From NCBI GenBank assembly GCA_036397555.1, contig DASWIS010000008.1, forward strand, positions 310,001 through 374,000: a stretch of 64,000 nucleotides of DNA. Reading direction: 5' to 3'. The notes beneath the pieces were generated by a model. That model did no database searches. It was not told the DNA's origin and was given only the letters and a program-made list of their open reading frames with translations. This document shows positions 1 through 64,000 of the stretch, one piece after another. The position numbers and the translations under genes were made by a program. This DNA is from Candidatus Zixiibacteriota bacterium. Lineage in GTDB: Bacteria; Zixibacteria; MSB-5A5; WJJR01. How positions within the stretch are numbered: position 1 is the stretch's first letter; each line of letters begins with the position of its first letter.

Positions 1-2
1 GC

Positions 3-158
3 GCTCGGCAATTGAACGCCAAGAAAGTGGCGCTGGAAGAGCGCGGTTTAGACGAGGCCATGGAGTTGAAACGTTACAAAATGACATCGCATGCCCTCGG
101 AGAACTGTTGAGCGGTCAAATCAAAGTTCGTCGCACCGGCGAAGCGCCGCCCGCGTAG
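3..158 (+). CDS. C-terminal fragment of an unidentified protein
   Basis: An open frame enters from the left edge and stops at TAG 156-158, giving about 51 residues that are rich in Lys, Arg and Glu and end in GEAPPA. The start lies outside the window. The codon use matches the neighbouring genes and the frame is uninterrupted, so it is probably the tail of a real gene. I do not recognise a family from this fragment. In other bacteria dprA often lies upstream of topA, but these residues do not let me say so here. Confidence 0.45.
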   Translation, partial: ARQLNAKKVALEERGLDEAMELKRYKMTSHALGELLSGQIKVRRTGEAPPA

Positions 159-249
159 CTACGACAGCACTGTCGCTGGTCGTGATCCTGCCGTGGGAGG
201 GTTGGATATCGATTCTAAGTCATTTCGGTGCATAGGATTTTCTGCCTCG

Positions 250-280
250 ATCGGCCGGGGAGAGCTTGACCCCGACCGAT
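250..280 (+). terminator. Terminator-like hairpin upstream of topA
   Basis: An 11-bp stem with one mismatch (arms 250-260 and 270-280, 9-nt loop) lies about 90 bp after the stop codon of the leftmost fragment. No strong T tract follows, only TTTGCCTT after a few bases. It may end the upstream transcript. The rest of the 159-527 stretch shows only a possible promoter and no convincing gene. Confidence 0.3.
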
Positions 281-333
281 TTGCCTTGTCCGGCGGTTGC
301 AAACGAATTAGACTGGCGCCCCTTTGTGGGGAG

Positions 334-361
334 TTGAAATAAAACCGTGCATTTATATATG
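334..361 (+). promoter_or_regulatory. Possible sigma-70-type promoter for topA
   Basis: TTGAAA at 334-339 is followed 16 nt later by TATATG (356-361), inside an AT-rich patch that stands out in a GC-rich region. It lies about 165 bp upstream of the topA start, leaving a long untranslated leader. This is consensus matching by eye only. Confidence 0.3.
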
Positions 362-527
362 GGGATCACTCAATACTGCTCAATACTTTCATAGAAGTCC
401 CGATAGAACCGAGCGTGTGGGTCATGGTAACATCGGAAGTACCCAGCCCGACTGAGAACTTTTCCGGAGATCGGTTGTTTGATACGCGACGGGCAACGCG
501 GCGTAATCTGTAGCAAGTGCAGAGGTT

Positions 528-2819
528 ATGGCAAAGAATCTGGTAATCGTCGAGTCACCGACCAAGACCAAGACTTTGGCGAAGTTTCTTGGAAACGGCT
601 ATTCCATTGCCGCGACCATGGGCCATTTAATCGACCTGCCCGCGAAGAAGCTGGGGGTCGATCTCGACGATGATTTCCGCCCCGCTTACGTCCCGATTGA
701 AGGTAAAGAGAAGATAGTCAATAGCTTAAAGAAAGAAGCCAAGAAGGCCGAGACGATCTATCTCTGTCCCGATCCCGACCGCGAGGGAGAAGCGATCGCG
801 TGGCATGTCCTCAACCTTCTCGAAGGCGTTAAGGCCGACATCAAGCGCGCTTCCTTTAATGAGATCACCCAATCGGCGGTGCTCGATGCGCTCAAGCATG
901 CCGGCAGCATCGATCAGCGGAAGGTCGATGCCCAGCAGGCGCGCAGGGTCTTAGACCGAATCGTCGGGTATCAGGTCAGTCCGTTTCTGTGGAAAACAGT
1001 CTGCCGGGGGCTTTCGGCGGGACGTGTCCAGTCGGTCGCGCTGCGGCTGGTGTGCGAACGGGAAGCCGAAATCCGGGCCTTCGTTCCGCAGGAATACTGG
1101 ACCATCGACGTAGACTTGCACAAGAAGGGTGAACGCAAAAAGATCGTTTTCACTGCGACCGTCGCCGAAATCGACGGCGACAAGGTCGAGATTCAAAACG
1201 AGAAGGCGGCCCAATCGATCGAGGACGATCTGCGCCATTCGTCGTTTGTGGTCGGGTCCGTCAAGACCCAGGAACGCCGTCGCAAGCCACTCGCTCCCTA
1301 CATCACATCGACGCTGCAGCAGGATGCCGCGGCGCGGCTGAGCATGTCGCCCAAGCGCACGATGCACCTGGCGCAGGAGCTGTACGAAGGTGTGGAGTTG
1401 GGCAACCGTGGATCGGTCGGCCTCATTACATACATGCGCACCGACTCGACGCGCATCGCCAAGGAAGCGCAGGATGAAGCGCTCAAGCTGATCAAGAAGT
1501 CGTTCGGCAAAGAGTACGCTCCCGAGACTCCGAATGTCTACACAACCAAGAGGCGGACACAGGATGCGCACGAGGCGATTCGGCCGACCTACTTCGATCT
1601 GCCGCCGGAGGGGATTCGCAAGAACCTTTCACCGAGCCAGTTTAAGCTCTACACGCTGATCTGGAACCGATTCCTGGCTTCGCAAATGACGCCGGCCGTT
1701 GTCGAGCGGACGTCAGTCGACATCAAGGCCGAGACTGAGCCCACCGGCAAAAAGAAGTCGGGCCGGACCTATACGCTCAAAGCCGGCGCTGAAAAGGTCT
1801 TATTCCCCGGATTTCTCAAAGTCTACGAGGATGTTGCGACCAACGGCGATGAGAATCCCCAGCAGAAGCCGTTGCCACCGCTCCAGGCGGATGATCCGCT
1901 GCAGATGGTGGATTTGTCGTCGGAGCAGCATTGGACCAAGCCCCCGCCCCGTTTCTCAGAAGCGACTTTGGTCAAGGAACTTGAAGCGAACGGTATCGGG
2001 CGGCCGTCGACGTACGCGCAGATCATCGCGACCATCGTCGCGCGTAACTATGTTCGCCTGGAAGAGCGGCGATTGCAGCCGACCGACTTGGGTGAGACGG
2101 TCAATTCGATTCTGATTGAAGCGTTCCCGGAGCTCTTCAACGTGGAGTTCACCGCCGAGATGGAAACCGAGCTGGACCGCATCGAGGAAGGCACGGAGAC
2201 ATGGACAGAGATCATGAAGGCATTTTATACGCCCTTTTCCGAATCGCTCGACCGTGCCGGCACCCGTACCGCCCAGATCAAAGAGTCGCATCGCGAAATT
2301 CTGGATGAGAAGTGTCCCGAATGCGGCTCGGCCCTGATGGTGCGTTGGTCGCGCTCGGGACGATTCATCGCCTGCTCCGGTTATCCGGAGTGCCGTTATA
2401 CGAGCGACCATGGTCAGTCTCCGGGTAGTCCCGCTGAACAGACAGACGAGAAGTGCGAGAAATGCGGCGCGCCGATGGTCTTCAAGTCGGGCCGTTACGG
2501 GCGGTTCCTTGCCTGCTCGGGGTATCCGAAGTGCAAGAACACGCGGTCGATTCCGACCGGTGTCCGTTGTCCTGAAGAGGGGTGCAATGGCGATTTGGTG
2601 CCGCGGCGAACCCGCACCGGCCGCACATTCTATTCCTGTTCGAATTATCCCAACTGCAAATATGCCGTGTGGGATCGTCCGGTGCCCCATCAATGCCCCC
2701 AGTGCCAGTCGCCGTTTATGCTGTCAAAGAGCACGAAGGCACAGGGCGAACATTACAAGTGCCCGGTCTGCGCGCATGTGATACCCGCCGAGATGGTCTC
2801 CGAGACGGCGGCTGCCTGA
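528..2819 (+). CDS. topA: DNA topoisomerase I (type IA)
   Basis: This type IA topoisomerase relaxes negative supercoils through a 5'-phosphotyrosine intermediate. The Toprim domain begins right at the N-terminus (NLVIVESPTKTKTL) and carries the acidic PDPDREGEAI motif. The catalytic tyrosine lies in GLITYMRTDS, at about residue 302. Four C-terminal Cys4-type zinc ribbons sit at roughly 595-624, 642-669, 682-711 and 722-751. The 763-residue length is normal for the bacterial enzyme. AGAGG lies only 2 nt before ATG 528, an unusually short spacing, but the protein start agrees with the family. It heads the xerC-hslV-hslU stretch. Confidence 0.97.
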   Translation: MAKNLVIVESPTKTKTLAKFLGNGYSIAATMGHLIDLPAKKLGVDLDDDFRPAYVPIEGKEKIVNSLKKEAKKAETIYLCPDPDREGEAIAWHVLNLLEGVKADIKRASFNEITQSAVLDALKHAGSIDQRKVDAQQARRVLDRIVGYQVSPFLWKTVCRGLSAGRVQSVALRLVCEREAEIRAFVPQEYWTIDVDLHKKGERKKIVFTATVAEIDGDKVEIQNEKAAQSIEDDLRHSSFVVGSVKTQERRRKPLAPYITSTLQQDAAARLSMSPKRTMHLAQELYEGVELGNRGSVGLITYMRTDSTRIAKEAQDEALKLIKKSFGKEYAPETPNVYTTKRRTQDAHEAIRPTYFDLPPEGIRKNLSPSQFKLYTLIWNRFLASQMTPAVVERTSVDIKAETEPTGKKKSGRTYTLKAGAEKVLFPGFLKVYEDVATNGDENPQQKPLPPLQADDPLQMVDLSSEQHWTKPPPRFSEATLVKELEANGIGRPSTYAQIIATIVARNYVRLEERRLQPTDLGETVNSILIEAFPELFNVEFTAEMETELDRIEEGTETWTEIMKAFYTPFSESLDRAGTRTAQIKESHREILDEKCPECGSALMVRWSRSGRFIACSGYPECRYTSDHGQSPGSPAEQTDEKCEKCGAPMVFKSGRYGRFLACSGYPKCKNTRSIPTGVRCPEEGCNGDLVPRRTRTGRTFYSCSNYPNCKYAVWDRPVPHQCPQCQSPFMLSKSTKAQGEHYKCPVCAHVIPAEMVSETAAA

Positions 2820-2901
2820 CTTGCTGAGCGACTTTTGTCTTTTGACATCGCAGTAAGTGCTGGCGCGTCTCGGACTTTCTGCACAAGATATCAACGGGGC
2901 A

Positions 2902-3804
2902 ATGGCCAACACACTTGCCGCATTAGTAGAACGTTTTCTTCTCGAGCTGGCCAAGGTACGCCGATTCTCACCATTGACGGTGGCGGCTTATGGGCGTGAA
3001 TTGGAGCGATTTCTTGAAGTTGAGAAGTTGAAGGCGACTGTCGCGTCGGATCGCGTTTTCAGTGCGCGGCGGATGGAGGGGTTCCTGGCGCACTTGGCGG
3101 TGCAGGGGCTGTCGAATCGTTCGATTGCGCGGGCCGCTGCGGTGCTGCGCGCCTTTCTGGACTTTCTGCACCGCAGCGGAACCACACAGGAAGCGCTCAG
3201 CGAACGCGTCCCCACGGTGAAATTTACGGCGGGCTTGCCGCGATTCAACACGGAGGCACAGATGCGCCAGTGGATCGAATCGCTTCCGCGAAAAACACGC
3301 TGGGACTGGCGCGACTGCTGCGTGATCGAGGTCCTCTACGCCAGCGGCGCGCGCGTTGCCGAACTGGTCGCCTTAAACTGGGATGACTTCGATCAACACG
3401 CACACACCCTTTCGCTATTCGGCAAGAGGGGCAAGGCACGCCTTGTCCCGATCGGGAGCCGGGCGTCCGCTTCGCTCATGGAGTTGAAGTTGCGCACCCC
3501 CGTAGAATCCCTCGCTCCGGATCAGCCGGTGTTTATGAACCGTCGGGAGGAACGCTTGACGACGCGTGCCATACGACGGATCGTGCACAACAGCTTTGCA
3601 CAGACGGTCGGCGGGCACATGTCACCGCACCGCTTGCGTCATACCTTTGCGACCCACTTATTGGACCGCGGCGCCGGATTGATGGATGTCCGCGAACTGC
3701 TCGGGCACGAAAGCGTGGGCACGACCCAGGTCTACACACACACAACCCCCCGTCGCCTGCAGGAGGTTTACGAACGTGCCTTCCCGCTTGACCGCCCGTC
3801 CTGA
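2902..3804 (+). CDS. xerC: Tyrosine recombinase, XerC/XerD type
   Basis: Site-specific recombinase that resolves chromosome dimers at dif. The N-terminal SAM-like domain ([16 protein letters not shown]) is followed by a catalytic domain with Arg in [11 protein letters not shown], Lys in [13 protein letters not shown], the [12 protein letters not shown] box, and the final His and Tyr in [16 protein letters not shown] start it at ATG 2902 (300 aa) because the family normally begins here. The frame is also open back to a GTG at 2857. The topA-xerC-hslV-hslU order parallels codV-clpQ-clpY of Bacillus, favouring XerC over XerD. The last 29 bp overlap hslV. Confidence 0.93.
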
Positions 3805-4351
3805 CCTGTATCCATCGTTCGGGCAATGGCGTGCGACCACCGTGTTGTGTGTGACCGTGCACGGCCAGACGGCAATGGGCGGCGATGGTCAGGTCACATT
3901 CGACGACACCATCCTCAAGCACACCGCGCAAAAAGTCCGGCGTCTGGCGGATGGCACGGTGCTGGCGGGGTTCGCCGGGGCATCGGCCGATGCATTCACA
4001 TTGTTCGAACGATTCGAAGCCAAGCTGGAAGACTTTCGCGGCAACCTTCCGCGCGCAGCGGTCGAGTTGGCCAAAGACTGGCGATTGGATAAGTATCTGC
4101 GACGACTCGAAGCATTGCTCGGCGTCACCGACGGGCGCAACTCGCTGATCATCTCCGGCACCGGCGACGTGATCGAACCCGACGATGCGATCGTGGCGAT
4201 CGGTTCGGGAGCCCCGTTCGCGCTGTCGGCGGCGCGGGCGCTGGCGCAAAACACCAAGATGTCCGCGGAGAAAATCGTGCGGACCGCATTGGAAATCACT
4301 GCCGACATTTGCATCTTTACCAACAAGGACATCGTCGTCGAAGTCCTGTAA
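3776..4351 (+). CDS. hslV: ATP-dependent protease peptidase subunit HslV (ClpQ)
   Basis: Threonine peptidase that forms the proteolytic core of the HslUV complex in the cytoplasm. The conserved block ATTVLCV...GDGQVTF is intact. Autoprocessing before the first Thr of TTV would expose the catalytic N-terminal threonine. The start is decided by AGGAGG at 3761-3766, nine nt before GTG 3776, giving 191 residues. This start lies inside the end of xerC (29-bp overlap). It leaves a propeptide of about 20 residues, longer than the few residues usual in the family. hslU follows after 6 bp. Confidence 0.95.
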
Positions 4352-4357
4352 AACCCT

Positions 4358-5767
4358 ATGGCACAGAAGTTCACTCCTCCGGCGACAGTGACCGGCCGCG
4401 GCTCACCCTTGCGCGAAGAACTGTCGCCGCAGGAAATCGTCACAGCGCTGGACCGTTACATCGTCGGCCAGGATCGGGCGAAAAAGTCGGTCGCGATCGC
4501 CCTGCGCAACCGATGGCGCCGGCAGCGCGTCAGCGGACCCCTCCGTGAGGAAATCGCCCCCAACAACATCATCATGATCGGCCCGACCGGGGTCGGCAAA
4601 ACGGAGATCGCACGGCGGTTGGCGGCCCTGGCTGGCTCGCCCTTTCTGAAGGTCGAGGCGTCCAAGTACACGGAAGTCGGGTATGTCGGACGGGATGTCG
4701 AGTCGATGGTGCGCGATTTGGTCGATTTGTCGGTGACTATGATCAAGCGCGAAAAGTCGAACCAGGTGGCGGACAGAGCCGCGCAGCTCGCCGACGAGCG
4801 CATCCTCGATATTTTGTTGCCGTCTCCGGTGAAACGGCAACGCGGCACGGAAGACCCCAACGAGGCCGACGCTATCGCCAAGTGGGAGCGGACGCGCGAG
4901 AAGCTGCGTGTTCAGTTGAAAGACAATCTGCTCGACGAAAAACAGATTGAGATGGAATCGAGCGAGACGCGTTTTCCGGTCGTGGAGGTGTTCACGCCGC
5001 AAGGCATGGAAGAATTCGGCGTGAACATGCGCGAGATGTTCGCGGGGATGATGCCCAGGAAGACCCGGCGGCGCAAAGTGTCGGTGGCCGACGCGCGGCG
5101 CGCCCTGACCGCCGAGGAGATCGACAAGCTGGTCGACATGGATGATGTCATCAGCCAGGCCATCGACCGCGCCGAAAACTCCGGCATCATCTTCATCGAT
5201 GAACTCGACAAGATCGCCGGCGAGCCCGGACGCAGCGGCGGCCCCGATGTCTCACGCGAGGGTGTTCAGCGCGACATCCTGCCCATCGTCGAAGGCACCA
5301 ATGTGATGACCAAGTATGGCATGGTGCGCACCGACCACGTGCTCTTCATCGCCGCCGGGGCGTTTCACACATCCAAGCCGTCGGATTTGATTCCCGAGTT
5401 GCAGGGACGCTTCCCCATCCGCGTCGAACTGGATAGTCTTGGCGCGCCTGAATTTGTGCGCATCCTCACCGAGCCGCAGAACGCGCTCATGAAACAGTAC
5501 CGCGCGCTGCTGGAGACAGAAGGAATCGACGTAAGATTCACCGACGATGCCGTCGATGAAATCTCACACACCGCGCAACTTGTTAATGATCGCACTGAGA
5601 ACATCGGCGCGCGGCGACTGCACACGATTATGACCACGCTTCTGGAAGACGTCATGTTCCGCGCGTCCTCGATGAAGGCAAAAGAAGTCGTCTTCGACCG
5701 AAAGGACGTCAAGAAGATCCTGCGCGACATCATCGCCGATGACGACTTAAGCCGATATATTCTATAG
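4358..5767 (+). CDS. hslU: ATP-dependent protease ATPase subunit HslU (ClpY)
   Basis: AAA+ unfoldase that feeds substrates into HslV. The Walker A motif GPTGVGKT lies at about residues 75-82, and Walker B is IIFIDELDKIA. Between them is the charged I-domain, and the sensor region contains ENIGARRLHT. The last residues, DLSRYIL, match the conserved tail that docks into HslV and activates it. At 469 aa the length is typical. It lies 6 bp after hslV and was surely co-transcribed with it. argF follows after 29 bp. Confidence 0.97.
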   Translation: MAQKFTPPATVTGRGSPLREELSPQEIVTALDRYIVGQDRAKKSVAIALRNRWRRQRVSGPLREEIAPNNIIMIGPTGVGKTEIARRLAALAGSPFLKVEASKYTEVGYVGRDVESMVRDLVDLSVTMIKREKSNQVADRAAQLADERILDILLPSPVKRQRGTEDPNEADAIAKWERTREKLRVQLKDNLLDEKQIEMESSETRFPVVEVFTPQGMEEFGVNMREMFAGMMPRKTRRRKVSVADARRALTAEEIDKLVDMDDVISQAIDRAENSGIIFIDELDKIAGEPGRSGGPDVSREGVQRDILPIVEGTNVMTKYGMVRTDHVLFIAAGAFHTSKPSDLIPELQGRFPIRVELDSLGAPEFVRILTEPQNALMKQYRALLETEGIDVRFTDDAVDEISHTAQLVNDRTENIGARRLHTIMTTLLEDVMFRASSMKAKEVVFDRKDVKKILRDIIADDDLSRYIL

Positions 5768-5796
5768 CACCATCCGATTGGAAGTTGGAGCCAGCG

Positions 5797-6786
5797 ATGA
5801 CACAAGCCACGGCCATGCCGGCACGCAACGACGCGCATCGAACGACACATGGGTTGGGAATGCCCGGCGGCGTTGCTGCGTCCCACTTCCTGCGGATCAC
5901 CGATTTTTCATCGGATGAAGTCCGCGCGACCATCGGCTGGGCGATCCGTTGGAAGTCGGGGGAGGTCGCGCCGCGTCCATTGACCGGCCAGGTGGCGGCG
6001 CTCATCTTCCATAAGCCCTCCTTGCGCACACGCCAAAGCTTCGAGACCGCCGTCTTCCGTCTCGGCGGGCATCCGATGTTCATTACTGACAAGGAGATTC
6101 AGCTCGGTGTGCGCGAGTCGATCCACGATGTCGCCAACGTAATGTCGCGCTATGTCGGCATGATTGTCATCCGCACGTTTAAGCAGTCCGATGTCGACGA
6201 GTTGGCACGTCATTCCACCGTGCCGGTCATCAACGCGCTGACCGATTCATTTCATCCCTGCCAGATCATGGGCGACATCATGACCGCGCAGGAGCACCTG
6301 GGGCGCATCGACCATCTCACCGTCGCCTTCCTCGGCGACGGCAACAACGTTTTCCACTCCTGGGCCAATCTTGCGGCGCGGATTCCCATGGACCTGCGGC
6401 TGGCCACATCACCCCAAACATTGCCCGACCAACAAGTTGTCGATTCGGCCCGCCGCGCGGGCTTAAGCGACATCAAGATCGGTCATGATCCCGTCGATGC
6501 AGTCAAAGGAGCCGACGTCGTCTACACCGACGTGTGGGCGTCGATGGGGCAGAAAGAGTTGGCCGAAGCGCGGGCGCAACTCCTGAAACCCTTCCAACTC
6601 AATGCCGGTCTGCTGCGGCATGCCAAGCCGTCGGCGATCGTCATGCACTGCCTCCCCGCCGAACGCGGACGCGAAATCACCGATGAGGTCATCGATGGTC
6701 CGCAGTCGGTTGTCTTCGACGAGGCCGAAAACCGTCTGTGGGCGCAGGGCGCGATCATCGCGCAGTTGCTCGCAAAGCGGTCGTAG
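5797..6786 (+). CDS. argF: Ornithine carbamoyltransferase
   Basis: Joins carbamoyl phosphate and ornithine to make citrulline in arginine synthesis. The carbamoyl-phosphate loop is PSLRTRQSFE, a Leu variant of the usual STRT. It is followed by SFHPCQ, by DVWASMGQ (the ornithine-side SMG motif) and by MHCLPAERG with the conserved cysteine. The start is ATG 5797 with GGAG at 5787-5790, giving 329 aa. About 30 residues precede the region where most OTCases begin. No other arg gene is nearby, but arginine is consumed by the pyruvoyl decarboxylase near 54 kb. Confidence 0.93.
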   Translation: MTQATAMPARNDAHRTTHGLGMPGGVAASHFLRITDFSSDEVRATIGWAIRWKSGEVAPRPLTGQVAALIFHKPSLRTRQSFETAVFRLGGHPMFITDKEIQLGVRESIHDVANVMSRYVGMIVIRTFKQSDVDELARHSTVPVINALTDSFHPCQIMGDIMTAQEHLGRIDHLTVAFLGDGNNVFHSWANLAARIPMDLRLATSPQTLPDQQVVDSARRAGLSDIKIGHDPVDAVKGADVVYTDVWASMGQKELAEARAQLLKPFQLNAGLLRHAKPSAIVMHCLPAERGREITDEVIDGPQSVVFDEAENRLWAQGAIIAQLLAKRS

Positions 6787-6811
6787 CCGACTCTCAACAG
6801 CGGAGGTACTC

Positions 6812-7693
6812 ATGCAGTGGCGGCGGATGGCCATCTTTGTGGCTGCTGCGATCGCGGTGCTGATCGTCATCGCCGGTTGCTCCAGGGGCGTCGACAACCA
6901 GACCAGCGACCTGACAAAAGAAGAGCAATACGATGAGATCGCCCCGTTCATCGACATGATGATCTCCTCGGCATCACTGCAGTTCGGCGGCGCATTCTGG
7001 GATGGCGTCTCCGAAGAGGACATCCAGACGGTGCCTCTGGAGGTTCCCGGCTTGGGCAAACCGGTGGTGTCGAACACCGAATCGATCTCCGTGGTCTACA
7101 ATCCCGCGAAGGGATGGTGGTTTATCAGCGCTGAACTCAGCGAAACCGACTCGCTCGGAACGATGACGATGCTGATCTCCGACTCGGTGCGATTTGAGAC
7201 CGCTGCCGGAGACCCGCAGATCGAGCCCGACGAGACCACGGATCGTTTCCGTCACGGCGGATCATTGAGCTTCGACTGGCTGCTCGATGGTGACTCGGTC
7301 ACGCTTGATTTTTCGGTGACGATCGCATCGCACGCCGATGTCTCCGGCATCAACACGCCGACCGCGACGGCCGTGGGCGCGACGACCGCCTCCATGGGAA
7401 TCGAGGCCGACACTCCCGAGGGCAGCGGGTCATTTGTCTTCGATGTCAGCGCCGAGGCGAGCAATATCCAGATGAACACCTCTGACGGCGGCGACGCGTG
7501 TCCCTATGACGGGACGCTGGCGCTGGACATGAGCGTCGATATCGACGTGACCGAAGACGGCAACCATCTGGAAGCCAGCGGCGACTGGGATGTGGCGGTC
7601 GAATTTATCGGCGGCGGCCGCGCCGCGATCGTGATCGATTCCGACGATTTCCATCTTGAGACGGAGGAGACAGTCTGTCCGACCGTGCTGTAG
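6812..7693 (+). CDS. Lipoprotein of unknown function, paralogue A
   Basis: A 293-residue predicted lipoprotein. Its hydrophobic signal ends in the lipobox VIAGC, and GGAGG lies at 6802-6806 before ATG 6812. After the lipidated Cys comes a short acidic linker (DLTKEEQ), then a beta-rich body with no domain I can name. It shares a motif order with the next gene: DLT..., FWDGV, VRFE, ETT.RFR.GGS and a late CP. The two are therefore tandem duplicates. A strong terminator follows. An outer-membrane or periplasmic location is inferred from the signal alone. Confidence 0.75.
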   Translation: MQWRRMAIFVAAAIAVLIVIAGCSRGVDNQTSDLTKEEQYDEIAPFIDMMISSASLQFGGAFWDGVSEEDIQTVPLEVPGLGKPVVSNTESISVVYNPAKGWWFISAELSETDSLGTMTMLISDSVRFETAAGDPQIEPDETTDRFRHGGSLSFDWLLDGDSVTLDFSVTIASHADVSGINTPTATAVGATTASMGIEADTPEGSGSFVFDVSAEASNIQMNTSDGGDACPYDGTLALDMSVDIDVTEDGNHLEASGDWDVAVEFIGGGRAAIVIDSDDFHLETEETVCPTVL

Positions 7694-7718
7694 GTCGTCC
7701 CGTCTTATCGCGCATCTG

Positions 7719-7746
7719 ACGGCCGCCCCGTAGGCGGCCGTTTTTG
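7719..7746 (+). terminator. Rho-independent terminator after lipoprotein A
   Basis: A 9-bp perfect GC-rich stem (arms 7719-7727 and 7733-7741, loop CCGTA) is followed directly by a T run. It lies 26 bp after the stop codon and separates the two paralogous lipoprotein genes into different transcripts. Confidence 0.85.
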
Positions 7747-7875
7747 TTGCCCGCTCTTGTGCGTTGCCCGTTGCGATGCTGTCATCCCCCGCATTATCTT
7801 CACGTGACTGCCTGACCCGACTTCGATATGAGTCACGAACGAATCGTAACTGGAACCACAAATGGAGGGATCGCG

Positions 7876-8949
7876 ATGAAGCAGCGGTTGATTCGAACTG
7901 TGATTGCATCGGCAGTGGCTGGGTCACTGTTGGTGGGATACGGCTGTGGCAGCGACGACAACGGCAGCGGATCGACCAGCGACCTGACGCCGGAGCAACA
8001 GATCGCCCTCATCAATCTGGTACTTGGCGATGAAGGGTCGAACACTGCCTTGGCCTCGACGGTCTACCCCGTGATGTTAAACCAGGCGGCCTTCGGGTTT
8101 TGGGATGGTGTTGATGCAGGGGATATCGATCCATTCCTGGGGCTGTTCGGGCCGCTCACCTCGGCGGCGGCAATCGCCGATCGGGTACTCGCTGCCCATC
8201 TGGGGAAACAGAGCCCATTTGCGGATGGGACCCCAACCCTGCAAGAGCAGATTGTCTCGCTTGTGCAAGGGGCGGCGCTGCAAGACGAAGAAATCGTCTA
8301 CAATGCCGAGACCGGCTGGTGGGTCATCGACTTTGACTACTCTGCGGAAATCCCGGAAGAAGGTCTAACTCTCAGCTTTGATGTTGCGCTCATGGATTCG
8401 GTGCGATTCGAGGACACAGAAGGGGCGGCACAGCAAATTCCGGGTGAGACAACCGCGCGGTTCCGCCGGGGCGGAAGCGGCGAGCTTCAGATTGGGCTGA
8501 CACCGCAGGGCAAATCCTCCGCACACGAAGGCGGAACAATCACCGTCGGAATTGCCAACTCCGGTATCATTGATGATCTGAATACGTCGCTGGTTGATGT
8601 CGGTGGGAACTCCGATTTGCAACTGATTGTGGACTTGGGTATCCCTGCGGATCCTGAGCTTGAAGTTCCCGAGACAGATCTCCAGGCGGATATCACTCTG
8701 ACCGGCGAAACGACAGACCTGCTCATTCCGGTTGGTCTCAAGCAGAACGGGTTTTGTCCCGTATCGGGGGAATTCGAGGCAGGGCTGGACGCTGACATTA
8801 CCGCCGAGACAGAAAGCGGGCGAGCCAGCTTTCAGGGTGGCTGGGACCTGACATTATCCATCGACGGCGACACCCAGACCGCTGACCTGAGCTTGCAAGC
8901 TGACGGTTACACGTACGAGCAGACGACAGAAATCTGTCCCGACGAATAA
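7876..8949 (+). CDS. Lipoprotein of unknown function, paralogue B
   Basis: A 357-residue predicted lipoprotein with lipobox LVGYGC, followed by a Gly/Ser/Asp linker. GGAGG at 7864-7868 selects ATG 7876 over the upstream open frame. It is homologous to the preceding gene by shared order of DLTPEQQ, FGFWDGV, DSVRFED, ETTARFRRGGS and a cysteine near the C-terminus. It is about 65 residues longer, mostly in the N-terminal third. Both look like beta-rich surface proteins. No enzyme motif is visible and no function is proposed. Confidence 0.75.
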   Translation: MKQRLIRTVIASAVAGSLLVGYGCGSDDNGSGSTSDLTPEQQIALINLVLGDEGSNTALASTVYPVMLNQAAFGFWDGVDAGDIDPFLGLFGPLTSAAAIADRVLAAHLGKQSPFADGTPTLQEQIVSLVQGAALQDEEIVYNAETGWWVIDFDYSAEIPEEGLTLSFDVALMDSVRFEDTEGAAQQIPGETTARFRRGGSGELQIGLTPQGKSSAHEGGTITVGIANSGIIDDLNTSLVDVGGNSDLQLIVDLGIPADPELEVPETDLQADITLTGETTDLLIPVGLKQNGFCPVSGEFEAGLDADITAETESGRASFQGGWDLTLSIDGDTQTADLSLQADGYTYEQTTEICPDE

Positions 8950-8975
8950 CCCCTCGCGCCAATCGTGATCGATCC

Positions 8976-9009
8976 CCCGCCTCGTGCGATCCGCACGGGG
9001 CGGGTTTTT
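8976..9009 (+). terminator. Rho-independent terminator after lipoprotein B
   Basis: A 13-bp stem with one G-U pair (arms 8976-8988 and 8992-9004, 3-nt loop) is followed by TTTTT. This is a strong intrinsic terminator, 26 bp past the stop codon. It argues against starting the next gene at the upstream ATG at 8984, which lies inside the hairpin. Confidence 0.85.
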
Positions 9010-9052
9010 GTGTATATTGGCTGCGTACGGCTTGGGAAGCGGTCGCGAAAGG

Positions 9053-9877
9053 ATGGCTGATTCGCATCATAAGGGCGTCGTCGCGCTTGTCGTTGCAGCA
9101 TTGCTGGGGCTGAATCTGTTCTCCTTATCATGCAGCAACAAGTCGCCGTCATCGCCGGAGGTGCCGGTCGTTCCGAACGGATACGCCGAGTTTCGCGAAG
9201 CGCTGAGTTCCGCACTCGCGGAGTGTTGCGCACTGCTCAACGAAGCGATGAATCAACGCAATCCTGTTGAATTCAGCTCGGTCCCCGGAATCGACTGGCC
9301 GATCTCGGTCGAAGACAACCCCCCCACCGGAATTGAGACCGGCGGCGAGTTTATCATCGCGAATGGGACACAGCAGAACGACTCGTTTACGACATTCTTC
9401 TCCGAATTCGTGTCCCGGACCGGCGCACTGGGAGTGCTCGAGCCGGATGACACGTCGGCTGTGTACTTCGTCGAGTACCGTCGCACTTTCACGCGCTTTG
9501 CGGCCGGCGAAGACGGCAGCGAAGTGTGGAGCATCACGCTGGAAGCATTCATCGAACACCTCGACACCGACACCGCCGCTGTGCTGTTGACTTTGAGTGC
9601 GCGACAGCTTGACAAGCTGCACTGCTTCGACGGCGATTGCCAACGCTTCGAGATGAGCATCGACGGCCTGATGCTGAGAATCAACGAACTGTTTCGGGAG
9701 CCGGTGCCCGGCTCGGTCAGCGGCGTATTCTCCGAACGATTCACGACCGATACCGATTCGATGATGACGAAGACCGAATGGAATCTGGTCGGTTCGTTAA
9801 TCGCATCGGGCGTTGCCGATCTCTCGATTGCCACCTCGTCCGGCGCGGTCCGCGACACGCTCTCGTTCTGCCGTTGA
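9053..9877 (+). CDS. Lipoprotein of unknown function
   Basis: A 274-residue protein starting at ATG 9053, just after the terminator. The N-terminus is basic/His, then a hydrophobic stretch ends in LFSLSC, followed by a Ser/Pro linker typical of lipoproteins. The mature part is acidic and mostly alpha/beta mixed by eye, with several Cys residues (ECCALL, LHCFDGDC, SFCR). It is not obviously related to the two preceding lipoproteins, although it lies in the same run of secreted proteins. I recognise no family. Confidence 0.65.
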   Translation: MADSHHKGVVALVVAALLGLNLFSLSCSNKSPSSPEVPVVPNGYAEFREALSSALAECCALLNEAMNQRNPVEFSSVPGIDWPISVEDNPPTGIETGGEFIIANGTQQNDSFTTFFSEFVSRTGALGVLEPDDTSAVYFVEYRRTFTRFAAGEDGSEVWSITLEAFIEHLDTDTAAVLLTLSARQLDKLHCFDGDCQRFEMSIDGLMLRINELFREPVPGSVSGVFSERFTTDTDSMMTKTEWNLVGSLIASGVADLSIATSSGAVRDTLSFCR

Positions 9878-9946
9878 CTCTCCGTTCCATCCACGCCTAT
9901 CCTCGATTCCGGAGCCGCTGACGATCGGCGCGCGGTCGATTCGACG

Positions 9947-10369
9947 ATGGAAGAGATCATCAAATACGCCGGCTGTTTTGTCTGTGGCGATCAGAACCCT
10001 GAAGGGCTGCGCATCCGGTTTTATTATGATGACCACCGACAAGCGGTGGCCGACTGCGAAGCCGATCCGAAGTTTCAGGGATACAAAGGCGTCTTCCATG
10101 GCGGATTGGCGGCAACGCTGCTCGATGAAATCATGGTCAAGGCGGTCCTGGCGGAACGCCGCTATGCGATGACCGCCGAAATGAGTGTGCGATTCAAGTC
10201 GGCGATCAGGGTCGGAGAGCGGCTCCATTTGATCGGTCGCGTGACCAGGCGTCGGGGTCGGTTGTTTGAAACTGAAGGCGAGATCGTGACATCGGACGGC
10301 GCGATTCGCGCCACGGCCACCGGGAAGTATCTTGAGCTTCCTGAAGACACGCGACGGACTATGCTGTAG
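9947..10369 (+). CDS. Hotdog-fold thioesterase (PaaI/4HBT-like)
   Basis: A 140-residue single-domain protein. The N-terminal CFVCGDQNPEGLRI and the central GVFHGGLAATLLDEIM are hallmarks of PaaI-like hotdog thioesterases. The helix carrying HGG and the following Asp/Glu forms the active-site region. The later TAEMSVRFKSAIRVGE is the usual interface strand. It probably hydrolyses an acyl-CoA, but the substrate cannot be read from sequence. It stands alone between a lipoprotein and an RNase H-fold gene. The sequence 10370-10591 downstream shows nothing I can identify. Confidence 0.8.
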   Translation: MEEIIKYAGCFVCGDQNPEGLRIRFYYDDHRQAVADCEADPKFQGYKGVFHGGLAATLLDEIMVKAVLAERRYAMTAEMSVRFKSAIRVGERLHLIGRVTRRRGRLFETEGEIVTSDGAIRATATGKYLELPEDTRRTML

Positions 10370-10591
10370 CGCCCGGAAATCAACCCCGCCCTGCACACCT
10401 GTCGCACTCGTTTGCAGTCTCAGGCGCCAATTCTGAGAAGTCATCACCCTGCCTGACCGCCGCCCTCTCTATCGTCTTGGCCGACAGCAGATTAGGATGG
10501 CGACGGCCGGGGCGTTCCGGCGGCACTCCGGTTGCACGGTGCGGGATGGTCTCAGACCCGGGCGAGGTCTCAAACCAAAGGGATTGCCGAT

Positions 10592-11065
10592 ATGCGTTGC
10601 TACTTCTGGGGAACCAACAACAGACCATTGCGTGAGGAGCGCGCTCTCGGTGTGGTCTCCTTCGCCATTCCCGACTGGGGCGTTCAATTCCGCGCCGCAC
10701 GCACCGGTGACGCGACCGAATGCGAATACGCGGCACTCCTGGCGCTGTTGCGATTCGTCGAGAACAACAAGAGCGCCTTTGAGGGGACACGCCTCGAGTT
10801 TTATACCGATGCGTCCGCCGTTGTCTATCAGGTCAACCGCCACACGCCGGTACTCCCTGCCCAGGCGCGCCAATGGAGTCTGGCGCGGCGGTTGCGAACA
10901 TTGTTCCCATTCGAGCTCGGTTGGATCCCCAAGGAACAGAATCGCGCTTTCAGCGGCGTGCTCGAACTGGCGCCGTTTCAGATGAAACGATCGCTGCAAT
11001 ACCCAAAGCTCGATCCGCCGTCGGCTGCCGATCCGCGCGGCGGCAATACGCCCGGCAACTCCTAA
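10592..11065 (+). CDS. RNase H-fold protein, probably catalytically degenerate
   Basis: A 157-residue protein with the RNase HI strand-helix order: an N-terminal strand (CYFWGTNN), a glutamate helix (ECEYAALLALLRF), the strand FYTDASAVVYQVN and the late WIPKEQN box. In active RNase HI the first strand carries Asp-Gly and the C-terminal helix another Asp. Here those positions read Trp-Gly and Ser, so only the middle Glu and Asp remain. This suggests a nucleic-acid-binding or otherwise repurposed fold. I start at ATG 10592, because the upstream frame adds unrelated residues. It lies between the thioesterase and a secreted propeller-like protein. Confidence 0.55.
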   Translation: MRCYFWGTNNRPLREERALGVVSFAIPDWGVQFRAARTGDATECEYAALLALLRFVENNKSAFEGTRLEFYTDASAVVYQVNRHTPVLPAQARQWSLARRLRTLFPFELGWIPKEQNRAFSGVLELAPFQMKRSLQYPKLDPPSAADPRGGNTPGNS

Positions 11066-11152
11066 ACGAGCCGTTCGGCTTGTCCATCCTTTTACAACTG
11101 CCGCATCTGTCCCCTTGTGTCATGTCCGCTGCCGCGTAATATTCTCATTACG

Positions 11153-12310
11153 ATGCCGACTTCTGTCCATCGGATGCTGGATCGGCTCAGCACAATTGCG
11201 GCGTTGTTCATGGCAGTGAGCATTGCTTCTGCCGGGCAAACTCCGGCGGTCGAGCTTCGATCCGAATTCGAAACTGAATTCTCGGGCAGCGAATGGGTCG
11301 TATTCAGTTCCGGCGGCTGGTCAACAGTCGAAAAAGGGAAGGTCTGCTTCTACGACGAATCCGGTCGGCTCAAAGAGTCGGTCGACTTGCGGGGCAAGGA
11401 AGTCCTCACCGCGCCCCTCGCGGCGGAGCGAGTCGGTGTACTGCTGTATGCCGATCGCCAGCCGATGACGTTGTCGGTCGTGCGCTTTGAGATGTACGAT
11501 CCCAATGGCATTCGCACTCTGGCGATCGACAATCCCGGCTTCAACAAGGCGATCCTCGCTCCCAATGGTGCCGCCGTATGCGGGATCGTCGGTGCGGAAG
11601 GGCTTGAGGGCACCGTCCTGGAATTCCGCGATGAGAACGGACGCGTCTCCGACACCATTGCCGTCGATGCCTTCAAAAGCGGACGGTACTCCCGCGACGG
11701 CAGCCGCTTCTTCTATCAGACTGGCGACGGCGCGCTCAATGTCGCCCGTGGAAACGGCCAGATGCTCTACGCTCTCGGCATCGCCGATTCCTGGGCGTCA
11801 TCGGTTGACGGCCAGATCGTCGCTATCGCGAGACAGAGCACGATCCGCCTCTTCTCCGGCGGGGCGGGAGTCGGCGAGTTGGCGTGGCCCGCCGAATACG
11901 GATCCATCCGCAGTGTGGCGCTCTCACCGGATGCCGGCTACGGCGCGGCTATTTCCGCCGATCGATTGGCACTGTTCCGTGTCGAGCCCGGCGAGTTGCT
12001 CTGGGAGTTTGTCAACGATGTCCCCGGCTGGAACCTCCGTTCACTCGACATTTCGAAGAATGCCGACTGGGTCGCGGTCGGCGCCGATTATGATCCCGGC
12101 GCGACATCGACCCTGCGCCACGCACAGAGCCGCTGCCTCGTGTTCAATCGCCATGGTGAGTTGATCGGGCGCCGCGCGCGCGCGCCCAAATCCTGGGGCG
12201 CCCAGTATCCCATGGTGCGATTCATCGGCGACCATCAGACGCTGCTGTTCGCCGACCGCGACGGGATGTCACGTCTGCGCATTATCCCGCCAGGCGCCAC
12301 CGAGTATTGA
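11153..12310 (+). CDS. Secreted beta-propeller-like protein of unknown function
   Basis: A 385-residue protein. Its N-terminal hydrophobic segment (STIAALFMAVSIASA) looks like a signal peptide. The rest is a series of short beta-rich repeats with recurring Gly/Asp turns (SRDGSRFFYQTGDG, SVDGQIVAIARQ, SPDAGYGAAISADRLALFR, SKNADWVAVGADYD), like WD40/PD40-type blades. There is no catalytic motif. The start is uncertain: ATG 11153, or ATG 11174 just before the signal. The ferredoxin gene starts 3 bp after its stop, suggesting co-transcription with the ferredoxin/reductase pair. Confidence 0.6.
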   Translation: MPTSVHRMLDRLSTIAALFMAVSIASAGQTPAVELRSEFETEFSGSEWVVFSSGGWSTVEKGKVCFYDESGRLKESVDLRGKEVLTAPLAAERVGVLLYADRQPMTLSVVRFEMYDPNGIRTLAIDNPGFNKAILAPNGAAVCGIVGAEGLEGTVLEFRDENGRVSDTIAVDAFKSGRYSRDGSRFFYQTGDGALNVARGNGQMLYALGIADSWASSVDGQIVAIARQSTIRLFSGGAGVGELAWPAEYGSIRSVALSPDAGYGAAISADRLALFRVEPGELLWEFVNDVPGWNLRSLDISKNADWVAVGADYDPGATSTLRHAQSRCLVFNRHGELIGRRARAPKSWGAQYPMVRFIGDHQTLLFADRDGMSRLRIIPPGATEY

Positions 12311-12312
12311 GC

Positions 12313-12495
12313 ATGCGCGGCTCCGAGTTGACACTCGATCACGGGGCCTGCGCTGAATGCGGCCTGTGTGTCGCGGTGTGCGCGTATGACGCCTTGGTGC
12401 TGCGCCCAACAGAGCTGGAGATCATCCACGAGGAGTGTGTGCTCTGCGACGCGTGCGTGATCGCCTGCCCGACGGAAGCGCTGGCCATCGAGTAG
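12313..12495 (+). CDS. 2[4Fe-4S] ferredoxin
   Basis: A 60-residue protein with two classical CxxCxxCxxxC clusters, CAECGLCVAVC and CVLCDACVIACP, spaced as in clostridial-type 2[4Fe-4S] ferredoxins. It therefore carries low-potential electrons in the cytoplasm. It sits 18 bp upstream of a geranylgeranyl-reductase-family flavoprotein. In some archaea a ferredoxin encoded beside such a reductase is its electron donor, so it probably serves the next gene. ATG 12313 is used rather than the TTG at 12307. Confidence 0.88.
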   Translation: MRGSELTLDHGACAECGLCVAVCAYDALVLRPTELEIIHEECVLCDACVIACPTEALAIE

Positions 12496-12513
12496 TGCGC
12501 ACGTCTTTGACCG

Positions 12514-13713
12514 ATGAAAACCGACCGCCATTTTGATGTGGTTGTCGTGGGCGCCGGTCCCGCCGGAGGGTTGGCAGCGCTCACCGCTGCGCGCGCCGGG
12601 CTGCGCACGCTCTTAGTCGAGAAACATCACACGATCGGCGAACCGCTGTGCTGTGCCGAAGGAATATCTCGGTGTGGTTTGACCGACAACGTCGAGTTGA
12701 ATCGCGACTGGGTGGAGGCCGATGTCGAGCGGTGTTTCCTGGAATCGCCGGGCGGCCACACGGTCGAGTTCTCGCATCCCGACGCCGGGTTTGTGCTCTC
12801 GCGGCGACGCTTCGAGCAGGGAATGGCCGACATGGCCGCCGAGGCGGGCTGCGACGTCGCAACCGGCACGGAAGTTGTCGGATTGCTCAACGGGAAGAAC
12901 GACCGGTTCACCGGCGTGCGCCTGCTGGAGGGCGAGCGCGAAGACTCTGTCGGGTGTGAACTGATCATCGCCGCCGACGGAATCGAGTCGATGGTTGCTC
13001 GCTGGGCCGGTCTGGACACAACGCTGTCGGTCGATCACATGGATTCGGCCGCGCAATTCCTCTTCGGCGATGTCCCGGATCTTGATGCGTCGCGCATGGA
13101 GTTTTACTTCGGGACGAGAGTCGCACCCGGCGGCTACGCCTGGGTGTTTCCCAAGGGGAACAACACCGCCAATGTGGGAATTGCCATCGCGCCGGCGGTG
13201 GCCAACAGACAAAAGGCGATGTCGCTTTTGCGCGAATTCATCAAGTACCGTTTCGGCAAACCCGACCCCAAGCCATTGAAGCGTTCTGTCGGCGGTATTC
13301 CCGAGTTTTGCGGACGGCGCTTCCTGCTGAAGCGGAATGTCATGGTCGCCGGCGATGCCGCGCGTCTGCTGGATTCGATCACCGGCGCGGGGATCGCCAA
13401 TGCCTTGTGGTCGGGACGGCTCGCTGCGAATGCCGCAATCGACTACATGCGCGACGGCAGCGGCAACCTGTCCATACTGCGACGCTATCCCGATAACTGG
13501 ATGGCGGCACGCGGACGTGAGATGCGTTTCTTTCTGTGGACGCGACGCGTGTATCTGCGCATGACCGACGCCGACTTTGATGCTCTCTTCAAGGCACTGG
13601 GACCAACGTACGACAAGAAAACAATCTCCGGCATCGATCCCATCGACGTCATCAAGTCCGGATTGCGTGGGACGTCCTCGATACTGCGACTCGCACGGCA
13701 TGTCATGGCGTGA
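12514..13713 (+). CDS. Geranylgeranyl reductase family flavoprotein
   Basis: FAD-dependent reductase that saturates double bonds of isoprenoid chains. The N-terminal Rossmann motif G13-x-G-x-x-G (VVVGAGPAGGLAAL) is followed by EPLCCAEGIS, matching the GEPxxCxxGxS-type loop of this family. The FAD-closing region is FLLKRNVMVAGDAARLLDS. At 399 aa it fits the digeranylgeranyl-glycerophospholipid reductase / MenJ group rather than plant ChlP. Candidate substrates are menaquinone side chains, polyprenyl carriers or isoprenoid lipids. The adjacent ferredoxin is the likely donor. A polyprenyl diphosphate synthase lies about 20 kb downstream. Confidence 0.83.
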   Translation: MKTDRHFDVVVVGAGPAGGLAALTAARAGLRTLLVEKHHTIGEPLCCAEGISRCGLTDNVELNRDWVEADVERCFLESPGGHTVEFSHPDAGFVLSRRRFEQGMADMAAEAGCDVATGTEVVGLLNGKNDRFTGVRLLEGEREDSVGCELIIAADGIESMVARWAGLDTTLSVDHMDSAAQFLFGDVPDLDASRMEFYFGTRVAPGGYAWVFPKGNNTANVGIAIAPAVANRQKAMSLLREFIKYRFGKPDPKPLKRSVGGIPEFCGRRFLLKRNVMVAGDAARLLDSITGAGIANALWSGRLAANAAIDYMRDGSGNLSILRRYPDNWMAARGREMRFFLWTRRVYLRMTDADFDALFKALGPTYDKKTISGIDPIDVIKSGLRGTSSILRLARHVMA

Positions 13714-13796
13714 GGACACTGAGTACTTTTCGTGTCCGTGACCAATCGTTGACCATGATTCATCGACAATGTCGTCGCCTTGACTCACCACCTTCA

Positions 13797-13824
13797 TTGG
13801 ATCACCTTATTGTGCGCTTATAAT
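13797..13824 (+). promoter_or_regulatory. Probable promoter of the superoxide dismutase gene
   Basis: TTGGAT at 13797-13802 is followed after 16 nt by a perfect TATAAT (13819-13824). A strong GAGGAGG ribosome site follows at 13831-13837, so the untranslated leader would be only about 15 nt. The reading is by consensus only. Confidence 0.5.
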
Positions 13825-13843
13825 CGGATTGAGGAGGCGAGCG

Positions 13844-14575
13844 ATGGAACGGCGTGATGCACTGGGACTGATGGGAACGGCGGCGGCGGGTTTGCTGGCA
13901 GGCGGCTTGACAAATTCGACATGGGCGCAATCCGGTGAGGCATTGGCGATGCCGGGGTGGGATGGCGCGAAGGGCGAGTATGTGCTGCCGCCTTTGCCGT
14001 ACGCGTACAACGCCCTGGAACCGTCGATCGACGAGCAGACCATGCGGCTGCACCATGACATCCATCACGCGGGGTATGTCCGGGGGATGAATAAGGCGCT
14101 CGTCGATTTGAAATCGGCGCGTGCTGCCAACGACTTTGCCGCGATCAAAGCGATCAGCCGCGATCTGGCTTTCAACGGGTCGGGACACGTCCTGCACTGT
14201 ATCTTCTGGGACAACATGACGCCGACCGGTGCCGGTGGGACACCTTCCGGCGATCTCGGCAAAGCGTTAGGAGACAGCTTTGGCTCGGTCGACTCATTTC
14301 GAGCGCAGTTCTCCGCGGCGGCGGGCGCCGTCGAGGGCAGCGGCTGGGGAATCCTCGCGTGGGAACCGGTTGGACGCAACCTTGTCGTCCTCCAGGCCGA
14401 GAAACACCAGAATCTCTCCGTTTGGGGAGTGACACCGCTGTTGGTGCTCGATGTCTGGGAACACGCTTACTATCTCAAGTATCAAAACAAGCGCGGCGAC
14501 TACATCAAGGCATTCTGGGACGTAGCGAATTGGTCGGATGTCGCGCGACGGCTCACGGCGTGTGCCGGAACATAG
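13844..14575 (+). CDS. Exported Fe/Mn superoxide dismutase
   Basis: Dismutates superoxide to oxygen and peroxide. The metal ligands are visible: His in LHHDIHHAGY, His in GSGHVLHCIFW, and Asp and His in DVWEHAYYLKY. The N-terminus, MERRDALGLMGTAAAGLL and on to about residue 30, has a twin-Arg followed by a hydrophobic Ala/Gly stretch. It resembles a Tat signal, so the enzyme is probably folded in the cytoplasm and exported. GAGGAGG precedes ATG 13844 by 6 nt, giving 243 aa. Fe versus Mn specificity cannot be settled by eye. Confidence 0.9.
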   Translation: MERRDALGLMGTAAAGLLAGGLTNSTWAQSGEALAMPGWDGAKGEYVLPPLPYAYNALEPSIDEQTMRLHHDIHHAGYVRGMNKALVDLKSARAANDFAAIKAISRDLAFNGSGHVLHCIFWDNMTPTGAGGTPSGDLGKALGDSFGSVDSFRAQFSAAAGAVEGSGWGILAWEPVGRNLVVLQAEKHQNLSVWGVTPLLVLDVWEHAYYLKYQNKRGDYIKAFWDVANWSDVARRLTACAGT

Positions 14576-14692
14576 GGGGAGTGGCAGCGCCGTTTCTGAG
14601 GACAGTACTTGTTCCGCTCTCGCGCCGGGGCTAACTTGGGCGGCCATGTTCGCAGTCGACACAAGCTCTATCCACCGCTTGGGGAGGATTTC

Positions 14693-15880
14693 GTGAGAAA
14701 GATGACGGTCACGGCAATGCTCTGCGTCTCCGCACTATTACTGAGTGCGGGGCCGGTATCGGCACAACTGGGCGGTCTGAAGAAGAAAGCCGAAGACAAG
14801 GTCAAAAAGGAAGCCGAGAAGAAGGTCGACACCCCGTCCGAGACTCCGGCGACTCCTCAGGGCGAAACCGGGAAGGATCAGGCGTCGCAATCGCAGGAAG
14901 CCGCGGGGGCAGAACCGGGCAGCGGCCCTTGGCTCAACTACGACTTTGTTCCGGGGAATCGTGTGATCTTTTATGATGATCTGACCGCCGAGCAAGTAGG
15001 AAACTTCCCGCGACGATTTGAGTTCGGCGAGGGGAACATGGAAGTCGCCGACTGGGACAAGACCCGTTGGCTGCGCGCATCGACCTGGAGCCGATTCAGC
15101 ATCGGATTGCCCGAGACTCTGCCCGAAAAGTTCACCATCGAGTTTGACTTCTTTGCGCCGCCGGGATACAACAGCATCGGGATCAGCGGTGAAGACCCGG
15201 AGTTTAGCGGCAGCCAGAGTGTCGAACAGGCGCAAATCTATCTCGACATCACCAATCGCCAGGCGGGTCTGCGCAACTTGAAAGCGGCCACGCCGATTGC
15301 AATGGGGGCGATCGATGACGCCGTCTTCAGTCGCCCGATGCACTGCCGCGTGCTGGCTGACGGCGGGTACATGAAAGTTTACATCAATGAAAAACGCCTC
15401 GCCAATGTCCCCAAATGCACATTCCCGCGCGCCGACAAGCTCTATTTTGACATCGCGGCGAACGACGATCGTCCGTTGTTGCTCGCCAACTTCCGCGTCG
15501 CGTCCAGTGACAAAACGATCTACGATGCCCTGCTCGATTCAGGACGCGTTGCCACGCAGGGCATTCTCTTCGATTCCGGCTCCGACCGTCTCCGTCCCGA
15601 ATCGACCCCGACATTGAAGGAGATCGGTAAGATGCTTACGGACCACGCCGATCTGAAGCTGATCATCGAAGGACACACGGACAACACTGGTGACGACGCC
15701 TCCAATCAGTCGCTCAGCGAACTCCGCGCCAATGCCGTGCGCGACTATCTGATCGCTGAGTTCGAGATTGACGAATCGCGCTTGCAGGCAAAGGGATACG
15801 GCGAATCCCATCCTGTGGCGAGCAATGACACGCCGGAAGGTCGTCAGTCCAATCGCCGCAGCGAGCTGGTGAAGCTGTAG
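14693..15880 (+). CDS. OmpA-family protein with N-terminal LamG-like region
   Basis: A 395-residue secreted protein starting at GTG 14693 with GGGGAGG at 14681-14687. A signal peptide ending near VSAQ is followed by a Lys/Glu-rich charged segment, then a central beta-rich domain resembling a concanavalin-like jelly roll. The last ~110 residues are an OmpA C-terminal domain (GHTDNTGDD, SLSELRANAVRDYL, AKGYGESHPVASN), which binds peptidoglycan. It probably tethers the envelope to the wall. It belongs to a run of exported proteins. The central domain's ligand is unknown. Confidence 0.82.
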   Translation: MRKMTVTAMLCVSALLLSAGPVSAQLGGLKKKAEDKVKKEAEKKVDTPSETPATPQGETGKDQASQSQEAAGAEPGSGPWLNYDFVPGNRVIFYDDLTAEQVGNFPRRFEFGEGNMEVADWDKTRWLRASTWSRFSIGLPETLPEKFTIEFDFFAPPGYNSIGISGEDPEFSGSQSVEQAQIYLDITNRQAGLRNLKAATPIAMGAIDDAVFSRPMHCRVLADGGYMKVYINEKRLANVPKCTFPRADKLYFDIAANDDRPLLLANFRVASSDKTIYDALLDSGRVATQGILFDSGSDRLRPESTPTLKEIGKMLTDHADLKLIIEGHTDNTGDDASNQSLSELRANAVRDYLIAEFEIDESRLQAKGYGESHPVASNDTPEGRQSNRRSELVKL

Positions 15881-16018
15881 ACGCCGCCTCGGTACGCTTC
15901 GCCGACCGGGCGGTCGGAGCATGATTCGACAACTTGATGGCCGCCGGCATTGATTGCCGGGCGAAAGTGTTTCTCGGTGTCCGGCATCATCGTATGCCGG
16001 ATGCCGAACATCACACGA

Positions 16019-16498
16019 TTACTTCGGTTTGACGATGTCCGCTTTCGTGGATTCGACGATCGCCATCAACTCGGAGGTCTCCTTTTCAGGCACACTGTGT
16101 TTGGCAAGGACGCCCTTGAGGATTTCCACCATTCGATCCCAGTCTACTTCCGAGATGTTGAGATGCGCGTGCGACTCTTTCATGCCGCGTCCGGTGTATT
16201 GACATGGTCCGCCGGTGGCCTGACACACCATGGCCGTGACGTGGTACTTGAGATATGGTGCGGGTACCAGTTTCCTTGCCTTGTCGATGGCGGGATTCCG
16301 ATTGAGGATCGAATCCGGCACCATCGCGTCGATGAAATCGCTGACGACCACCGAGATGGGCGCCAGACCGCCGAGGCGCTCGTACAGTGAACGGGTCTCG
16401 GTCTCCGGCGCGTTCTGAGATCTCGCGACCAACGGGACTGTGGCGCACACGGCGACCGCGAGAATCGTGATCACCGAGGCAGTTTTCGTTCGGACCAT
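16019..16498 (-). CDS. Exported truncated haemoglobin (group I-like)
   Basis: A 159-residue protein. A hydrophobic signal peptide (ASVITILAVAVCATVPLVA) precedes a truncated globin: SLYERLGGLAPISVVVSDF is the typical A/B-helix start. The proximal haem His lies in KESHAHLNIS, where the spacing H-x-x-L points to the first His. Start ATG 16498 has GGAGGAG about 6 nt upstream on the minus strand; an earlier ATG at 16513 overlaps that site. Export of a group I globin is unusual, because most act in the cytoplasm binding O2 or NO. It lies near the exported superoxide dismutase. Confidence 0.82.
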   Translation of the reverse strand: MVRTKTASVITILAVAVCATVPLVARSQNAPETETRSLYERLGGLAPISVVVSDFIDAMVPDSILNRNPAIDKARKLVPAPYLKYHVTAMVCQATGGPCQYTGRGMKESHAHLNISEVDWDRMVEILKGVLAKHSVPEKETSELMAIVESTKADIVKPK

Positions 16499-16927
16499 TG
16501 TGCTCTCCTCCATCTTAACGAGTGTCTCCGCGACCGGCTCGCGGCCGCTCTCTTGTTGTCTCGCACGGGTTCCTCAATCTCTTTGAAGACGACAATACAG
16601 GCCGGAGGGTCGCCGCTACGCCCCACGCCAGTGTCGTATCATCACAAAACTATGACGCTCAGGACACCTTCTGCAACATACAAATCATCGCCACGCCATG
16701 TCGAATGACCTTGTCTCTGCGGCCGGTCGCCCGGATTGCCGCCTTCGCCGGACGAGGGGGCAACTCCTGGACAGATCGCGTGCGAGCGAGCCGCCCTTCT
16801 CAGATTCATTGCCATTCCGAGGGAGACGAATGATCAAGATGGCGGTTGACGCGTCGTCCGTTCCCCGCTCGGAGCCCACACAGAAGCCCCGCATCGGCGG
16901 GGCTTTCTACATTTCTCAAGGGCCCGA
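16499..16927. other. Intergenic region between globin and rpsT
   Basis: About 430 bp with no convincing gene; the short open frames have no ribosome site and no recognisable composition. It should contain the promoter of the globin gene on the minus strand near 16510-16560, although no clear consensus is visible. It also contains the hairpin at 16882-16908. Confidence 0.5.
16882..16908 (-). terminator. Terminator-like hairpin downstream of rpsT
   Basis: A strong stem (core arms 16884-16892 and 16897-16905, loop ATCG) lies about 20 bp beyond the rpsT stop codon on the minus strand. The flanking A/T bases extend the pairing, and short T runs occur on both strands, so it could work bidirectionally. 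Confidence 0.7.
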
Positions 16928-17191
16928 TCAGGAAGCTGCTGGGTTTTGAGTCCGCTTTGACAAGCGCGATTTGAGGCGGGCGGCTTTGTTGCGGTGGATG
17001 ATGCCGCGCGACGCGGCTTTGTCGAGCGATGAGGTCAGTGCGCGCAATTTTTCCTCACGCCCCTCGGTTTTCTCGGCAGCCGCGAAATCCTTGAGTGCGC
17101 CGCGCAGATTGGATTTGTGACGGCGGTTGGCGCTGGTGCGCTTGATGGTCTGGCGCAGATGCTTGCGGTCGGCGGGACGACGTTTCGACAC
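16928..17191 (-). CDS. rpsT: 30S ribosomal protein S20
   Basis: An 87-residue, highly basic, all-helical protein that binds 16S rRNA. RRHKSNLRGALKDF and LDKAASRGIIHRNKAARLKSRL are the conserved helices of bS20. The start is GTG 17191 (minus strand), with AAAGG 6-8 nt upstream. It is divergent from murJ, a pairing seen in other bacteria, and is followed by a terminator. S20 is translationally autoregulated in E. coli; the palindrome in the shared upstream region could relate to that, but this is speculation. Confidence 0.96.
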   Translation of the reverse strand: MSKRRPADRKHLRQTIKRTSANRRHKSNLRGALKDFAAAEKTEGREEKLRALTSSLDKAASRGIIHRNKAARLKSRLSKRTQNPAAS

Positions 17192-17252
17192 GATCTACCT
17201 TTCTTTTCCTCGTTGGTCCCCTCGCCGGGGACGGGTATCCTGTTGCGATCCG

Positions 17253-17277
17253 GACCTGGCGCGGCCCGCGCCAGGTC
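17253..17277. promoter_or_regulatory. Perfect palindrome between rpsT and murJ
   Basis: Arms 17253-17262 and 17268-17277 are exact 10-bp inverted repeats around a 5-nt loop. They lie in the 104-bp divergent intergenic region, 18 bp before the murJ start. The palindrome could be an operator or an RNA hairpin in either leader. There is no T tract, so a terminator is unlikely. Confidence 0.35.
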
Positions 17278-17295
17278 GAAGCACGAATATAACAC

Positions 17296-18894
17296 ATGGA
17301 ACCCGAAAGACAAGCATCCCAAAACGGTCCGCCCGCGCCGAATGGCCGCTCTGACCCGACACGATTCGCACGCCGCACCGGGACTGTCGCCGGGGCGACC
17401 ATGCTCTCACGCGTGTTGGGAATCGTCCGTGAGCAGGTCATCGCCTATTATTTTGGTGCGGGGGCGATGGCCGATGTCTTTGTCGCCGCCTTTCGAATCC
17501 CCAATCTGTTACGTGACTTTCTGGCGGAGGGGGCATTCTCCGCTGCCTTTGTACCGACGTTTACTTCCACCCTCAGAACCGAAGGCAAGCAGGCCGCATT
17601 CGAACTCCTCAATCGCGTGCTGACAGTTCTGTCCCTGGGGTTGGCGTTCGTTTGCATCGTCGGGATCATCATCACACCGCAGATCGCCTGGGTTTTCTCC
17701 GGCGGCGAAGGCGATACGCCGGACAAGGTGGAACTGCTGGTGACGATGGCGCGCTGGATGTTTCCGTTTCTGTTGCTGGTCTCTTTGGCAGCGGCGTTGA
17801 TGGGTGCGCTCAATGCCTTTGGGCACTTCGGGATGCCGGCACTGGCCCCGGCGGGGTTCAATGTCGGAGTGATCGGCGCTGCCGTCTTCGTGTCACCGCG
17901 GTTGGAGACGCCGGTGCTGGCGTTGGCGTGGGGAGTCCTCGCGGGTGGCTTGCTGCAATGGGCGACGCAGGCGGTGCTGCTTCATCGCATCGGATTTCGT
18001 ATGCGGTGGCAGCGGGGCTGGCGCGATGCGCGTGTACGCACAGTGCTGCGATTGATGCTCCCGGCCGCCATCGGCGCGGCCGCGGTGCAAGTGAACGTAC
18101 TGGCGATGACACGTTTCGCCTGGACGCTTGGCGACGGACCGGTTGCCTATCTCAACTACGCGTTTCGTATCCTGTTCGTGCCGCTCGGAGTGTTCGCTGT
18201 TGCGGCCGCGACTGTCGGGCTTCCGCGACTGTCCGAACAGGTGGCGGCCGGCGACGAGCACGACGCGCGCGAGACCTACGCGCGCACGCTGCAGACGGTA
18301 TTCTTTCTTGTGCTTCCGACCGCGATCGCATTTTGGCTCTTCGGTGAGATGATCTGCGCCGCACTCTATCAACGCGGCCAGTTCAGCGCCGACGATGCGT
18401 ATCACACGGCGCGGGCGCTGAAGTATTACGCGATTGGCCTGCCGGCCATGGCGGCAGTCCGTGTGACCGCGCCGGTCTTCTATGCGCACAAGGACACACG
18501 CACGCCGATGTACTGCGGCGTCGCATCGATCCTGGTCAATCTGGTCGCCATGGCCCTCCTTCGTGAACCGTTGGGATATGCGGGACTGGCCCTGGCAGTT
18601 GCCGGGTCGGCGGTGGTACAGGCGGGGTTGCTGATCCTGCTGGGGCAGGCACGTCACGGACCGCTGCGGGTCCGAGCGGTTCTCGGGCACTGTGTGGTCT
18701 TTGCCGCGCTCGGCTGGCTCGCGGTCCGTATCGGAGAATGGATGGCACTGCGCCCGTCGATCCAGGGACTTCCCCTCGGGATCATCACGGTGACACTTGT
18801 CGCGATTGCGACCGCGGGGCTCGTCTACATTGCGACAACCTGGATGTTCGGTTACCGTCATCTCGGCGCAGAGTTTGCTCTGCGACGGCGCTGA
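17296..18894 (+). CDS. murJ: Lipid II flippase MurJ (MviN)
   Basis: A 532-residue multi-spanning inner-membrane protein that moves lipid II to the periplasmic face for peptidoglycan synthesis. The family signature RIPNLLRDFLAEGAFSAAFV lies in the first third, after a cytoplasmic N-terminus. About 14 hydrophobic segments follow, with charged loop arginines such as RVLGIVREQV. No good ribosome site precedes ATG 17296. The comEC gene starts 12 bp downstream, so the two are probably co-transcribed. Confidence 0.95.
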   Translation: MEPERQASQNGPPAPNGRSDPTRFARRTGTVAGATMLSRVLGIVREQVIAYYFGAGAMADVFVAAFRIPNLLRDFLAEGAFSAAFVPTFTSTLRTEGKQAAFELLNRVLTVLSLGLAFVCIVGIIITPQIAWVFSGGEGDTPDKVELLVTMARWMFPFLLLVSLAAALMGALNAFGHFGMPALAPAGFNVGVIGAAVFVSPRLETPVLALAWGVLAGGLLQWATQAVLLHRIGFRMRWQRGWRDARVRTVLRLMLPAAIGAAAVQVNVLAMTRFAWTLGDGPVAYLNYAFRILFVPLGVFAVAAATVGLPRLSEQVAAGDEHDARETYARTLQTVFFLVLPTAIAFWLFGEMICAALYQRGQFSADDAYHTARALKYYAIGLPAMAAVRVTAPVFYAHKDTRTPMYCGVASILVNLVAMALLREPLGYAGLALAVAGSAVVQAGLLILLGQARHGPLRVRAVLGHCVVFAALGWLAVRIGEWMALRPSIQGLPLGIITVTLVAIATAGLVYIATTWMFGYRHLGAEFALRRR

Positions 18895-18906
18895 CACACG
18901 ATTTGC

Positions 18907-21198
18907 ATGTCTGACACAACGACATTTGCCTCCCGCGTTCCCGTCGGCGGACGGCGTTGTCCGGCGCTGTGGTGCGCGGTTCTGGTGGCACTCGGCATCG
19001 TCGTCGGCGATCGCTGGGGGACACCGCTGGTCTGGTGTGCGGTACTGACCGGCCTGCTGCTCCTCTCGTTGGCGTTGTATGGGATTCCGAATCCAAAGTT
19101 GTCGACAGTCGTCACGGCAATGTTCGTCTTGGTCAGCGTCGGGGCGTTCCGAATTGCGGTCGAGAATGCCGGACGTCCCCACGCGGGATTGTTGGAACTG
19201 GCAGAATCACGGCGGCCGGTAGAGTTGTTCGGACGCATCGCCGGGATTCCCTATCAGAGGTCCCACGGCTGGCGCGCGCCGTTCGAATTGAAGGCGGTGA
19301 GCGCGGCTGGAAGCACGGCGCCGCTTTCGTCCCGGCTCCTGCTGTCAACGGGCCACTCGCTGGACGACGTTCGCTATGGCGACTATGTACGCTTCCGCGG
19401 ATATGTACGATTTCCCTTTATCCGTCGCAATCCCGGGGGGCTCGATTACGCCCGCCATTTGCGGCGCCAGGGGATGGATGCCATCGCCACGCCCGTTGCC
19501 GGGCTTCGCATTCTGGCTTCCGAGGGATCGCTTTGGTCGCCGACAAATCTTGTCGAACCGGCCCGGCGGTGGATTCGGAGCATTTTCGTCGAGAATCTTC
19601 CGCCCGAGTCGAGCGCGCTGCTCTTGGGGTTTCTGCTGGGAGACACCGAACGGATTCCGCAATCGGTCGTGGATCAGTTCCGTGATTCCGGCGCCCTGCA
19701 TCTGCTGGCCGTCTCGGGCGCCAATGTCTGGCTGATCGTCGGAGTGTTTTTCTGGCCGCTGTATGTGCTTCGCGTCAATCGGCGCATCCGCACATCGGCA
19801 CTGATCATCATCGTCGTCCTGTTCGCGTTTCTCACGCGCAACGAGCCGTCGGTTGTCCGCGCCGCGATCGTCGTCACCATGGTGATGCTGGCCGGGGTCG
19901 TCCATCGGCCCGTTGACATCATCAATGCCGTCGGCTCTGCCGGGTTTCTGATTCTGCTGATCGCGCCGTCGCAATTGTTCCGCCCGGGATTCCAGCTTTC
20001 GTTCGCGGCAGTGCTGGCGATTGCCGTAATGCTGAGACGGGTTCACTCGTTGTGGAGTGATCCTCGCGCCGGACGTCTCAAGCGCATCTCGCGCGGAATC
20101 TTGTTCATCACCGTCTCATCGGCCGCCGCCAGCATCGCCACGGCTCCGGTCTTAGCCGCACATTTCGGCACCGTCCCGCTCGTCGGGGTGTTCTCCAACA
20201 TCGTCATGGTCCCGCTCGCCGGTCTGACGGCGCAACTGGGCGTCGTGGCCTTGGGGGTCGGGGTTGTGACCCGCTCGCTGCCGGACTTCATGACATGGCC
20301 CTTGCAGCTACTCATTCGAACGGCGACCGGTGTGGCTGGGTTTTTCGCCGGGTGGCCGCATGCTGTCGTCGACTGGCCTGACCCTTCGATCGCGTCGATC
20401 ACGCTCTTTTATGTCTTGCTGAGTTTGCTGTTGGCATGGCGCTTTCGCTACGCGTGGATGCGGCCGGCTGTATACACCGCGTTGGCATTGGTCGCCTGGC
20501 AGAGCGTGTCTGTCGCCTTTGGCACCATAGAGAAACCTGTCGCGGTCGCGCTCCTGGATGCCGGCAGTCAACACATCGTGGCCGTAGCGTTGCCCGGACA
20601 GGAGCCCGTCTGGTTTGCCGACAGCGCACGTGTTGTCGAAGGAACAATGCAGTGGACTGTCGAGCCGTTCGCCCGGCACGTATTCGGATCGCCGGAGTCG
20701 ATCGAATGGAATGATTGGAAGACCGCGCCCGATGGCCATGCCCGAAGGTCCGACGTGGCTTCAATCCCTGGCGCGGGCCGATGGGTCCGTGTCGTTGATA
20801 CGTCAGCATCCGGCGGCACGACGTCCATCATAATAGCTGATGTGATCCAATCAGGGCGAAACTGCGTCCTGCTGATTCGTGATGCCGAACAGTTCGCGGC
20901 GAAAGCGCTCAATCTCGCCGCGACCGAAGGAACTCTGATCGTTCCGGCCGACACACGTCCATTGATCCTCCGAGCGCTGGTAACGGACCTGAAACCGGAA
21001 TCGGTCGTGCTGTTCGGACGCCTCCGGTACCGTCGCTATCCTGATGAAGCGGTGGCGTTCTGGCGTATCCGCTTTCCGCACACGCGCTTCTGGGCGACTG
21101 ACCTGCACGGAGGAACCCTCGTTGAGCTTGACGAAACGGCCATCCGCATCAAGCCCACTATCGAGTTCTTTGACAGCGACCGGCCGGCTGTACCGTAA
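18907..21198 (+). CDS. comEC: ComEC/Rec2-type DNA uptake channel with degenerate C-terminal domain
   Basis: A 763-residue membrane protein of the ComEC family, which moves single-stranded DNA across the inner membrane in transformation. The N-terminal DUF4131-like OB region (residues ~1-200) precedes the competence domain, with LLLGFLLGDTERIPQSV, FRDSGALHLLAVSGANVWLI and FRPGFQLSFAAVLAI. The C-terminal ~220 residues keep the outline of a metallo-beta-lactamase fold (VALLDAGSQHIVAV) but lack the HxHxDH metal motif. The nuclease-like domain is therefore probably inactive. The gene lies just before the type IV pilus cluster, and such pili often take up DNA. Confidence 0.88.
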   Translation: MSDTTTFASRVPVGGRRCPALWCAVLVALGIVVGDRWGTPLVWCAVLTGLLLLSLALYGIPNPKLSTVVTAMFVLVSVGAFRIAVENAGRPHAGLLELAESRRPVELFGRIAGIPYQRSHGWRAPFELKAVSAAGSTAPLSSRLLLSTGHSLDDVRYGDYVRFRGYVRFPFIRRNPGGLDYARHLRRQGMDAIATPVAGLRILASEGSLWSPTNLVEPARRWIRSIFVENLPPESSALLLGFLLGDTERIPQSVVDQFRDSGALHLLAVSGANVWLIVGVFFWPLYVLRVNRRIRTSALIIIVVLFAFLTRNEPSVVRAAIVVTMVMLAGVVHRPVDIINAVGSAGFLILLIAPSQLFRPGFQLSFAAVLAIAVMLRRVHSLWSDPRAGRLKRISRGILFITVSSAAASIATAPVLAAHFGTVPLVGVFSNIVMVPLAGLTAQLGVVALGVGVVTRSLPDFMTWPLQLLIRTATGVAGFFAGWPHAVVDWPDPSIASITLFYVLLSLLLAWRFRYAWMRPAVYTALALVAWQSVSVAFGTIEKPVAVALLDAGSQHIVAVALPGQEPVWFADSARVVEGTMQWTVEPFARHVFGSPESIEWNDWKTAPDGHARRSDVASIPGAGRWVRVVDTSASGGTTSIIIADVIQSGRNCVLLIRDAEQFAAKALNLAATEGTLIVPADTRPLILRALVTDLKPESVVLFGRLRYRRYPDEAVAFWRIRFPHTRFWATDLHGGTLVELDETAIRIKPTIEFFDSDRPAVP

Positions 21199-21261
21199 AG
21201 TGGCGGCACGTGCTCCCCGATAAGAGTAGAGGCGTCCTCACACAAGGGGGCAACAGCAGGA

Positions 21262-22443
21262 ATGAGTTTTGCCGGAAATTTCAAGACCGTCTCGTTTGGC
21301 GATGCGTTGCAGTTGATTTCCACCGGCAAGAAAACCGGTGCGCTTCATCTGGAACGCGCCAAACGCAGCAAGAAGATTTTCTTTCGCGGGGGCAACATCA
21401 TCGCGGCGTTGTCCGATCCGCCGACCGATGAGGAACGGCTGGGTCAGTTGCTGCTGCGTCGCGGCGAGATCACGCCCGATGTGCTGGACCGCGCACTCAA
21501 ACGCCAACGTTCAACCAAACGCCGCCTCGGTCAGGTGTTGATCGATATGGATCTTCTCGCGCGCGACAAACTGATGAACGTGTTGCGCGCGCAAGTTGAA
21601 GAAGTCGTCTACGCGGTCTTCGGCTGGACTGACGGCGAGTTCCACTTCGTCGAGGCCGAAGAACCCGGCCCCTCGCAGATACTGGTGGATCTCAACACGC
21701 TAAACGTCATGATGGAGGGCGCCCGGCGCTTCGATGAATACGCCCAAATCGCACATGCGCTCCCAAGTGAGGATGCCGTCCTTCGCCACATACTCACGCC
21801 CCGAATCACGAACGGTGAAATTACGCTCACGTCGGAGGACCTGGAGGTTTTAGTCGCGATCGACGGCGAGCGTACGGTCGGAGAGATCGTCGGGCACTCG
21901 ATGCACGGCGAGTACGCGGCGTCCAAGGCGCTGCACAAGGTCCTGTCGGCGTCGCTGGCCGAACCGTGTCCGCAAAAATCCGAGACGGCGCGGCAACGGG
22001 CCGATGAGGGAGACGTGTTCAATCTGATCTATCAGGTCTATTCGCGGGCGTTGGAAGCGGCCCGTCAGATATTGGCCGATCAACTCGGGGCGGCGGGCGA
22101 CCGTCTGTTCATGCGCATTCCCGAGTCCTGCGAGGACGATGCCCGGGGAATGTCCCACATGCTGGTCGATCGTGGGGGCAACGGCGGCGTAGCCGCCTTT
22201 CGCGATCTGGCGGCACAGATTCCCGATGCCGTCCGCCTGCATCGAGTCCTGGATGTCTCGGGGCGCACACTCCGCCACGCGATTGACAGCGTACGCGACC
22301 GCCTGGGCTCGCATCGCGCCAATCAGCTCGTTCGCCACATCGAACAGGATCTCATGCTGGTGTTGGGGCAGAAGCGAGATATTGCCGATAATTATGACAT
22401 ACGACGGGAGCTGAACTTCGCCCTGCGGGGAGACGCATCGTGA
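21262..22443 (+). CDS. DUF4388 (PATAN) protein with tandem MshEN-type c-di-GMP motifs
   Basis: A 393-residue cytoplasmic protein. Residues ~1-50 and ~110-160 form a DUF4388/PATAN-like region (SFGDALQLISTGKKTGALHL, IFFRGGNIIAAL, VFGWTDGEFHF). Between them, residues 59-82 and 88-111 fit the 24-residue MshEN pattern RLG-x2-L-x3-G-x6-L-x3-L-x2-Q, separated by the canonical 5-residue spacer. Only the Gly of the second copy is replaced, by Asp. MshEN motifs bind c-di-GMP in pilus and secretion ATPases. The C-terminal half is helical and unrecognised. It heads the roadblock/MglA/pilus cluster. The next gene starts in a GTGA overlap. Confidence 0.78.
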   Translation: MSFAGNFKTVSFGDALQLISTGKKTGALHLERAKRSKKIFFRGGNIIAALSDPPTDEERLGQLLLRRGEITPDVLDRALKRQRSTKRRLGQVLIDMDLLARDKLMNVLRAQVEEVVYAVFGWTDGEFHFVEAEEPGPSQILVDLNTLNVMMEGARRFDEYAQIAHALPSEDAVLRHILTPRITNGEITLTSEDLEVLVAIDGERTVGEIVGHSMHGEYAASKALHKVLSASLAEPCPQKSETARQRADEGDVFNLIYQVYSRALEAARQILADQLGAAGDRLFMRIPESCEDDARGMSHMLVDRGGNGGVAAFRDLAAQIPDAVRLHRVLDVSGRTLRHAIDSVRDRLGSHRANQLVRHIEQDLMLVLGQKRDIADNYDIRRELNFALRGDAS

Positions 22444-22814
22444 CGAAACAGGCAACCAGAATGACGACAGCGTTTCTGGGACTCGCGATCCATGCCACGC
22501 CGGCCATCGCCGACGCGGGCCCTGGTGGCTCGCGCGCCAGTTCCTTTCTGATTGAGACTATCGTAATGCTGATCGTTGCCGCGCTGGTCTTCCTGAGCAT
22601 CAAAGTCTACTTGTCCATCCGTGGCGGGAAAGTGGGGGCTGGCTGGCTTTGGCTAATGGGCGGCTTCGGAGTTTGGTGCCTTGGGCAGGCCGCTTTCTTC
22701 TGCGGCGAGATTGGAATCATTCCGGCGATCGGTCTGTGGCTCGATGTCATCCGCATTGTCGCTTTAGCGCTGGTTTTAGTGGCGATGCTGCGGTTTCGCA
22801 AACTGTTCGCCTGA
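22440..22814 (+). CDS. Small membrane protein of unknown function
   Basis: A 124-residue protein starting at GTG 22440, overlapping the preceding stop codon (GTGA), which indicates translational coupling. A probable signal or first helix (residues ~8-25) is followed by three hydrophobic segments: FLIETIVMLIVAALVFLSI, the Trp-rich WLWLMGGFGVWCLGQAAFFC, and LDVIRIVALALVLVAML. It ends in a short basic tail. No family is recognised. The coupling suggests it works with the DUF4388 protein, perhaps as its membrane partner. The 230 bp after it hold no gene. Confidence 0.65.
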   Translation: MTKQATRMTTAFLGLAIHATPAIADAGPGGSRASSFLIETIVMLIVAALVFLSIKVYLSIRGGKVGAGWLWLMGGFGVWCLGQAAFFCGEIGIIPAIGLWLDVIRIVALALVLVAMLRFRKLFA

Positions 22815-23044
22815 ACACGCTTGATTGTCGTCGGATCAGCACCTGTAGGGCCAATCCAACACATTCGCTCTTGCGCAGTTATCCGCCTCACGCCTTCGGC
22901 CGGACGTAAGCCGATGCGCGTGCGCTGATTCCGCATTAAGTCCCCGGCACGGCACGTCGATATCAACAAAGAGACCCTGCCGCCGGATGCAGGGCGGTGC
23001 ACAACGGCGGCGGAAGCGCATGGTCCATCGCCACAGGCATGCAC

Positions 23045-23932
23045 ATGATCAGTGTCGCGGAATTAGACGAGCGTATCGACAAGTGTCTGGCCATCCTGGC
23101 GCAGAACCCACATTCGCGCGTGTTCGCCGCGCTGGCCGACGCCTACCGTAAGCGCGGCGATTTCGGTAAAGCATTTTCGATCTGCAAGGGCGGGCTCAAG
23201 CATCATCCCGATTATGCGCCCGCACACGTGGTCATGGCGAAGTTGTATCTGCATCAGCACATGTTCGGTGACGCGCTCGAATCGATTCAGCATGCGGTCC
23301 GCGCCGATAATCCGACGCGGGCCACCGATTTGCTGGAGGCCGAGATTCGGATCGCCATGGGTGACATCGACGGCGCCTCACCGATCGTTGCCAGATTGAA
23401 AGTCGGTGATCCCCACAACGATCAGGTTCGAGAGGTCGCGGCCAAGCTGCGAACGACGCAGACGCATGGGACACTTCCCAGCGCCGACACGGCGCGACAA
23501 TTCGTCACGAGCACCGTTCCCGAGGCCTCTGGTTCCGTCAGCGGCCAAGACCGTCCGTCGTTTGCCAGGACCGAGTCTCCGATTTCCTGGGATGAGTGGG
23601 AAGCGATGGTCGAGACGGTCCCGCAGGTGGCGACCGCATTTGCCTGGGATGCCGACGGTGATCCGTTGGCCGGGGTCTCCGACCAACCGACGGCCCGGTC
23701 TACGGGGACGATCATTGCAAATCTGTTCTCTGCAATTGATGAGTTGTTGCGCTTGAAGATCGATGCGTCGCTCGAGGAGATCCGTGTTGAACGATCCAAC
23801 GGCGAGCTGTGGTGCGGACGGGGCAATCGCGGGTTGATCGGATTCGCAGGACATCCGGGCGTCTCGTTCGGCGCGGCGCGGCAAGCTGCCGTTGCGAACG
23901 CGCGCCGCGTTTCGGGCGGATCGGCACACTAA
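23045..23932 (+). CDS. TPR protein with roadblock-like C-terminus
   Basis: A 295-residue protein. The N-terminal ~140 residues are tetratricopeptide repeats (NPHSRVFAALADAYRKRGDF, KGGLKHHPDYAPAHVVMAKL, QHMFGDALESIQHAVRADN). A low-complexity Ser/Thr linker follows. The last ~85 residues (TIIANLFSAIDELLRLKID...EEIRVERSNGELWCG) have the helix-strand-strand-helix outline of a roadblock/LC7 domain. I start at ATG 23045; ATG 23039 is an alternative. It is followed 9 bp later by a membrane protein with a similar C-terminus. It is a likely scaffold in the GTPase module; the roadblock assignment is by eye. Confidence 0.62.
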   Translation: MISVAELDERIDKCLAILAQNPHSRVFAALADAYRKRGDFGKAFSICKGGLKHHPDYAPAHVVMAKLYLHQHMFGDALESIQHAVRADNPTRATDLLEAEIRIAMGDIDGASPIVARLKVGDPHNDQVREVAAKLRTTQTHGTLPSADTARQFVTSTVPEASGSVSGQDRPSFARTESPISWDEWEAMVETVPQVATAFAWDADGDPLAGVSDQPTARSTGTIIANLFSAIDELLRLKIDASLEEIRVERSNGELWCGRGNRGLIGFAGHPGVSFGAARQAAVANARRVSGGSAH

Positions 23933-23941
23933 GAGGTGGAG

Positions 23942-24916
23942 ATGATGGCAGAGACTACAGCACAACCGCTGCCGCGCGGAGTTCTCATCCGCCAGACCTT
24001 CGTCGCCGTCGGCGCGATGATCGCGATCCCCTTGCTACTCTATCCGCGTCGTCTGGGTTTTCCAGACCTCGGCTTGAATCCCCTGTTCTCACTGCTGGAA
24101 TGGGGATTCTACTTCGGTGTCTTCACTTTGGCCGGGGCGCGATTGTCGACTTCGACGCGTTTCATGTCGGCGGGATTTACGGTTCTCGCGCGACTGGTGG
24201 TCGGCGCCGCGCTGGCTGTGCTGGTCGCTGTCGGGCATGACATGCCGTGGAAGACCGTCGCCGTTGAAATCCTCTGGTCGTATCCCGTTGCCGTCATCGT
24301 GCTCGTGTTGCTCATGCCGATCGTGTTGCGTCCCGTTTGGGAGCACTTGATGGGCGAAGGAGTCAATCGTGGAACTTCGCGTCGCGCCGTGGGCTTCGGC
24401 GGCAAGCGCGCACTTGTCCAGCGTCCGCTACGTCGCGCATACGGCAGCCGTGCAGCGGGCGGCGGCGAGAATCGGATCCTCGGTCCGGTGCATCTGGAAG
24501 CATCGCAGCCGGGGCAGGCGACGCTGGATGACGCCGTTTCCTATGTCGGCGGCTATCACGGTGTGCGACTGTGCTGGATTGTCGACGGCGAGGGCTTGCC
24601 CCTGGCCGTCTGGCAACGTCAGCATTATTCCGAAGACGCCGAGTACTGGGCTCCGATCAGCATCGAAGCGGCCGATTTTCACCGACGTCGATTGTCGGTA
24701 ACGGGACCATGCCAGCCCGAACGCATCGAAGTGCGCACCGATCTCGGTCGCGTCATCGTCGAATCGGTGGGCTCGTTCTGGCTGGGTGTTATGACCGATA
24801 ACGAAACGGATGATTTGATCGGCGTGCGGCTCGGGCGCGCACGCGATATGATCGCACACTATCTCCAGGAGGCCGGACGCCGTTATGTCGGCGCCGGGGA
24901 GGCGCACTATGTATGA
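23942..24916 (+). CDS. Membrane protein with C-terminal roadblock/LC7-like domain
   Basis: A 324-residue protein. Four transmembrane segments occupy residues ~15-125 (VAVGAMIAIPLLLY, WGFYFGVFTLAGARL, VVGAALAVLVAVG, VAVIVLVLLMPIVL). A basic linker follows. The last ~130 residues (TLDDAVSYVGGYHGVRLCWIV...DLIGVRLGRARDMIAHYL) resemble a roadblock domain. A GAGGTGGAG site precedes the paired ATGs at 23942/23945. The end overlaps the next gene, an MglB homologue, by 8 bp. The layout suggests a membrane receptor for the small GTPase or for MglB. Confidence 0.65.
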   Translation: MMAETTAQPLPRGVLIRQTFVAVGAMIAIPLLLYPRRLGFPDLGLNPLFSLLEWGFYFGVFTLAGARLSTSTRFMSAGFTVLARLVVGAALAVLVAVGHDMPWKTVAVEILWSYPVAVIVLVLLMPIVLRPVWEHLMGEGVNRGTSRRAVGFGGKRALVQRPLRRAYGSRAAGGGENRILGPVHLEASQPGQATLDDAVSYVGGYHGVRLCWIVDGEGLPLAVWQRQHYSEDAEYWAPISIEAADFHRRRLSVTGPCQPERIEVRTDLGRVIVESVGSFWLGVMTDNETDDLIGVRLGRARDMIAHYLQEAGRRYVGAGEAHYV

Positions 24917-25247
24917 AACACTGGCACAACTGAACAAGACCACCGGCGTCACCGGCAGCATGCTGGTGGGCACCGACGGTATCGTGATCGCATCCGATCT
25001 CGATCAAAAGACCAACGATGAAGTGCTCGGGGCACTGGCCTCCTCCATCGCGGCACAAGTGCGCAAGTCGACCGGGGAGATGGGGGGCGACGACTTCACG
25101 CAGGTGACCGTCGAGGCCGACGATCGGAAGATTTTCCTGACCGATGCCGGGATCGGCACACTGGTCGTCACGACCGAGCCGCGCGTGAACATTGGATTGG
25201 TGCGTCTGGAGATCCGCAACGCCATTGGCGCCCTGCAGAACACCTAA
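24909..25247 (+). CDS. Roadblock/LC7 protein, MglB-like (first copy)
   Basis: A 112-residue single roadblock/LC7 domain. The N-terminal helix (MYETLAQLNKTTGVTGSMLV) leads into the strand TDGIVIASDL, then a long helix (EVLGALASSIAAQVRKSTG), two strands and a last helix LEIRNAIGALQ. MglB proteins of this size activate GTP hydrolysis by MglA in Myxococcus and Thermus. The start overlaps the preceding gene by 8 bp, and mglA follows after 24 bp, so co-translation is likely. Confidence 0.85.
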   Translation: MYETLAQLNKTTGVTGSMLVGTDGIVIASDLDQKTNDEVLGALASSIAAQVRKSTGEMGGDDFTQVTVEADDRKIFLTDAGIGTLVVTTEPRVNIGLVRLEIRNAIGALQNT

Positions 25248-25271
25248 GTACAAGGCCGACGAGCGAATACG

Positions 25272-26225
25272 ATGGTTGCCATCAACTACGCGTTCCGCGA
25301 GATCAGCTGCAAGATCGTCTACTATGGCCCGGGGCTTTCGGGCAAAACGACGAACCTGCAGTATGTTCACGACCGACTGCCCAAGAAGTCGCGTGGCGAT
25401 TTGATCAGCCTGGCAACCGAGGCCGACCGCACGCTGTACTTCGACTTCCTCCCGCTGGAGCTGGGAGAGATCGGCGGCTTCGCCACAAAATTTCAGATGT
25501 ACACTGTCCCGGGACAGGTCTTCTACAACGCCACACGCAAGCTCGTGCTGCGCGGCGTCGACGGCATCGTTTTCGTGGCGGACTCCCAGAAAACGAAGAT
25601 GGACGACAATCTGGAGTCGTTGGCGGATATGGAGGACAATCTGAAGTCCTACAATCTCGACATCCACACGATGCCGATTGTCATCCAATACAACAAGCGC
25701 GACCTGCCCGACATCGCCACGATCGAAGAAATGGAAGCGGTGCTCAACAAGCACCAATGGCCATACATCGAGGCGGCGGCGGTCAAGGGACAGGGCGTCT
25801 TCGACACGATGAAGCGTGTCTCCAAGCTGGTCTTGGCCGACCTGAAGAAACGCACATCGGAAGGTGCCGTTACGCCGGCCGGCGGTTCCACGCCGACCCC
25901 CACGGCCCAAACTCCGGTCAAGACGTCGGCGTCCAGGGCCGAACTGGCTTCCATTGCCGCACGTCCGACTGCGGTGGTTTCCGCAGCGGGCGTTGCGACG
26001 AAACGTGTCGCCGCTGCATCGGAATCCGTTGCCGTGGCGGAGCGCGATACTCATGAAGACGAGATACCGGTCGCTCCCGTTGCGGGATCGACCGTTTCGA
26101 AATTGCGCGACCGTCCGGAACAGCCCAGTGGCGCCCCGGTCATGGCCGCGCAGAAGAGCACGCGCGTCCGGCGCCGCCGGCGTTCGCAGTTTGATCGGTT
26201 GTTCGGCTGGCTGTTCGGCCGTTGA
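25272..26225 (+). CDS. mglA: MglA-family small GTPase with long C-terminal extension
   Basis: Ras-like polarity GTPase. The P-loop G19-P-G-L-S-G-K-T26, the MglA-specific TVPGQVFYNATRKLVLRG in place of DxxG, FVADSQ, and the base-recognition QYNKRD are all present. The GTPase core ends near residue 195, the full length of Myxococcus MglA. A further ~120 residues follow: a Pro/Thr/Ala-rich linker, then a very basic Arg-rich tail ending RLFGWLFGR that could bind membrane. It sits between two MglB-like genes and just before the pilus motor genes, matching MglA's known role in polar control of type IV pili. Confidence 0.92.
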   Translation: MVAINYAFREISCKIVYYGPGLSGKTTNLQYVHDRLPKKSRGDLISLATEADRTLYFDFLPLELGEIGGFATKFQMYTVPGQVFYNATRKLVLRGVDGIVFVADSQKTKMDDNLESLADMEDNLKSYNLDIHTMPIVIQYNKRDLPDIATIEEMEAVLNKHQWPYIEAAAVKGQGVFDTMKRVSKLVLADLKKRTSEGAVTPAGGSTPTPTAQTPVKTSASRAELASIAARPTAVVSAAGVATKRVAAASESVAVAERDTHEDEIPVAPVAGSTVSKLRDRPEQPSGAPVMAAQKSTRVRRRRRSQFDRLFGWLFGR

Positions 26226-26236
26226 GGAGGTCACCG

Positions 26237-26716
26237 ATGGCATCGGGAGCCGTGATTCTGTACGAGGAACAGATTGATCAGATCAACGCTGCCCTCTTGC
26301 GGTTGATCAAGAAGGCGGAAGCCAAGTGCGCCCTCTTGGTCGACAAGGACGGCCACCTGATCACCCGGCAGGGGTTCACCCAATCGCTGGACACGACAGC
26401 CCTGGGCGCTCTGCTGGCAGGCAGCTTCGCCTCCACGCGGGAGATCGCGCGGTTGGTCGGCGAGCCGGAGTTTTCGGTTCTGTTCCATCAGGGACAAAAG
26501 GACCACATCCACATCGGATTGGTGGGCGAACGCAGCATCCTGGCGATCGTTTTCGATGATCGCACAACCATCGGGATGGTGCGCCTCTATGCGAAGGAAA
26601 CCGCGGATCGTCTCAGGGAATTGTTGACGCAACCGCCGAAGGGCTCCGCCCGCGCGCTGGACACCGACTTTTCGCGTTCGGCGGGTGAGACGATCGACAA
26701 CGTTTTCAAGGAGTAA
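26237..26716 (+). CDS. Roadblock/LC7 protein, MglB-like (second copy)
   Basis: A 159-residue roadblock protein starting at ATG 26237 with GAGGAGG at 26224-26230. The pattern matches MglB: KAEAKCALLVDKDGHLI, TTALGALLAGSFASTREIARL, EFSVLFHQGQKDHIHIGLV and MVRLYAKETADRLRELL. It has an N-terminal helix and a ~25-residue tail not found in the first copy. It lies 11 bp after mglA. Of the two small roadblock proteins it looks closer to classical MglB by length. How the two divide the GTPase-activating work is unknown. Confidence 0.85.
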   Translation: MASGAVILYEEQIDQINAALLRLIKKAEAKCALLVDKDGHLITRQGFTQSLDTTALGALLAGSFASTREIARLVGEPEFSVLFHQGQKDHIHIGLVGERSILAIVFDDRTTIGMVRLYAKETADRLRELLTQPPKGSARALDTDFSRSAGETIDNVFKE

Positions 26717-26760
26717 ACCGAACCGGGCCGCTCGGCGGGGGGGACCGGTCGTAAGTCCCG

Positions 26761-28458
26761 ATGTCGCAGGAACTCGGCCAGATGCTGGTTCAGGCGGGGA
26801 AACTCTCGCCCGATCAGCTCGAAGATGCGCTCAAGGCCGTTCGCGATAAGAATGAGAAATTCGCGGATGTCGTTGTCCGCATGGGTGCCGTTGTCGATGA
26901 AGATGAGCTCACGCATTTCATCGGACGGCAGCTTAACATCGGGGCGTTGCGCCTGTCCGATGTCGAGCTCGATACCGAAGTCGTCAAGCTGATCCCCTAC
27001 GACATCGCGCAGCGCTTTAACGTCATCGCGGTCTCGCGCGTCAACCGTACGCTCGTGGTCGCGATCTCCGATCCGCACAATATCTACGTCCTTGATGCCC
27101 TGAAATTCATCACCGGCTGCACGATCCAGCCGGTCATCTCGCCGGAACGCGCCATCGCGCGTTCGATCGAGCACTATTACGCCGACACCGCGGGTTTGGG
27201 CGACATCCTCAAGGGATTGGAAGAGGATGAAAGCGGACTGCAAGTCATCGAGGCCGATGAACAGGTCTCGGAGATGGACCTGCAGTCGCAGGTGCAGGAC
27301 AAGCCCCTCGTCAAGCTCGTCGACAAGATCATCCTCGAGGCGATCCAACGACACGCGTCGGACATTCACATCGAGTCGTACGAGAAACGCATTCGCGTCC
27401 GCTACCGCATCGACGGGATGCTGCGCGAGACCCAGCCGTTGCCATTCAAATACCGCGCGGCCATCGTCTCACGCGTGAAAATCATGGCCGATTTGGACAT
27501 CTCCGAACGGCGTTTGCCCCAGGACGGCCGCATCAAGGTCAAGCTGGGCAAGCGTGCGGTCGACCTGCGCGTCTCGGTGCTCCCCACGATCTTCGGCGAA
27601 AAGGTCGTCATGCGAATTCTCGATCCCGAGGCCCTGATGGTCGATTTGACCAAGCTGGGCTTCCCGGAGACGTCGCTGAAGAATTTCACCAAGGCAATCA
27701 ACATGCCCTATGGGATGATCCTGGTGACCGGCCCCACCGGTTCGGGTAAGACGACAACCCTCTATTCGGCGCTGAAGACGCTCAACCAGCCCGACGTCAA
27801 CATCATGACCGCCGAAGACCCGGTCGAGTTCAACTTCGAGGGGATCAATCAGGTTCTGGTCAAATCCGATATCGGAATGACGTTTGCCGCGGCATTGCGG
27901 TCGTTTCTCCGTCAAGACCCTGACATCGTGATGGTCGGAGAGATTCGCGACGGCGAGACCGCGGAAATCGCAATCCGCGCCGCGCTGACCGGACACTTGG
28001 TGTTCTCAACGCTCCACACCAATGACGCACCGTCGACGATCCATCGCCTGATCGACATGGGTGTGCCGAACTACCTGGTCGCGTCGGCCACCAAGCTGAT
28101 CATGGCGCAGCGAATGACGCGGCGCATCTGCGGCAACTGCAAAGAAGAGGTCCCGATCAATGCCGATCATCTGGACTTGCTGAACATCGCGAAGGAGGAC
28201 GCGGGCGGACTGAAGATGTTCGTCGGACACGGCTGCACCGATTGCAACAACACCGGGCTGTCCGGGCGAACGGGCATCTTCGAGGTCATGCCGGTTTCGC
28301 CCTTCATTGAGCGGATGATCCTGGACTCGGCGTCCGTTGACGAGATCCGGCAGCAGGCGATCACCGAGGGGATGCTGACGCTGCGCACGGCCGCCCTGGA
28401 GAAGATGGGCAAAGGCATGATCCCCTTAGAACAGGTGCTGGCCGAAACGAACGTTTAG
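26761..28458 (+). CDS. pilB: Type IV pilus extension ATPase PilB
   Basis: Hexameric ATPase that drives pilus assembly. The N-terminal ~150 residues form an MshEN-like/T2SSE_N region. The ATPase has Walker A GPTGSGKTTTL near residue 324, Asp box ITAEDPVEFNFEG-like, Walker B DPDIVMVGEIRDGETAEIA and His box TLHTNDAPS. A tetracysteine zinc site follows (CGNCKEE, CTDCNNTG). At 565 aa it is typical of GspE/PilB. The MshEN motif is degraded here (first copy lacks Arg and the final Gln; second lacks RLG). pilT and pilC follow, favouring pili over type II secretion. Confidence 0.95.
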   Translation: MSQELGQMLVQAGKLSPDQLEDALKAVRDKNEKFADVVVRMGAVVDEDELTHFIGRQLNIGALRLSDVELDTEVVKLIPYDIAQRFNVIAVSRVNRTLVVAISDPHNIYVLDALKFITGCTIQPVISPERAIARSIEHYYADTAGLGDILKGLEEDESGLQVIEADEQVSEMDLQSQVQDKPLVKLVDKIILEAIQRHASDIHIESYEKRIRVRYRIDGMLRETQPLPFKYRAAIVSRVKIMADLDISERRLPQDGRIKVKLGKRAVDLRVSVLPTIFGEKVVMRILDPEALMVDLTKLGFPETSLKNFTKAINMPYGMILVTGPTGSGKTTTLYSALKTLNQPDVNIMTAEDPVEFNFEGINQVLVKSDIGMTFAAALRSFLRQDPDIVMVGEIRDGETAEIAIRAALTGHLVFSTLHTNDAPSTIHRLIDMGVPNYLVASATKLIMAQRMTRRICGNCKEEVPINADHLDLLNIAKEDAGGLKMFVGHGCTDCNNTGLSGRTGIFEVMPVSPFIERMILDSASVDEIRQQAITEGMLTLRTAALEKMGKGMIPLEQVLAETNV

Positions 28459-28555
28459 GGGGCGTCAAGTGGCCGCCTTCGACGGCCGATACCGTAAAAG
28501 AGGGGCCGACCGCGGGCGGGCGGGCCGGTCCTGATCAGCCATTCCGGGGACACAC

Positions 28556-29671
28556 ATGGTCACACTGCGCGAACTTCTGGAATTAATGAGCGAAAAGCGC
28601 GCGTCCGATCTGCACCTGACGGTGGGGTCGCCGCCGCAGTTGCGTGTCGACGGGCGTCTGCAACGTCTCGACATGGAAGTTCTTGCGGCGGAGCATACCA
28701 AAAAGCTCGCGTACAGCGTCATGAACGAGAAACAACGCAAGCGGTTCGAGGAGTCATGGGAACTGGACTTGTCCTTCGGTATTGAGAATCTCAGCCGGTT
28801 CCGCTGCAACATTTTTATCCAGCGCGGAAACGTCGCCATTGCCATTCGTCAAATCCCGTTCTCGATCCCGTCGTTTGAGGAGTTGGGATTGCCGCGCGTC
28901 GTCAGCGAATTGGCGAACTTGCCGCGAGGGCTCGTGCTGCTCACCGGACCGACCGGGTCGGGCAAGTCGACCTCGCTGGCGGCGTTGATCGACAAAATCA
29001 ACCGCGAGCGCTACAACCACATCATCACGGTCGAAGACCCGATCGAGTACCTGCACCGTCACCAGTGTTCGCTGGTAAACCAGCGCGAAATCGGGTCTGA
29101 CACAATCACGTTTGCCACCGCGTTGAAGTACGCGCTGCGGCAAGACCCCGATGTCGTGCTCATCGGCGAAATGCGCGACCTGGAGACGGTGGAATCGGCG
29201 CTGAACATCTCGGAGACCGGTCATCTGGCGTTTGCGACCCTGCACACCAATTCATGCGCTGAGACGATCAACCGCATCGTCGACGTTTTCCCGGTCAATC
29301 AGCAGGAACAGGTGCGCGTGACGTTGTCGTTCGTGCTGCAGGCCATCGTGTGCCAGCAGTTGATCCCGCGCGTGGGCGGCGGCCGGGCGCTGGCCACGGA
29401 GATTCTGATCTGCACACCGGCGATACGTGCGACGGTCCGCGACGACAAGATCCATCAGATATACAGTCTCATCCAGGCGGGTCAGAAGTATGGGATGCGC
29501 ACGATGAACCAGTCGCTGGTGGAGTTGTATTTGACACATAAGATCACGTACGGTGATGCCTTGTCACGTTCCTCGAATCCGCAGGAGATGGACGAGATGA
29601 TCGCGCGCGCCAAGGGAGCCGGCAGCACACGGGTCCGGGCCGGCATGGGAGGCGAACATGCCGCTGTTTGA
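28556..29671 (+). CDS. pilT: Type IV pilus retraction ATPase PilT
   Basis: ATPase that depolymerises pili and powers twitching. A PAS-like N-terminal domain (RASDLHLTVGSPPQLRVDG) precedes the RecA-like core, with GPTGSGKS near residues 131-138, TVEDPIEY, DPDVVLIGEMRDLETVE and TLHTNSCAETINRIVD. The C-terminal CTPAIRATVRDDKIHQI corresponds to the AIRNLIRE motif that is needed for retraction. It is 371 aa, with a ~25-residue Arg/Gly tail. It overlaps pilC by 14 bp. The 97-bp gap after pilB is GC-rich and may hold a weak hairpin. Confidence 0.96.
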   Translation: MVTLRELLELMSEKRASDLHLTVGSPPQLRVDGRLQRLDMEVLAAEHTKKLAYSVMNEKQRKRFEESWELDLSFGIENLSRFRCNIFIQRGNVAIAIRQIPFSIPSFEELGLPRVVSELANLPRGLVLLTGPTGSGKSTSLAALIDKINRERYNHIITVEDPIEYLHRHQCSLVNQREIGSDTITFATALKYALRQDPDVVLIGEMRDLETVESALNISETGHLAFATLHTNSCAETINRIVDVFPVNQQEQVRVTLSFVLQAIVCQQLIPRVGGGRALATEILICTPAIRATVRDDKIHQIYSLIQAGQKYGMRTMNQSLVELYLTHKITYGDALSRSSNPQEMDEMIARAKGAGSTRVRAGMGGEHAAV

Positions 29672-30857
29672 ATACAAGGGCAAGACACTTGCCGGCACAC
29701 AGGTCGTCGGTGAGATGAGGGCCAAAAGCCGCAACGATCTGGATCGTGCCCTGCGGCGCAAGAAGATCATCATCTCTTCGGTGCAGAAGAAGCCGTCGCA
29801 GATCAAGCTGCGTATCGGCACCGGGATTAAGAAGATCCATATCTCACGATTTACGCGCCAGTTCGCGACGATGATCGGCGCCGGTCTGCCGATGGTCCAG
29901 TGTCTGGATATTCTTTCCAAGCAGATGGAAGCAGCGGAGATGCGCCGCGTGGTCGGCGAGGTCAAGGAGTCGGTCTCTTCGGGCTCGACGCTGGCCGAGG
30001 CGCTCGGGCGTCACAAGAAGGTGTTTGATGATCTCTACGTGAACATGGTCGAGGCGGGCGAGATCGGCGGCGCGCTCGATACGATCCTCGTGCGCCTGGC
30101 GAACTACCGCGAAAAGGCCGATGCCCTGATCCGCAAGGTTCGCGGTGCCATGGTGTACCCGTCTGTCATCGTGGTCGTCGCCATCGGCGTGACCTTCGCG
30201 ATGCTCACATGGATCGTGCCGGTCTTCGCGAAGATGTTCTCCGGTTTGGGGGCGGAACTGCCGGGACCCACACAAGCCGTCCTGCGAATTTCGCATTTCC
30301 TGCGCGACAATCTCCTGATGATGTTCGCGGGGGCCATCGGATTCGCGATCGGTTTCCGGTATTTCGTGCGAACCGAAAAGGGTCGATTGTACTTCGACCG
30401 CTTTATGCTGCGCGCGCCATTGATCGGGACTCTGATTCGCAAGAGCGCCGTGTCCCGCTTTACACGCACGCTGGGGACATTGCTGTCCTCGGGTGTCTCG
30501 ATTCTCGAAGCGCTGGAAATCACGGCCAAGACGGCCGGCAACCGCGTCATTCACGACGCCATCCGCCGCTCGGTGCTGGCGATCGCCGAGGGCGACACCA
30601 TCACTGGTCCCCTGAAGGACACCGGCGTCTTTCCGCCCATGGTCACGCAGATGATCTCCGTCGGTGAGAAGACCGGCGGTCTGGACGACATGTTGTCCAA
30701 GATCGCCGATTTTTACGACGAGGAAGTCGATGCGGCTGTCAGCGCGCTCACGTCGATCATCGAGCCGGTGATCATCGTGTTCATGGGCGTCATCATCGGC
30801 GGCATTCTAATTGCCATGTATCTGCCGATGTTCGACATCATCGGCAAGATCCAGTAA
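29658..30857 (+). CDS. pilC: Type IV pilus inner-membrane platform protein PilC
   Basis: A 399-residue platform protein on which PilB and PilT act. It has two tandem T2SSF domains (FTRQFATMIGAGLPMVQCLDIL and FTRTLGTLLSSGVSILEALEI), each with the GExxG-type turn (VEAGEIGGALDTIL, SVGEKTGGLDDML). Three transmembrane segments lie near residues 170, 220 and 375. The N-terminal FEYKGKTLAGTQVVGEM is the usual start. GGAGG in the end of pilT precedes ATG 29658. No pilin, PilMNOP or secretin gene is in the window, so the rest of the machine is elsewhere. Confidence 0.96.
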   Translation: MPLFEYKGKTLAGTQVVGEMRAKSRNDLDRALRRKKIIISSVQKKPSQIKLRIGTGIKKIHISRFTRQFATMIGAGLPMVQCLDILSKQMEAAEMRRVVGEVKESVSSGSTLAEALGRHKKVFDDLYVNMVEAGEIGGALDTILVRLANYREKADALIRKVRGAMVYPSVIVVVAIGVTFAMLTWIVPVFAKMFSGLGAELPGPTQAVLRISHFLRDNLLMMFAGAIGFAIGFRYFVRTEKGRLYFDRFMLRAPLIGTLIRKSAVSRFTRTLGTLLSSGVSILEALEITAKTAGNRVIHDAIRRSVLAIAEGDTITGPLKDTGVFPPMVTQMISVGEKTGGLDDMLSKIADFYDEEVDAAVSALTSIIEPVIIVFMGVIIGGILIAMYLPMFDIIGKIQ

Positions 30858-30897
30858 CGTGCCGGGGATCACACCCCCCCGCCAGGGGCCGACTCCC

Positions 30898-32724
30898 GTG
30901 TTTGTCTACACACGGCGTTCCGCGATCGGTGATGTCCGCCCCGCCTGGGTCGTCGGCACACGGCTGGTCACCATCGCCGTCACGGTCGCGATGGCGATGC
31001 CGTGGCTGTCATCCGATCCGATCGTCCGCACCGTCATCGCAGTCTATCTCTGTGTTTCAGTTCCGGCCATCCTCCTGACATTGACGTCCCAACGCTGGGG
31101 ACTTCACATACTGTCGCCGGTGTCGATGATCGCGCATCTGCTCTCGGAGCTGACCGCCATCTCCGTCATTGTGCACCAGTCGGGGGGTGTCGCCTCGCCG
31201 TCCGTGTCGCTGTACCTGATGACAATCATCTCCGCGGCGCTCAGCTACCGTCTGGCGGGCACGCTCGTTGTTGCAACCGTCGCTGCCGCCGCGTTCGTTA
31301 CAACCATTTGGACCGGTGCGGGATATCACGCGTCGTCGCTGTGGTCGGTCGGGGGTCTGGGTGCACTCAAGCAGCTTCCCGACGAGGCATTTTTCAGCGT
31401 CTTCCTGCGGCTCTGCATCTTCTTCCTCTGCGCATTCGCCGGGGGATATCTGGCGGAACGCCTGTATTACAAGGACGCCGCGCTGGTGCATACCTCCGAA
31501 GCGCTGCGCATCGCCAAATGGGAAACCGGAGACATCCTCAAGCACTTGCGCTCAGGCGTGCTGACCGTCGACATTGGCGGACGTGTCGTTTACTTCAATC
31601 GCGCGGCTGAGGAGATTCTCGGCGTCTCCGAGAAGAAGGTCCGCGGCCGTCCGATCCAGGAAGTCCTCGGCGAGCAATTTCCCGAGTTCGCCGAACGCCT
31701 CGAAAGCGTCGTCCATTCACAGCGAATGGACATTCGCACGGAACTGAAGATTCGCCGTCCCGACGGCCACGAAATGCCGGTTGGGTTATCGACCTCAGTT
31801 CTTGGCGGCTTCGCCGGCCAGGCGCGCGGCGTCGTTGCGGTATTTCAGGACCTGACCGAAGCCAAAGAGATCGAGGAGCGCCTGCGCCGTCAAGATCGTC
31901 TCGCCGCGATCGGCGAATTGTCCGCCGGGATCGCACACGAAATTCGCAATCCATTGGCGGCGATCTCCGGGTCGGTGGAAGTGCTGCGCGACGCACTCGA
32001 GCTGGAAGGGGAAAACAAGCAACTGCTGGATTTGATCGTGCGCGAATCGGGCCGTCTCAACAAGATCGTCCAGGACTTTCTGTTGTATGCGCGGTTGCGT
32101 CCGGTCGTTGCCGGACGAGTCGAGGTATCGACCCTGTTAGACGAAGTCGTGCGGATCGCGCGCGGCCACTTCGATCGTCAGGCGACCGGCGCGCCGAGGA
32201 TCGCCATCGATCTGCCGCGTCAGTCGATCCATCTCGCCGCCGATTCCGACCATCTCAAACAGATTCTGATCAATCTGGTCTTCAACGGAATCGAGTCTTG
32301 TGCCGCCAAGCCGAGCGCCGACAACTCCGTGACGATTCGCGTGCGCGTGCTCGGCAAGGACGAGCTGACCTTCATCCCGGATTTGGATTCACCTGACCAG
32401 CCCGGCGCAACGGCCCACGAATGGGTCTCGATTGCGGTGATTGATACCGGCACCGGGATTCCAACTGACATTATCGACCGCCTGTATGAGCCGTTTGTCT
32501 CGTCGAAGACGACAGGGACCGGCCTCGGGCTGGCGATCGTCAAACGACTGGTCGATCACAATGGCGGGTACATCACGTCCGACAGCGTCCCCGGTCAGGG
32601 CGCGCGTTTTGTTCTCTGTCTGAGACGGTGTCCGGTTGATGAGCGTCCCGGCCGTGAGGTTCTCCATCACGGCGCCACAGCCGACCGGACGCCTCAGTCT
32701 GATCCGGTCACATCCCGCGACTGA
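30898..32724 (+). CDS. pilS: PilS-type sensor histidine kinase
   Basis: A 608-residue membrane kinase. Six hydrophobic segments fill residues ~20-200. A PAS domain (DILKHLRSGVLTVDIGGRVVYFNRAAEEIL), HisKA with the phosphoacceptor in SAGIAHEIRNPLAAISGS, and a HATPase domain follow (ILINLVFNGIES, DTGTGIPTD, TGTGLGLAIV). This layout and its place after pilC fit PilS, which controls pilin transcription with PilR. No response regulator is adjacent. The frame is open from just after pilC; I prefer GTG 30898, preceded by AGGGG, over GTG 30859. Confidence 0.85.
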   Translation: MFVYTRRSAIGDVRPAWVVGTRLVTIAVTVAMAMPWLSSDPIVRTVIAVYLCVSVPAILLTLTSQRWGLHILSPVSMIAHLLSELTAISVIVHQSGGVASPSVSLYLMTIISAALSYRLAGTLVVATVAAAAFVTTIWTGAGYHASSLWSVGGLGALKQLPDEAFFSVFLRLCIFFLCAFAGGYLAERLYYKDAALVHTSEALRIAKWETGDILKHLRSGVLTVDIGGRVVYFNRAAEEILGVSEKKVRGRPIQEVLGEQFPEFAERLESVVHSQRMDIRTELKIRRPDGHEMPVGLSTSVLGGFAGQARGVVAVFQDLTEAKEIEERLRRQDRLAAIGELSAGIAHEIRNPLAAISGSVEVLRDALELEGENKQLLDLIVRESGRLNKIVQDFLLYARLRPVVAGRVEVSTLLDEVVRIARGHFDRQATGAPRIAIDLPRQSIHLAADSDHLKQILINLVFNGIESCAAKPSADNSVTIRVRVLGKDELTFIPDLDSPDQPGATAHEWVSIAVIDTGTGIPTDIIDRLYEPFVSSKTTGTGLGLAIVKRLVDHNGGYITSDSVPGQGARFVLCLRRCPVDERPGREVLHHGATADRTPQSDPVTSRD

Positions 32725-32813
32725 CTCTCCGGAGGCGCCGGTGTCGTGTACACCGCCAGCAGGGCCGCGTCGGGCTGGCGTTTTCGGTTGACTCAAGCCG
32801 ATTTTGGCCTAAC

Positions 32814-33806
32814 ATGGCGATTCGGATGACCTTAATGGACACCATGTTGGCGGACAACGCCGCGCCCGTCGCCGATGGGTTGCGCCGATTCGAGGAATTG
32901 TTCGCCTCTGAGTTGGGTGGACACTCCGGCCTGATTGCGGACATGTCCCGTCACATTCTCTCCTCTCCCGGAAAGCGAATCCGCCCCACGTTGTATCTGC
33001 TCTCTTCGGGAGTCGGTGCCGATCTGTACACCATGCCCGTGCATGCGGCCGTGGCTGTTGAACTCATCCACACCGCGACGTTGCTGCACGATGATGTCAA
33101 CGACGGTGCCGATGAGCGGCGTGGCCGGCCCTCGGCGGGGCGATTGTGGGGCAATCTGGCGGCTGTGCTCATGGGCGACCATCTGTTCGCCAAGGCATTT
33201 CGGCTGATGGTCAAACACTGCGATAAGCCCACGCTCGAGACGATTGCGCTGGCCAGTGAGCGTGTGGCGGTCGGCGAACTGTTGCAGGTGCAGGAGACGC
33301 TCAATTTCGACGAGACCGAGGAGATGTACCTGCGCATCATCGGGGACAAGACCGCGTCGCTTTTTTCGGCCGCGTGCGAGGCGGGGGCGCTGTCCAATGG
33401 GCATCACCACTTGCGGGAACGGTTCCGTGAGTTCGGCGAACTGATCGGTCTGGGTTTCCAGATTGCCGATGATCTGTTAGACTTCATCGGTGATGAGGCG
33501 GTGACCGGGAAGCCCGCTGGAATCGACTTGCAGGCGGGGCAGGTCACCCTGCCGCTGATCGTTGCCTTGCGCAATGCGGACGATGCCGAACGCAGCAGCA
33601 TGGTTGCGCATCTTTCGCAGCCCGGCGCCAATGGGCACAACGATGTCGTGCAATTCATCGACACCTACGGCGGATTCGAATACGCGCGCCGTCGCGCCGA
33701 TGGATTCCGCCTCCGCGCCCTGGCGTTGATCGCCGACCTCCACGACAATCCGCATCAGCAGGCGTTGGAGGAATTGGTGAATCATTCGGTGGATCGCCAG
33801 GCGTGA
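32814..33806 (+). CDS. Polyprenyl diphosphate synthase
   Basis: Trans-isoprenyl diphosphate synthase that builds long polyprenyl chains, probably for quinones or carriers. Both Asp-rich motifs are present: LLHDDVNDGADERRGRPS (first, DDxxD) and FQIADDLLDF (second, DDxxD). GKRIRPTLYLL gives the usual N-terminal substrate-binding Lys/Arg. At 330 aa it resembles octaprenyl/heptaprenyl synthases. No bulky aromatic pair sits just before the first motif, consistent with long-chain products. Its product could be a substrate for the geranylgeranyl-reductase-family enzyme at 12.5 kb or the UbiA enzyme at 45.5 kb. Confidence 0.9.
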   Translation: MAIRMTLMDTMLADNAAPVADGLRRFEELFASELGGHSGLIADMSRHILSSPGKRIRPTLYLLSSGVGADLYTMPVHAAVAVELIHTATLLHDDVNDGADERRGRPSAGRLWGNLAAVLMGDHLFAKAFRLMVKHCDKPTLETIALASERVAVGELLQVQETLNFDETEEMYLRIIGDKTASLFSAACEAGALSNGHHHLRERFREFGELIGLGFQIADDLLDFIGDEAVTGKPAGIDLQAGQVTLPLIVALRNADDAERSSMVAHLSQPGANGHNDVVQFIDTYGGFEYARRRADGFRLRALALIADLHDNPHQQALEELVNHSVDRQA

Positions 33807-33937
33807 GCCCCGGCACCGGACCTAACCGCTCCAATCATCCGGCAAACCCTGCGACTTTGAACGGGCGCGGCTGTCCGGCCAGTGTACAATGACATGATCC
33901 GATCCGTCGGGGGCGTCATACCGATGCGACTCCGTCC

Positions 33938-36094
33938 ATGACAGCTCATCCGGCCCTCATCAATCTGACATCCAGCCACTGGATTTGGGCACTGTTGGTG
34001 CTCATCGCGGCACTGGTTGCGATCGGTCTGTATTATCGACGCACTCTGCCGCCGCTGCGGATGACGCCCAAGGCCACATTGGCGGCCCTGCGCGTGATCG
34101 CGGCGCTGGCCCTGTTTCTCGCGTTGGCCGACGCCTTGTGGTCGGCGGTCTCGACCGATGAACGGTTCGGCGAGATTGTCATACTCCGCGACCGTTCGGC
34201 CAGCATGCGACTGACCGACGAGGGTACGACTCCGCGTTTCCTTCGCGCGGATTCTTATATCAATGAGAGAGTCATTCCTCGGGTCGATGAACGGGTCCGC
34301 GTCATCGAGTTTGGGTTCGACAGGGTCGCCTTCCCCGCGGATGATCGTCCGGGCGATTCTCTCGGCGCGGCGACCGCCATCGGCGACGTGCTCGCCTCAC
34401 TGGATGGTCTGATCGGAAGCGTGGGTCGACCGCGTGCCGTACTCGTCCTGTCCGACGGGGCTAACAACCGGGGACAAGACCCAGTGGCGGCCGCATCGAA
34501 ACTCGGCGTCCCCGTCACGACCATCGGGTTCGGATTACCGGGCCGAGTTCGAGCGCGAATTGAAAAGGTCAGCGCGCCCGAGGTCGCCTTTACCGATCGG
34601 CCCTTTTCGGCGGATGCGGAACTCCAAAGCGGCAGTGACTCGGGGCGGGTGTTGGTACGTCTGTCCAGCCACGGACGGACCCTCGAGCAGCGCAATGCCA
34701 CATTGGCTTCCAGCGGCGCGCGCACGCCGGTCTCGTTTGAATTGACCTTGACGGAGCCGGGCACCCACGATCTGCGGTTCGATGTGATTGGCGAAGATGG
34801 TATGCTCCTGCCGACCGCGGGACGCACGGCCATGGTCCAGGTCTTGAAGGGACGGCTGCGTGTCCTGCTGTTGGCGTTCTCACTCGACTGGGAATTCGCC
34901 GCGCTCAAACGCATTCTCAGCTCCCATCCACGGGTCGAGTTGACCTCCCATGTCGCCGGCCATCCTGACTGGGACGGGCATCTCCCGGTAGGGGCGCAGT
35001 GGGATTCGCTCGATGCCGTTATTTTCGTTCACCCATCGCCGGCGGAGCTGGAGAGTTATTGGACTCCGCATGTTTCGGCCATGTCGGCGTCGGGGCATGG
35101 AGCCGTGTTCCTGCTCGATGAACGGTTCGATGCGCTGTCCCGACAGACGTGTCCGATCCCGCTGGAAACGGCACGACTCGGCACTCATCACGTTTGGGGC
35201 GAGTTTCGTTCCGAGCCGCTGCCGACGCACTTGAATCACCCGTTGGTGCGGCTCGATCCGAACGGCGATTGGGAGACGACCCACCGCCTGTGGTCGGCCC
35301 GGCCTCCCTGGGCCGGGATCGTCGTGTTCGATTCGCTCCCGACCGGCGCCAATGTGCTGGTGCGGACACCGGAGACCGGGGGACTGCCGGTTGTCTGGAC
35401 GCGGCCGTTGGGGCAGGGTCGTAGTGTCGTGCTGAATGGCGCCCCGACTTGGCGCTGGGCAGCCGAACGCACCGCATCCGGATTGGTTCCAGAAGAGTTC
35501 CAGGCATTCTGGCTCAACACGCTCAATTGGATCACCGCCCGTGACGCGGCGGATCGGCTGTCCGTGCGCACGTCCCGTGAAATCGTACATTCCGGCGAGG
35601 AAATCGAACTGGAAGCGTCGGTTTTCGATGAGGCCTACCGATTCCTCGATCGCGCGCAGGTCACCGCACGGATCTGGGCGGACAGCGCCGCGCACGACAC
35701 GATTGATGCCGTGCTGAATCCCGGTATAGGCGACCGTTACGTGGGCACCGTATCTGCGTTGGCGGCGGGATTGTATCACTACGATGGGTCCGCTGTCGTC
35801 GATGGGGACACGCTCAAGCTGTCCGGGGGCGTCGTGAGTGTCGAATCGTACGGATTAGAGGAGCAGTATTCGGCGCTTGACCAGCCGATCCTCACTGCAA
35901 TTGCCCAAGCGTCCGACGGACGCGCTTACAGCGAAGCCGAGCATCCGGTGTTTTTGGATTCTCTTGATTGGACACCGGAAATGAGCACGCGCCGTGTCGA
36001 ATTCACACTCGGTCAACATTGGTCGCTTCTGGCGATCTTCGCCGCAGCGTTATCTGTTGAATGGTTCGTGCGACGTCGTCGCCAGCTTTTGTAA
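33938..36094 (+). CDS. VWA-domain membrane protein of unknown function
   Basis: A 718-residue protein. Two N-terminal transmembrane helices (IWALLVLIAALVAIGLYY, LRVIAALALFLALADALW) precede a von Willebrand A-like domain with the MIDAS motif DRSASM at residues 85-90 and VLVLSDGANNRG. The middle of the protein (~310-520) resembles the glutamine-amidotransferase-like fold found in similar large VWA proteins (DWEFAALKRILSSHPRVEL). A beta-rich part and a last membrane helix with an Arg tail follow. Related proteins occur beside MoxR/Bat gene sets, none of which is visible here. Confidence 0.68.
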   Translation: MTAHPALINLTSSHWIWALLVLIAALVAIGLYYRRTLPPLRMTPKATLAALRVIAALALFLALADALWSAVSTDERFGEIVILRDRSASMRLTDEGTTPRFLRADSYINERVIPRVDERVRVIEFGFDRVAFPADDRPGDSLGAATAIGDVLASLDGLIGSVGRPRAVLVLSDGANNRGQDPVAAASKLGVPVTTIGFGLPGRVRARIEKVSAPEVAFTDRPFSADAELQSGSDSGRVLVRLSSHGRTLEQRNATLASSGARTPVSFELTLTEPGTHDLRFDVIGEDGMLLPTAGRTAMVQVLKGRLRVLLLAFSLDWEFAALKRILSSHPRVELTSHVAGHPDWDGHLPVGAQWDSLDAVIFVHPSPAELESYWTPHVSAMSASGHGAVFLLDERFDALSRQTCPIPLETARLGTHHVWGEFRSEPLPTHLNHPLVRLDPNGDWETTHRLWSARPPWAGIVVFDSLPTGANVLVRTPETGGLPVVWTRPLGQGRSVVLNGAPTWRWAAERTASGLVPEEFQAFWLNTLNWITARDAADRLSVRTSREIVHSGEEIELEASVFDEAYRFLDRAQVTARIWADSAAHDTIDAVLNPGIGDRYVGTVSALAAGLYHYDGSAVVDGDTLKLSGGVVSVESYGLEEQYSALDQPILTAIAQASDGRAYSEAEHPVFLDSLDWTPEMSTRRVEFTLGQHWSLLAIFAAALSVEWFVRRRRQLL

Positions 36095-36101
36095 TCCTTC
36101 G

Positions 36102-37980
<1,879 letters not shown>

Positions 37981-37981
<1 letters not shown>

Positions 37982-38358
37982 TGTGGGGCAAAAGGTCACG
38001 CAAGCCGTTGGGGGGTTGGGAGGCAATTCCGCATTTTCGATCCGGTTCGGCCGCCAAGCATAAGAGCGCATCGGATTGGGTACCGAAGATTCCCGCCATG
38101 CTCATGGCGATTGTAATAATCTACCTGATCGTATCCGGACAGCTCGGACTGTGGCGATTGGTGTCATTGTGGCACCTGCGCGGTGATTTGCAGGATGAAC
38201 AGCTCGCGCTGTCATCGCAGGTGGTCGATCTGGACACACGGCGCCGCTTGTTGGAAACGGACACGCTCTATATCGAACAGATCGCCCGCACCGAGTATCA
38301 TCTGTCCCATCCCGACGAGATCATTTATGATTTGCGTCCGTCCGAGCCGTACCGCTGA
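37981..38358 (+). CDS. ftsB: Septum formation initiator FtsB/DivIC
   Basis: A 125-residue bitopic cell-division protein that links FtsQ and FtsL. After a basic cytoplasmic N-terminus of about 35 residues comes one transmembrane helix (IPAMLMAIVIIYLIVSG). A coiled coil follows (LRGDLQDEQLALSSQVVDLDTRRRLL, read in segments), then the conserved YIEQIARTEYHLSHPDE box. The eno-ftsB order is widespread in bacteria, and the ATG overlaps the eno stop codon. The N-terminal extension is longer than in E. coli. Confidence 0.87.
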
Positions 38359-38364
38359 ACTCCG

Positions 38365-39135
38365 ATGCCCCCTGTCGTCACCGAGGCGATCTGCCTGACG
38401 GTGCAGAAGTATTCTGAGACCTCCAAGATCGCCGTCTTGTACACCCAGCGCTGGGGGCGGCTCTCTGTGATTGCCAAGGGCGTCAACCGTCCCAAGTCAC
38501 AGTTCCTCGGCCATCTCGAAGCGCTGTCCATCGCCGAGTGCGTCATCTATCACAAACCGCGTGAACGGCTGCAACTGCTCGCATCATGCCGTGCCGTTGT
38601 CCCATGGCTCGGGCTGACCGCATCGCTGTCGCGCGCCGGACATGCATTCGCGGTCGGCGAGTTTCTCTATCGGCACACGCATGAAGAACCCGACAACCAG
38701 GTCTACGGACTCTCCCGCGAGGCACTGATCGCGATGGCATCGTTGCCTGAGTCGCAGTTGGCGCGGCAGTTTTGGGGATTTTTGATTGCCGTGCTCGATG
38801 CGATGGGATTTCGTCCCGAACTTGATGGGTGTGAGCGCTGCGGACGGCGCCCCTCGGCCGACCGGCGTGTCGTGTTCGATGCTGTCGCCGGGAAGATCAT
38901 CTGCCGCGATTGCCGCAAAGAGCGCAACGAGCAGGGGCACGCGCATGTTCTTTCGGCGGCGGCCTGGGCCGAGTTGCGGCAACGCCAGGCACAGCCGATA
39001 TTGACCGGCGATGAGCCGCCGCTGAGCAACGGCACACTCGATGAAGCGGCAACGGCATTGGAGGATTTTGCCCGTTATCATCTGGGCGGCGGACCATTGC
39101 GCTCGCTGGAATTGGCGCGGCGGGGGAGTTCGTAG
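38365..39135 (+). CDS. recO: DNA repair protein RecO
   Basis: A 256-residue recombination mediator that helps load RecA at gaps with RecR/RecF. The N-terminal OB fold (TEAICLTVQKYSETSKIAVLYTQRWGRLSVIAKGV) is typical. A zinc site in the middle is formed by CERCGRRP and CRDCRKE. It lies 6 bp after ftsB and before glycyl-tRNA synthetase, a common neighbour of recO in bacteria. Confidence 0.92.
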   Translation: MPPVVTEAICLTVQKYSETSKIAVLYTQRWGRLSVIAKGVNRPKSQFLGHLEALSIAECVIYHKPRERLQLLASCRAVVPWLGLTASLSRAGHAFAVGEFLYRHTHEEPDNQVYGLSREALIAMASLPESQLARQFWGFLIAVLDAMGFRPELDGCERCGRRPSADRRVVFDAVAGKIICRDCRKERNEQGHAHVLSAAAWAELRQRQAQPILTGDEPPLSNGTLDEAATALEDFARYHLGGGPLRSLELARRGSS

Positions 39136-39157
39136 GAGTGTGGACGATCACAAGGAT

Positions 39158-39211
39158 CGCCCCTACACCAACAATCCGACACAGTCGTAGGGGCGAAGCT
39201 TGTCTTCGCCC
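39158..39211. repeat. Nested inverted repeat between recO and glyS
   Basis: CGCCCCTAC at 39158-39166 is inverted at 39187-39195. The second arm runs into a perfect 8-bp stem (39191-39198 with 39204-39211) around 5 nt. The two structures are mutually exclusive. Its form, with GTAGGGGCG next to a GGGCGAAG/CTTCGCCC hairpin, looks like a short interspersed repeat rather than a terminator, as no T tract follows. Whether it recurs in the genome cannot be seen from one window. Confidence 0.4.
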
Positions 39212-39257
39212 GATCGGACGAGGTCCGAAAAGTATCCTGACACCTCACGGAGGCAGC

Positions 39258-40622
39258 GTGGCCAAGGCAGCAACCGATCAGACCATGGACAAGCTCGTGT
39301 CGCTCTGCAAACGGCGCGGGTTTGTGTTCCAATCATCCGAAATCTACGGCGGGCTCAACTCGTGCTGGGACTTCGGGCCGTTGGGTGTCGAGCTCAAACG
39401 CAACATCAAGGATCACTGGTGGCAGACCATGACACACCGTCGCGACGACATCGACGGCATCGATGCCGCCATTCTCATGCACCCGCGTGTCTGGGAGGCG
39501 TCGGGGCATGTCGCCGGATTCACCGATCCGTTGGTCGATTGCAAGGAGTGCAAAGCGCGCTTTCGCATGGACCAGCTCGAGGAGTCCGATTGCGGCAGCC
39601 CGGCATACAAGGGACGCAAAGCGGTCAAGTGCCACGCCGAGGGCAAGTTCACCGAGCCGAGGCAGTTCAATTTGATGTTCAAGACGTTCATGGGACCGGT
39701 CGAGGATGAAGCCGCGATTGTCTACATGCGTCCGGAGACCGCGCAGGGGATTTATGTCAACTATCTGAACGTCGCCGGGCCGATGCGTCGCAAGCTCCCG
39801 TTCGGCATCGCGCAGATCGGCAAGGCATTCCGCAACGAAATCTCACCGGGCAACTTCATCTTCCGTTCGCGGGAGTTCGAGCAGATGGAGATGCAATACT
39901 TTGTCGACCCCAAGGAAGATCAGAAGTGGTTCGAATACTGGAAAGAGCTGCGGCATGCATGGTACCTCGACCTGGGCATCCGCAAAGAGAAAATGCGGTT
40001 CCACCAGCATGGTCCCGGCGAATTGGCGCACTATGCCAAGGACGCCTACGACATCGAATATGAATTCCCCTTCGGCTGGAAGGAATTCGAGGGCATTCAC
40101 AACCGCACCGACTTCGACCTGACCCGCCACAAGGAGTACTCCGGCGTCGATCTGTCGTTCTTCGATGAAGAGACCAAGGCGCGCTTTGTTCCCTACATCA
40201 TCGAGACCTCGGCAGGCGCCGACCGTTCGACACTGGTCTGCTTGGTCGATGGCTATCGCGAGGAAGAAGTGAAGGGCGAGATGCGTACCGTCATCCGTCT
40301 TGATCCACGCATTGCGCCGTTCAAGGTGGCAATCTTCCCCTTGGTCAACCGCGAGGGAATGCCGGAAATCGCGCACAATATCGAAGCCGATCTGCGCAAG
40401 CACTTCAAAGTCTTCTATGACGACAAAGGCGCGGTCGGCCGCCGTTACCGCCGTCAGGATGAAATCGGCACGCCCTTCTGCGTCACGGTCGACTCGCAAA
40501 CCCTCGCAGACCAGACCGTCACCATCCGCCACCGCGACTCGATGGAACAGGAGCGGATCGGAATGGGCCGGCTGGGGGAGTGGGTGGGGGAGCGGGTTGT
40601 GAAGATATGCTGGATGTCCTGA
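39258..40622 (+). CDS. glyQS: Glycyl-tRNA synthetase, alpha2 type
   Basis: Class II synthetase that charges tRNA-Gly. GGLNSCWDFGPLGVELKRN, the motif 2 region QIGKAFRNEISPGNFIFRSREFEQMEMQ (read in segments) and motif 3 (in SAGADRSTLVCLVDGY) are visible. An insert with CKECKARF near residue 97 is usual in this group. GGAGG precedes GTG 39258, giving 454 aa; the frame is open 120 bp further upstream through a repeat. The last ~32 residues lie on a 62-bp segment that is repeated at 41374, and the true ancestral C-terminus may be the downstream copy. Confidence 0.94.
   Translation: MAKAATDQTMDKLVSLCKRRGFVFQSSEIYGGLNSCWDFGPLGVELKRNIKDHWWQTMTHRRDDIDGIDAAILMHPRVWEASGHVAGFTDPLVDCKECKARFRMDQLEESDCGSPAYKGRKAVKCHAEGKFTEPRQFNLMFKTFMGPVEDEAAIVYMRPETAQGIYVNYLNVAGPMRRKLPFGIAQIGKAFRNEISPGNFIFRSREFEQMEMQYFVDPKEDQKWFEYWKELRHAWYLDLGIRKEKMRFHQHGPGELAHYAKDAYDIEYEFPFGWKEFEGIHNRTDFDLTRHKEYSGVDLSFFDEETKARFVPYIIETSAGADRSTLVCLVDGYREEEVKGEMRTVIRLDPRIAPFKVAIFPLVNREGMPEIAHNIEADLRKHFKVFYDDKGAVGRRYRRQDEIGTPFCVTVDSQTLADQTVTIRHRDSMEQERIGMGRLGEWVGERVVKICWMS
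40526..40587 (+). repeat. Direct repeat copy 1 (inside the glyS 3' end)
   Basis: A 62-bp segment encoding RHRDSMEQERIGMGRLGEWV of the synthetase. It recurs at 41374-41435 with no gap and five substitutions, all transitions (about 92% identity). Similarity stops abruptly at both edges. The pair brackets the HEPN/MNT genes. Confidence 0.9.
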
Positions 40623-40692
40623 ATCGATGCGCGAGGGGGTTGAGCATAACAATGGCGTTGCCGTTGCATGATCCCAATGGCTACTTGAAGTC

Positions 40693-41067
40693 ATGATGCC
40701 GCCACACGAGCAATGGCTCGTCCAGGCCCGCTACGATCTCGAGACGGCGCACGCAATGCTGGATAGCGGCCGATATCTCTATGTGTTGTTCTGTTGCCAG
40801 CAGGCGGTCGAGAAATCGCTGAAGGCGGCCATTGCGAAACGTACGAGCGAATTTCCCCCGCGACTGCACAGCCTGCTCCGTCTTGCCGAGGTCAGCGGGC
40901 TGGTCATGGCAGAGGCGCAATTGGAGTTTCTCGGCATGCTCTCCAGCTACTATACCCAGACCCGTTACCCGGAAGAGGCGGAGACCGATCTCGTGACGCA
41001 GGAGTTGTCCCGCGAGGTGCTCCGCAAGACAAGGGAGACCGTCCTGTGGCTCGAATCAGTGATGTGA
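40693..41067 (+). CDS. HEPN-domain protein (PF05168 type), toxin-like
   Basis: A 124-residue all-helical HEPN protein. WLVQARYDLETAHAMLDSGRY is the usual first helix, followed by CCQQAVEKSLKAAIA and the late YYTQTRYPEE box typical of this HEPN group. It is paired with an MNT nucleotidyltransferase whose start lies within its own end. In related pairs the HEPN partner is an RNase or toxin silenced by AMP addition from the MNT partner. The strict RX4-6H motif of HepT is not evident, so ribonuclease activity is uncertain. The two genes occupy an insert behind glyS. Confidence 0.85.
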   Translation: MMPPHEQWLVQARYDLETAHAMLDSGRYLYVLFCCQQAVEKSLKAAIAKRTSEFPPRLHSLLRLAEVSGLVMAEAQLEFLGMLSSYYTQTRYPEEAETDLVTQELSREVLRKTRETVLWLESVM

Positions 41068-41372
41068 CGCTCGATCGCGCGCGGCAGACCGTGTCACTGG
41101 TAGCTCGCCACACGCCCGTCCGGGCGGCCTACCTCTTCGGCTCGCACGCGGATGGCACAGCCAACGAGCACAGCGACATCGACATTGCCGCATTCGTTGA
41201 TGGCTTGAATCGTTTGGACATGCGCAGCCGGGCTCGCATGACGGTCGATGCTCAAATGCAGGTCGGAAGCGATGTCGAGCTACACTTGTTCCCCGCCGAC
41301 TCCCTGATCGATCCGCCACAGGCCAGCTTCGCCGCCTACATCAAAAAGCATGGAGTTCGCGTCGACGTGTAG
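41046..41372 (+). CDS. MNT-type minimal nucleotidyltransferase, antitoxin-like
   Basis: A 108-residue minimal nucleotidyltransferase. The signature GS-x10-D-x-D is exact in LFGSHADGTANEHSDIDI, and the third acidic residue is probably in SDVELHLF. GTG 41046 has GGGAG 8 nt upstream and overlaps the HEPN gene by 22 bp, showing translational coupling. MNT antitoxins such as MntA transfer AMP to the HEPN partner. Its stop TAG ends at 41372, one base before the second copy of the glyS tail. Confidence 0.87.
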   Translation: MARISDVTLDRARQTVSLVARHTPVRAAYLFGSHADGTANEHSDIDIAAFVDGLNRLDMRSRARMTVDAQMQVGSDVELHLFPADSLIDPPQASFAAYIKKHGVRVDV

Positions 41373-41373
41373 A

Positions 41374-41435
41374 CCGCCACCGCGACTCGATGGAACAGGA
41401 ACGGATTGGAATGGATCGGTTGGGGGAGTGGGTGG
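41374..41435 (+). repeat. Direct repeat copy 2 (displaced glyS 3' end)
   Basis: The second copy of the 62-bp glyS tail segment, beginning one base after the MNT stop codon. Together with copy 1 it forms 848-bp-spaced direct repeats around the HEPN/MNT pair, as expected if an element inserted at the glyS 3' end and restored the coding end. Confidence 0.88.
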
Positions 41436-41458
41436 ACGTCGCTCTCACGGGCACGTGA
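41375..41458 (+). pseudogene. Remnant of a glyS C-terminus
   Basis: In frame with the synthetase, this stretch reads RHRDSMEQERIGMDRLGEWV followed by DVALTGT and TGA at 41456-41458. It has no start codon of its own. It could be the original end of the synthetase, displaced by the HEPN/MNT insert, or a carried copy. The Asp in IGMDRL replaces Gly in the current gene. Confidence 0.7.
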
Positions 41459-41479
41459 CATTTTGTCCAGTCGAGTCTG

Positions 41480-42196
41480 TCAGCCCTCGCGTATGGGCTC
41501 TTGCTCGACAGTCTTGCCTTTACCGCATCGCCCCAACGTGAGGCGTAATTGTTCACTCTCATGCAGCAGGTACATTCTCTTTATGTAGACGGGGTTATCC
41601 GGACGTTCATTCGTTACGGATACATGCTCGATTGCGTGGAGAACATCATATCCATCCTTGAGGTGCCCGAAAACCGTGTACCTGCCGTCCAATGCTGGCA
41701 AGCGACTCAGGCAAATGAAGAACTGGGAACCAGCTGAATTCGGGTCTTGCGCACGAGCCATTGATAGTGTGCCCTCGATGTGCGGTCGATTTGAGGTCTC
41801 GAGTGGAAGTGTGTAACTCGGACCTCCAGTTCCATTACCGTTGGGATCGCCGCCCTGAATCACAAATCCTGGTACGACGCGGTGAATCGTCAGCGAATCA
41901 TAAAAACCAGATTCGGTGAGGTAGATGAAGCTCTGGCAGTGTATGTAGGCGACATCGGGCCATAGTTCAAACACCATAGTACCGAAGTCAGTTTCGATCG
42001 CCACATATGGAGTATCCGAAGCATCAATTGCGACGCATTCGTAGGGAGATTCTTCTGGTGCAGTGCATTTGGCGGTCGGAATGTCACGAGAGACCACGCA
42101 CGATGCGAGGATGGGGCACGCGAGCATCAGGATTGTGGAGATCCGAAACAATACGCATCCGCCCCCGCGTGGCTTGTACCTTGGTCCGAGTTTCAT
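41480..42196 (-). CDS. Cyclophilin-type peptidyl-prolyl isomerase, lipoprotein
   Basis: A 238-residue protein. A hydrophobic segment ending LACPILASC looks like a lipobox, so it is probably periplasmic and lipid-anchored. The cyclophilin core follows: IETDFGTMVFELWPDVA, FYDSLTIHRVVPGFVIQGGDP (catalytic Arg and Gln), AGSQFFICLSRLPALDGRYTVFG. It helps fold exported proteins. Several in-frame starts are possible before the signal; the longest is reported. Base composition here is a little less GC-rich than upstream. Its end lies 22 bp from the glyS remnant. Confidence 0.88.
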   Translation of the reverse strand: MKLGPRYKPRGGGCVLFRISTILMLACPILASCVVSRDIPTAKCTAPEESPYECVAIDASDTPYVAIETDFGTMVFELWPDVAYIHCQSFIYLTESGFYDSLTIHRVVPGFVIQGGDPNGNGTGGPSYTLPLETSNRPHIEGTLSMARAQDPNSAGSQFFICLSRLPALDGRYTVFGHLKDGYDVLHAIEHVSVTNERPDNPVYIKRMYLLHESEQLRLTLGRCGKGKTVEQEPIREG

Positions 42197-42216
42197 AGGA
42201 TCACTGTCACCTCCAC

Positions 42217-42254
42217 AACCCTCGCCCTGCCCTCTCCCTTAGAACGAGAGAGCG
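42217..42254. repeat. Possible degenerate interspersed repeat
   Basis: A polypyrimidine run (CCTCGCCCTGCCCTCTCC) followed by a short CTCTC/GAGAG hairpin resembles a common bacterial interspersed repeat of the GGAGAGGGCAGGG type. It lies between the cyclophilin and VOC genes and does not look like a terminator. Only one copy is seen in the window. Confidence 0.3.
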
Positions 42255-42289
42255 TCACAGACTACTCACACTGCCTGCGGGATTGGTTT

Positions 42290-42691
42290 TCACTCCGCGT
42301 TCAACTGCCACGACACGCCGAATCGGTCTGCGAGCCAGCCGAACTTCTTGCTGAATGGGTATTTGTCCAGCGGCATGAACACCTGCCCGCCATCGGCGAG
42401 CGCATTGAAATAGCGATCAATCTTCTCCTCATCCGCGCACGACACGTAAAGGGAGATTGCCGGAGTAAATGTGAAGTCGTGCTTCGCTGGGCTGTCGATG
42501 CACATGAAGTCCCGGCCATTAAGCGAGAACACCGCCTGATAGACTGTGCCTTCTCTCCCCATCTCTCCGGGGCCGTAGCGCTTGATACTGACGATCTTCG
42601 AGTTCTCGAACAGGCCGACATAGAAGTCTATGGCTTCTTCAGCTTGTCCGCTGAACATGAGAAAGGTTGTGATCGTCGGTCCGCTGTCCAC
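42290..42691 (-). CDS. VOC-family (PhnB-like) protein
   Basis: A 133-residue vicinal-oxygen-chelate fold protein of the PhnB / '3-demethylubiquinone methyltransferase-like' group. TITTFLMFSGQAEEAIDFYVGLF is the standard N-terminal module, FSLNGRDFMCIDSP the strand that often carries a metal ligand, and KKFGWLADRFGVSWQL the standard end. Despite the old family name such proteins are not methyltransferases, and their substrate is usually unknown. It stands alone on the minus strand. Confidence 0.85.
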   Translation of the reverse strand: MDSGPTITTFLMFSGQAEEAIDFYVGLFENSKIVSIKRYGPGEMGREGTVYQAVFSLNGRDFMCIDSPAKHDFTFTPAISLYVSCADEEKIDRYFNALADGGQVFMPLDKYPFSKKFGWLADRFGVSWQLNAE

Positions 42692-42711
42692 TGTCGGTTC
42701 TCCATTCGGGA

Positions 42712-43410
42712 TCAGATCGCTGAATACTCGAATCTTCTTCCGAACACTTTTTGATAGATCTCCTGCATGCCACGGATCATCTCCGCCCGGACCACGGAGA
42801 TGACTGCCATTCGCTGTTCGAACTCGCCCTCGTCTGTCGGGGGCATGTTGTCGCTGAATGAAACCTTGATAGCGTTCAGATTGAGCAGTGTCATGTCATA
42901 CAAGCTCGGGAACGGCTGGAAACTGTCCACGCGCGCGGCCAAACCCGCGCTGGGCGCGAATTCCGGCAGGCCGTCGCCAGCCGCTTGCTCCATGTGATAG
43001 GCAGCAACTTCATCGACCATTGCGATCAGAATGGCGCAATACTCTGTCGTCAGAATCTCAATCTCCGCAACCTGTTCAGCGGGGTATCCTTTCAGGCGAT
43101 CGGCCAGAAACGTGATCGCCTCGCGATTGAGCCGTTGCATGGCGGTATCGGGATCGACCGATGAGTTCATGACCGTGGCAATCAGCGTGACATCTTCGTC
43201 GAATCGTGCGTTCCAGTCATCCACGGCGGGGTCGGCGTGCCACCAGAACTCCAATGCCCTGTACCACGCGACCGGTGGAATGATCACCGCGTACATCCTG
43301 TCACCTTCGTTGTGAGCGCCGAACGAGTGAACGAGTCCCACGATCTCCAGATAGGCAAATAGCACAAGCCAGAGGATCCTGACGGGCCGTACCGGGTTTC
43401 CGAATTTCAT
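42712..43410 (-). CDS. Hypothetical protein with one N-terminal membrane segment
   Basis: A 232-residue protein, taking ATG 43410. One hydrophobic stretch near the start (RILWLVLFAYLEIVGLVHS) may be a signal anchor. The rest is mostly helical and acidic with no motif I recognise. The frame is open 54 bp further upstream. It is divergent from ridA. Confidence 0.55.
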   Translation of the reverse strand: MKFGNPVRPVRILWLVLFAYLEIVGLVHSFGAHNEGDRMYAVIIPPVAWYRALEFWWHADPAVDDWNARFDEDVTLIATVMNSSVDPDTAMQRLNREAITFLADRLKGYPAEQVAEIEILTTEYCAILIAMVDEVAAYHMEQAAGDGLPEFAPSAGLAARVDSFQPFPSLYDMTLLNLNAIKVSFSDNMPPTDEGEFEQRMAVISVVRAEMIRGMQEIYQKVFGRRFEYSAI

Positions 43411-43560
43411 ATCGATTCCGCGCGCCGCTGCAATCACTATACCGTCGGCCCACGTGCAGCACAAGCACCGAGGCGAGCTTGGCAGAGGATCGATCGCCTC
43501 AAAACCGCTTGCGTCACTCTGTCTGTTCTCGCTCCGTTGAGGAAACAGGGAGACTCTGCG

Positions 43561-43947
43561 ATGACGCTGCGATCTGTCTTTTCACCGGAGGGGCTCAAGC
43601 CGGTCGGACCGTATAGCCCGGTATTGGTCGATGACGAGCGCCGGCTCGCTTTTGCCTCAGGATTCGTCGGGATCGATCCCCAGACCGGCAAGATGGTCAC
43701 CGGGGAGATTGCCGAGCAGACTGTGCAAACGCTCAAGAATATGAAGGCCACCCTCGATGAAGCGGGATCGGGCATGGACCGTGTGGTCAAGACGACAGTC
43801 TTCCTGATCGACTTGTCCGATTTTGCCGCCATGAACGAGGCCTACGCGAAGTTCTTTCCCGGCATCAAGCCCGCTCGCTCGACGATTCAGGTTTCGCGAT
43901 TGCCGCTGGATGCCCTTGTCGAGATCGAGGCGATTGCCGTGTTATGA
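43561..43947 (+). CDS. ridA: RidA-family reactive intermediate deaminase
   Basis: A 128-residue trimeric enzyme that hydrolyses reactive enamines and imines formed by PLP enzymes such as threonine dehydratase. The family marks are visible: GPYSPVLV, FASGFVGIDPQTGKMV, the GEIAEQTVQTLKNMKATL helix, and the end ARSTIQVSRLPLDALVEIEAIA with the conserved Arg and Glu. ATG 43561 has GGGAG close upstream. It is a single gene, followed by a foldback repeat. Confidence 0.93.
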   Translation: MTLRSVFSPEGLKPVGPYSPVLVDDERRLAFASGFVGIDPQTGKMVTGEIAEQTVQTLKNMKATLDEAGSGMDRVVKTTVFLIDLSDFAAMNEAYAKFFPGIKPARSTIQVSRLPLDALVEIEAIAVL

Positions 43948-44020
43948 CACCCGAACCACTGCTCTGACCGGGCACGGGTGTTCGGGCCACTCCGCCATTT
44001 GTCGTAGCGCATCTGGTGCA

Positions 44021-44220
44021 CAGCCCTTGAGGCGTGTTGTAAAACCCATTGGAACCCGCTCAATCGAGTTTCATGGAAATAATCATTCGGGTCTTTCCGA
44101 GCCCTTCGGGCGAGGAATCTCCAACGCGTAGTCGGCGGCCACTCGCGCATCGAGACCCCTCGCCCGAAGGGCTCGGGGTGACATCAAATTGGGCTTTTTC
44201 AACACGCCCCTTGAGGGCTG
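44021..44220. repeat. Nested foldback element, possible MITE
   Basis: Outer imperfect inverted repeats lie at 44021-44048 and 44190-44220, with GTGTTG...AAA against TTTTTCAACAC. An inner perfect 19-bp inverted repeat lies at 44097-44115 and 44158-44176. Each inner arm holds its own GCCC/GGGC palindrome. Only short frames are present, with no protein of note. No clear target-site duplication is visible. It could be a miniature inverted-repeat transposable element or a structured RNA. It fills most of the 374-bp gap between ridA and the dehydrogenase. Confidence 0.55.
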
Positions 44221-44321
44221 CCCACGGGCCTGAGGGGCCGTGGCACCAAGCCACCGGACATTCGCCTTGAATGGGTCAATCGACCCCGGTTAATTCGCAC
44301 CATCGCTCACCGGGAAGCCAG

Positions 44322-45524
44322 ATGATCGACCTCTCACTCACTGAAAACCATAAGGCCGTTCAGTCGCTGGTACGCGAGTTCTGTGCGCGCGAAATCGCGC
44401 CGGTGATCGGTGATCACGACCGTACGGCAACTGCCATCCCCGATTTAATTCCGAAAATGGCGAAAGCCGACATTCTCGGAGCGTGTATCCCGACAGAATA
44501 CGGTGGCTCCGGGATGGACTATGTCGCCTTCGGTTTGGCGTGCGAGGAGGCGGAGTATGTCGATACGTCGGCGCGGGTCATCTTATCGGTTCACATCGGG
44601 CTGGTGTCATTGCCGATTCTGACTTGGGGTACCAATGAACAAAAGAAGCGCCTTCTGCCCGAACTGGTCGCAGCCAGGCGCATCGGAGCGTTCGGGCTGA
44701 CCGAGCCGAATGCCGGCTCGGACGTTGTCGGCATCCGAGCCACTGCCGATCGCGAGGGCGGCGGGTACCGTCTGAACGGCGAGAAGATGTGGATTTCGTT
44801 GGCCGACCTGGCCGATACGTTTCTCGTCTTTGCCTGGACCGACCGCATCAGAATGGAAAAGCGAGATCACTCCGGAATATCGGCGTTCATCGTCGAGCGG
44901 TCGATGCCCGGCGTCTCGACCGGGACGATCAAGGGAAAGCTCGGGATCCGCGCCGGCAACACCGGTTCGATTGTGCTGCAGAATGTCTTCGTTCCGAATG
45001 AAAATATTCTCGGTGACGTCGGTGAAGGATTCAAGATCGCGATGTTCTGCCTCGATCAGGGACGGTTCACCGTCGCCGCCGGATGCGCCGGGCTGACGCG
45101 CGCCTGTCTCGATGCCTGCCTGAAGTATTGCGGGTCGCGCAGGACGTTCGGACGCGCCATCGGCGAGCACCAGTTGGTCAAGGAGATGTTGGCGCGGATG
45201 GTCGCCGGTTGGGAAGTGTCGCGTCTGCTGTGGCTGCGCGCGGCATGGCTGAAGAACGCCGGCCAGCCGAACACGCGCGAGACTTCACTGGCGAAGTGGA
45301 TCGCCGCCGAGATAGCCGAACGGGCGGCCGCCGATGCCGTGCAGGTGCACGGCGCCTATGGGTACTCCGATGAATACCCCGTCGAACGATTCTTCCGCAA
45401 CGCCAGGGGATCGTCGATCTACGAAGGCACGCGCGAGATGCACATTCTGATCCAGGCCGACTATGTGCTCGGGCTGCGTCGCGACCACCCGTTGCGCGCC
45501 CGATTGCCGGAGGTGGCATCGTGA
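44322..45524 (+). CDS. Acyl-CoA dehydrogenase
   Basis: A 400-residue flavoprotein oxidising an acyl-CoA at C2-C3. GAFGLTEPNAGSDVVGIR and KMWISLADLADTFLVFAW are the FAD/substrate loops, RRTFGRAIGEHQLVKEML the dimer helix, and the catalytic Glu lies in SSIYEGTREMHILIQ near the C-terminus, as in short/medium-chain enzymes. The start is ATG 44322. The stop codon overlaps the GTG of the UbiA gene (GTGA), so they are coupled. Substrate chain length is not readable. Confidence 0.92.
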   Translation: MIDLSLTENHKAVQSLVREFCAREIAPVIGDHDRTATAIPDLIPKMAKADILGACIPTEYGGSGMDYVAFGLACEEAEYVDTSARVILSVHIGLVSLPILTWGTNEQKKRLLPELVAARRIGAFGLTEPNAGSDVVGIRATADREGGGYRLNGEKMWISLADLADTFLVFAWTDRIRMEKRDHSGISAFIVERSMPGVSTGTIKGKLGIRAGNTGSIVLQNVFVPNENILGDVGEGFKIAMFCLDQGRFTVAAGCAGLTRACLDACLKYCGSRRTFGRAIGEHQLVKEMLARMVAGWEVSRLLWLRAAWLKNAGQPNTRETSLAKWIAAEIAERAAADAVQVHGAYGYSDEYPVERFFRNARGSSIYEGTREMHILIQADYVLGLRRDHPLRARLPEVAS

Positions 45525-46390
45525 ATCTCGGCGCCCTCCTTCGCGCGATGCGCGTCAGTCAGTGGGTGAAAAACGTTGTCGTGTTTGCCGGGCTGGTGTT
45601 TTCGCAGAGCTACGGCAACGCACATGAGATTATGATTTCGCTCGCCGCATTCGCCGTGTTTTGCGCGCTGTCATCGGCGGTCTATCTCTTCAATGACATA
45701 CGCGACCGCGAAAGTGACCGACATCATCCCCATAAGAAGACGCGCCCCATCGCCTCCGGCACGCTCTCAGTCGGTGCGGCGCTGACGGCGGCGCTTGTCC
45801 TCGGAGCAGGTGGGCTGGTCGGAGCGTGGGCGATCCGTCCCCCGTTCTTCGTCGTGACGCTCTTCTATGTCGGGCTGAATGCGGCGTATTCGGTCGTGCT
45901 CAAGCGCGTCGCAATCATCGATGTGATGATCGTCGCGATGGGTTTCGTGCTGCGGGCCATCGGCGGCGCGGAGGCCATCGATGTCGCCATCTCGGCATGG
46001 CTGATCGTCTGCACGACCTTCCTGGCGCTTTTTCTGGGACTGGGCAAGCGACGCTGGGAGTTGGTGGCGTTGGGTGATCAAGCGGCGGGTCATCGTGCCG
46101 TATTGGCTCGTTATTCACCGCACCTGCTCGATCAGTTTATAGGTGTAACGACAGCGTCGACGATCGTCTCATACGCACTGTACACGCTGGCGCCGGAGAC
46201 ACAGGCGAAGTTCGGGACGATTGGCCTGATCTGGACTTTGCCGTTCGTGCTCTTCGGAGTGTTCCGTTACTTGTATCTGATCCACAGCGAGGAGGTCGGC
46301 GGCAATCCGACGGCGGCTCTGCTGAATGATCCGCCGCTACTGGTCAATTCGGTCCTGTGGCTGGCCGCGGTCGTGTGGATCATCAGTTGA
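45521..46390 (+). CDS. UbiA-family prenyltransferase, decaprenyl-phosphate phosphoribosyltransferase-like
   Basis: A 289-residue membrane enzyme with about nine transmembrane segments. The first Asp motif is NDIRDRESDRHHPHKKTRPI, and the second loop is FLGLGKRRWELVALGD. The HPHKKTRPIASG sequence is characteristic of 5-phosphoribose transferases (DPPR synthase) within UbiA. It would attach phosphoribose to a polyprenyl phosphate to begin an arabinose/ribose-type donor. GTG 45521 overlaps the preceding stop. It converges on pyrE, 9 bp away; PRPP is shared chemistry but probably coincidence. Confidence 0.82.
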   Translation: MNLGALLRAMRVSQWVKNVVVFAGLVFSQSYGNAHEIMISLAAFAVFCALSSAVYLFNDIRDRESDRHHPHKKTRPIASGTLSVGAALTAALVLGAGGLVGAWAIRPPFFVVTLFYVGLNAAYSVVLKRVAIIDVMIVAMGFVLRAIGGAEAIDVAISAWLIVCTTFLALFLGLGKRRWELVALGDQAAGHRAVLARYSPHLLDQFIGVTTASTIVSYALYTLAPETQAKFGTIGLIWTLPFVLFGVFRYLYLIHSEEVGGNPTAALLNDPPLLVNSVLWLAAVVWIIS

Positions 46391-46398
46391 TCCGCGAG

Positions 46399-46959
46399 TC
46401 AGACGCCGATGTCGGACAGACTGAACAGAGATTCAAATCGCCAGCCGCGTGCTGCAAACAGTTCCGATGCTCCCGCATGGCGATCTAACACCGCGTAGAC
46501 GCCGATCACGGTGCCACCGCATGCGATGATGGCATCGGCGGCCGTCTGTGCCGAGCCGCCGGTGGTGGCAACATCCTCGACCACTGCGACCCGCATCCCC
46601 GACACCATCGGTCCTTCGACCCGACGGCCGGTGCCATGTTCCTTGCTCGATTTGCGCACAATCAGCGCGGGACAATCGACACCCTGATCGGCGGCGGCAA
46701 TGGTCACGGCCGCGACGATCGGGTCTGCTCCGAGCGTTAATCCCCCGACCGCCTGTGCACCCGCCGGACGAATCCGTTCCCACAGGAGTTCCCCGATCAA
46801 GCGCAGGTACGCGCCACGGAGTGAAATCGCGCGCACATCGACGTAGATGTTTGATTTCTGTCCGGAGGCGAGGACAAAATCGCCGTGTTTGACTGCAAAC
46901 TGAATCAGCCCGGAGCGGAGTCGCTCACGGGCTGATGGCTGTGTCTCCGGTGTGTTCAC
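46399..46959 (-). CDS. pyrE: Orotate phosphoribosyltransferase
   Basis: A 186-residue enzyme of pyrimidine synthesis that joins orotate and PRPP. The PRPP-binding loop MRVAVVEDVATTGGSAQTAADAI is clear, and the N-terminal LIQFAVKHGDFVLASGQKSNIYVD (segments) is the orotate side. RKSSKEHGTGRRVEG is the flexible catalytic loop. It is the last gene of a minus-strand group ptsN-lipoprotein-pyrE, only 12 bp after the lipoprotein. Confidence 0.94.
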   Translation of the reverse strand: MNTPETQPSARERLRSGLIQFAVKHGDFVLASGQKSNIYVDVRAISLRGAYLRLIGELLWERIRPAGAQAVGGLTLGADPIVAAVTIAAADQGVDCPALIVRKSSKEHGTGRRVEGPMVSGMRVAVVEDVATTGGSAQTAADAIIACGGTVIGVYAVLDRHAGASELFAARGWRFESLFSLSDIGV

Positions 46960-46971
46960 TGAGATAGCGCG

Positions 46972-47547
46972 CTACGGCGCCGATTCGACCGTCAATTGTC
47001 CGGGCTCGAAGATCGGCTCGGCTTCCGTGCTGGCGCTGTCGATGTAGACCAGATAGTTCGCCGGCGGAATGAAGCCCTCCTCAATCGGTCCGGAGGCGGC
47101 ATCCCCGCTCAGCGTGAAGTGGAATGTCGCCAACAACCCTTCCCCGGCGGGAATCAAGGGTTCGGTCATGGGGATGGCTGAGATTAGAGCCCGAAGCGAA
47201 TCGTTGTCGATCCGTACCGGGCGCGTTGCGACATACTCGATCATCGAGCCGGCGAATGACACCGAATCGATCTTCATGCCATGCGGATAGCTGATCGGCA
47301 CGACGATGGCCTTGAGCGGCTCGATCCCGTAATAGCGAACGTCGAACGACCCGGATTGTCCGCGTGCGGCGCTTGCCGACCCGATCATCACGCGGGCATC
47401 GGTCTGGCGAATCGGCGGGCGCGGCGGCGGCGCATCCGAACGTGTCGCGGCGGTCTGCTCATCCGCCCGCATCTGCTGTTGCCCCTCCTTTTGACACGAT
47501 GCCAGGATTACCAGCGACAGAACAGCCACACTGATCGACTTTAGCAT
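46972..47547 (-). CDS. Lipoprotein with cohesin-like domain
   Basis: A 191-residue lipoprotein: the signal ends in VILASC (lipobox LASC), then a Gln/Pro linker. The mature beta-rich part (ASAARGQSGSFDVRYYGIEPLKAIVVPISYPHGMKIDSVSF, in segments; GLLATFHFTLSGDA) resembles the nine-strand fold of cohesin-type domains. That is a resemblance of pattern only. GGAGG lies just before ATG 47547. It is flanked by ptsN and pyrE on the same strand. Confidence 0.62.
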   Translation of the reverse strand: MLKSISVAVLSLVILASCQKEGQQQMRADEQTAATRSDAPPPRPPIRQTDARVMIGSASAARGQSGSFDVRYYGIEPLKAIVVPISYPHGMKIDSVSFAGSMIEYVATRPVRIDNDSLRALISAIPMTEPLIPAGEGLLATFHFTLSGDAASGPIEEGFIPPANYLVYIDSASTEAEPIFEPGQLTVESAP

Positions 47548-47560
47548 CTGAATCCTCCAC

Positions 47561-47578
47561 CAGGGGTTTGGACCCCTG
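47561..47578 (-). promoter_or_regulatory. Leader hairpin before the lipoprotein gene
   Basis: A perfect 7-bp stem with a 4-nt loop (arms 47561-47567 and 47572-47578) lies between ptsN and the lipoprotein gene on the minus strand, just upstream of its GGAGG. No T run follows. It may be a weak terminator for ptsN or a leader structure. Confidence 0.35.
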
Positions 47579-47631
47579 CCCGTAAGTAAGAAACTCAGGA
47601 TCGGCCCCGAGTCAATGCCGAAGCCCGGCCG

Positions 47632-48135
47632 CTATTCCATCTCTCGAAAGGCGCGTATGAACGCGAATTCATCTTCGACCTCCAGCAATCGTTCACGGAA
47701 GTAGTCAAACTGCAGGACTTCGCCGAGTGCTTTGAAGACGCGCAGATAGAGCGTGTCGTCATACGACGGCGCCGCCATCGCAAAGAACAGCCGCACGGGA
47801 CTGTCATCGGGCGCGTCGAATTCCAGGCCCTCCTCCGATCGCCCCACGGCTATGACTAATTCACGCGTCTGGTAGGTCCTCACATGAGGGATGGCAATTC
47901 CATCGCCGATGGCGGTCGTCGCCTTGCGCTCGCGATGGACAAACTCCGTCAGCAGCTTGCTGGGGTTGGCGATTTTCTCGGATGTGCTCAACAGGCCGAC
48001 CAACTCCGCCAGCACCGATTCCTTCTCATCGCGTTTCTGCCGCTCGGATAGCTCACCGCCGTCCCTGTCGGAATTCCGACGGGTCTCCATCGACAGGCGG
48101 ATCAATGAAGGTTCGAGGTGGCGGGAGATGTTCAT
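47632..48135 (-). CDS. ptsN: PTS IIA-like nitrogen-regulatory protein
   Basis: A 167-residue EIIA-2 (fructose/nitrogen) domain protein. The phosphorylated His is in GDGIAIPHVRT, preceded by ERKATTAIGDG, and the end FRERLLEVEDEFAFIRAF is typical of the family's last helices. A ~40-residue charged N-terminus is extra. In Proteobacteria PtsN links PTS phosphorylation to potassium and nitrogen control. No EI, HPr, sugar permease or rpoN is next to it here, so its partner is unknown. Confidence 0.87.
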   Translation of the reverse strand: MNISRHLEPSLIRLSMETRRNSDRDGGELSERQKRDEKESVLAELVGLLSTSEKIANPSKLLTEFVHRERKATTAIGDGIAIPHVRTYQTRELVIAVGRSEEGLEFDAPDDSPVRLFFAMAAPSYDDTLYLRVFKALGEVLQFDYFRERLLEVEDEFAFIRAFREME

Positions 48136-48276
48136 TGTCCGATCCCAGAGCGTCCCTGGCGCAAAGGACGGATGATAGCGCCCACCGTCGACAACGCAAT
48201 TGGTTTCAGGTCGCGACGCAGTTAAAATCCCCCCAGCGCAGGGTTGCGCGCCCGGGCCGTCAGGCCACCTCGAACC

Positions 48277-48921
48277 ATGGCCACCGAATTCTCCCAGTGC
48301 TGCGTCGTCTGTCTCGGCAATCCGGGATCACGTTACGAAGCAACCCGTCACAACCTCGGGTGGTGGGTGGGAGACTGCCTCGCCCTTCAGATGCGGATGG
48401 GGTTTAGGCCGGGACGGGGAAACTTCACCGTAGCTTTAGGTCACATGCGCGGCAACAGCGTCTGTTTAGTCAAGCCAATGACTTACATGAATGCAAGCGG
48501 TGAGGTTTGGCCCGATCTTGTGCGGGGCTACGGTGCCGTGCCGGAAAAAACTCTGGTCGTCTGCGACGACATCGATCTGCCGCTCGGCCGCATCCGTGTG
48601 CGCGACACAGGATCATCAGGTGGTCACAATGGTTTGTCGTCGATCATCGAATGTATTGGCACAGAGCAGATTGCGCGGGTGCGATGCGGGGTTGGCCCGG
48701 TCCCGGCAGGGATCGACCCGGCGGCCTTTGTCCTTGACCCTTTTGCTCCGGCAGAGCTACCTTTGGCCCGCCAAATGGCCGAGCGGGCCGCTGCTGCCGT
48801 GGAGATGGCGGTCACCAGTGGCATGACGGCATCGGCCAATGAGTATAACCGCAGAGCTCCCGCGCCGGAGGATTCGGTCGAACCTCCAGCCGGCGCCGAC
48901 AGACCAGGGGAGAACACATGA
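48277..48921 (+). CDS. pth: Peptidyl-tRNA hydrolase
   Basis: A 214-residue enzyme that recycles tRNA from peptidyl-tRNA released during translation. VCLGNPGSRYEATRHNLGWW holds the catalytic His and Asn, and LVKPMTYMNASG and VCDDIDLPLGRIRVR the other signature residues, with SSGGHNGLSSI. The last ~25 residues are a Pro-rich tail. ATG 48277 is chosen over an in-frame upstream ATG. The stop overlaps rpsF (ATGA), coupling it to the ribosomal protein genes. Confidence 0.94.
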   Translation: MATEFSQCCVVCLGNPGSRYEATRHNLGWWVGDCLALQMRMGFRPGRGNFTVALGHMRGNSVCLVKPMTYMNASGEVWPDLVRGYGAVPEKTLVVCDDIDLPLGRIRVRDTGSSGGHNGLSSIIECIGTEQIARVRCGVGPVPAGIDPAAFVLDPFAPAELPLARQMAERAAAAVEMAVTSGMTASANEYNRRAPAPEDSVEPPAGADRPGENT

Positions 48922-49340
48922 GAGATTACGAAACAACGCTCATCCTCGATCCGCAATTGGCGGAAGAGGGTTGGGAACAGGCGATCACGAAGTACTCGAC
49001 GATCATCTCCGCAAAGGGAACGATCAAACGGACCGACCGTTGGGGACTGCGGCGGCTGGCGTATACGATCCGCAAACATGGACAAGGGTACTATGTCCAC
49101 TTTATTCACTACTCCTCGACCGACGTTCCCCGCGAGATTGAGCGCCAGTGCGAGCTCGACGAGCAGTGCCTGCGGTATCTGACCGTCGCATCCGACAATC
49201 CGAAGTATGTTGAAGAAATGGACAAACGCGCCTCGGGCGAGGGAACTTCCGTATCCGAAGAGGGTGACCGCAGCGCCTCGCGTGAGACCACGGGCCGGCC
49301 CGTCCGATCCGGCGCAGACGATGCCGGCGACGAGGCGTGA
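48918..49340 (+). CDS. rpsF: 30S ribosomal protein S6
   Basis: A 140-residue S6. MRDYETTLILDPQLAEEGWE, GTIKRTDRWGLRRLAYTIRKHGQGYY (segments) and VPREIERQCELDEQCLRYL define the ferredoxin-like fold. An acidic Ser/Thr-rich C-terminal tail of ~35 residues follows, variable in the family. It forms a heterodimer with S18 on 16S rRNA, and its gene precedes rpsR here. No ssb gene lies between them, unlike in many bacteria. Confidence 0.94.
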   Translation: MRDYETTLILDPQLAEEGWEQAITKYSTIISAKGTIKRTDRWGLRRLAYTIRKHGQGYYVHFIHYSSTDVPREIERQCELDEQCLRYLTVASDNPKYVEEMDKRASGEGTSVSEEGDRSASRETTGRPVRSGADDAGDEA

Positions 49341-49390
49341 CACAGCGGGCCCGGAGACGACTTTAACGGGGAAATGAGGGATAGACGCAG

Positions 49391-49729
49391 ATGAGATCCG
49401 AGGGCAGGTCCCACGATCGGCATTACGAGCGCGGACATGACCGTTCACACGATCGCGACCGGTCGCACGGGCGCGACGAAGAACGGGGCTATGGGCCGGC
49501 GTCGCGGGGACGCGGCGGACGCCGCCCCAAACGATTTGTCGAGTTGCGATACCACGAAATCGACTACCGCAACGAACGACTTTTGCGCAAGTTCATTACT
49601 GAGCGCGGCAAGATCGTGCCGCGCCGGACATCGGGGATTCCGGCCAGCTTCCAGCGACGCCTGACCCGCGAGATCAAGCGCGCGCGGCATCTGGCGATGC
49701 TGCCATTTGTCGGCGAGAGCTTCCGTTAA
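49391..49729 (+). CDS. rpsR: 30S ribosomal protein S18 with His/Arg/Asp-rich extension
   Basis: A 112-residue S18. The conserved core begins near residue 46 ([19 protein letters not shown]) and continues with [19 protein letters not shown] and [11 protein letters not shown]. Before it lies a ~45-residue low-complexity segment with many HDR/SHDR-type units and seven His. Most bS18 proteins have only 10-20 residues here. The zinc-type cysteines of some S18 proteins are missing. Whether the extension is real depends on the start; no later in-frame Met or strong site was found before the core. Confidence 0.9.
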
Positions 49730-49773
49730 GCCTTGGGCCGGGGCACGTCTCAATTGGAGAGCAGGACATAATC

Positions 49774-50223
49774 ATGAAGATCATTTTACGCGACGATGTC
49801 GAATCGCTGGGACAGTGCGGCCAGGTCGTCACCGTGCGCGACGGTTTTGCTCGAAACTACTTGATCCCCCGAAATCTGGCGATCCCCGCCAACAAGGGGA
49901 CGCTGCGTTCGATCGATCAGATCGGCAAGCAGAGGGACCAGCGCGACCGCAAACGGTTGCGTGAGTCGGAACGGATCAAACTGGCGCTGGAGAAAGTCTC
50001 CTGCACGGCCGAAGTACAAGTCGGAGAGGAAGACCGCGTATTCGGATCGGTCACATCGGCTCACATCGCCGAACTGCTCTCCGTCCAGGGTTTTGAGATC
50101 GACCGCCGCGACATCCTGCTGGATGAACCTCTCAAGGCTCTGGGCGTATACACTGTGGATGTCAAGCTCGGCCATGATGTTGTCGCCAAGCTGAAAGTGT
50201 GGGTCGTCAAGAAGAAAGACTGA
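49774..50223 (+). CDS. rplI: 50S ribosomal protein L9
   Basis: A 149-residue L9 with the standard two-domain layout. The N-terminal part MKIILRDDVESLGQCGQVVTV and DGFARNYLIPRNLAIPA binds 23S rRNA. A long helix (residues ~45-75) leads to the C-terminal domain VFGSVTSAHIAELL...VKLGHDVVAKLKVWVV. It ends the pth-rpsF-rpsR-rplI set, and a nuclease-domain gene starts 20 bp later. Confidence 0.96.
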   Translation: MKIILRDDVESLGQCGQVVTVRDGFARNYLIPRNLAIPANKGTLRSIDQIGKQRDQRDRKRLRESERIKLALEKVSCTAEVQVGEEDRVFGSVTSAHIAELLSVQGFEIDRRDILLDEPLKALGVYTVDVKLGHDVVAKLKVWVVKKKD

Positions 50224-50243
50224 CGCCGGAGCGGCACGACAGA

Positions 50244-50732
50244 ATGCTGGTCAAGTCCAAAATCAACGGTTTGGCGCTGGATGTCACGTCCAATTCGCCC
50301 GTTGTCGTCCTGGCGCCGGAGGACGAGGACTTGGTATTACCGATCTGGATCGGTCACTTTGAAGCGTGGGCCATCGCCATGGAACTGTCGGGCATGAGTT
50401 CCAAGCGTCCGTTGACGCATGATCTGCTCAATGGGACGATCCAGGAGTTGGGCGCGCGCGTCAACAAAGTCGAAGTGACCGAATTGAGAGATCAGACGTT
50501 TTTCGCGCGGATTATCATTACCCGCAATGGCGATGAGCTGGCCATCGATGCGCGCCCGTCCGATTCGATTGCACTGGCACTGAAGGCCAAGGCGCCGATC
50601 TATGTCGAGCACGACTTGTTCCAGAAGAAGTCAGAAAGCAGCAGAGACGATGCCCCAAAGTATGATCCCGAGGCGCTCAAGGAACGGCTGCGCCAGATCA
50701 GCCCAGAGGATTTCGGCAAGTATCAGTTGTAA
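50244..50732 (+). CDS. Bifunctional nuclease (DUF151) domain protein
   Basis: A 162-residue protein of the BFN/DUF151 family. PVVVLAPEDEDLVLPIWIGHFEAWAIAMEL, RPLTHDLLNGTIQELGARVNKVEV (segments) and DARPSDSIALALKAKAPIYV are the conserved blocks. Related proteins were reported with nuclease activity in plants and some bacteria, but the biological role is poorly defined. A charged C-terminal tail (residues ~130-162) looks like a UVR-type coiled helix. ATG 50244 is preferred to an upstream frame extension. Confidence 0.87.
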   Translation: MLVKSKINGLALDVTSNSPVVVLAPEDEDLVLPIWIGHFEAWAIAMELSGMSSKRPLTHDLLNGTIQELGARVNKVEVTELRDQTFFARIIITRNGDELAIDARPSDSIALALKAKAPIYVEHDLFQKKSESSRDDAPKYDPEALKERLRQISPEDFGKYQL

Positions 50733-50815
50733 ACCCTGCCTTCGAGTCGACGGTGGTTCGACCGCGACCTGACACCTCCCACGCATTCTCTGTCAGCACG
50801 GGTTCGACTACGTCC

Positions 50816-52630
50816 GTGCGCCGTAAGACATCCGCGTACGCTCTCCGGTTGTTGTTTCTGCTGAGCCTTGCAAGTACCGCCGCACCCGTCGCTGCCGCGC
50901 TGCCGATGGGAAGCGATCTGGCGACGCGTGACAAGTCCGTTCGCGGACAATTCGATCGTGCCGTCGGCTCGTTTGTCGATGCTGAGTTTGTCGCTGCCGA
51001 ACGCGCCTTTCGCGAGATCGAATCGTCCGATCGGCTCGACCGACGCGACCGTCCGTTTGTGCACTATCTGATCGGACGCTGCCTCTATGGACAGGGCGAA
51101 TACGGGTTTGCGATCACCGTGCTCCATGAGGCCATCGATTCGGATGAAGAAGGCGTCGTCCGGTGCGCAGCGTCACTCTACCTGGGGCACACCCACTTTC
51201 GTCTCAATGACCGTTTGGCTGCGGCGCGCGCCTACGTCAGCGCACTGCAGAACGACGACTCAGAATGCACCCGTGTCGCCGAGGCCAATCTGGAGCCGTT
51301 GCTCCGGAGTGGACTGACGCCGTTTGAACTGGATCGACTGATCGGCGACCTTGACGACGATCCGGACTTGTTGCGCGTTCGATTCACAGTTGCCCAGCGA
51401 TGGGAATCGCTCGGACGGCGACTCGATGCCATCGAAGAATACGCCCTTGTCGGTGCATCGATGCCGGATGGTCCCATCGCGGACTCCGCGCGGGTGATGA
51501 CCGAGCGACTGAGGCAATCACTCGAAGAAGAGATTGTCATCGGCCTTCTGGTTCCCGCATCAGGAGAGTACGCCAACTATGGCGGCAGCGTCGCCGACGG
51601 CGCCCGTATGGCTGCCGCTCAATCGCGCGCGTCGGTGCGGCTGATGATCAAAGACACGCGCGGCGATCCGGTCACGGCCGTCTGGGCCGCCGACTCATTG
51701 GTCAATGCCGGCTGTGATGCAGTGGTCGGCCCGCTATTGCCAGGCACCATCGCGGCAACCGTGCCGATCCTGCGCGCCCACGAGATTCCTCAGATACTTC
51801 CGATCCTCCGGCGCGCCACCGGCGACGTCAGCGCACTGTCGGCGGGAGTTGTGGTCCTGTCGGTTCCTCCCGACATCCAGGTCCGCCGATTGGTATCCCA
51901 CGCCCTCGGGCGTGAGCAATTGCGACAGTTTGCCGGGCTATTTCCCGACACACCGGAAGGACGTCAGATCGGCTCGGCATACGCCGAAGCGATCTTGTCC
52001 TCGGGGGGCACTGTTTACCCGTTACAATACTTGCCGCCAAACGCCACAGACTACACGCCCTGGCTGCGGCGGATCAAATCGGTGGTACGCGACGACCGGG
52101 ATGAGCTGCTCCCGCCCGCCGACTCCGATGAGGAAGAGGAGATAACGGTCTATGACCGCTGGCGGGTGCGCATCGACGGATTTCTCATTTGGGGGGACCC
52201 GGAGACCATCGGACGCGCCGTCGCGCAAGTTCGCGCCTTCGGAATCGAAGGGCGACTGCTCGGCAATGGCTCCTGGGCGGACTCGTCATTGCGAGAATCG
52301 CTGACCGGCGAGCTCGACTCAGCGCTGTTTGTCTCGGATGAATGGATCGATCCGACCGGGTCGGTCTGGCGTGAGTGGAGTTCCGATTTTCGCTTGCGGT
52401 ATGGTCGCGTGCCCGACTGGCTGGCGGCCCGTTCCTATGACGCCGTCACCTGGCTTCTGCGGCACACCGGCTCACGCCGTGCCGGGTCGTTCGGTGGCAG
52501 CATAGCGGCAATCGTGTCCGACACATTGTCCGGGGTCAGCGGGACCTATCATTGGTCCGCCAGCCGAGAATCCGATGCCGCCGTTATTTATCGATTTCGG
52601 TTCGGCCGACCGGCGCCGGTTCGGGAGTAA
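50816..52630 (+). CDS. TPR plus periplasmic-binding-fold protein (LpoA-like layout)
   Basis: A 604-residue exported protein. GTG 50816 gives a clean signal peptide (RLLFLLSLASTAAPVAAA); the frame is open to GTG 50753. Residues ~25-240 are TPR-like helices (FVHYLIGRCLYGQGEYGFAI, AASLYLGHTHFRLNDRLAAA). From ~245 on there is a type I periplasmic binding fold (IGLLVPASGEYANYGGSVADGARMA, DAVVGPLLPGTIAATVPILR, DGFLIWGDPETIGRAVAQV). This TPR-to-binding-fold order is that of LpoA, the activator of penicillin-binding protein 1A. A solute-binding role is the alternative. Confidence 0.72.
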   Translation: MRRKTSAYALRLLFLLSLASTAAPVAAALPMGSDLATRDKSVRGQFDRAVGSFVDAEFVAAERAFREIESSDRLDRRDRPFVHYLIGRCLYGQGEYGFAITVLHEAIDSDEEGVVRCAASLYLGHTHFRLNDRLAAARAYVSALQNDDSECTRVAEANLEPLLRSGLTPFELDRLIGDLDDDPDLLRVRFTVAQRWESLGRRLDAIEEYALVGASMPDGPIADSARVMTERLRQSLEEEIVIGLLVPASGEYANYGGSVADGARMAAAQSRASVRLMIKDTRGDPVTAVWAADSLVNAGCDAVVGPLLPGTIAATVPILRAHEIPQILPILRRATGDVSALSAGVVVLSVPPDIQVRRLVSHALGREQLRQFAGLFPDTPEGRQIGSAYAEAILSSGGTVYPLQYLPPNATDYTPWLRRIKSVVRDDRDELLPPADSDEEEEITVYDRWRVRIDGFLIWGDPETIGRAVAQVRAFGIEGRLLGNGSWADSSLRESLTGELDSALFVSDEWIDPTGSVWREWSSDFRLRYGRVPDWLAARSYDAVTWLLRHTGSRRAGSFGGSIAAIVSDTLSGVSGTYHWSASRESDAAVIYRFRFGRPAPVRE

Positions 52631-52690
52631 TCCTCATGTTGAGAATCCACGTCCGGGGCCGCCGTCAATCTCAAAAAGTCAGGAGTCATC

Positions 52691-52921
52691 ATGAGCCATG
52701 AAGAAGACGCACGACGTTACGCTCTGCGGATGGTCATCGACGGAAAGGAGCGCCACATCACGTACGAGGAACTGGCGCTCTCCAACAACCTGGCGCAGGA
52801 GGCGCTCGTGCGGCTGCTTGTCAAAAAGAAGCTGATCGATGCCGGAGAATTGCTGGAAGAGATCAACACGGTTAAGACCGAACGATACCGCGCGGAGCCG
52901 TCGGACCAGGACAAATCTTGA
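52691..52921 (+). CDS. Small charged protein of unknown function
   Basis: A 76-residue protein with AGGAG 5 nt before ATG 52691. It is helical and strongly charged (DARRYALRMVIDGKERHITYEELALS, in segments; RLLVKKKLIDAGELLEEIN), with no membrane segment. It overlaps the next start by one base (TGATG). The coupling and clean ribosome site argue that it is real. No family is known to me. Confidence 0.65.
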   Translation: MSHEEDARRYALRMVIDGKERHITYEELALSNNLAQEALVRLLVKKKLIDAGELLEEINTVKTERYRAEPSDQDKS

Positions 52922-53436
52922 TGCAGGAATCGACCAGAGACACGTCGATTGGTGTAACGCCACTCGCCGGTCCGCGGGCAGCCGACGATCCCGCGACTGA
53001 ACTGATGCGCTGGCGATCGCACCCGGTCCGTCAGAGCGGCAAACGCCTGGGGGCTGTCTTGCTCGTCCTGATCGGTCTTCCGGCGGGCCTTTGGGCACTT
53101 TATGGCCCGTTCTATGGGCTCCTGGGCGTTCTGATCCTGTCGGGAGCGCTCTCGCCGTACTTTCTTCCGACCGACTACGCACTGTACGCCGGCGGCGGCG
53201 AATCGCGATTCATCGGGGTCACCCGGCGGTTCACATGGTCGCAATACCGCACGTTCTATCCTGATTCCCATGGCGTGCTGTTGTCACCATTTGCGAAGCC
53301 GTCGCGGCTGGAGAACTTCCGCGGCATTTACCTGCGGTTTGATGGCCGGCGCGAACAGATACTCAACATTGTATCCGAGTGTCTGAGAGAGTCCGGGGGG
53401 CAAACCCTCACTTCCGGGACGGCAACGAGAGTATGA
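52921..53436 (+). CDS. Small membrane protein of unknown function
   Basis: A 171-residue protein. After a polar N-terminus of ~35 residues come two hydrophobic segments (LGAVLLVLIGLPAGLWALY, YGLLGVLILSGALSPYFL). A soluble ~100-residue C-terminal part with an Arg/Phe-rich beta pattern follows (FIGVTRRFTWSQYRTFYPD, GIYLRFDGRREQILNIV) that resembles bacterial PH-like folds of the DUF2244 kind. ATG 52921 overlaps the previous stop, and the stop overlaps the next ATG. Confidence 0.62.
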   Translation: MQESTRDTSIGVTPLAGPRAADDPATELMRWRSHPVRQSGKRLGAVLLVLIGLPAGLWALYGPFYGLLGVLILSGALSPYFLPTDYALYAGGGESRFIGVTRRFTWSQYRTFYPDSHGVLLSPFAKPSRLENFRGIYLRFDGRREQILNIVSECLRESGGQTLTSGTATRV

Positions 53437-53858
53437 AGAACTTCCGAGAATGGTTTGAGTCGCGCAATCCGCGCCCGACCGAAACGCCGCTCTCCGCCGA
53501 GGAAGACCAACTGATGACGCGGCTGGCGGACAAGGTCGTGCAATGGAAGATGACCGTACCGGCGATCCTCTTTTTGGAATCGGTCAAGCCATTGAACTAC
53601 GTCGGCGCCCAGGCATTGGTATTCTTCGAGCCGTTCGTGCAGACCATCTTCAATTTCAAAGAGTACGATACGTTTCGGATCATGATGGAGCGGCGGGAAA
53701 ACATGGAACGGCTTTTGCAGCGCATCGAGCAGGTCGACGCGGAGGCGCTCGAACGTGAGCGCGCCGCGCGCCGCGTGCGCCGCCGGTCGGGTCGGTCATG
53801 GTGGAAGCCATTCGGAAAGGGCAGTCGCGACACCACAGGATCCGGCGAAGCGCCTTAG
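53433..53858 (+). CDS. Hypothetical protein coupled to the small membrane protein
   Basis: A 141-residue protein, mainly helical. The central block TVPAILFLESVKPLNYVGAQ and VFFEPFVQTIFNFKEYDTF is hydrophobic-aromatic and could be peripheral or a hairpin in the membrane. A charged helix (ERRENMERLLQRIEQVDAEA) and an Arg-rich tail follow. The start ATG 53433 overlaps the preceding stop (ATGA). No family name is known to me. It forms a three-gene coupled set with its two upstream neighbours. Confidence 0.62.
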   Translation: MKNFREWFESRNPRPTETPLSAEEDQLMTRLADKVVQWKMTVPAILFLESVKPLNYVGAQALVFFEPFVQTIFNFKEYDTFRIMMERRENMERLLQRIEQVDAEALERERAARRVRRRSGRSWWKPFGKGSRDTTGSGEAP

Positions 53859-53962
53859 CCGGGGCTGATTGTGCCGGCCGCGCTGTTGATTTCGCGAGAA
53901 CAGTCACTATATTGCCGCGTTTCGGGAACCAACCCAGACAAACAGACGGGAGATGGCAGACG

Positions 53963-54511
53963 ATGATCATTGGCAGGGAGTTGTTTCTCACCAAGGGTGT
54001 CGGACGCCACCGCGAACGGCTCTCCAGCTTCGAACTGGCATTGCGCGATGCCGGCATTGCACACTACAACCTTGTGACGGTGTCGTCCATTTTCCCGCCG
54101 CACTGCCGGATCATCACGCGCGCCGCCGGACTGAAAAAGATGACCCCCGGACAGATCGCGTTCGTCGTGATGAGCCGCAATGACACCAATGAACCCTCGC
54201 GGCTGATCTCCTGCGCCGTCGGGCTGGCGCTGCCCAAAGACCCCGACCAGGTGGGCTACCTGACCGAACATCACGACTATGGCATGACCGAGCGTCGTGC
54301 AGGTGACTATTCCGAAGATCTGGCGGCCACGATGTTGGCCACATCGTTGGGTGTCGAGATCGACCTGGACAAAAGCTGGGACGAACGAAAAGAACAGTGG
54401 CGCATTTCCGGCCAGATTTACAAGACGCGCAACGTCACCCAGTCGGCCAACGGAGACAAGAACGGTCAGTGGACATCGGTCGTCAGCGCGGCCGTATTCA
54501 TCACCGACTGA
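53963..54511 (+). CDS. pdaD: Pyruvoyl-dependent arginine decarboxylase
   Basis: A 182-residue proenzyme that cleaves itself to make a pyruvoyl group and then decarboxylates arginine to agmatine. The conserved cleavage segment NLVTVSSIFPPHCRI contains the Ser-Ser site at about residue 42. IAFVVMSRNDTNEPSRLISCAVG and YLTEHHDYGMTERRAGDYSE (segments) are family blocks. GGGAG lies 10 nt before ATG 53963. The agmatinase gene follows 78 bp later, so arginine-to-putrescine is encoded in two neighbouring genes. Confidence 0.93.
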   Translation: MIIGRELFLTKGVGRHRERLSSFELALRDAGIAHYNLVTVSSIFPPHCRIITRAAGLKKMTPGQIAFVVMSRNDTNEPSRLISCAVGLALPKDPDQVGYLTEHHDYGMTERRAGDYSEDLAATMLATSLGVEIDLDKSWDERKEQWRISGQIYKTRNVTQSANGDKNGQWTSVVSAAVFITD

Positions 54512-54529
54512 TCAGCCGATAGAGCCATG

Positions 54530-54561
54530 AACAGCCGTCCCAATCGGGTGGGGCGGCTGTT
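54530..54561 (+). promoter_or_regulatory. Hairpin between arginine decarboxylase and agmatinase
   Basis: A 12-bp stem with one G-U pair (arms 54530-54541 and 54550-54561, 8-nt loop) begins 18 bp after the decarboxylase stop. The sequence after it (ATCATAAAG) is not a T tract. It may be a partial terminator or processing site that sets the ratio of the two enzymes. Confidence 0.45.
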
Positions 54562-54589
54562 ATCATAAAGTGAGCGCAGCAGGGATCGC

Positions 54590-55513
54590 ATGAGCGTTCC
54601 GACACCGATCGATCGCGACAGGCATCAACGCGGCTGCAATTTCCTCGGATTGACCGAGGACGAGGCCGACTACCAGTCGGCGCGCCTCGTGATCGTCCCG
54701 GTCGCCTACGATGCGACCACGTCCTACAAATCCGGCGCCAGGTACGGACCGGGCGCGATCATCGCCGCCTCGCGTGAAGTCGAGACGTTTAATCCCGAGT
54801 CGCAGCGCGAACTGGCAACGGCCGGCATCGCCACCTGGCCGGTGGTCGAAGCCGAGGCGGATGGGCCCGCGCAAATGGTCGCCACGGTTGAACACGTGAT
54901 CGCCGAACAGATTGCCGCCGGGAAATACTGTGCCATGCTCGGCGGCGAACATTCGATCACCGAAGGGGCCGTCAGGGCGCATCAGCGCAAGTGGCGCGAC
55001 CTGACGGTCTTGCAAATCGATGCCCACGCCGATATGCGTGATGCTTATCAGGGCTCGAAGCATTCCCATGCCAGCGTTATGCGCCGCGTGCGTGAGATTT
55101 GCCCCGCGGTCTCGGTGGGCGTCCGCAGCACCTCGGAAGAATGCCGTGACTGGACCGAACGTGGTTCGGCTTGGCTTACCACAAGCGGCTCGCTGCCCGT
55201 GTACTGGGCCATTGACATCGTCGGTCGCAACGATTGGCACGATGCCGCCATCGCCGATCTCTCGGAGCATGTATACATCACCTTCGATCTCGACGGCCTC
55301 GATCCCGCCATCATGCCCGCGGTCGGAACGCCGGAACCGGGCGGCCTGGGCTGGTATGAGACGATCGACTTTCTGCGAAAAGTCTTTGCGCAACGGCACG
55401 TTGTCGGCTTTGACGTGGTCGAGTTGTGCCCGATTCCCGGCTTGCACCATGCCGATTTCACCGCCGCGCGACTGACCGCGGCCATGGTGGGGATGGCGGT
55501 GCCGAAACTCTGA
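54590..55513 (+). CDS. speB: Agmatinase
   Basis: A 307-residue binuclear manganese ureohydrolase that converts agmatine to putrescine and urea. The metal-binding motifs are all present: GGEHSIT, QIDAHADMRDAYQG, KHSHASVMRR and ITFDLDGLDPAIMPAVGTPEPGG (segments). Agmatinase rather than arginase is favoured by the neighbouring arginine decarboxylase. AGGGA lies 5 nt before ATG 54590. No urease or spermidine synthase gene is visible in the window. Confidence 0.93.
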   Translation: MSVPTPIDRDRHQRGCNFLGLTEDEADYQSARLVIVPVAYDATTSYKSGARYGPGAIIAASREVETFNPESQRELATAGIATWPVVEAEADGPAQMVATVEHVIAEQIAAGKYCAMLGGEHSITEGAVRAHQRKWRDLTVLQIDAHADMRDAYQGSKHSHASVMRRVREICPAVSVGVRSTSEECRDWTERGSAWLTTSGSLPVYWAIDIVGRNDWHDAAIADLSEHVYITFDLDGLDPAIMPAVGTPEPGGLGWYETIDFLRKVFAQRHVVGFDVVELCPIPGLHHADFTAARLTAAMVGMAVPKL

Positions 55514-55618
55514 GAATTGCTCGGATTAATCAGAATCGGCGTCCCACGCTTGACCTGTGGCGCCCGGAGGACTATGCTGGCACTACTTTGGTCGTCTCAC
55601 AAGGGAGAGGTTGGACAG

Positions 55619-55960
55619 ATGAAAATCTACGTAGGCGGTCTGTCGCCGGAAGTCACAGACGAACAATTGCAGCAGGCGTTCGCCGCCTTCGGCAAAGTTG
55701 AGACAGCGAACGTCATCATGGACCGCTTCAGCGGTTCGCCCCGCGGGTTCGGATTTGTCGAGATGCCTGCCAAAAGCGAGGCGATCGCAGCCATCAGCGG
55801 GCTGAACGGCCAGGATTTGATGGGCAGCACGCTGGTTGTCAACGAAGCGCGTCCCCAGGAGTCGCGCCCGCGCGGCGGCGGAGGACGTGGCGGTCCGCAG
55901 GGGCGTCGCGGAGGTGATCGCGACCGCGACCGTCGTCCCCGGGGCGGATCGAGGTATTAG
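55619..55960 (+). CDS. RRM-type RNA-binding protein with RG-rich tail
   Basis: A 113-residue protein: one RNA recognition motif (residues ~1-80) with RNP2 IYVGGL at residues 3-8 and RNP1 RGFGFVEM. A ~33-residue tail of Arg/Gly/Asp repeats (RGGGGRGG, RRGGDRDRDRR) follows. Such glycine-rich RRM proteins in cyanobacteria and some other bacteria are cold-induced. It converges with a cold-shock protein gene across a shared hairpin, in line with a cold or RNA-chaperone role. Confidence 0.92.
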   Translation: MKIYVGGLSPEVTDEQLQQAFAAFGKVETANVIMDRFSGSPRGFGFVEMPAKSEAIAAISGLNGQDLMGSTLVVNEARPQESRPRGGGGRGGPQGRRGGDRDRDRRPRGGSRY

Positions 55961-55969
55961 CCAAAGGAA

Positions 55970-56002
55970 ATCCCCCGGCGGGATCGAATCTCACCGGGGG
56001 AT
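55970..56002. terminator. Convergent hairpin between RRM and cold-shock genes
   Basis: A perfect 9-bp GC-rich stem (arms 55970-55978 and 55994-56002, 15-nt loop) lies 10 bp after the RRM stop codon and 22 bp beyond the convergent cold-shock stop. There is no good T run on the plus strand. It probably ends both transcripts. Confidence 0.55.
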
Positions 56003-56023
56003 GTCTTGCCTGAGTGGTCGAAG

Positions 56024-56227
56024 TTAGATCTTCTGCACGTTGGCGGCCTGTGGTCCTTTGGGACCTTGTGTGACATCATACTTCACACGGTCTGACTCCT
56101 GCAGGCTGCGGAATCCCTCCGCCTGAATCGCCTCGTGATGCACGAAGACATCCTTGCTGCCGTCCGCCGGAGTGATAAAACCGTACCCCTTGGCGTCGTT
56201 GAACCACTTCACTGTTCCTTCTGGCAT
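56024..56227 (-). CDS. Cold-shock domain protein
   Basis: A 67-residue CspA-type OB-fold nucleic-acid chaperone. [17 protein letters not shown] carries RNP1 (KGYGFI), and DVFVHHEAI carries RNP2. The end, [16 protein letters not shown], is typical. ATG 56227 is the family start, with AGGAAG 5-10 nt upstream; the frame is open for 18 more codons. The region 56228-56400 ahead of it is likely its leader, which in cold-shock genes is often long and regulatory. Confidence 0.95.
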
Positions 56228-56702
56228 CTTACACTTCCTTTGCGTCTTGGGAACGAAACGGCGTTCCCGTCCGTTGGCCAACGTGGCCGTTGAAACCTGT
56301 GAGTCTTTTCTGAGATTGCCGTGCGATACAGCACTGTGCGGTCACTCTAAGAGAAGTCAAAGGCTTCGCCTTACAACACGGCCAATATACGCTCGTCGAC
56401 GCCGTTGCGGAAGAATAATTTATTTCGAAAAGGGGGGCAGCGGGTTGGGCAGGCGGGAGTGCTCCCACAGCAAGCCGGGACTCAGTCCTTTCCGATCTTG
56501 TGCACTCACCCGCGAACTCACCCCCCACCGCCTGGGCGGGCCACCAGCGCCCATAACAAGCGGCCGAATCCACAGATAGAACCCGCCTGCCATCCCGCCG
56601 ATTGCCGAATCGGCGCTGCCTTGTATATTAGTCGGGTACCCACCCCCTGTTTTCAGGGGTGGGATTTTCGCGTTTGCGGCCATTTGCGGGCCGAGCAGTC
56701 CT
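56228..56702. other. Intergenic region between cold-shock gene and mfd
   Basis: About 475 bp without a convincing gene. The left part holds the minus-strand leader of the cold-shock gene, with an AT-rich patch near 56400-56430 that could include its promoter. The right part contains a possible plus-strand promoter (56602-56629) and a hairpin (56639-56663). The short open frames here lack ribosome sites. Confidence 0.5.
56602..56668 (+). promoter_or_regulatory. Possible mfd promoter with immediate leader hairpin
   Basis: TTGCCG (56602-56607) and TATATT (56624-56629) are separated by 16 nt. A transcript starting near 56636 would begin with a strong stem (about 56639-56663, CCCACCCC/GGGGTGGG with one bulge) followed by ATTTTC. 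This could protect the 5' end of the mfd message or act as an early attenuator. The mfd ATG lies 35 bp further on. Confidence 0.4.
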
Positions 56703-59700
56703 ATGCCCACACTCACCAAGGCCACGTCGCAGTCAGCGGCCAAGGCGCGTTTTAGCCGGGGGCGCGGGCCGTTCGATGACTTGATGGCGGCGGTGCGTCG
56801 ATTGCCCGGATACACTCGTCTGGTCGAGTCACTCGGAGGCGATCAACCGGCCCCGGTCGACATCACCGGGACAGTCGGGTCGTTGGCGGCGACCCTGGCG
56901 GCACTGGCATATCAAGAGCAGACTCGCCCGACGCTGATCTTAGTCGATGACCCCGAACGCGCGGGGCAATGGCACGACGACCTGACATCGCTCTTAGGCG
57001 AGGAGCTTGTCGCCCGTTTCCCGTCGTGGGAGACGCTCCCTTACGAATTCCGTACACCCGGCCCCGAATCGACCGGACGCCGTTTGCAGACTCTTTGGCG
57101 CTGCCTCGAATCGCCGCCGCCGGTGGTGGTGGCGCATCTGCGCGCCGCGCTGGAACCGACCCTGTCGCCCGGTGATTTGAAGTCGCGCATTGTCCGCGTG
57201 CGCGTCGGCGAAGAGCCGGGGATGGAGTCGATTCTCTCGCGGCTGGTCGCGCTGGGGTATCGCCGCTGCGATGTCGTCGAGGAGGCCGGAGCATTCGCTG
57301 CGCGCGGCGGCATCATCGATTTCTTCACCTTCTCAGAATCCGAACCGGTGCGCATTGAGTTTTTCGGAGATGCCATCGAGTCGATCCGCACGTTTTCGGT
57401 CTCGACACAGCGCACGACCGAGCGTCGCAACGAATGCACGGTGCTGCCCGGACGCGAAGCGCTCGGCTCCGGCCCGATCTGGGATGAAGGACGCGAGTTG
57501 ACCGATCTGGATGCGCGACTCTTGGAACGGTTGGAATCTGATCCTGAACGTCCCGGGCTCGAATGGCTTGCGGGCGCATTGGGGCAGGAGCGCGGACGGC
57601 TCTTTGATTACTTCGGCGATGGTGCTGTCCTATGGGCGGATGACCCGTCACGCCTACAGGATACTTATGACAAGCTCATCGAGGAAGCGGGGCGATTCCA
57701 CGAACGACTGAGCGCGACATTCCCGGAGGTTCCGACCCCGACACAACTTTATGGCTCCGACGACATTCTGAAACCGGCGGGCCGATTCCGCTTCACGGTC
57801 ACGATGCGCGATTTCCGACGCGGCCCCGACGGCGCCATCGAGTTCGATGCGGTCGGGCCGCCGTCGGTCAATGGCCGGATCGAATTGCTCAGCCGCGAAC
57901 TCGATCAGTTCGCCGCGCAGGCAAGCGACGTCGTCATCGGCTGCGACAATCGTGGGCAGGCCGACCGCCTGACGGAACTGCTCGAAGATCGGCACACTCA
58001 TGTGTCGTGCGTCTATCCCGCGCTGCACCGGGGATTCGTGTTGCCGTCGGCACCGTTTGCGTACCTGACCGAGCACGAAATCTTCAATCGTCACAAGAGC
58101 CGTTCGCGCCTTCGGCGCTTTCAGGAGGGGTTGGCGCTCTCCAGCTACACGCAGTTGAAGAAGGGCGACTATGTGGTCCACGTCGACCACGGCATCGGAC
58201 GGTTTCGCGGTCTGGAGTCGATCACCGTCTCGGGGCAGCGCCACGACTGTCTGTTGCTTCACTACCAGGGTGCGGACAAGCTCTTCGTCCCGGTCGAAGA
58301 GTTTGACCGTGTCCAGAAGTATTCAGGCAAAGACAGCCGTCCGTCGGTCGCCCGTCTGGGTGGGACTGCCTGGGAACGGACCAAGAACCGTGCCAAGAAG
58401 GCGCTATTGGAGATGGCTGAAGAGCTGGTCGCGCTGTATGCCGCGCGCAAGGCACTTCCCGCAATCGCGTACTCGGCGCCCGGAGAGTGGATGCAGCAGT
58501 TGGAAGATTCTTTCCCTTACGATGAGACCCCGGACCAGGCGGCCGCCATTCGCGAAGTGGGCAAGGATATGGGGGATTCGGCGCCGATGGATCGTCTCGT
58601 CTGCGGCGATGTCGGTTACGGCAAGACCGAAGTCGCGATCCGCGCCGCCTTCCGTGCGATTTGCGATCACAAGCAGGTGTGCGTGCTGGTCCCGACGACG
58701 ATTCTCGCGCAGCAGCACCTGACGACCTTTCGTGACCGATTGGCCGAATTCCCGGCACGGATCGAAACGCTCTCGCGGTTTCGTTCGCGCAGGGAGCAGC
58801 TCGAAGTCGTCGATTCACTGGCGCGCGGCAAAGTCGACATCGTCATCGGCACGCATCGCTTATTGCAAAAGGACATCCGCTTTGCCGATCTGGGGCTGCT
58901 CATCATCGATGAAGAGCATCGCTTCGGTGTTCGGCACAAGGAACGCATGCGCCAGATGAAGCAGACGGTCGACACGCTGGCGCTGTCGGCGACGCCGATT
59001 CCGCGCACGCTGCAGATGTCGCTTCTGGGCGCGCGAGACCTGTCGATGATCAACACCTCGCCGCGCGACCGCCTGCCGGTGCGGACCGAGGTCCGTCCGT
59101 TCGGACCCGATGTCGTGACCGAGGCGGTGCTGCGGGAATTGGACCGTGGCGGGCAGGTCTACTTCGTCCACAACCGCATCCAGTCCATCGCCGCGATGGC
59201 CGACTACTTGCAGCGGCTGATGCCGTCCGTACGCATCGGAGTCGCTCATGGGCAGATGCCGGAACGGCAGTTGGAATCGGTGATGGTCCGATTCTATCAT
59301 CAGGAGTTCGACATGCTGCTGTCGACCGCGATCATCGAATCCGGCCTGGACCTGCCGTCGGTCAACACGATCGTCATCCATCGGGCCGATCACTTCGGCC
59401 TGGCGCAGTTGTACCAATTGCGCGGACGGGTCGGTCGGGCCGCCCGGCAGGCGTATGCCTATCTTCTTATTCCTCCAACCTCACCGCTCACTTCGACGGC
59501 AAAGTCTCGTCTGCAGGCGATCGAAGAGCACACGGCCCTGGGATCGGGATTCCATTTGGCGATGCGCGACCTGGAAATTCGCGGCGCGGGCAATCTCCTC
59601 GGCCCGCAACAGCACGGGTTCATCGAGGAAGTGGGGTTCGATCTGTACTGCCGACTGCTCGATGAAGCCGTCGCCGAAGTCCGGGGAAGCCCGTCGCCGG

Positions 59701-60164
59701 TTCTGTCCGGATCGCCGATCCAGATCGAGGTGGCGGGCGAGCGGTTTTTGCCGGACGATTATGTTCCCGACAACCAGCAGCGCTTTGAGATGTACAAACG
59801 AATGGCCGAGTTGGCCGATCCCGATGCCGTGGATGAGTTGTTGCTGGAGATGACCGATCGCTTCGGAGCCCCGCCGCCGCCGGCGCGCCGTCTGGCGGAG
59901 TTGGCGCGCGCACGGGTCTGGGCACGGCGAGCGGGGTTGGCCCGCGCATTGGCCTCCCGCAATGAATGGAAGCTGGTGTTTCCGCCGGAGCGTGTGGTCA
60001 AGCGGCGCGATGTCGAACGCTGGCGCGCGGCGATTCAAGGCCACGTCTCGTTTGATGCCGGCCCCCCATTCTGCCTCAGCGTCAGGGCCCCCTTGGGGGC
60101 GTCGGCCGATCTGGAGGGGCTGGTCGAACTGCTGCGGCGTTTGGATGGTATCGATTCGCCCTGA
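56703..60164 (+). CDS. mfd: Transcription-repair coupling factor Mfd
   Basis: A 1153-residue ATP-dependent translocase that removes RNA polymerase stalled at damage and recruits UvrA. The UvrB-like N-terminal region has ARFPSWETLPYEF and AARGGIIDFFTFSES. LKKGDYVVHVDHGIGRFRGL opens the RNA-polymerase-interaction module. The motor has Walker A GDVGYGKTE near residue 636, IIDEEHRFGV, SATPIPRTLQM and QLRGRVGRA. The C-terminal TRCF domain is present (VPDNQQRFEMYKRMAEL). It is full length. An in-frame GTG further upstream is not needed. Confidence 0.97.
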   Translation: MPTLTKATSQSAAKARFSRGRGPFDDLMAAVRRLPGYTRLVESLGGDQPAPVDITGTVGSLAATLAALAYQEQTRPTLILVDDPERAGQWHDDLTSLLGEELVARFPSWETLPYEFRTPGPESTGRRLQTLWRCLESPPPVVVAHLRAALEPTLSPGDLKSRIVRVRVGEEPGMESILSRLVALGYRRCDVVEEAGAFAARGGIIDFFTFSESEPVRIEFFGDAIESIRTFSVSTQRTTERRNECTVLPGREALGSGPIWDEGRELTDLDARLLERLESDPERPGLEWLAGALGQERGRLFDYFGDGAVLWADDPSRLQDTYDKLIEEAGRFHERLSATFPEVPTPTQLYGSDDILKPAGRFRFTVTMRDFRRGPDGAIEFDAVGPPSVNGRIELLSRELDQFAAQASDVVIGCDNRGQADRLTELLEDRHTHVSCVYPALHRGFVLPSAPFAYLTEHEIFNRHKSRSRLRRFQEGLALSSYTQLKKGDYVVHVDHGIGRFRGLESITVSGQRHDCLLLHYQGADKLFVPVEEFDRVQKYSGKDSRPSVARLGGTAWERTKNRAKKALLEMAEELVALYAARKALPAIAYSAPGEWMQQLEDSFPYDETPDQAAAIREVGKDMGDSAPMDRLVCGDVGYGKTEVAIRAAFRAICDHKQVCVLVPTTILAQQHLTTFRDRLAEFPARIETLSRFRSRREQLEVVDSLARGKVDIVIGTHRLLQKDIRFADLGLLIIDEEHRFGVRHKERMRQMKQTVDTLALSATPIPRTLQMSLLGARDLSMINTSPRDRLPVRTEVRPFGPDVVTEAVLRELDRGGQVYFVHNRIQSIAAMADYLQRLMPSVRIGVAHGQMPERQLESVMVRFYHQEFDMLLSTAIIESGLDLPSVNTIVIHRADHFGLAQLYQLRGRVGRAARQAYAYLLIPPTSPLTSTAKSRLQAIEEHTALGSGFHLAMRDLEIRGAGNLLGPQQHGFIEEVGFDLYCRLLDEAVAEVRGSPSPVLSGSPIQIEVAGERFLPDDYVPDNQQRFEMYKRMAELADPDAVDELLLEMTDRFGAPPPPARRLAELARARVWARRAGLARALASRNEWKLVFPPERVVKRRDVERWRAAIQGHVSFDAGPPFCLSVRAPLGASADLEGLVELLRRLDGIDSP

Positions 60165-60269
60165 GCGCGCGTTGACGGCGGGCTTTGCGAGGGCATCATG
60201 ATTGCATAAATTGGAAGTCTTGGCCCACTGGTGCACGGGACGTATGACAGCATGAACAATGGGGATTCG

Positions 60270-62000
60270 ATGACCAACTGTACGCGATTTGTCCTCACCA
60301 TCTTGTCAATGGCGGTTTCGTTGTCGGTCGGCGGATGCAGTCGGACCGAACGCACCGGCGACCTGATCGTCGCGCAAGTTGGCGAACACACAATCCCGCT
60401 GCGCGACATCACCGACTACATTGCCAGCATGCGTGTCGACTATCCCTCCGCAGAGGCAGAGTTGGCGGCGCGTGAGAAATACCTCGACCGGCTGATCGAA
60501 AAGCGCCTGCTGATCATCGGCGGCTACGGACGGGCGCTGGATGCCGACATCGGATTGCTGGAAAAGGTGGAGGCCGAGAAAGACAAGCTGTTGTTCGATG
60601 AACTGTACCGCACTCAAGTCCTTGATCAGTTGAGCGTGACCGAAGCAGAGGTGAAGGACGCCTACGAGCACTATTTCGACCGCGTTCAGTTTCGTCACAT
60701 TCTGATCGAATCCGCAGCGCTGGGCGATTCGGTCATGGAGCAATTGCGAAACGGCGCCGATTTCGGGGACATGGCGGAGCGTTTCTCGTTCGATGAACAG
60801 ACGCGATTTCGCGGCGGCGAGATGGGGCGCGACTTCGAGTGGGGTGAGTTTCCCGAACCCCTGAATGCCGCGTTATTCGAATCTTCCGTCGGAGAAAACG
60901 TCGGACCGATCGAAACCGATTTCGGATGGCACATCTTTCAGGTCACCGGCAAACGGGAGCTCGAAAGGCAGGAGTTCGCGACGCTGCGGCCGTTTCTGGA
61001 AACACGGCTCAAGCGTCGCAAGGAGAACGCCCGGCGCAAGGAGCACTTAGTCGAAATACAGCTTCGCAACAGTATCGAGTATGCCCCGTCCACGTTGGCC
61101 GATTGGCGTGGTCGGCTGCAGGCCATTGCCGACACGGCGGATTTGCTGCCGGGCACGCGGCCGACCGTCAATCCCAGTGCGCTCTCGCCCGATGATGCCG
61201 CGCGTGTCATGTACCGGTTCGGTGCCGGGTTGGAGGTCCACTTCGGAGAATTCTGCGCCGCCTTGTCGCAACGTTCCCCCTATGAGCAACCCGATCCCGC
61301 CGACACGCTCGAACTGCAACTCTTCGCGTTCAATCACTCGCTCTATGACATCCTGCGTGACGAGGCCATGCGGCTCAAACTCGACGAATCGGACATCTAT
61401 AAGGAGCGGGTCCGCGAATATCACGAAACGCTGATGGCCGACATCATGCGCGGAGAAATCCTTCCACGGGGTATTGCCGTCACCGAAGAGGATTTGCGCC
61501 GGATATACGAGGCACAGCCCGATTCCTTCGTCCAGGGCCCGCAGTTTCATGTGCGCGAGCTGCTGGTCTTCGATTCGGTCGAAGCGCGACAATTGATGGA
61601 ACAAGTGCGCACAGGGAGTTCGTTGGAGGAGTTGGCCCGACGATACACTCAGCGTACCGGCATGCAGTCAAAAGGCGGCGACTTGGGCTGGCTCAGCGAG
61701 GGCATGTACGACGACATCTATGCGAGCGCCGCCCAAATGGAAATCGGTGAAGTGCGACGGTCCGACGGGACCGGTCAGTATTCGATCATTCAACTACTCG
61801 CTCGGCGCCCGGGACGGCAACTGGCCTACGAAGAAATCGAGGCGGAACTCTTCAATGTCGTTCAGCGTCAGCGGACCGATTCGGTCATCTCAACATACCT
61901 TGATTCGATACGCACAATGAACACCGTGGTCATTCATGACGATGTGCTCCGAGTCGGTCTGGGAGAACGGCCACTCAGCACGGAGCAGCCCGGATCATAA
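60270..62000 (+). CDS. Double-parvulin peptidyl-prolyl isomerase lipoprotein
   Basis: A 576-residue exported protein with lipobox-like VSLSVGGC. An N-terminal SurA-like helical region is followed by a parvulin domain at ~130-225 (FRHILIESAALGDSV, RFRGGEMGRDFEWGEFPEPL, FGWHIFQVTGK). A helical spacer leads to a second parvulin at ~425-515 (FHVRELLVFDSVEAR, KGGDLGWLSEGMY). It assists folding of outer-membrane proteins. GGGG precedes ATG 60270; upstream ATGs at 60231 and 60252 are alternatives. A SurA-like gene follows 28 bp later. Confidence 0.88.
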   Translation: MTNCTRFVLTILSMAVSLSVGGCSRTERTGDLIVAQVGEHTIPLRDITDYIASMRVDYPSAEAELAAREKYLDRLIEKRLLIIGGYGRALDADIGLLEKVEAEKDKLLFDELYRTQVLDQLSVTEAEVKDAYEHYFDRVQFRHILIESAALGDSVMEQLRNGADFGDMAERFSFDEQTRFRGGEMGRDFEWGEFPEPLNAALFESSVGENVGPIETDFGWHIFQVTGKRELERQEFATLRPFLETRLKRRKENARRKEHLVEIQLRNSIEYAPSTLADWRGRLQAIADTADLLPGTRPTVNPSALSPDDAARVMYRFGAGLEVHFGEFCAALSQRSPYEQPDPADTLELQLFAFNHSLYDILRDEAMRLKLDESDIYKERVREYHETLMADIMRGEILPRGIAVTEEDLRRIYEAQPDSFVQGPQFHVRELLVFDSVEARQLMEQVRTGSSLEELARRYTQRTGMQSKGGDLGWLSEGMYDDIYASAAQMEIGEVRRSDGTGQYSIIQLLARRPGRQLAYEEIEAELFNVVQRQRTDSVISTYLDSIRTMNTVVIHDDVLRVGLGERPLSTEQPGS

Positions 62001-62028
62001 CCCCAAGCGCAGGCGAGTGAACTCACGC

Positions 62029-63360
62029 ATGAGACGAAAACTCAGCCGTTTCCGGAATTGGTTGTGTCTGCTCGTGATCGCGCAGATTGCGATCGCCAAT
62101 GGACAGGACGTTGTCGAAGAACCGATCGCGATCGTGGCCGATCGGGTGATCCTGCGCTCCGAATGGGAAACCCAGTTGTCGTTGCACAGCATGCAGGCGA
62201 ACGTCGATGCCAACGACCCGCTCGTGCGCGACACCCTGGGACAGGTCATTCTGGATCAGATGATCAACGATCAGCTCATCTTGTTGGTGGCTGAACAGGA
62301 CTCCACTCTGATGGTGTCGCCCAAGGAACTCGATGAGGCGGTCGAAGAGCACATTCTGTCGCTGCGCCGGCGCTATCCAACCGACGATCAGTTCCATCGT
62401 GACTTGGCTCAAGAGGGGCTGACCGAACGTGACCTGCGTGTGCGCTTTCGGCAGGATATCAATAACCAACTGCTCAAACAAAAACTGATGCAGCGCAAGC
62501 TTTCCGACGTGGCGGTCTCGCACGGTGAAGTCCGCGAGTTTTACAGCCACTACAGCGACTCGCTCCCGGTCCGCCCGGCCGGAATCAAGCTGGCACACAT
62601 TCTCTTGCCGGTCGACGTGTCCGAATCGGTCGTCGACGCCACGCGCGAGCGGCTCACGCGCATTCTTGGGGAGATCCGCGATGGGTTGGACTTCGGCGAG
62701 GCCGCGCGCAAGTACTCCGCCGATGCCAGCGCGCCCAACGGCGGCGATCTCGGGTGGTTTGGCAAAGGGGAGATGGTCGCCGAGTTCGAACAGGCCGCGT
62801 TTGCCTTGACGCCCGGACAAACGTCCGGTGTGCTTCGCACTCCGTTCGGGTGGCACCTGATCCAATGCATTGAACGCACGGCCGAACGGGTCCATGCGCG
62901 GCACGTCATCCTGACCCTGGAGCCGACCGGCGCCGACTCGGCGGCTGTGAGGGCGCGCGCCGATTCCGCCGCCGCGCTCTCTCTCTCCGGCGAGGACTTC
63001 TGCCTGCTCGCACAGGAGTATTCCAAAGACGAGGAGACGCGAAAGAATTGCGGTGAGCTGGGCTGGTATCCGATCGAAGAGATGTTTGAGGAATTCAAGA
63101 CCGTACTGGCGGATGCGGGCAACGGTGCGATCGCCGGGCCGGTGATGACCAAGTATGGATGGCATGTCCTGCGCGTGCTGGATCGACGCCCCGCGCACCG
63201 TCTGAATCTGACCGACGACTGGGACGCGATCAAACAGATCGCGCGCCAGGACAAGACCAATCGCGTCCTGACCGATTGGATTGCCGAAGTTCGCGAAGAC
63301 ACCTATGTCGACATCCGACCGCTGTCGGCACGACGTACGCTGACCCCATCATCACCCTGA
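62029..63360 (+). CDS. SurA-type periplasmic chaperone/isomerase
   Basis: A 443-residue protein with a signal peptide (LCLLVIAQIAIANGQ) and the SurA order. An N-terminal domain (ADRVILRSEWETQL) and helices precede parvulin 1 at ~180-285 (AHILLPVDVSESV, NGGDLGWFGKGEMV, FGWHLIQCIE) and parvulin 2 at ~290-395 (RHVILTLEPTGADSA, CGELGWYPIEEMF, YGWHVLRVLD), then a C-terminal helix. SurA delivers outer-membrane proteins. It is adjacent to and probably co-transcribed with the lipoprotein parvulin. The start could also be GTG 62017. Confidence 0.9.
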   Translation: MRRKLSRFRNWLCLLVIAQIAIANGQDVVEEPIAIVADRVILRSEWETQLSLHSMQANVDANDPLVRDTLGQVILDQMINDQLILLVAEQDSTLMVSPKELDEAVEEHILSLRRRYPTDDQFHRDLAQEGLTERDLRVRFRQDINNQLLKQKLMQRKLSDVAVSHGEVREFYSHYSDSLPVRPAGIKLAHILLPVDVSESVVDATRERLTRILGEIRDGLDFGEAARKYSADASAPNGGDLGWFGKGEMVAEFEQAAFALTPGQTSGVLRTPFGWHLIQCIERTAERVHARHVILTLEPTGADSAAVRARADSAAALSLSGEDFCLLAQEYSKDEETRKNCGELGWYPIEEMFEEFKTVLADAGNGAIAGPVMTKYGWHVLRVLDRRPAHRLNLTDDWDAIKQIARQDKTNRVLTDWIAEVREDTYVDIRPLSARRTLTPSSP

Positions 63361-63466
63361 ATTGTGCGTCGCAATGAGCGCCTTGATGAACGGCCCCGAG
63401 CATTTCTCCACAGAATGTCCGATCGGCGTGCGAATCTGCGCCCGTTTGACGCGGCCATAATCTGAC

Positions 63467-64000
63467 ATGAGCGGATTCGATACATCGCGACCGATTGAGC
63501 GGGCGATCATCGTCGGGTTTGGCCGCAACGGTTCATCGCGACATGCGATGGAGCAGTCGATGGCCGAGTTGGAGCGCCTGGTGGAATCGGCCGGCGGACG
63601 GACCGTGGGGAGCGTAAGCCAAGTGGGACGGCCGCACCCGGCGCACCTGGTCGGCACGGGCAAGCTCGCGGAAATCGGGCAATTGGCCAATTCCGCCAAT
63701 GCCGACCTCGTTGTATTCGATGAGGAGCTCTCGCCGTCGCAGGTTGTCAATGTCGAGCAGCGCCTCCGACGAAAGATCGTCGATCGCTCGATGCTGATTC
63801 TGGCGATCTTCGCGCGCCACGCCCACACGAAAGAAGCCAAGACGCAGGTCGAATTGGCACAGTACGAGTATCTTTATCCGCGCCTGGCCGGGCAGTGGAC
63901 TCACATGACCCGACATTGGGGAGGCATCGGCACACGGGGACCGGGCGAGACTCAGTTGGAGACAGATCGCCGGCTGGTCGGGCGACGCATTCTGCGTCTC
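63467..64000 (+). CDS. hflX: GTPase HflX, N-terminal part (runs off the window)
   Basis: The first 178 residues of HflX, a ribosome-associated GTPase involved in heat-stress ribosome rescue. PHPAHLVGTGKLAEIGQL is the N-terminal HflX domain (glycine-rich GTGK loop). The coiled part leads to the diagnostic WGGIGTRGPGETQLETDRR just before the G domain, which lies beyond the right edge. The start is ATG 63467. Confidence 0.93.
   Translation, partial: MSGFDTSRPIERAIIVGFGRNGSSRHAMEQSMAELERLVESAGGRTVGSVSQVGRPHPAHLVGTGKLAEIGQLANSANADLVVFDEELSPSQVVNVEQRLRRKIVDRSMLILAIFARHAHTKEAKTQVELAQYEYLYPRLAGQWTHMTRHWGGIGTRGPGETQLETDRRLVGRRILRL

Follow-up and report, generated by a model that had tools for sequence, protein, structure and literature searches.

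The locus analysed here raises the question of why a PATAN (PatA N-terminal; DUF4388) protein encoded next to genes of the Mgl polarity switch and the type IV pilus motor contains a tandem motif resembling that of the c-di-GMP-binding MshEN domain, and what the motif would do there. The protein, P0001 (393 aa), is encoded on the forward strand at positions 21262–22443 of a 64,000-nucleotide stretch of DNA from a Candidatus Zixiibacteriota bacterium, referred to below as the window. Our best reading, with a probability of about 0.52, is that P0001 would act as a c-di-GMP effector on the pilus motor and the Mgl module, in the manner of FimX; it draws on sequence, a predicted structure and analogy with known systems.

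The assignment of the host protein to the PATAN family, proposed by the sequence-only reading, is confirmed by a Pfam match to PF14332 in two overlapping stretches (E 3.2e-33; 114.8 bits against a curated cut-off of 25), and orthologues of P0001 occur class-wide. The published 24-residue c-di-GMP motif, RLGxx(LVI)(LVI)xxG(LVI)(LVI)xxxxLxxxLxxQ, has 11 constrained positions (Wang 2016, PMC5013675). In P0001, translation and motif scoring place motif I at aa 59–82 (21436–21507; R59LGQLLLRRGEITPDVLDRALKRQ82) and motif II at aa 88–111 (21523–21594; R88LGQVLIDMDLLARDKLMNVLRAQ111), each copy matching 10 of the 11 positions. The claim that residues 59–82 agree at every fixed position is true of a shortened pattern but not of the full motif, in which Glu69 occupies a hydrophobic slot, Gly68 being kept; residues 88–111 do deviate only at the turn Gly, which is replaced by Asp97, as had been stated. 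The five-residue spacer RSTKR (aa 83–87, 21508–21522) is likewise as first described, so that two 24-residue motifs and their spacer make a 53-residue tandem at 21436–21594. All 12 ligand residues (Arg, Leu, Gly, Leu, Leu and Gln in both copies) are found in P0001, and about 4e-13 such tandems would be expected by chance per proteome.

The NCBIfam model NF053729 (c-di-GMP_motif; ‘cyclic di-GMP-binding domain, MshE-related’), which has 53 positions, aligns over its whole length (1–53 of 53) with residues 59–111 (55.6–59 bits, cut-off 38, E 3.4e-15) and matches 68 of the 78 orthologues at E <= 1e-9. Searches of the PDB with the single sequence of P0001 recovered the homologous bundle of Thermus PilF GSPII-A/B/C (E 7e-13) and Vibrio cholerae MshE (5htl; phmmer E 1.7e-6 over residues 58–113), and a profile of 52 orthologous inserts matched PilF at E 1e-22 and MshE at E 3e-11. 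A Pfam search with PF05157, the MshEN model that includes the C-terminal subdomain, gave no match to P0001.

The comparison of residues 50–120 with MshEN that had been suggested as a check came out in favour of the domain. AlphaFold2 predicts both helix pairs (56–66 and 72–85 in the region of motif I, 89–95 and 101–120 in that of motif II), which form a four-helix bundle with a mean pLDDT of 88–89. Over 55 columns, the model of the insert fits c-di-GMP-bound MshE (5htl_B) with an rmsd of 0.6 A (probability 1.00, TM 0.72); its Foldseek E-value of 0.03 is weak, as expected for such a short chain, but the matches of the sequence profiles are decisive. The insert-only model was used because a full-length Foldseek search ranked by E-value placed mostly unrelated helical proteins on top. 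P0001 thus shares with MshEN_N of MshE the 53-residue tandem, the five-residue spacer, the four-helix bundle and the Arg and Gln of each motif, but it lacks the MshEN_C subdomain and the ATPase, its bundle is nested in a PATAN domain and it carries the Glu69 and Asp97 deviations.

A further difference from MshE is the main structural doubt. In the model, helix 1 begins earlier, at residue 56, with a predicted N-cap box T55-D-E-E58 (21424–21435), and this T55-x-x-E58 cap, three residues before Arg59, is a possible obstacle to ligand entry. In Thermus PilF, GSPII-B and GSPII-C bind c-di-GMP and GSPII-A does not (PMC11731258, PMC12002112); in GSPII-A, an additional N-capped turn of helix 1 acts jointly with subdomain contacts to block binding despite a perfect motif (PMC12002112). 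Helix 1 is also extended in apo GSPII-B, without an N-cap, and unfolds upon binding. PilF differs from P0001 in its fusion to an ATPase, and GSPII-A has His33 and a degenerate motif II; P0001 keeps Gln82, Arg88 and Gln111, although the upstream N-cap is common to both.

The position of the bundle is revealed by short-form PATAN proteins, which align to profile positions 1–50 and then 112–158 with few residues between. Since they lack exactly the stretch of the bundle, it represents an insertion, and this alignment shows the MshEN_N module to be nested inside the PATAN core. The N-terminal half of the core comprises aa 1–50 (21262–21411), with strands 3–6, 26–32, 35–42 and 45–52 and a helix at 12–21 in the model, and the C-terminal half aa 112–160 (21595–21741), delimited by the model and the short forms. 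The remaining C-terminal region, aa 161–393 (21742–22440), is modelled as a winged-helix-like part followed by helices; Pfam gave no family match for aa 151–393. PF14332 covers the bundle twice with its positions 48–83 (21262–21738, two overlapping pieces), which suggests that the family model holds part of one MshEN repeat. The PF14332 (DUF4388) family could be divided into PATAN core and insert.

The motif had been described as sitting in a PATAN protein instead of a secretion ATPase. The host is indeed a PATAN protein, but such an arrangement is less rare than this wording implied: NF053729 matches 17 of 26 long-form PATANs, from Zixibacterial and other lineages, at E <= 1e-5, and many fusions that contain MshEN bundles have been described (PMC5013675). 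The alpha-helical insertion of PixG, PixE and LsiR (PF14332) enters at the same point of the core, and these PATANs also have type IV pilus motor and Mgl genes as neighbours or partners (PMC4316618, PMC12288463). They differ from P0001, which has no receiver domain, in that the nine presumed cyanobacterial insertions lack the RLG and the Gln and reach an MshEN profile probability of only 9%. Profile comparison, which produced no MshEN alignment, did not support the idea that the founding cyanobacterial PATAN insertions are MshEN bundles.

Relatives of P0001 were found in 174 of the 195 genomes searched, the named matches being almost all from Candidatus Zixiibacteriota. We surveyed the ligand residues in 81 sequences, 8 from genomes that belong to the window's order and 73 from other relatives. 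Arg59 is present in all eight of the former and in none of the latter, where position 59 is Leu (59 sequences), Tyr, Phe or Met. Gln82 is kept in 15 of the 81, being mostly His elsewhere, and Gln111 in 79. The strict Arg/Gln/Arg/Gln set occurs in four of the eight sequences of the order and in 0 of 73 others; the extended consensus, with Arg, Lys or Leu first, is satisfied by six and seven, respectively. Paralogous PATANs have Gln82 in 11, Arg88 in 13 and Gln111 in all of 14 cases. The window's order forms a clade (support 0.996) when the insert columns are left out of the tree, and parsimony fits both retention and regain of the canonical set in it.

Two simple arguments from these data were rejected: that conservation of Arg59 implies binding by the whole family, as this residue is confined to the window's order, and that its loss elsewhere proves loss of binding, as Leu or Lys there binds tightly (PMC11731258). 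Indeed, PilF GSPII-B binds c-di-GMP at 6 nM despite Lys and Leu replacing the two Arg, and the authors of that work widened the start of the consensus to (R/K/L)LG (PMC11731258); Leu59 in the class is consequently no argument against binding. By analogy, His82 is a doubtful ligand residue; PilF GSPII-A has His at the last position and is non-binding, but carries other changes too (PMC12002112). c-di-GMP-bound structures of GSPII-B with Q190E and Q218E (Glu at the last position) are among the fold matches of the insert.

The strongest competitor of our reading, possible but clearly less probable, is that the nested bundle is mainly a protein–protein interface, for example for PilB, MglA or a roadblock protein, and descends from a ligand-binding MshEN_N; most of the family would then have lost c-di-GMP binding or kept it as a vestige, and the canonical residues seen in the order would be leftover or neutral. 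It is consistent with the drift of Arg59, Gln82 and Arg88 on a Leu/Gly scaffold that is near invariant class-wide, and with the conservation of the gene cluster even where the ligand set is not conserved; MshEN-like docking bundles also exist, the Xanthomonas citri PilB(N)–PilZ complex being among the fold matches. However, Leu at the first position lies within the extended consensus and goes with tighter binding in GSPII-B (PMC11731258), and the structures with Glu indicate that drift need not equal loss. Moreover, the ligand-contact positions vary unusually little in the order, where 9 of 12 are invariant as compared with 5 of the 41 remaining positions of the insert (Fisher P 7e-5), a constancy that is partly due to scaffold residues conserved class-wide. 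Judging from its motif and model, we consider P0001 itself likely to bind c-di-GMP in vitro.

The sequence-only reading had placed P0001 in an Mgl/pilus cluster, and the neighbouring genes bear this out. On the same strand follow a small membrane-protein-like ORF (22440–22814; weakly conserved, with a 4-bp overlap with the PATAN gene), a TPR and roadblock-like protein (22997–23932; Pfam, conserved in the cluster), a membrane protein with weak roadblock similarity (23936–24916; Pfam E 0.015, cluster comparison), a roadblock/MglB-like protein (24885–25247; Robl_LC7 E 2e-16, and matches to solved roadblock proteins), an MglA GTPase with a long C-terminal extension (25272–26225) and a second roadblock protein (26222–26716; Pfam E 6e-12). 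Next come the PilB pilus extension ATPase (26761–28458; TIGR02538 above cut-off, NF053729 39.4–43 bits), the PilT retraction ATPase (28556–29671; TIGR01420 491 bits, above cut-off), a PilC-like inner membrane platform protein (29658–30857; NF052606 E 2e-152, under its cut-off) and a PilS-like histidine kinase (30811–32724; HisKA, HATPase_c, PAS and a weak 6TM_PilS). The identity of MglA is certain from its sequence match to a solved MglA (5ymx, E 1e-75 over aa 3–194). This protein has 317 aa, of which the solved MglA covers just aa 3–194, and its Ala/Pro/Thr-rich tail closes with a basic and possibly amphipathic sequence, RRRRRSQFDRLFGWLFGR, a possible membrane anchor.

The genes of the cluster in the window lie on one strand and overlap or are closely spaced, an arrangement consistent with an operon. 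The block is kept in all 19 Zixiibacteriota neighbourhoods read, all of P0001's class, largely in the order murJ, comEC, PATAN, TPR-roadblock, roadblock-like, roadblock (MglB-like), mglA, roadblock, pilB, pilT, pilC and pilS. PATAN proteins adjoin Mgl and pilus genes in many phyla, and Makarova 2006, cited in PMC4316618, had already pointed out PATAN genes close to mglA/mglB.

This neighbourhood also bears on the idea, improbable in our view, that P0001 binds c-di-GMP but serves another function, for example DNA uptake by way of the neighbouring ComEC, or the control of genes by its winged-helix-like part. In most relatives comEC lies directly upstream of the PATAN gene, and a winged-helix-like segment does follow the PATAN domain in the model; nevertheless, mgl, roadblock and pil genes dominate the conserved block, the published PATAN partners are PilB and PilC (PMC12288463), and this would partly be the same pathway, as DNA uptake is also a function of type IV pili. 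As for the possibility that an amphipathic helical insertion mimics the MshEN motif by chance, RLG with Leu at heptad-like intervals is a simple pattern for a helix and fumarase-fold helices are also among the fold matches, but the profile matches to MshE and PilF, the agreement of the orthologues with NF053729 and the expectation of 4e-13 refute it, and we rejected it as scarcely credible.

The genome encodes the means to produce the ligand. Two GGDEF proteins (L238, L239), with intact GGDEF/GGEEF and an upstream RxxD, represent diguanylate cyclases, and GGDEF is present in 58 of 58 class genomes. On the receptor side, we found one PilZ protein and four proteins matching NF053729, namely a GspE/PilB-like ATPase (81 bits), P0001, the PilB of the cluster and an MshEN-HD-PATAN protein (43 bits). 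The GspE/PilB-like ATPase, a second one in this genome (L004 / G000:C26:22902-23057), has the strongest motif, with RLG in both copies and the last Gln replaced by Arg. The MshEN-HD-PATAN protein (713 aa; L240:2039-4180, G000:C31) combines an N-terminal MshEN with regions that resemble receiver and HD domains and with a short-form PATAN that has no insert, and its gene adjoins that of a PilT-like ATPase.

The PilB of the cluster keeps an MshEN_N bundle in which the Arg of both motifs is absent: across the class members seen, the first Arg is replaced by Glu or Asp in every sequence and the second by Phe, Lys or His, Arg occurring once. PF05157 matches the window's PilB only at aa 59–144, after the bundle. 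The claim that P0001 is the c-di-GMP input of the cluster thus stands in part. The predicted fold and the diguanylate cyclases speak for it; PilB's own bundle, the presence of four modules and one PilZ in the genome, and the drift of ligand residues where the cluster stays speak against, and we see the chances that P0001 has this role as even.

Returning to P0001 as an effector of the pilus motor and the Mgl module, we propose that one extended c-di-GMP molecule would lie between the helix pairs. As seen in MshE, the guanines would be stacked against Arg59 and Arg88, and Gln82 and Gln111 would hold the ribose-phosphate; we consider this mode of binding likely. Binding could then rigidify or reorient the PATAN core and alter its contact with PilB and/or the MglA-roadblock proteins, a step that we regard as evenly balanced. 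In Synechocystis, PilB1 and PilC are binding partners of PATAN regulators (review PMC12288463), which makes PilB the first candidate partner. The pilus motor, its own MshEN bundle degenerate in this lineage, would gain c-di-GMP control in trans, as with FimX. The proposed logic, a c-di-GMP effector acting in trans on PilB, is that of FimX/PilZ control, although the receptor domains there (EAL, PilZ) are unrelated and the contact of P0001 with PilB is putative. By way of this putative binder, c-di-GMP probably steers pilus-driven movement.

Neither the domain and its many fusions nor the proximity of PATAN to Mgl genes is new, and NF053729 would already flag the module. Among the open-access papers searched, we found none that joins the PATAN insertion with MshEN, nor one that explains the function of the inserted helices. 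Tentatively, the alpha-helical insertion could be a c-di-GMP-binding MshEN_N in a large part of non-cyanobacterial PATANs, making PATAN an adaptor that is gated by a second messenger and links c-di-GMP with both the Mgl polarity switch and the pilus motor, the sensing site having moved in this lineage from PilB to the adaptor. The residue changes across the class offer a natural mutagenesis series that could show which of them abolish binding. If the insert binds c-di-GMP, it predicts receptors that PF05157 misses, because this model did not match the bundle here, and it would connect the second messenger directly with the polarity GTPase and the pilus motor.
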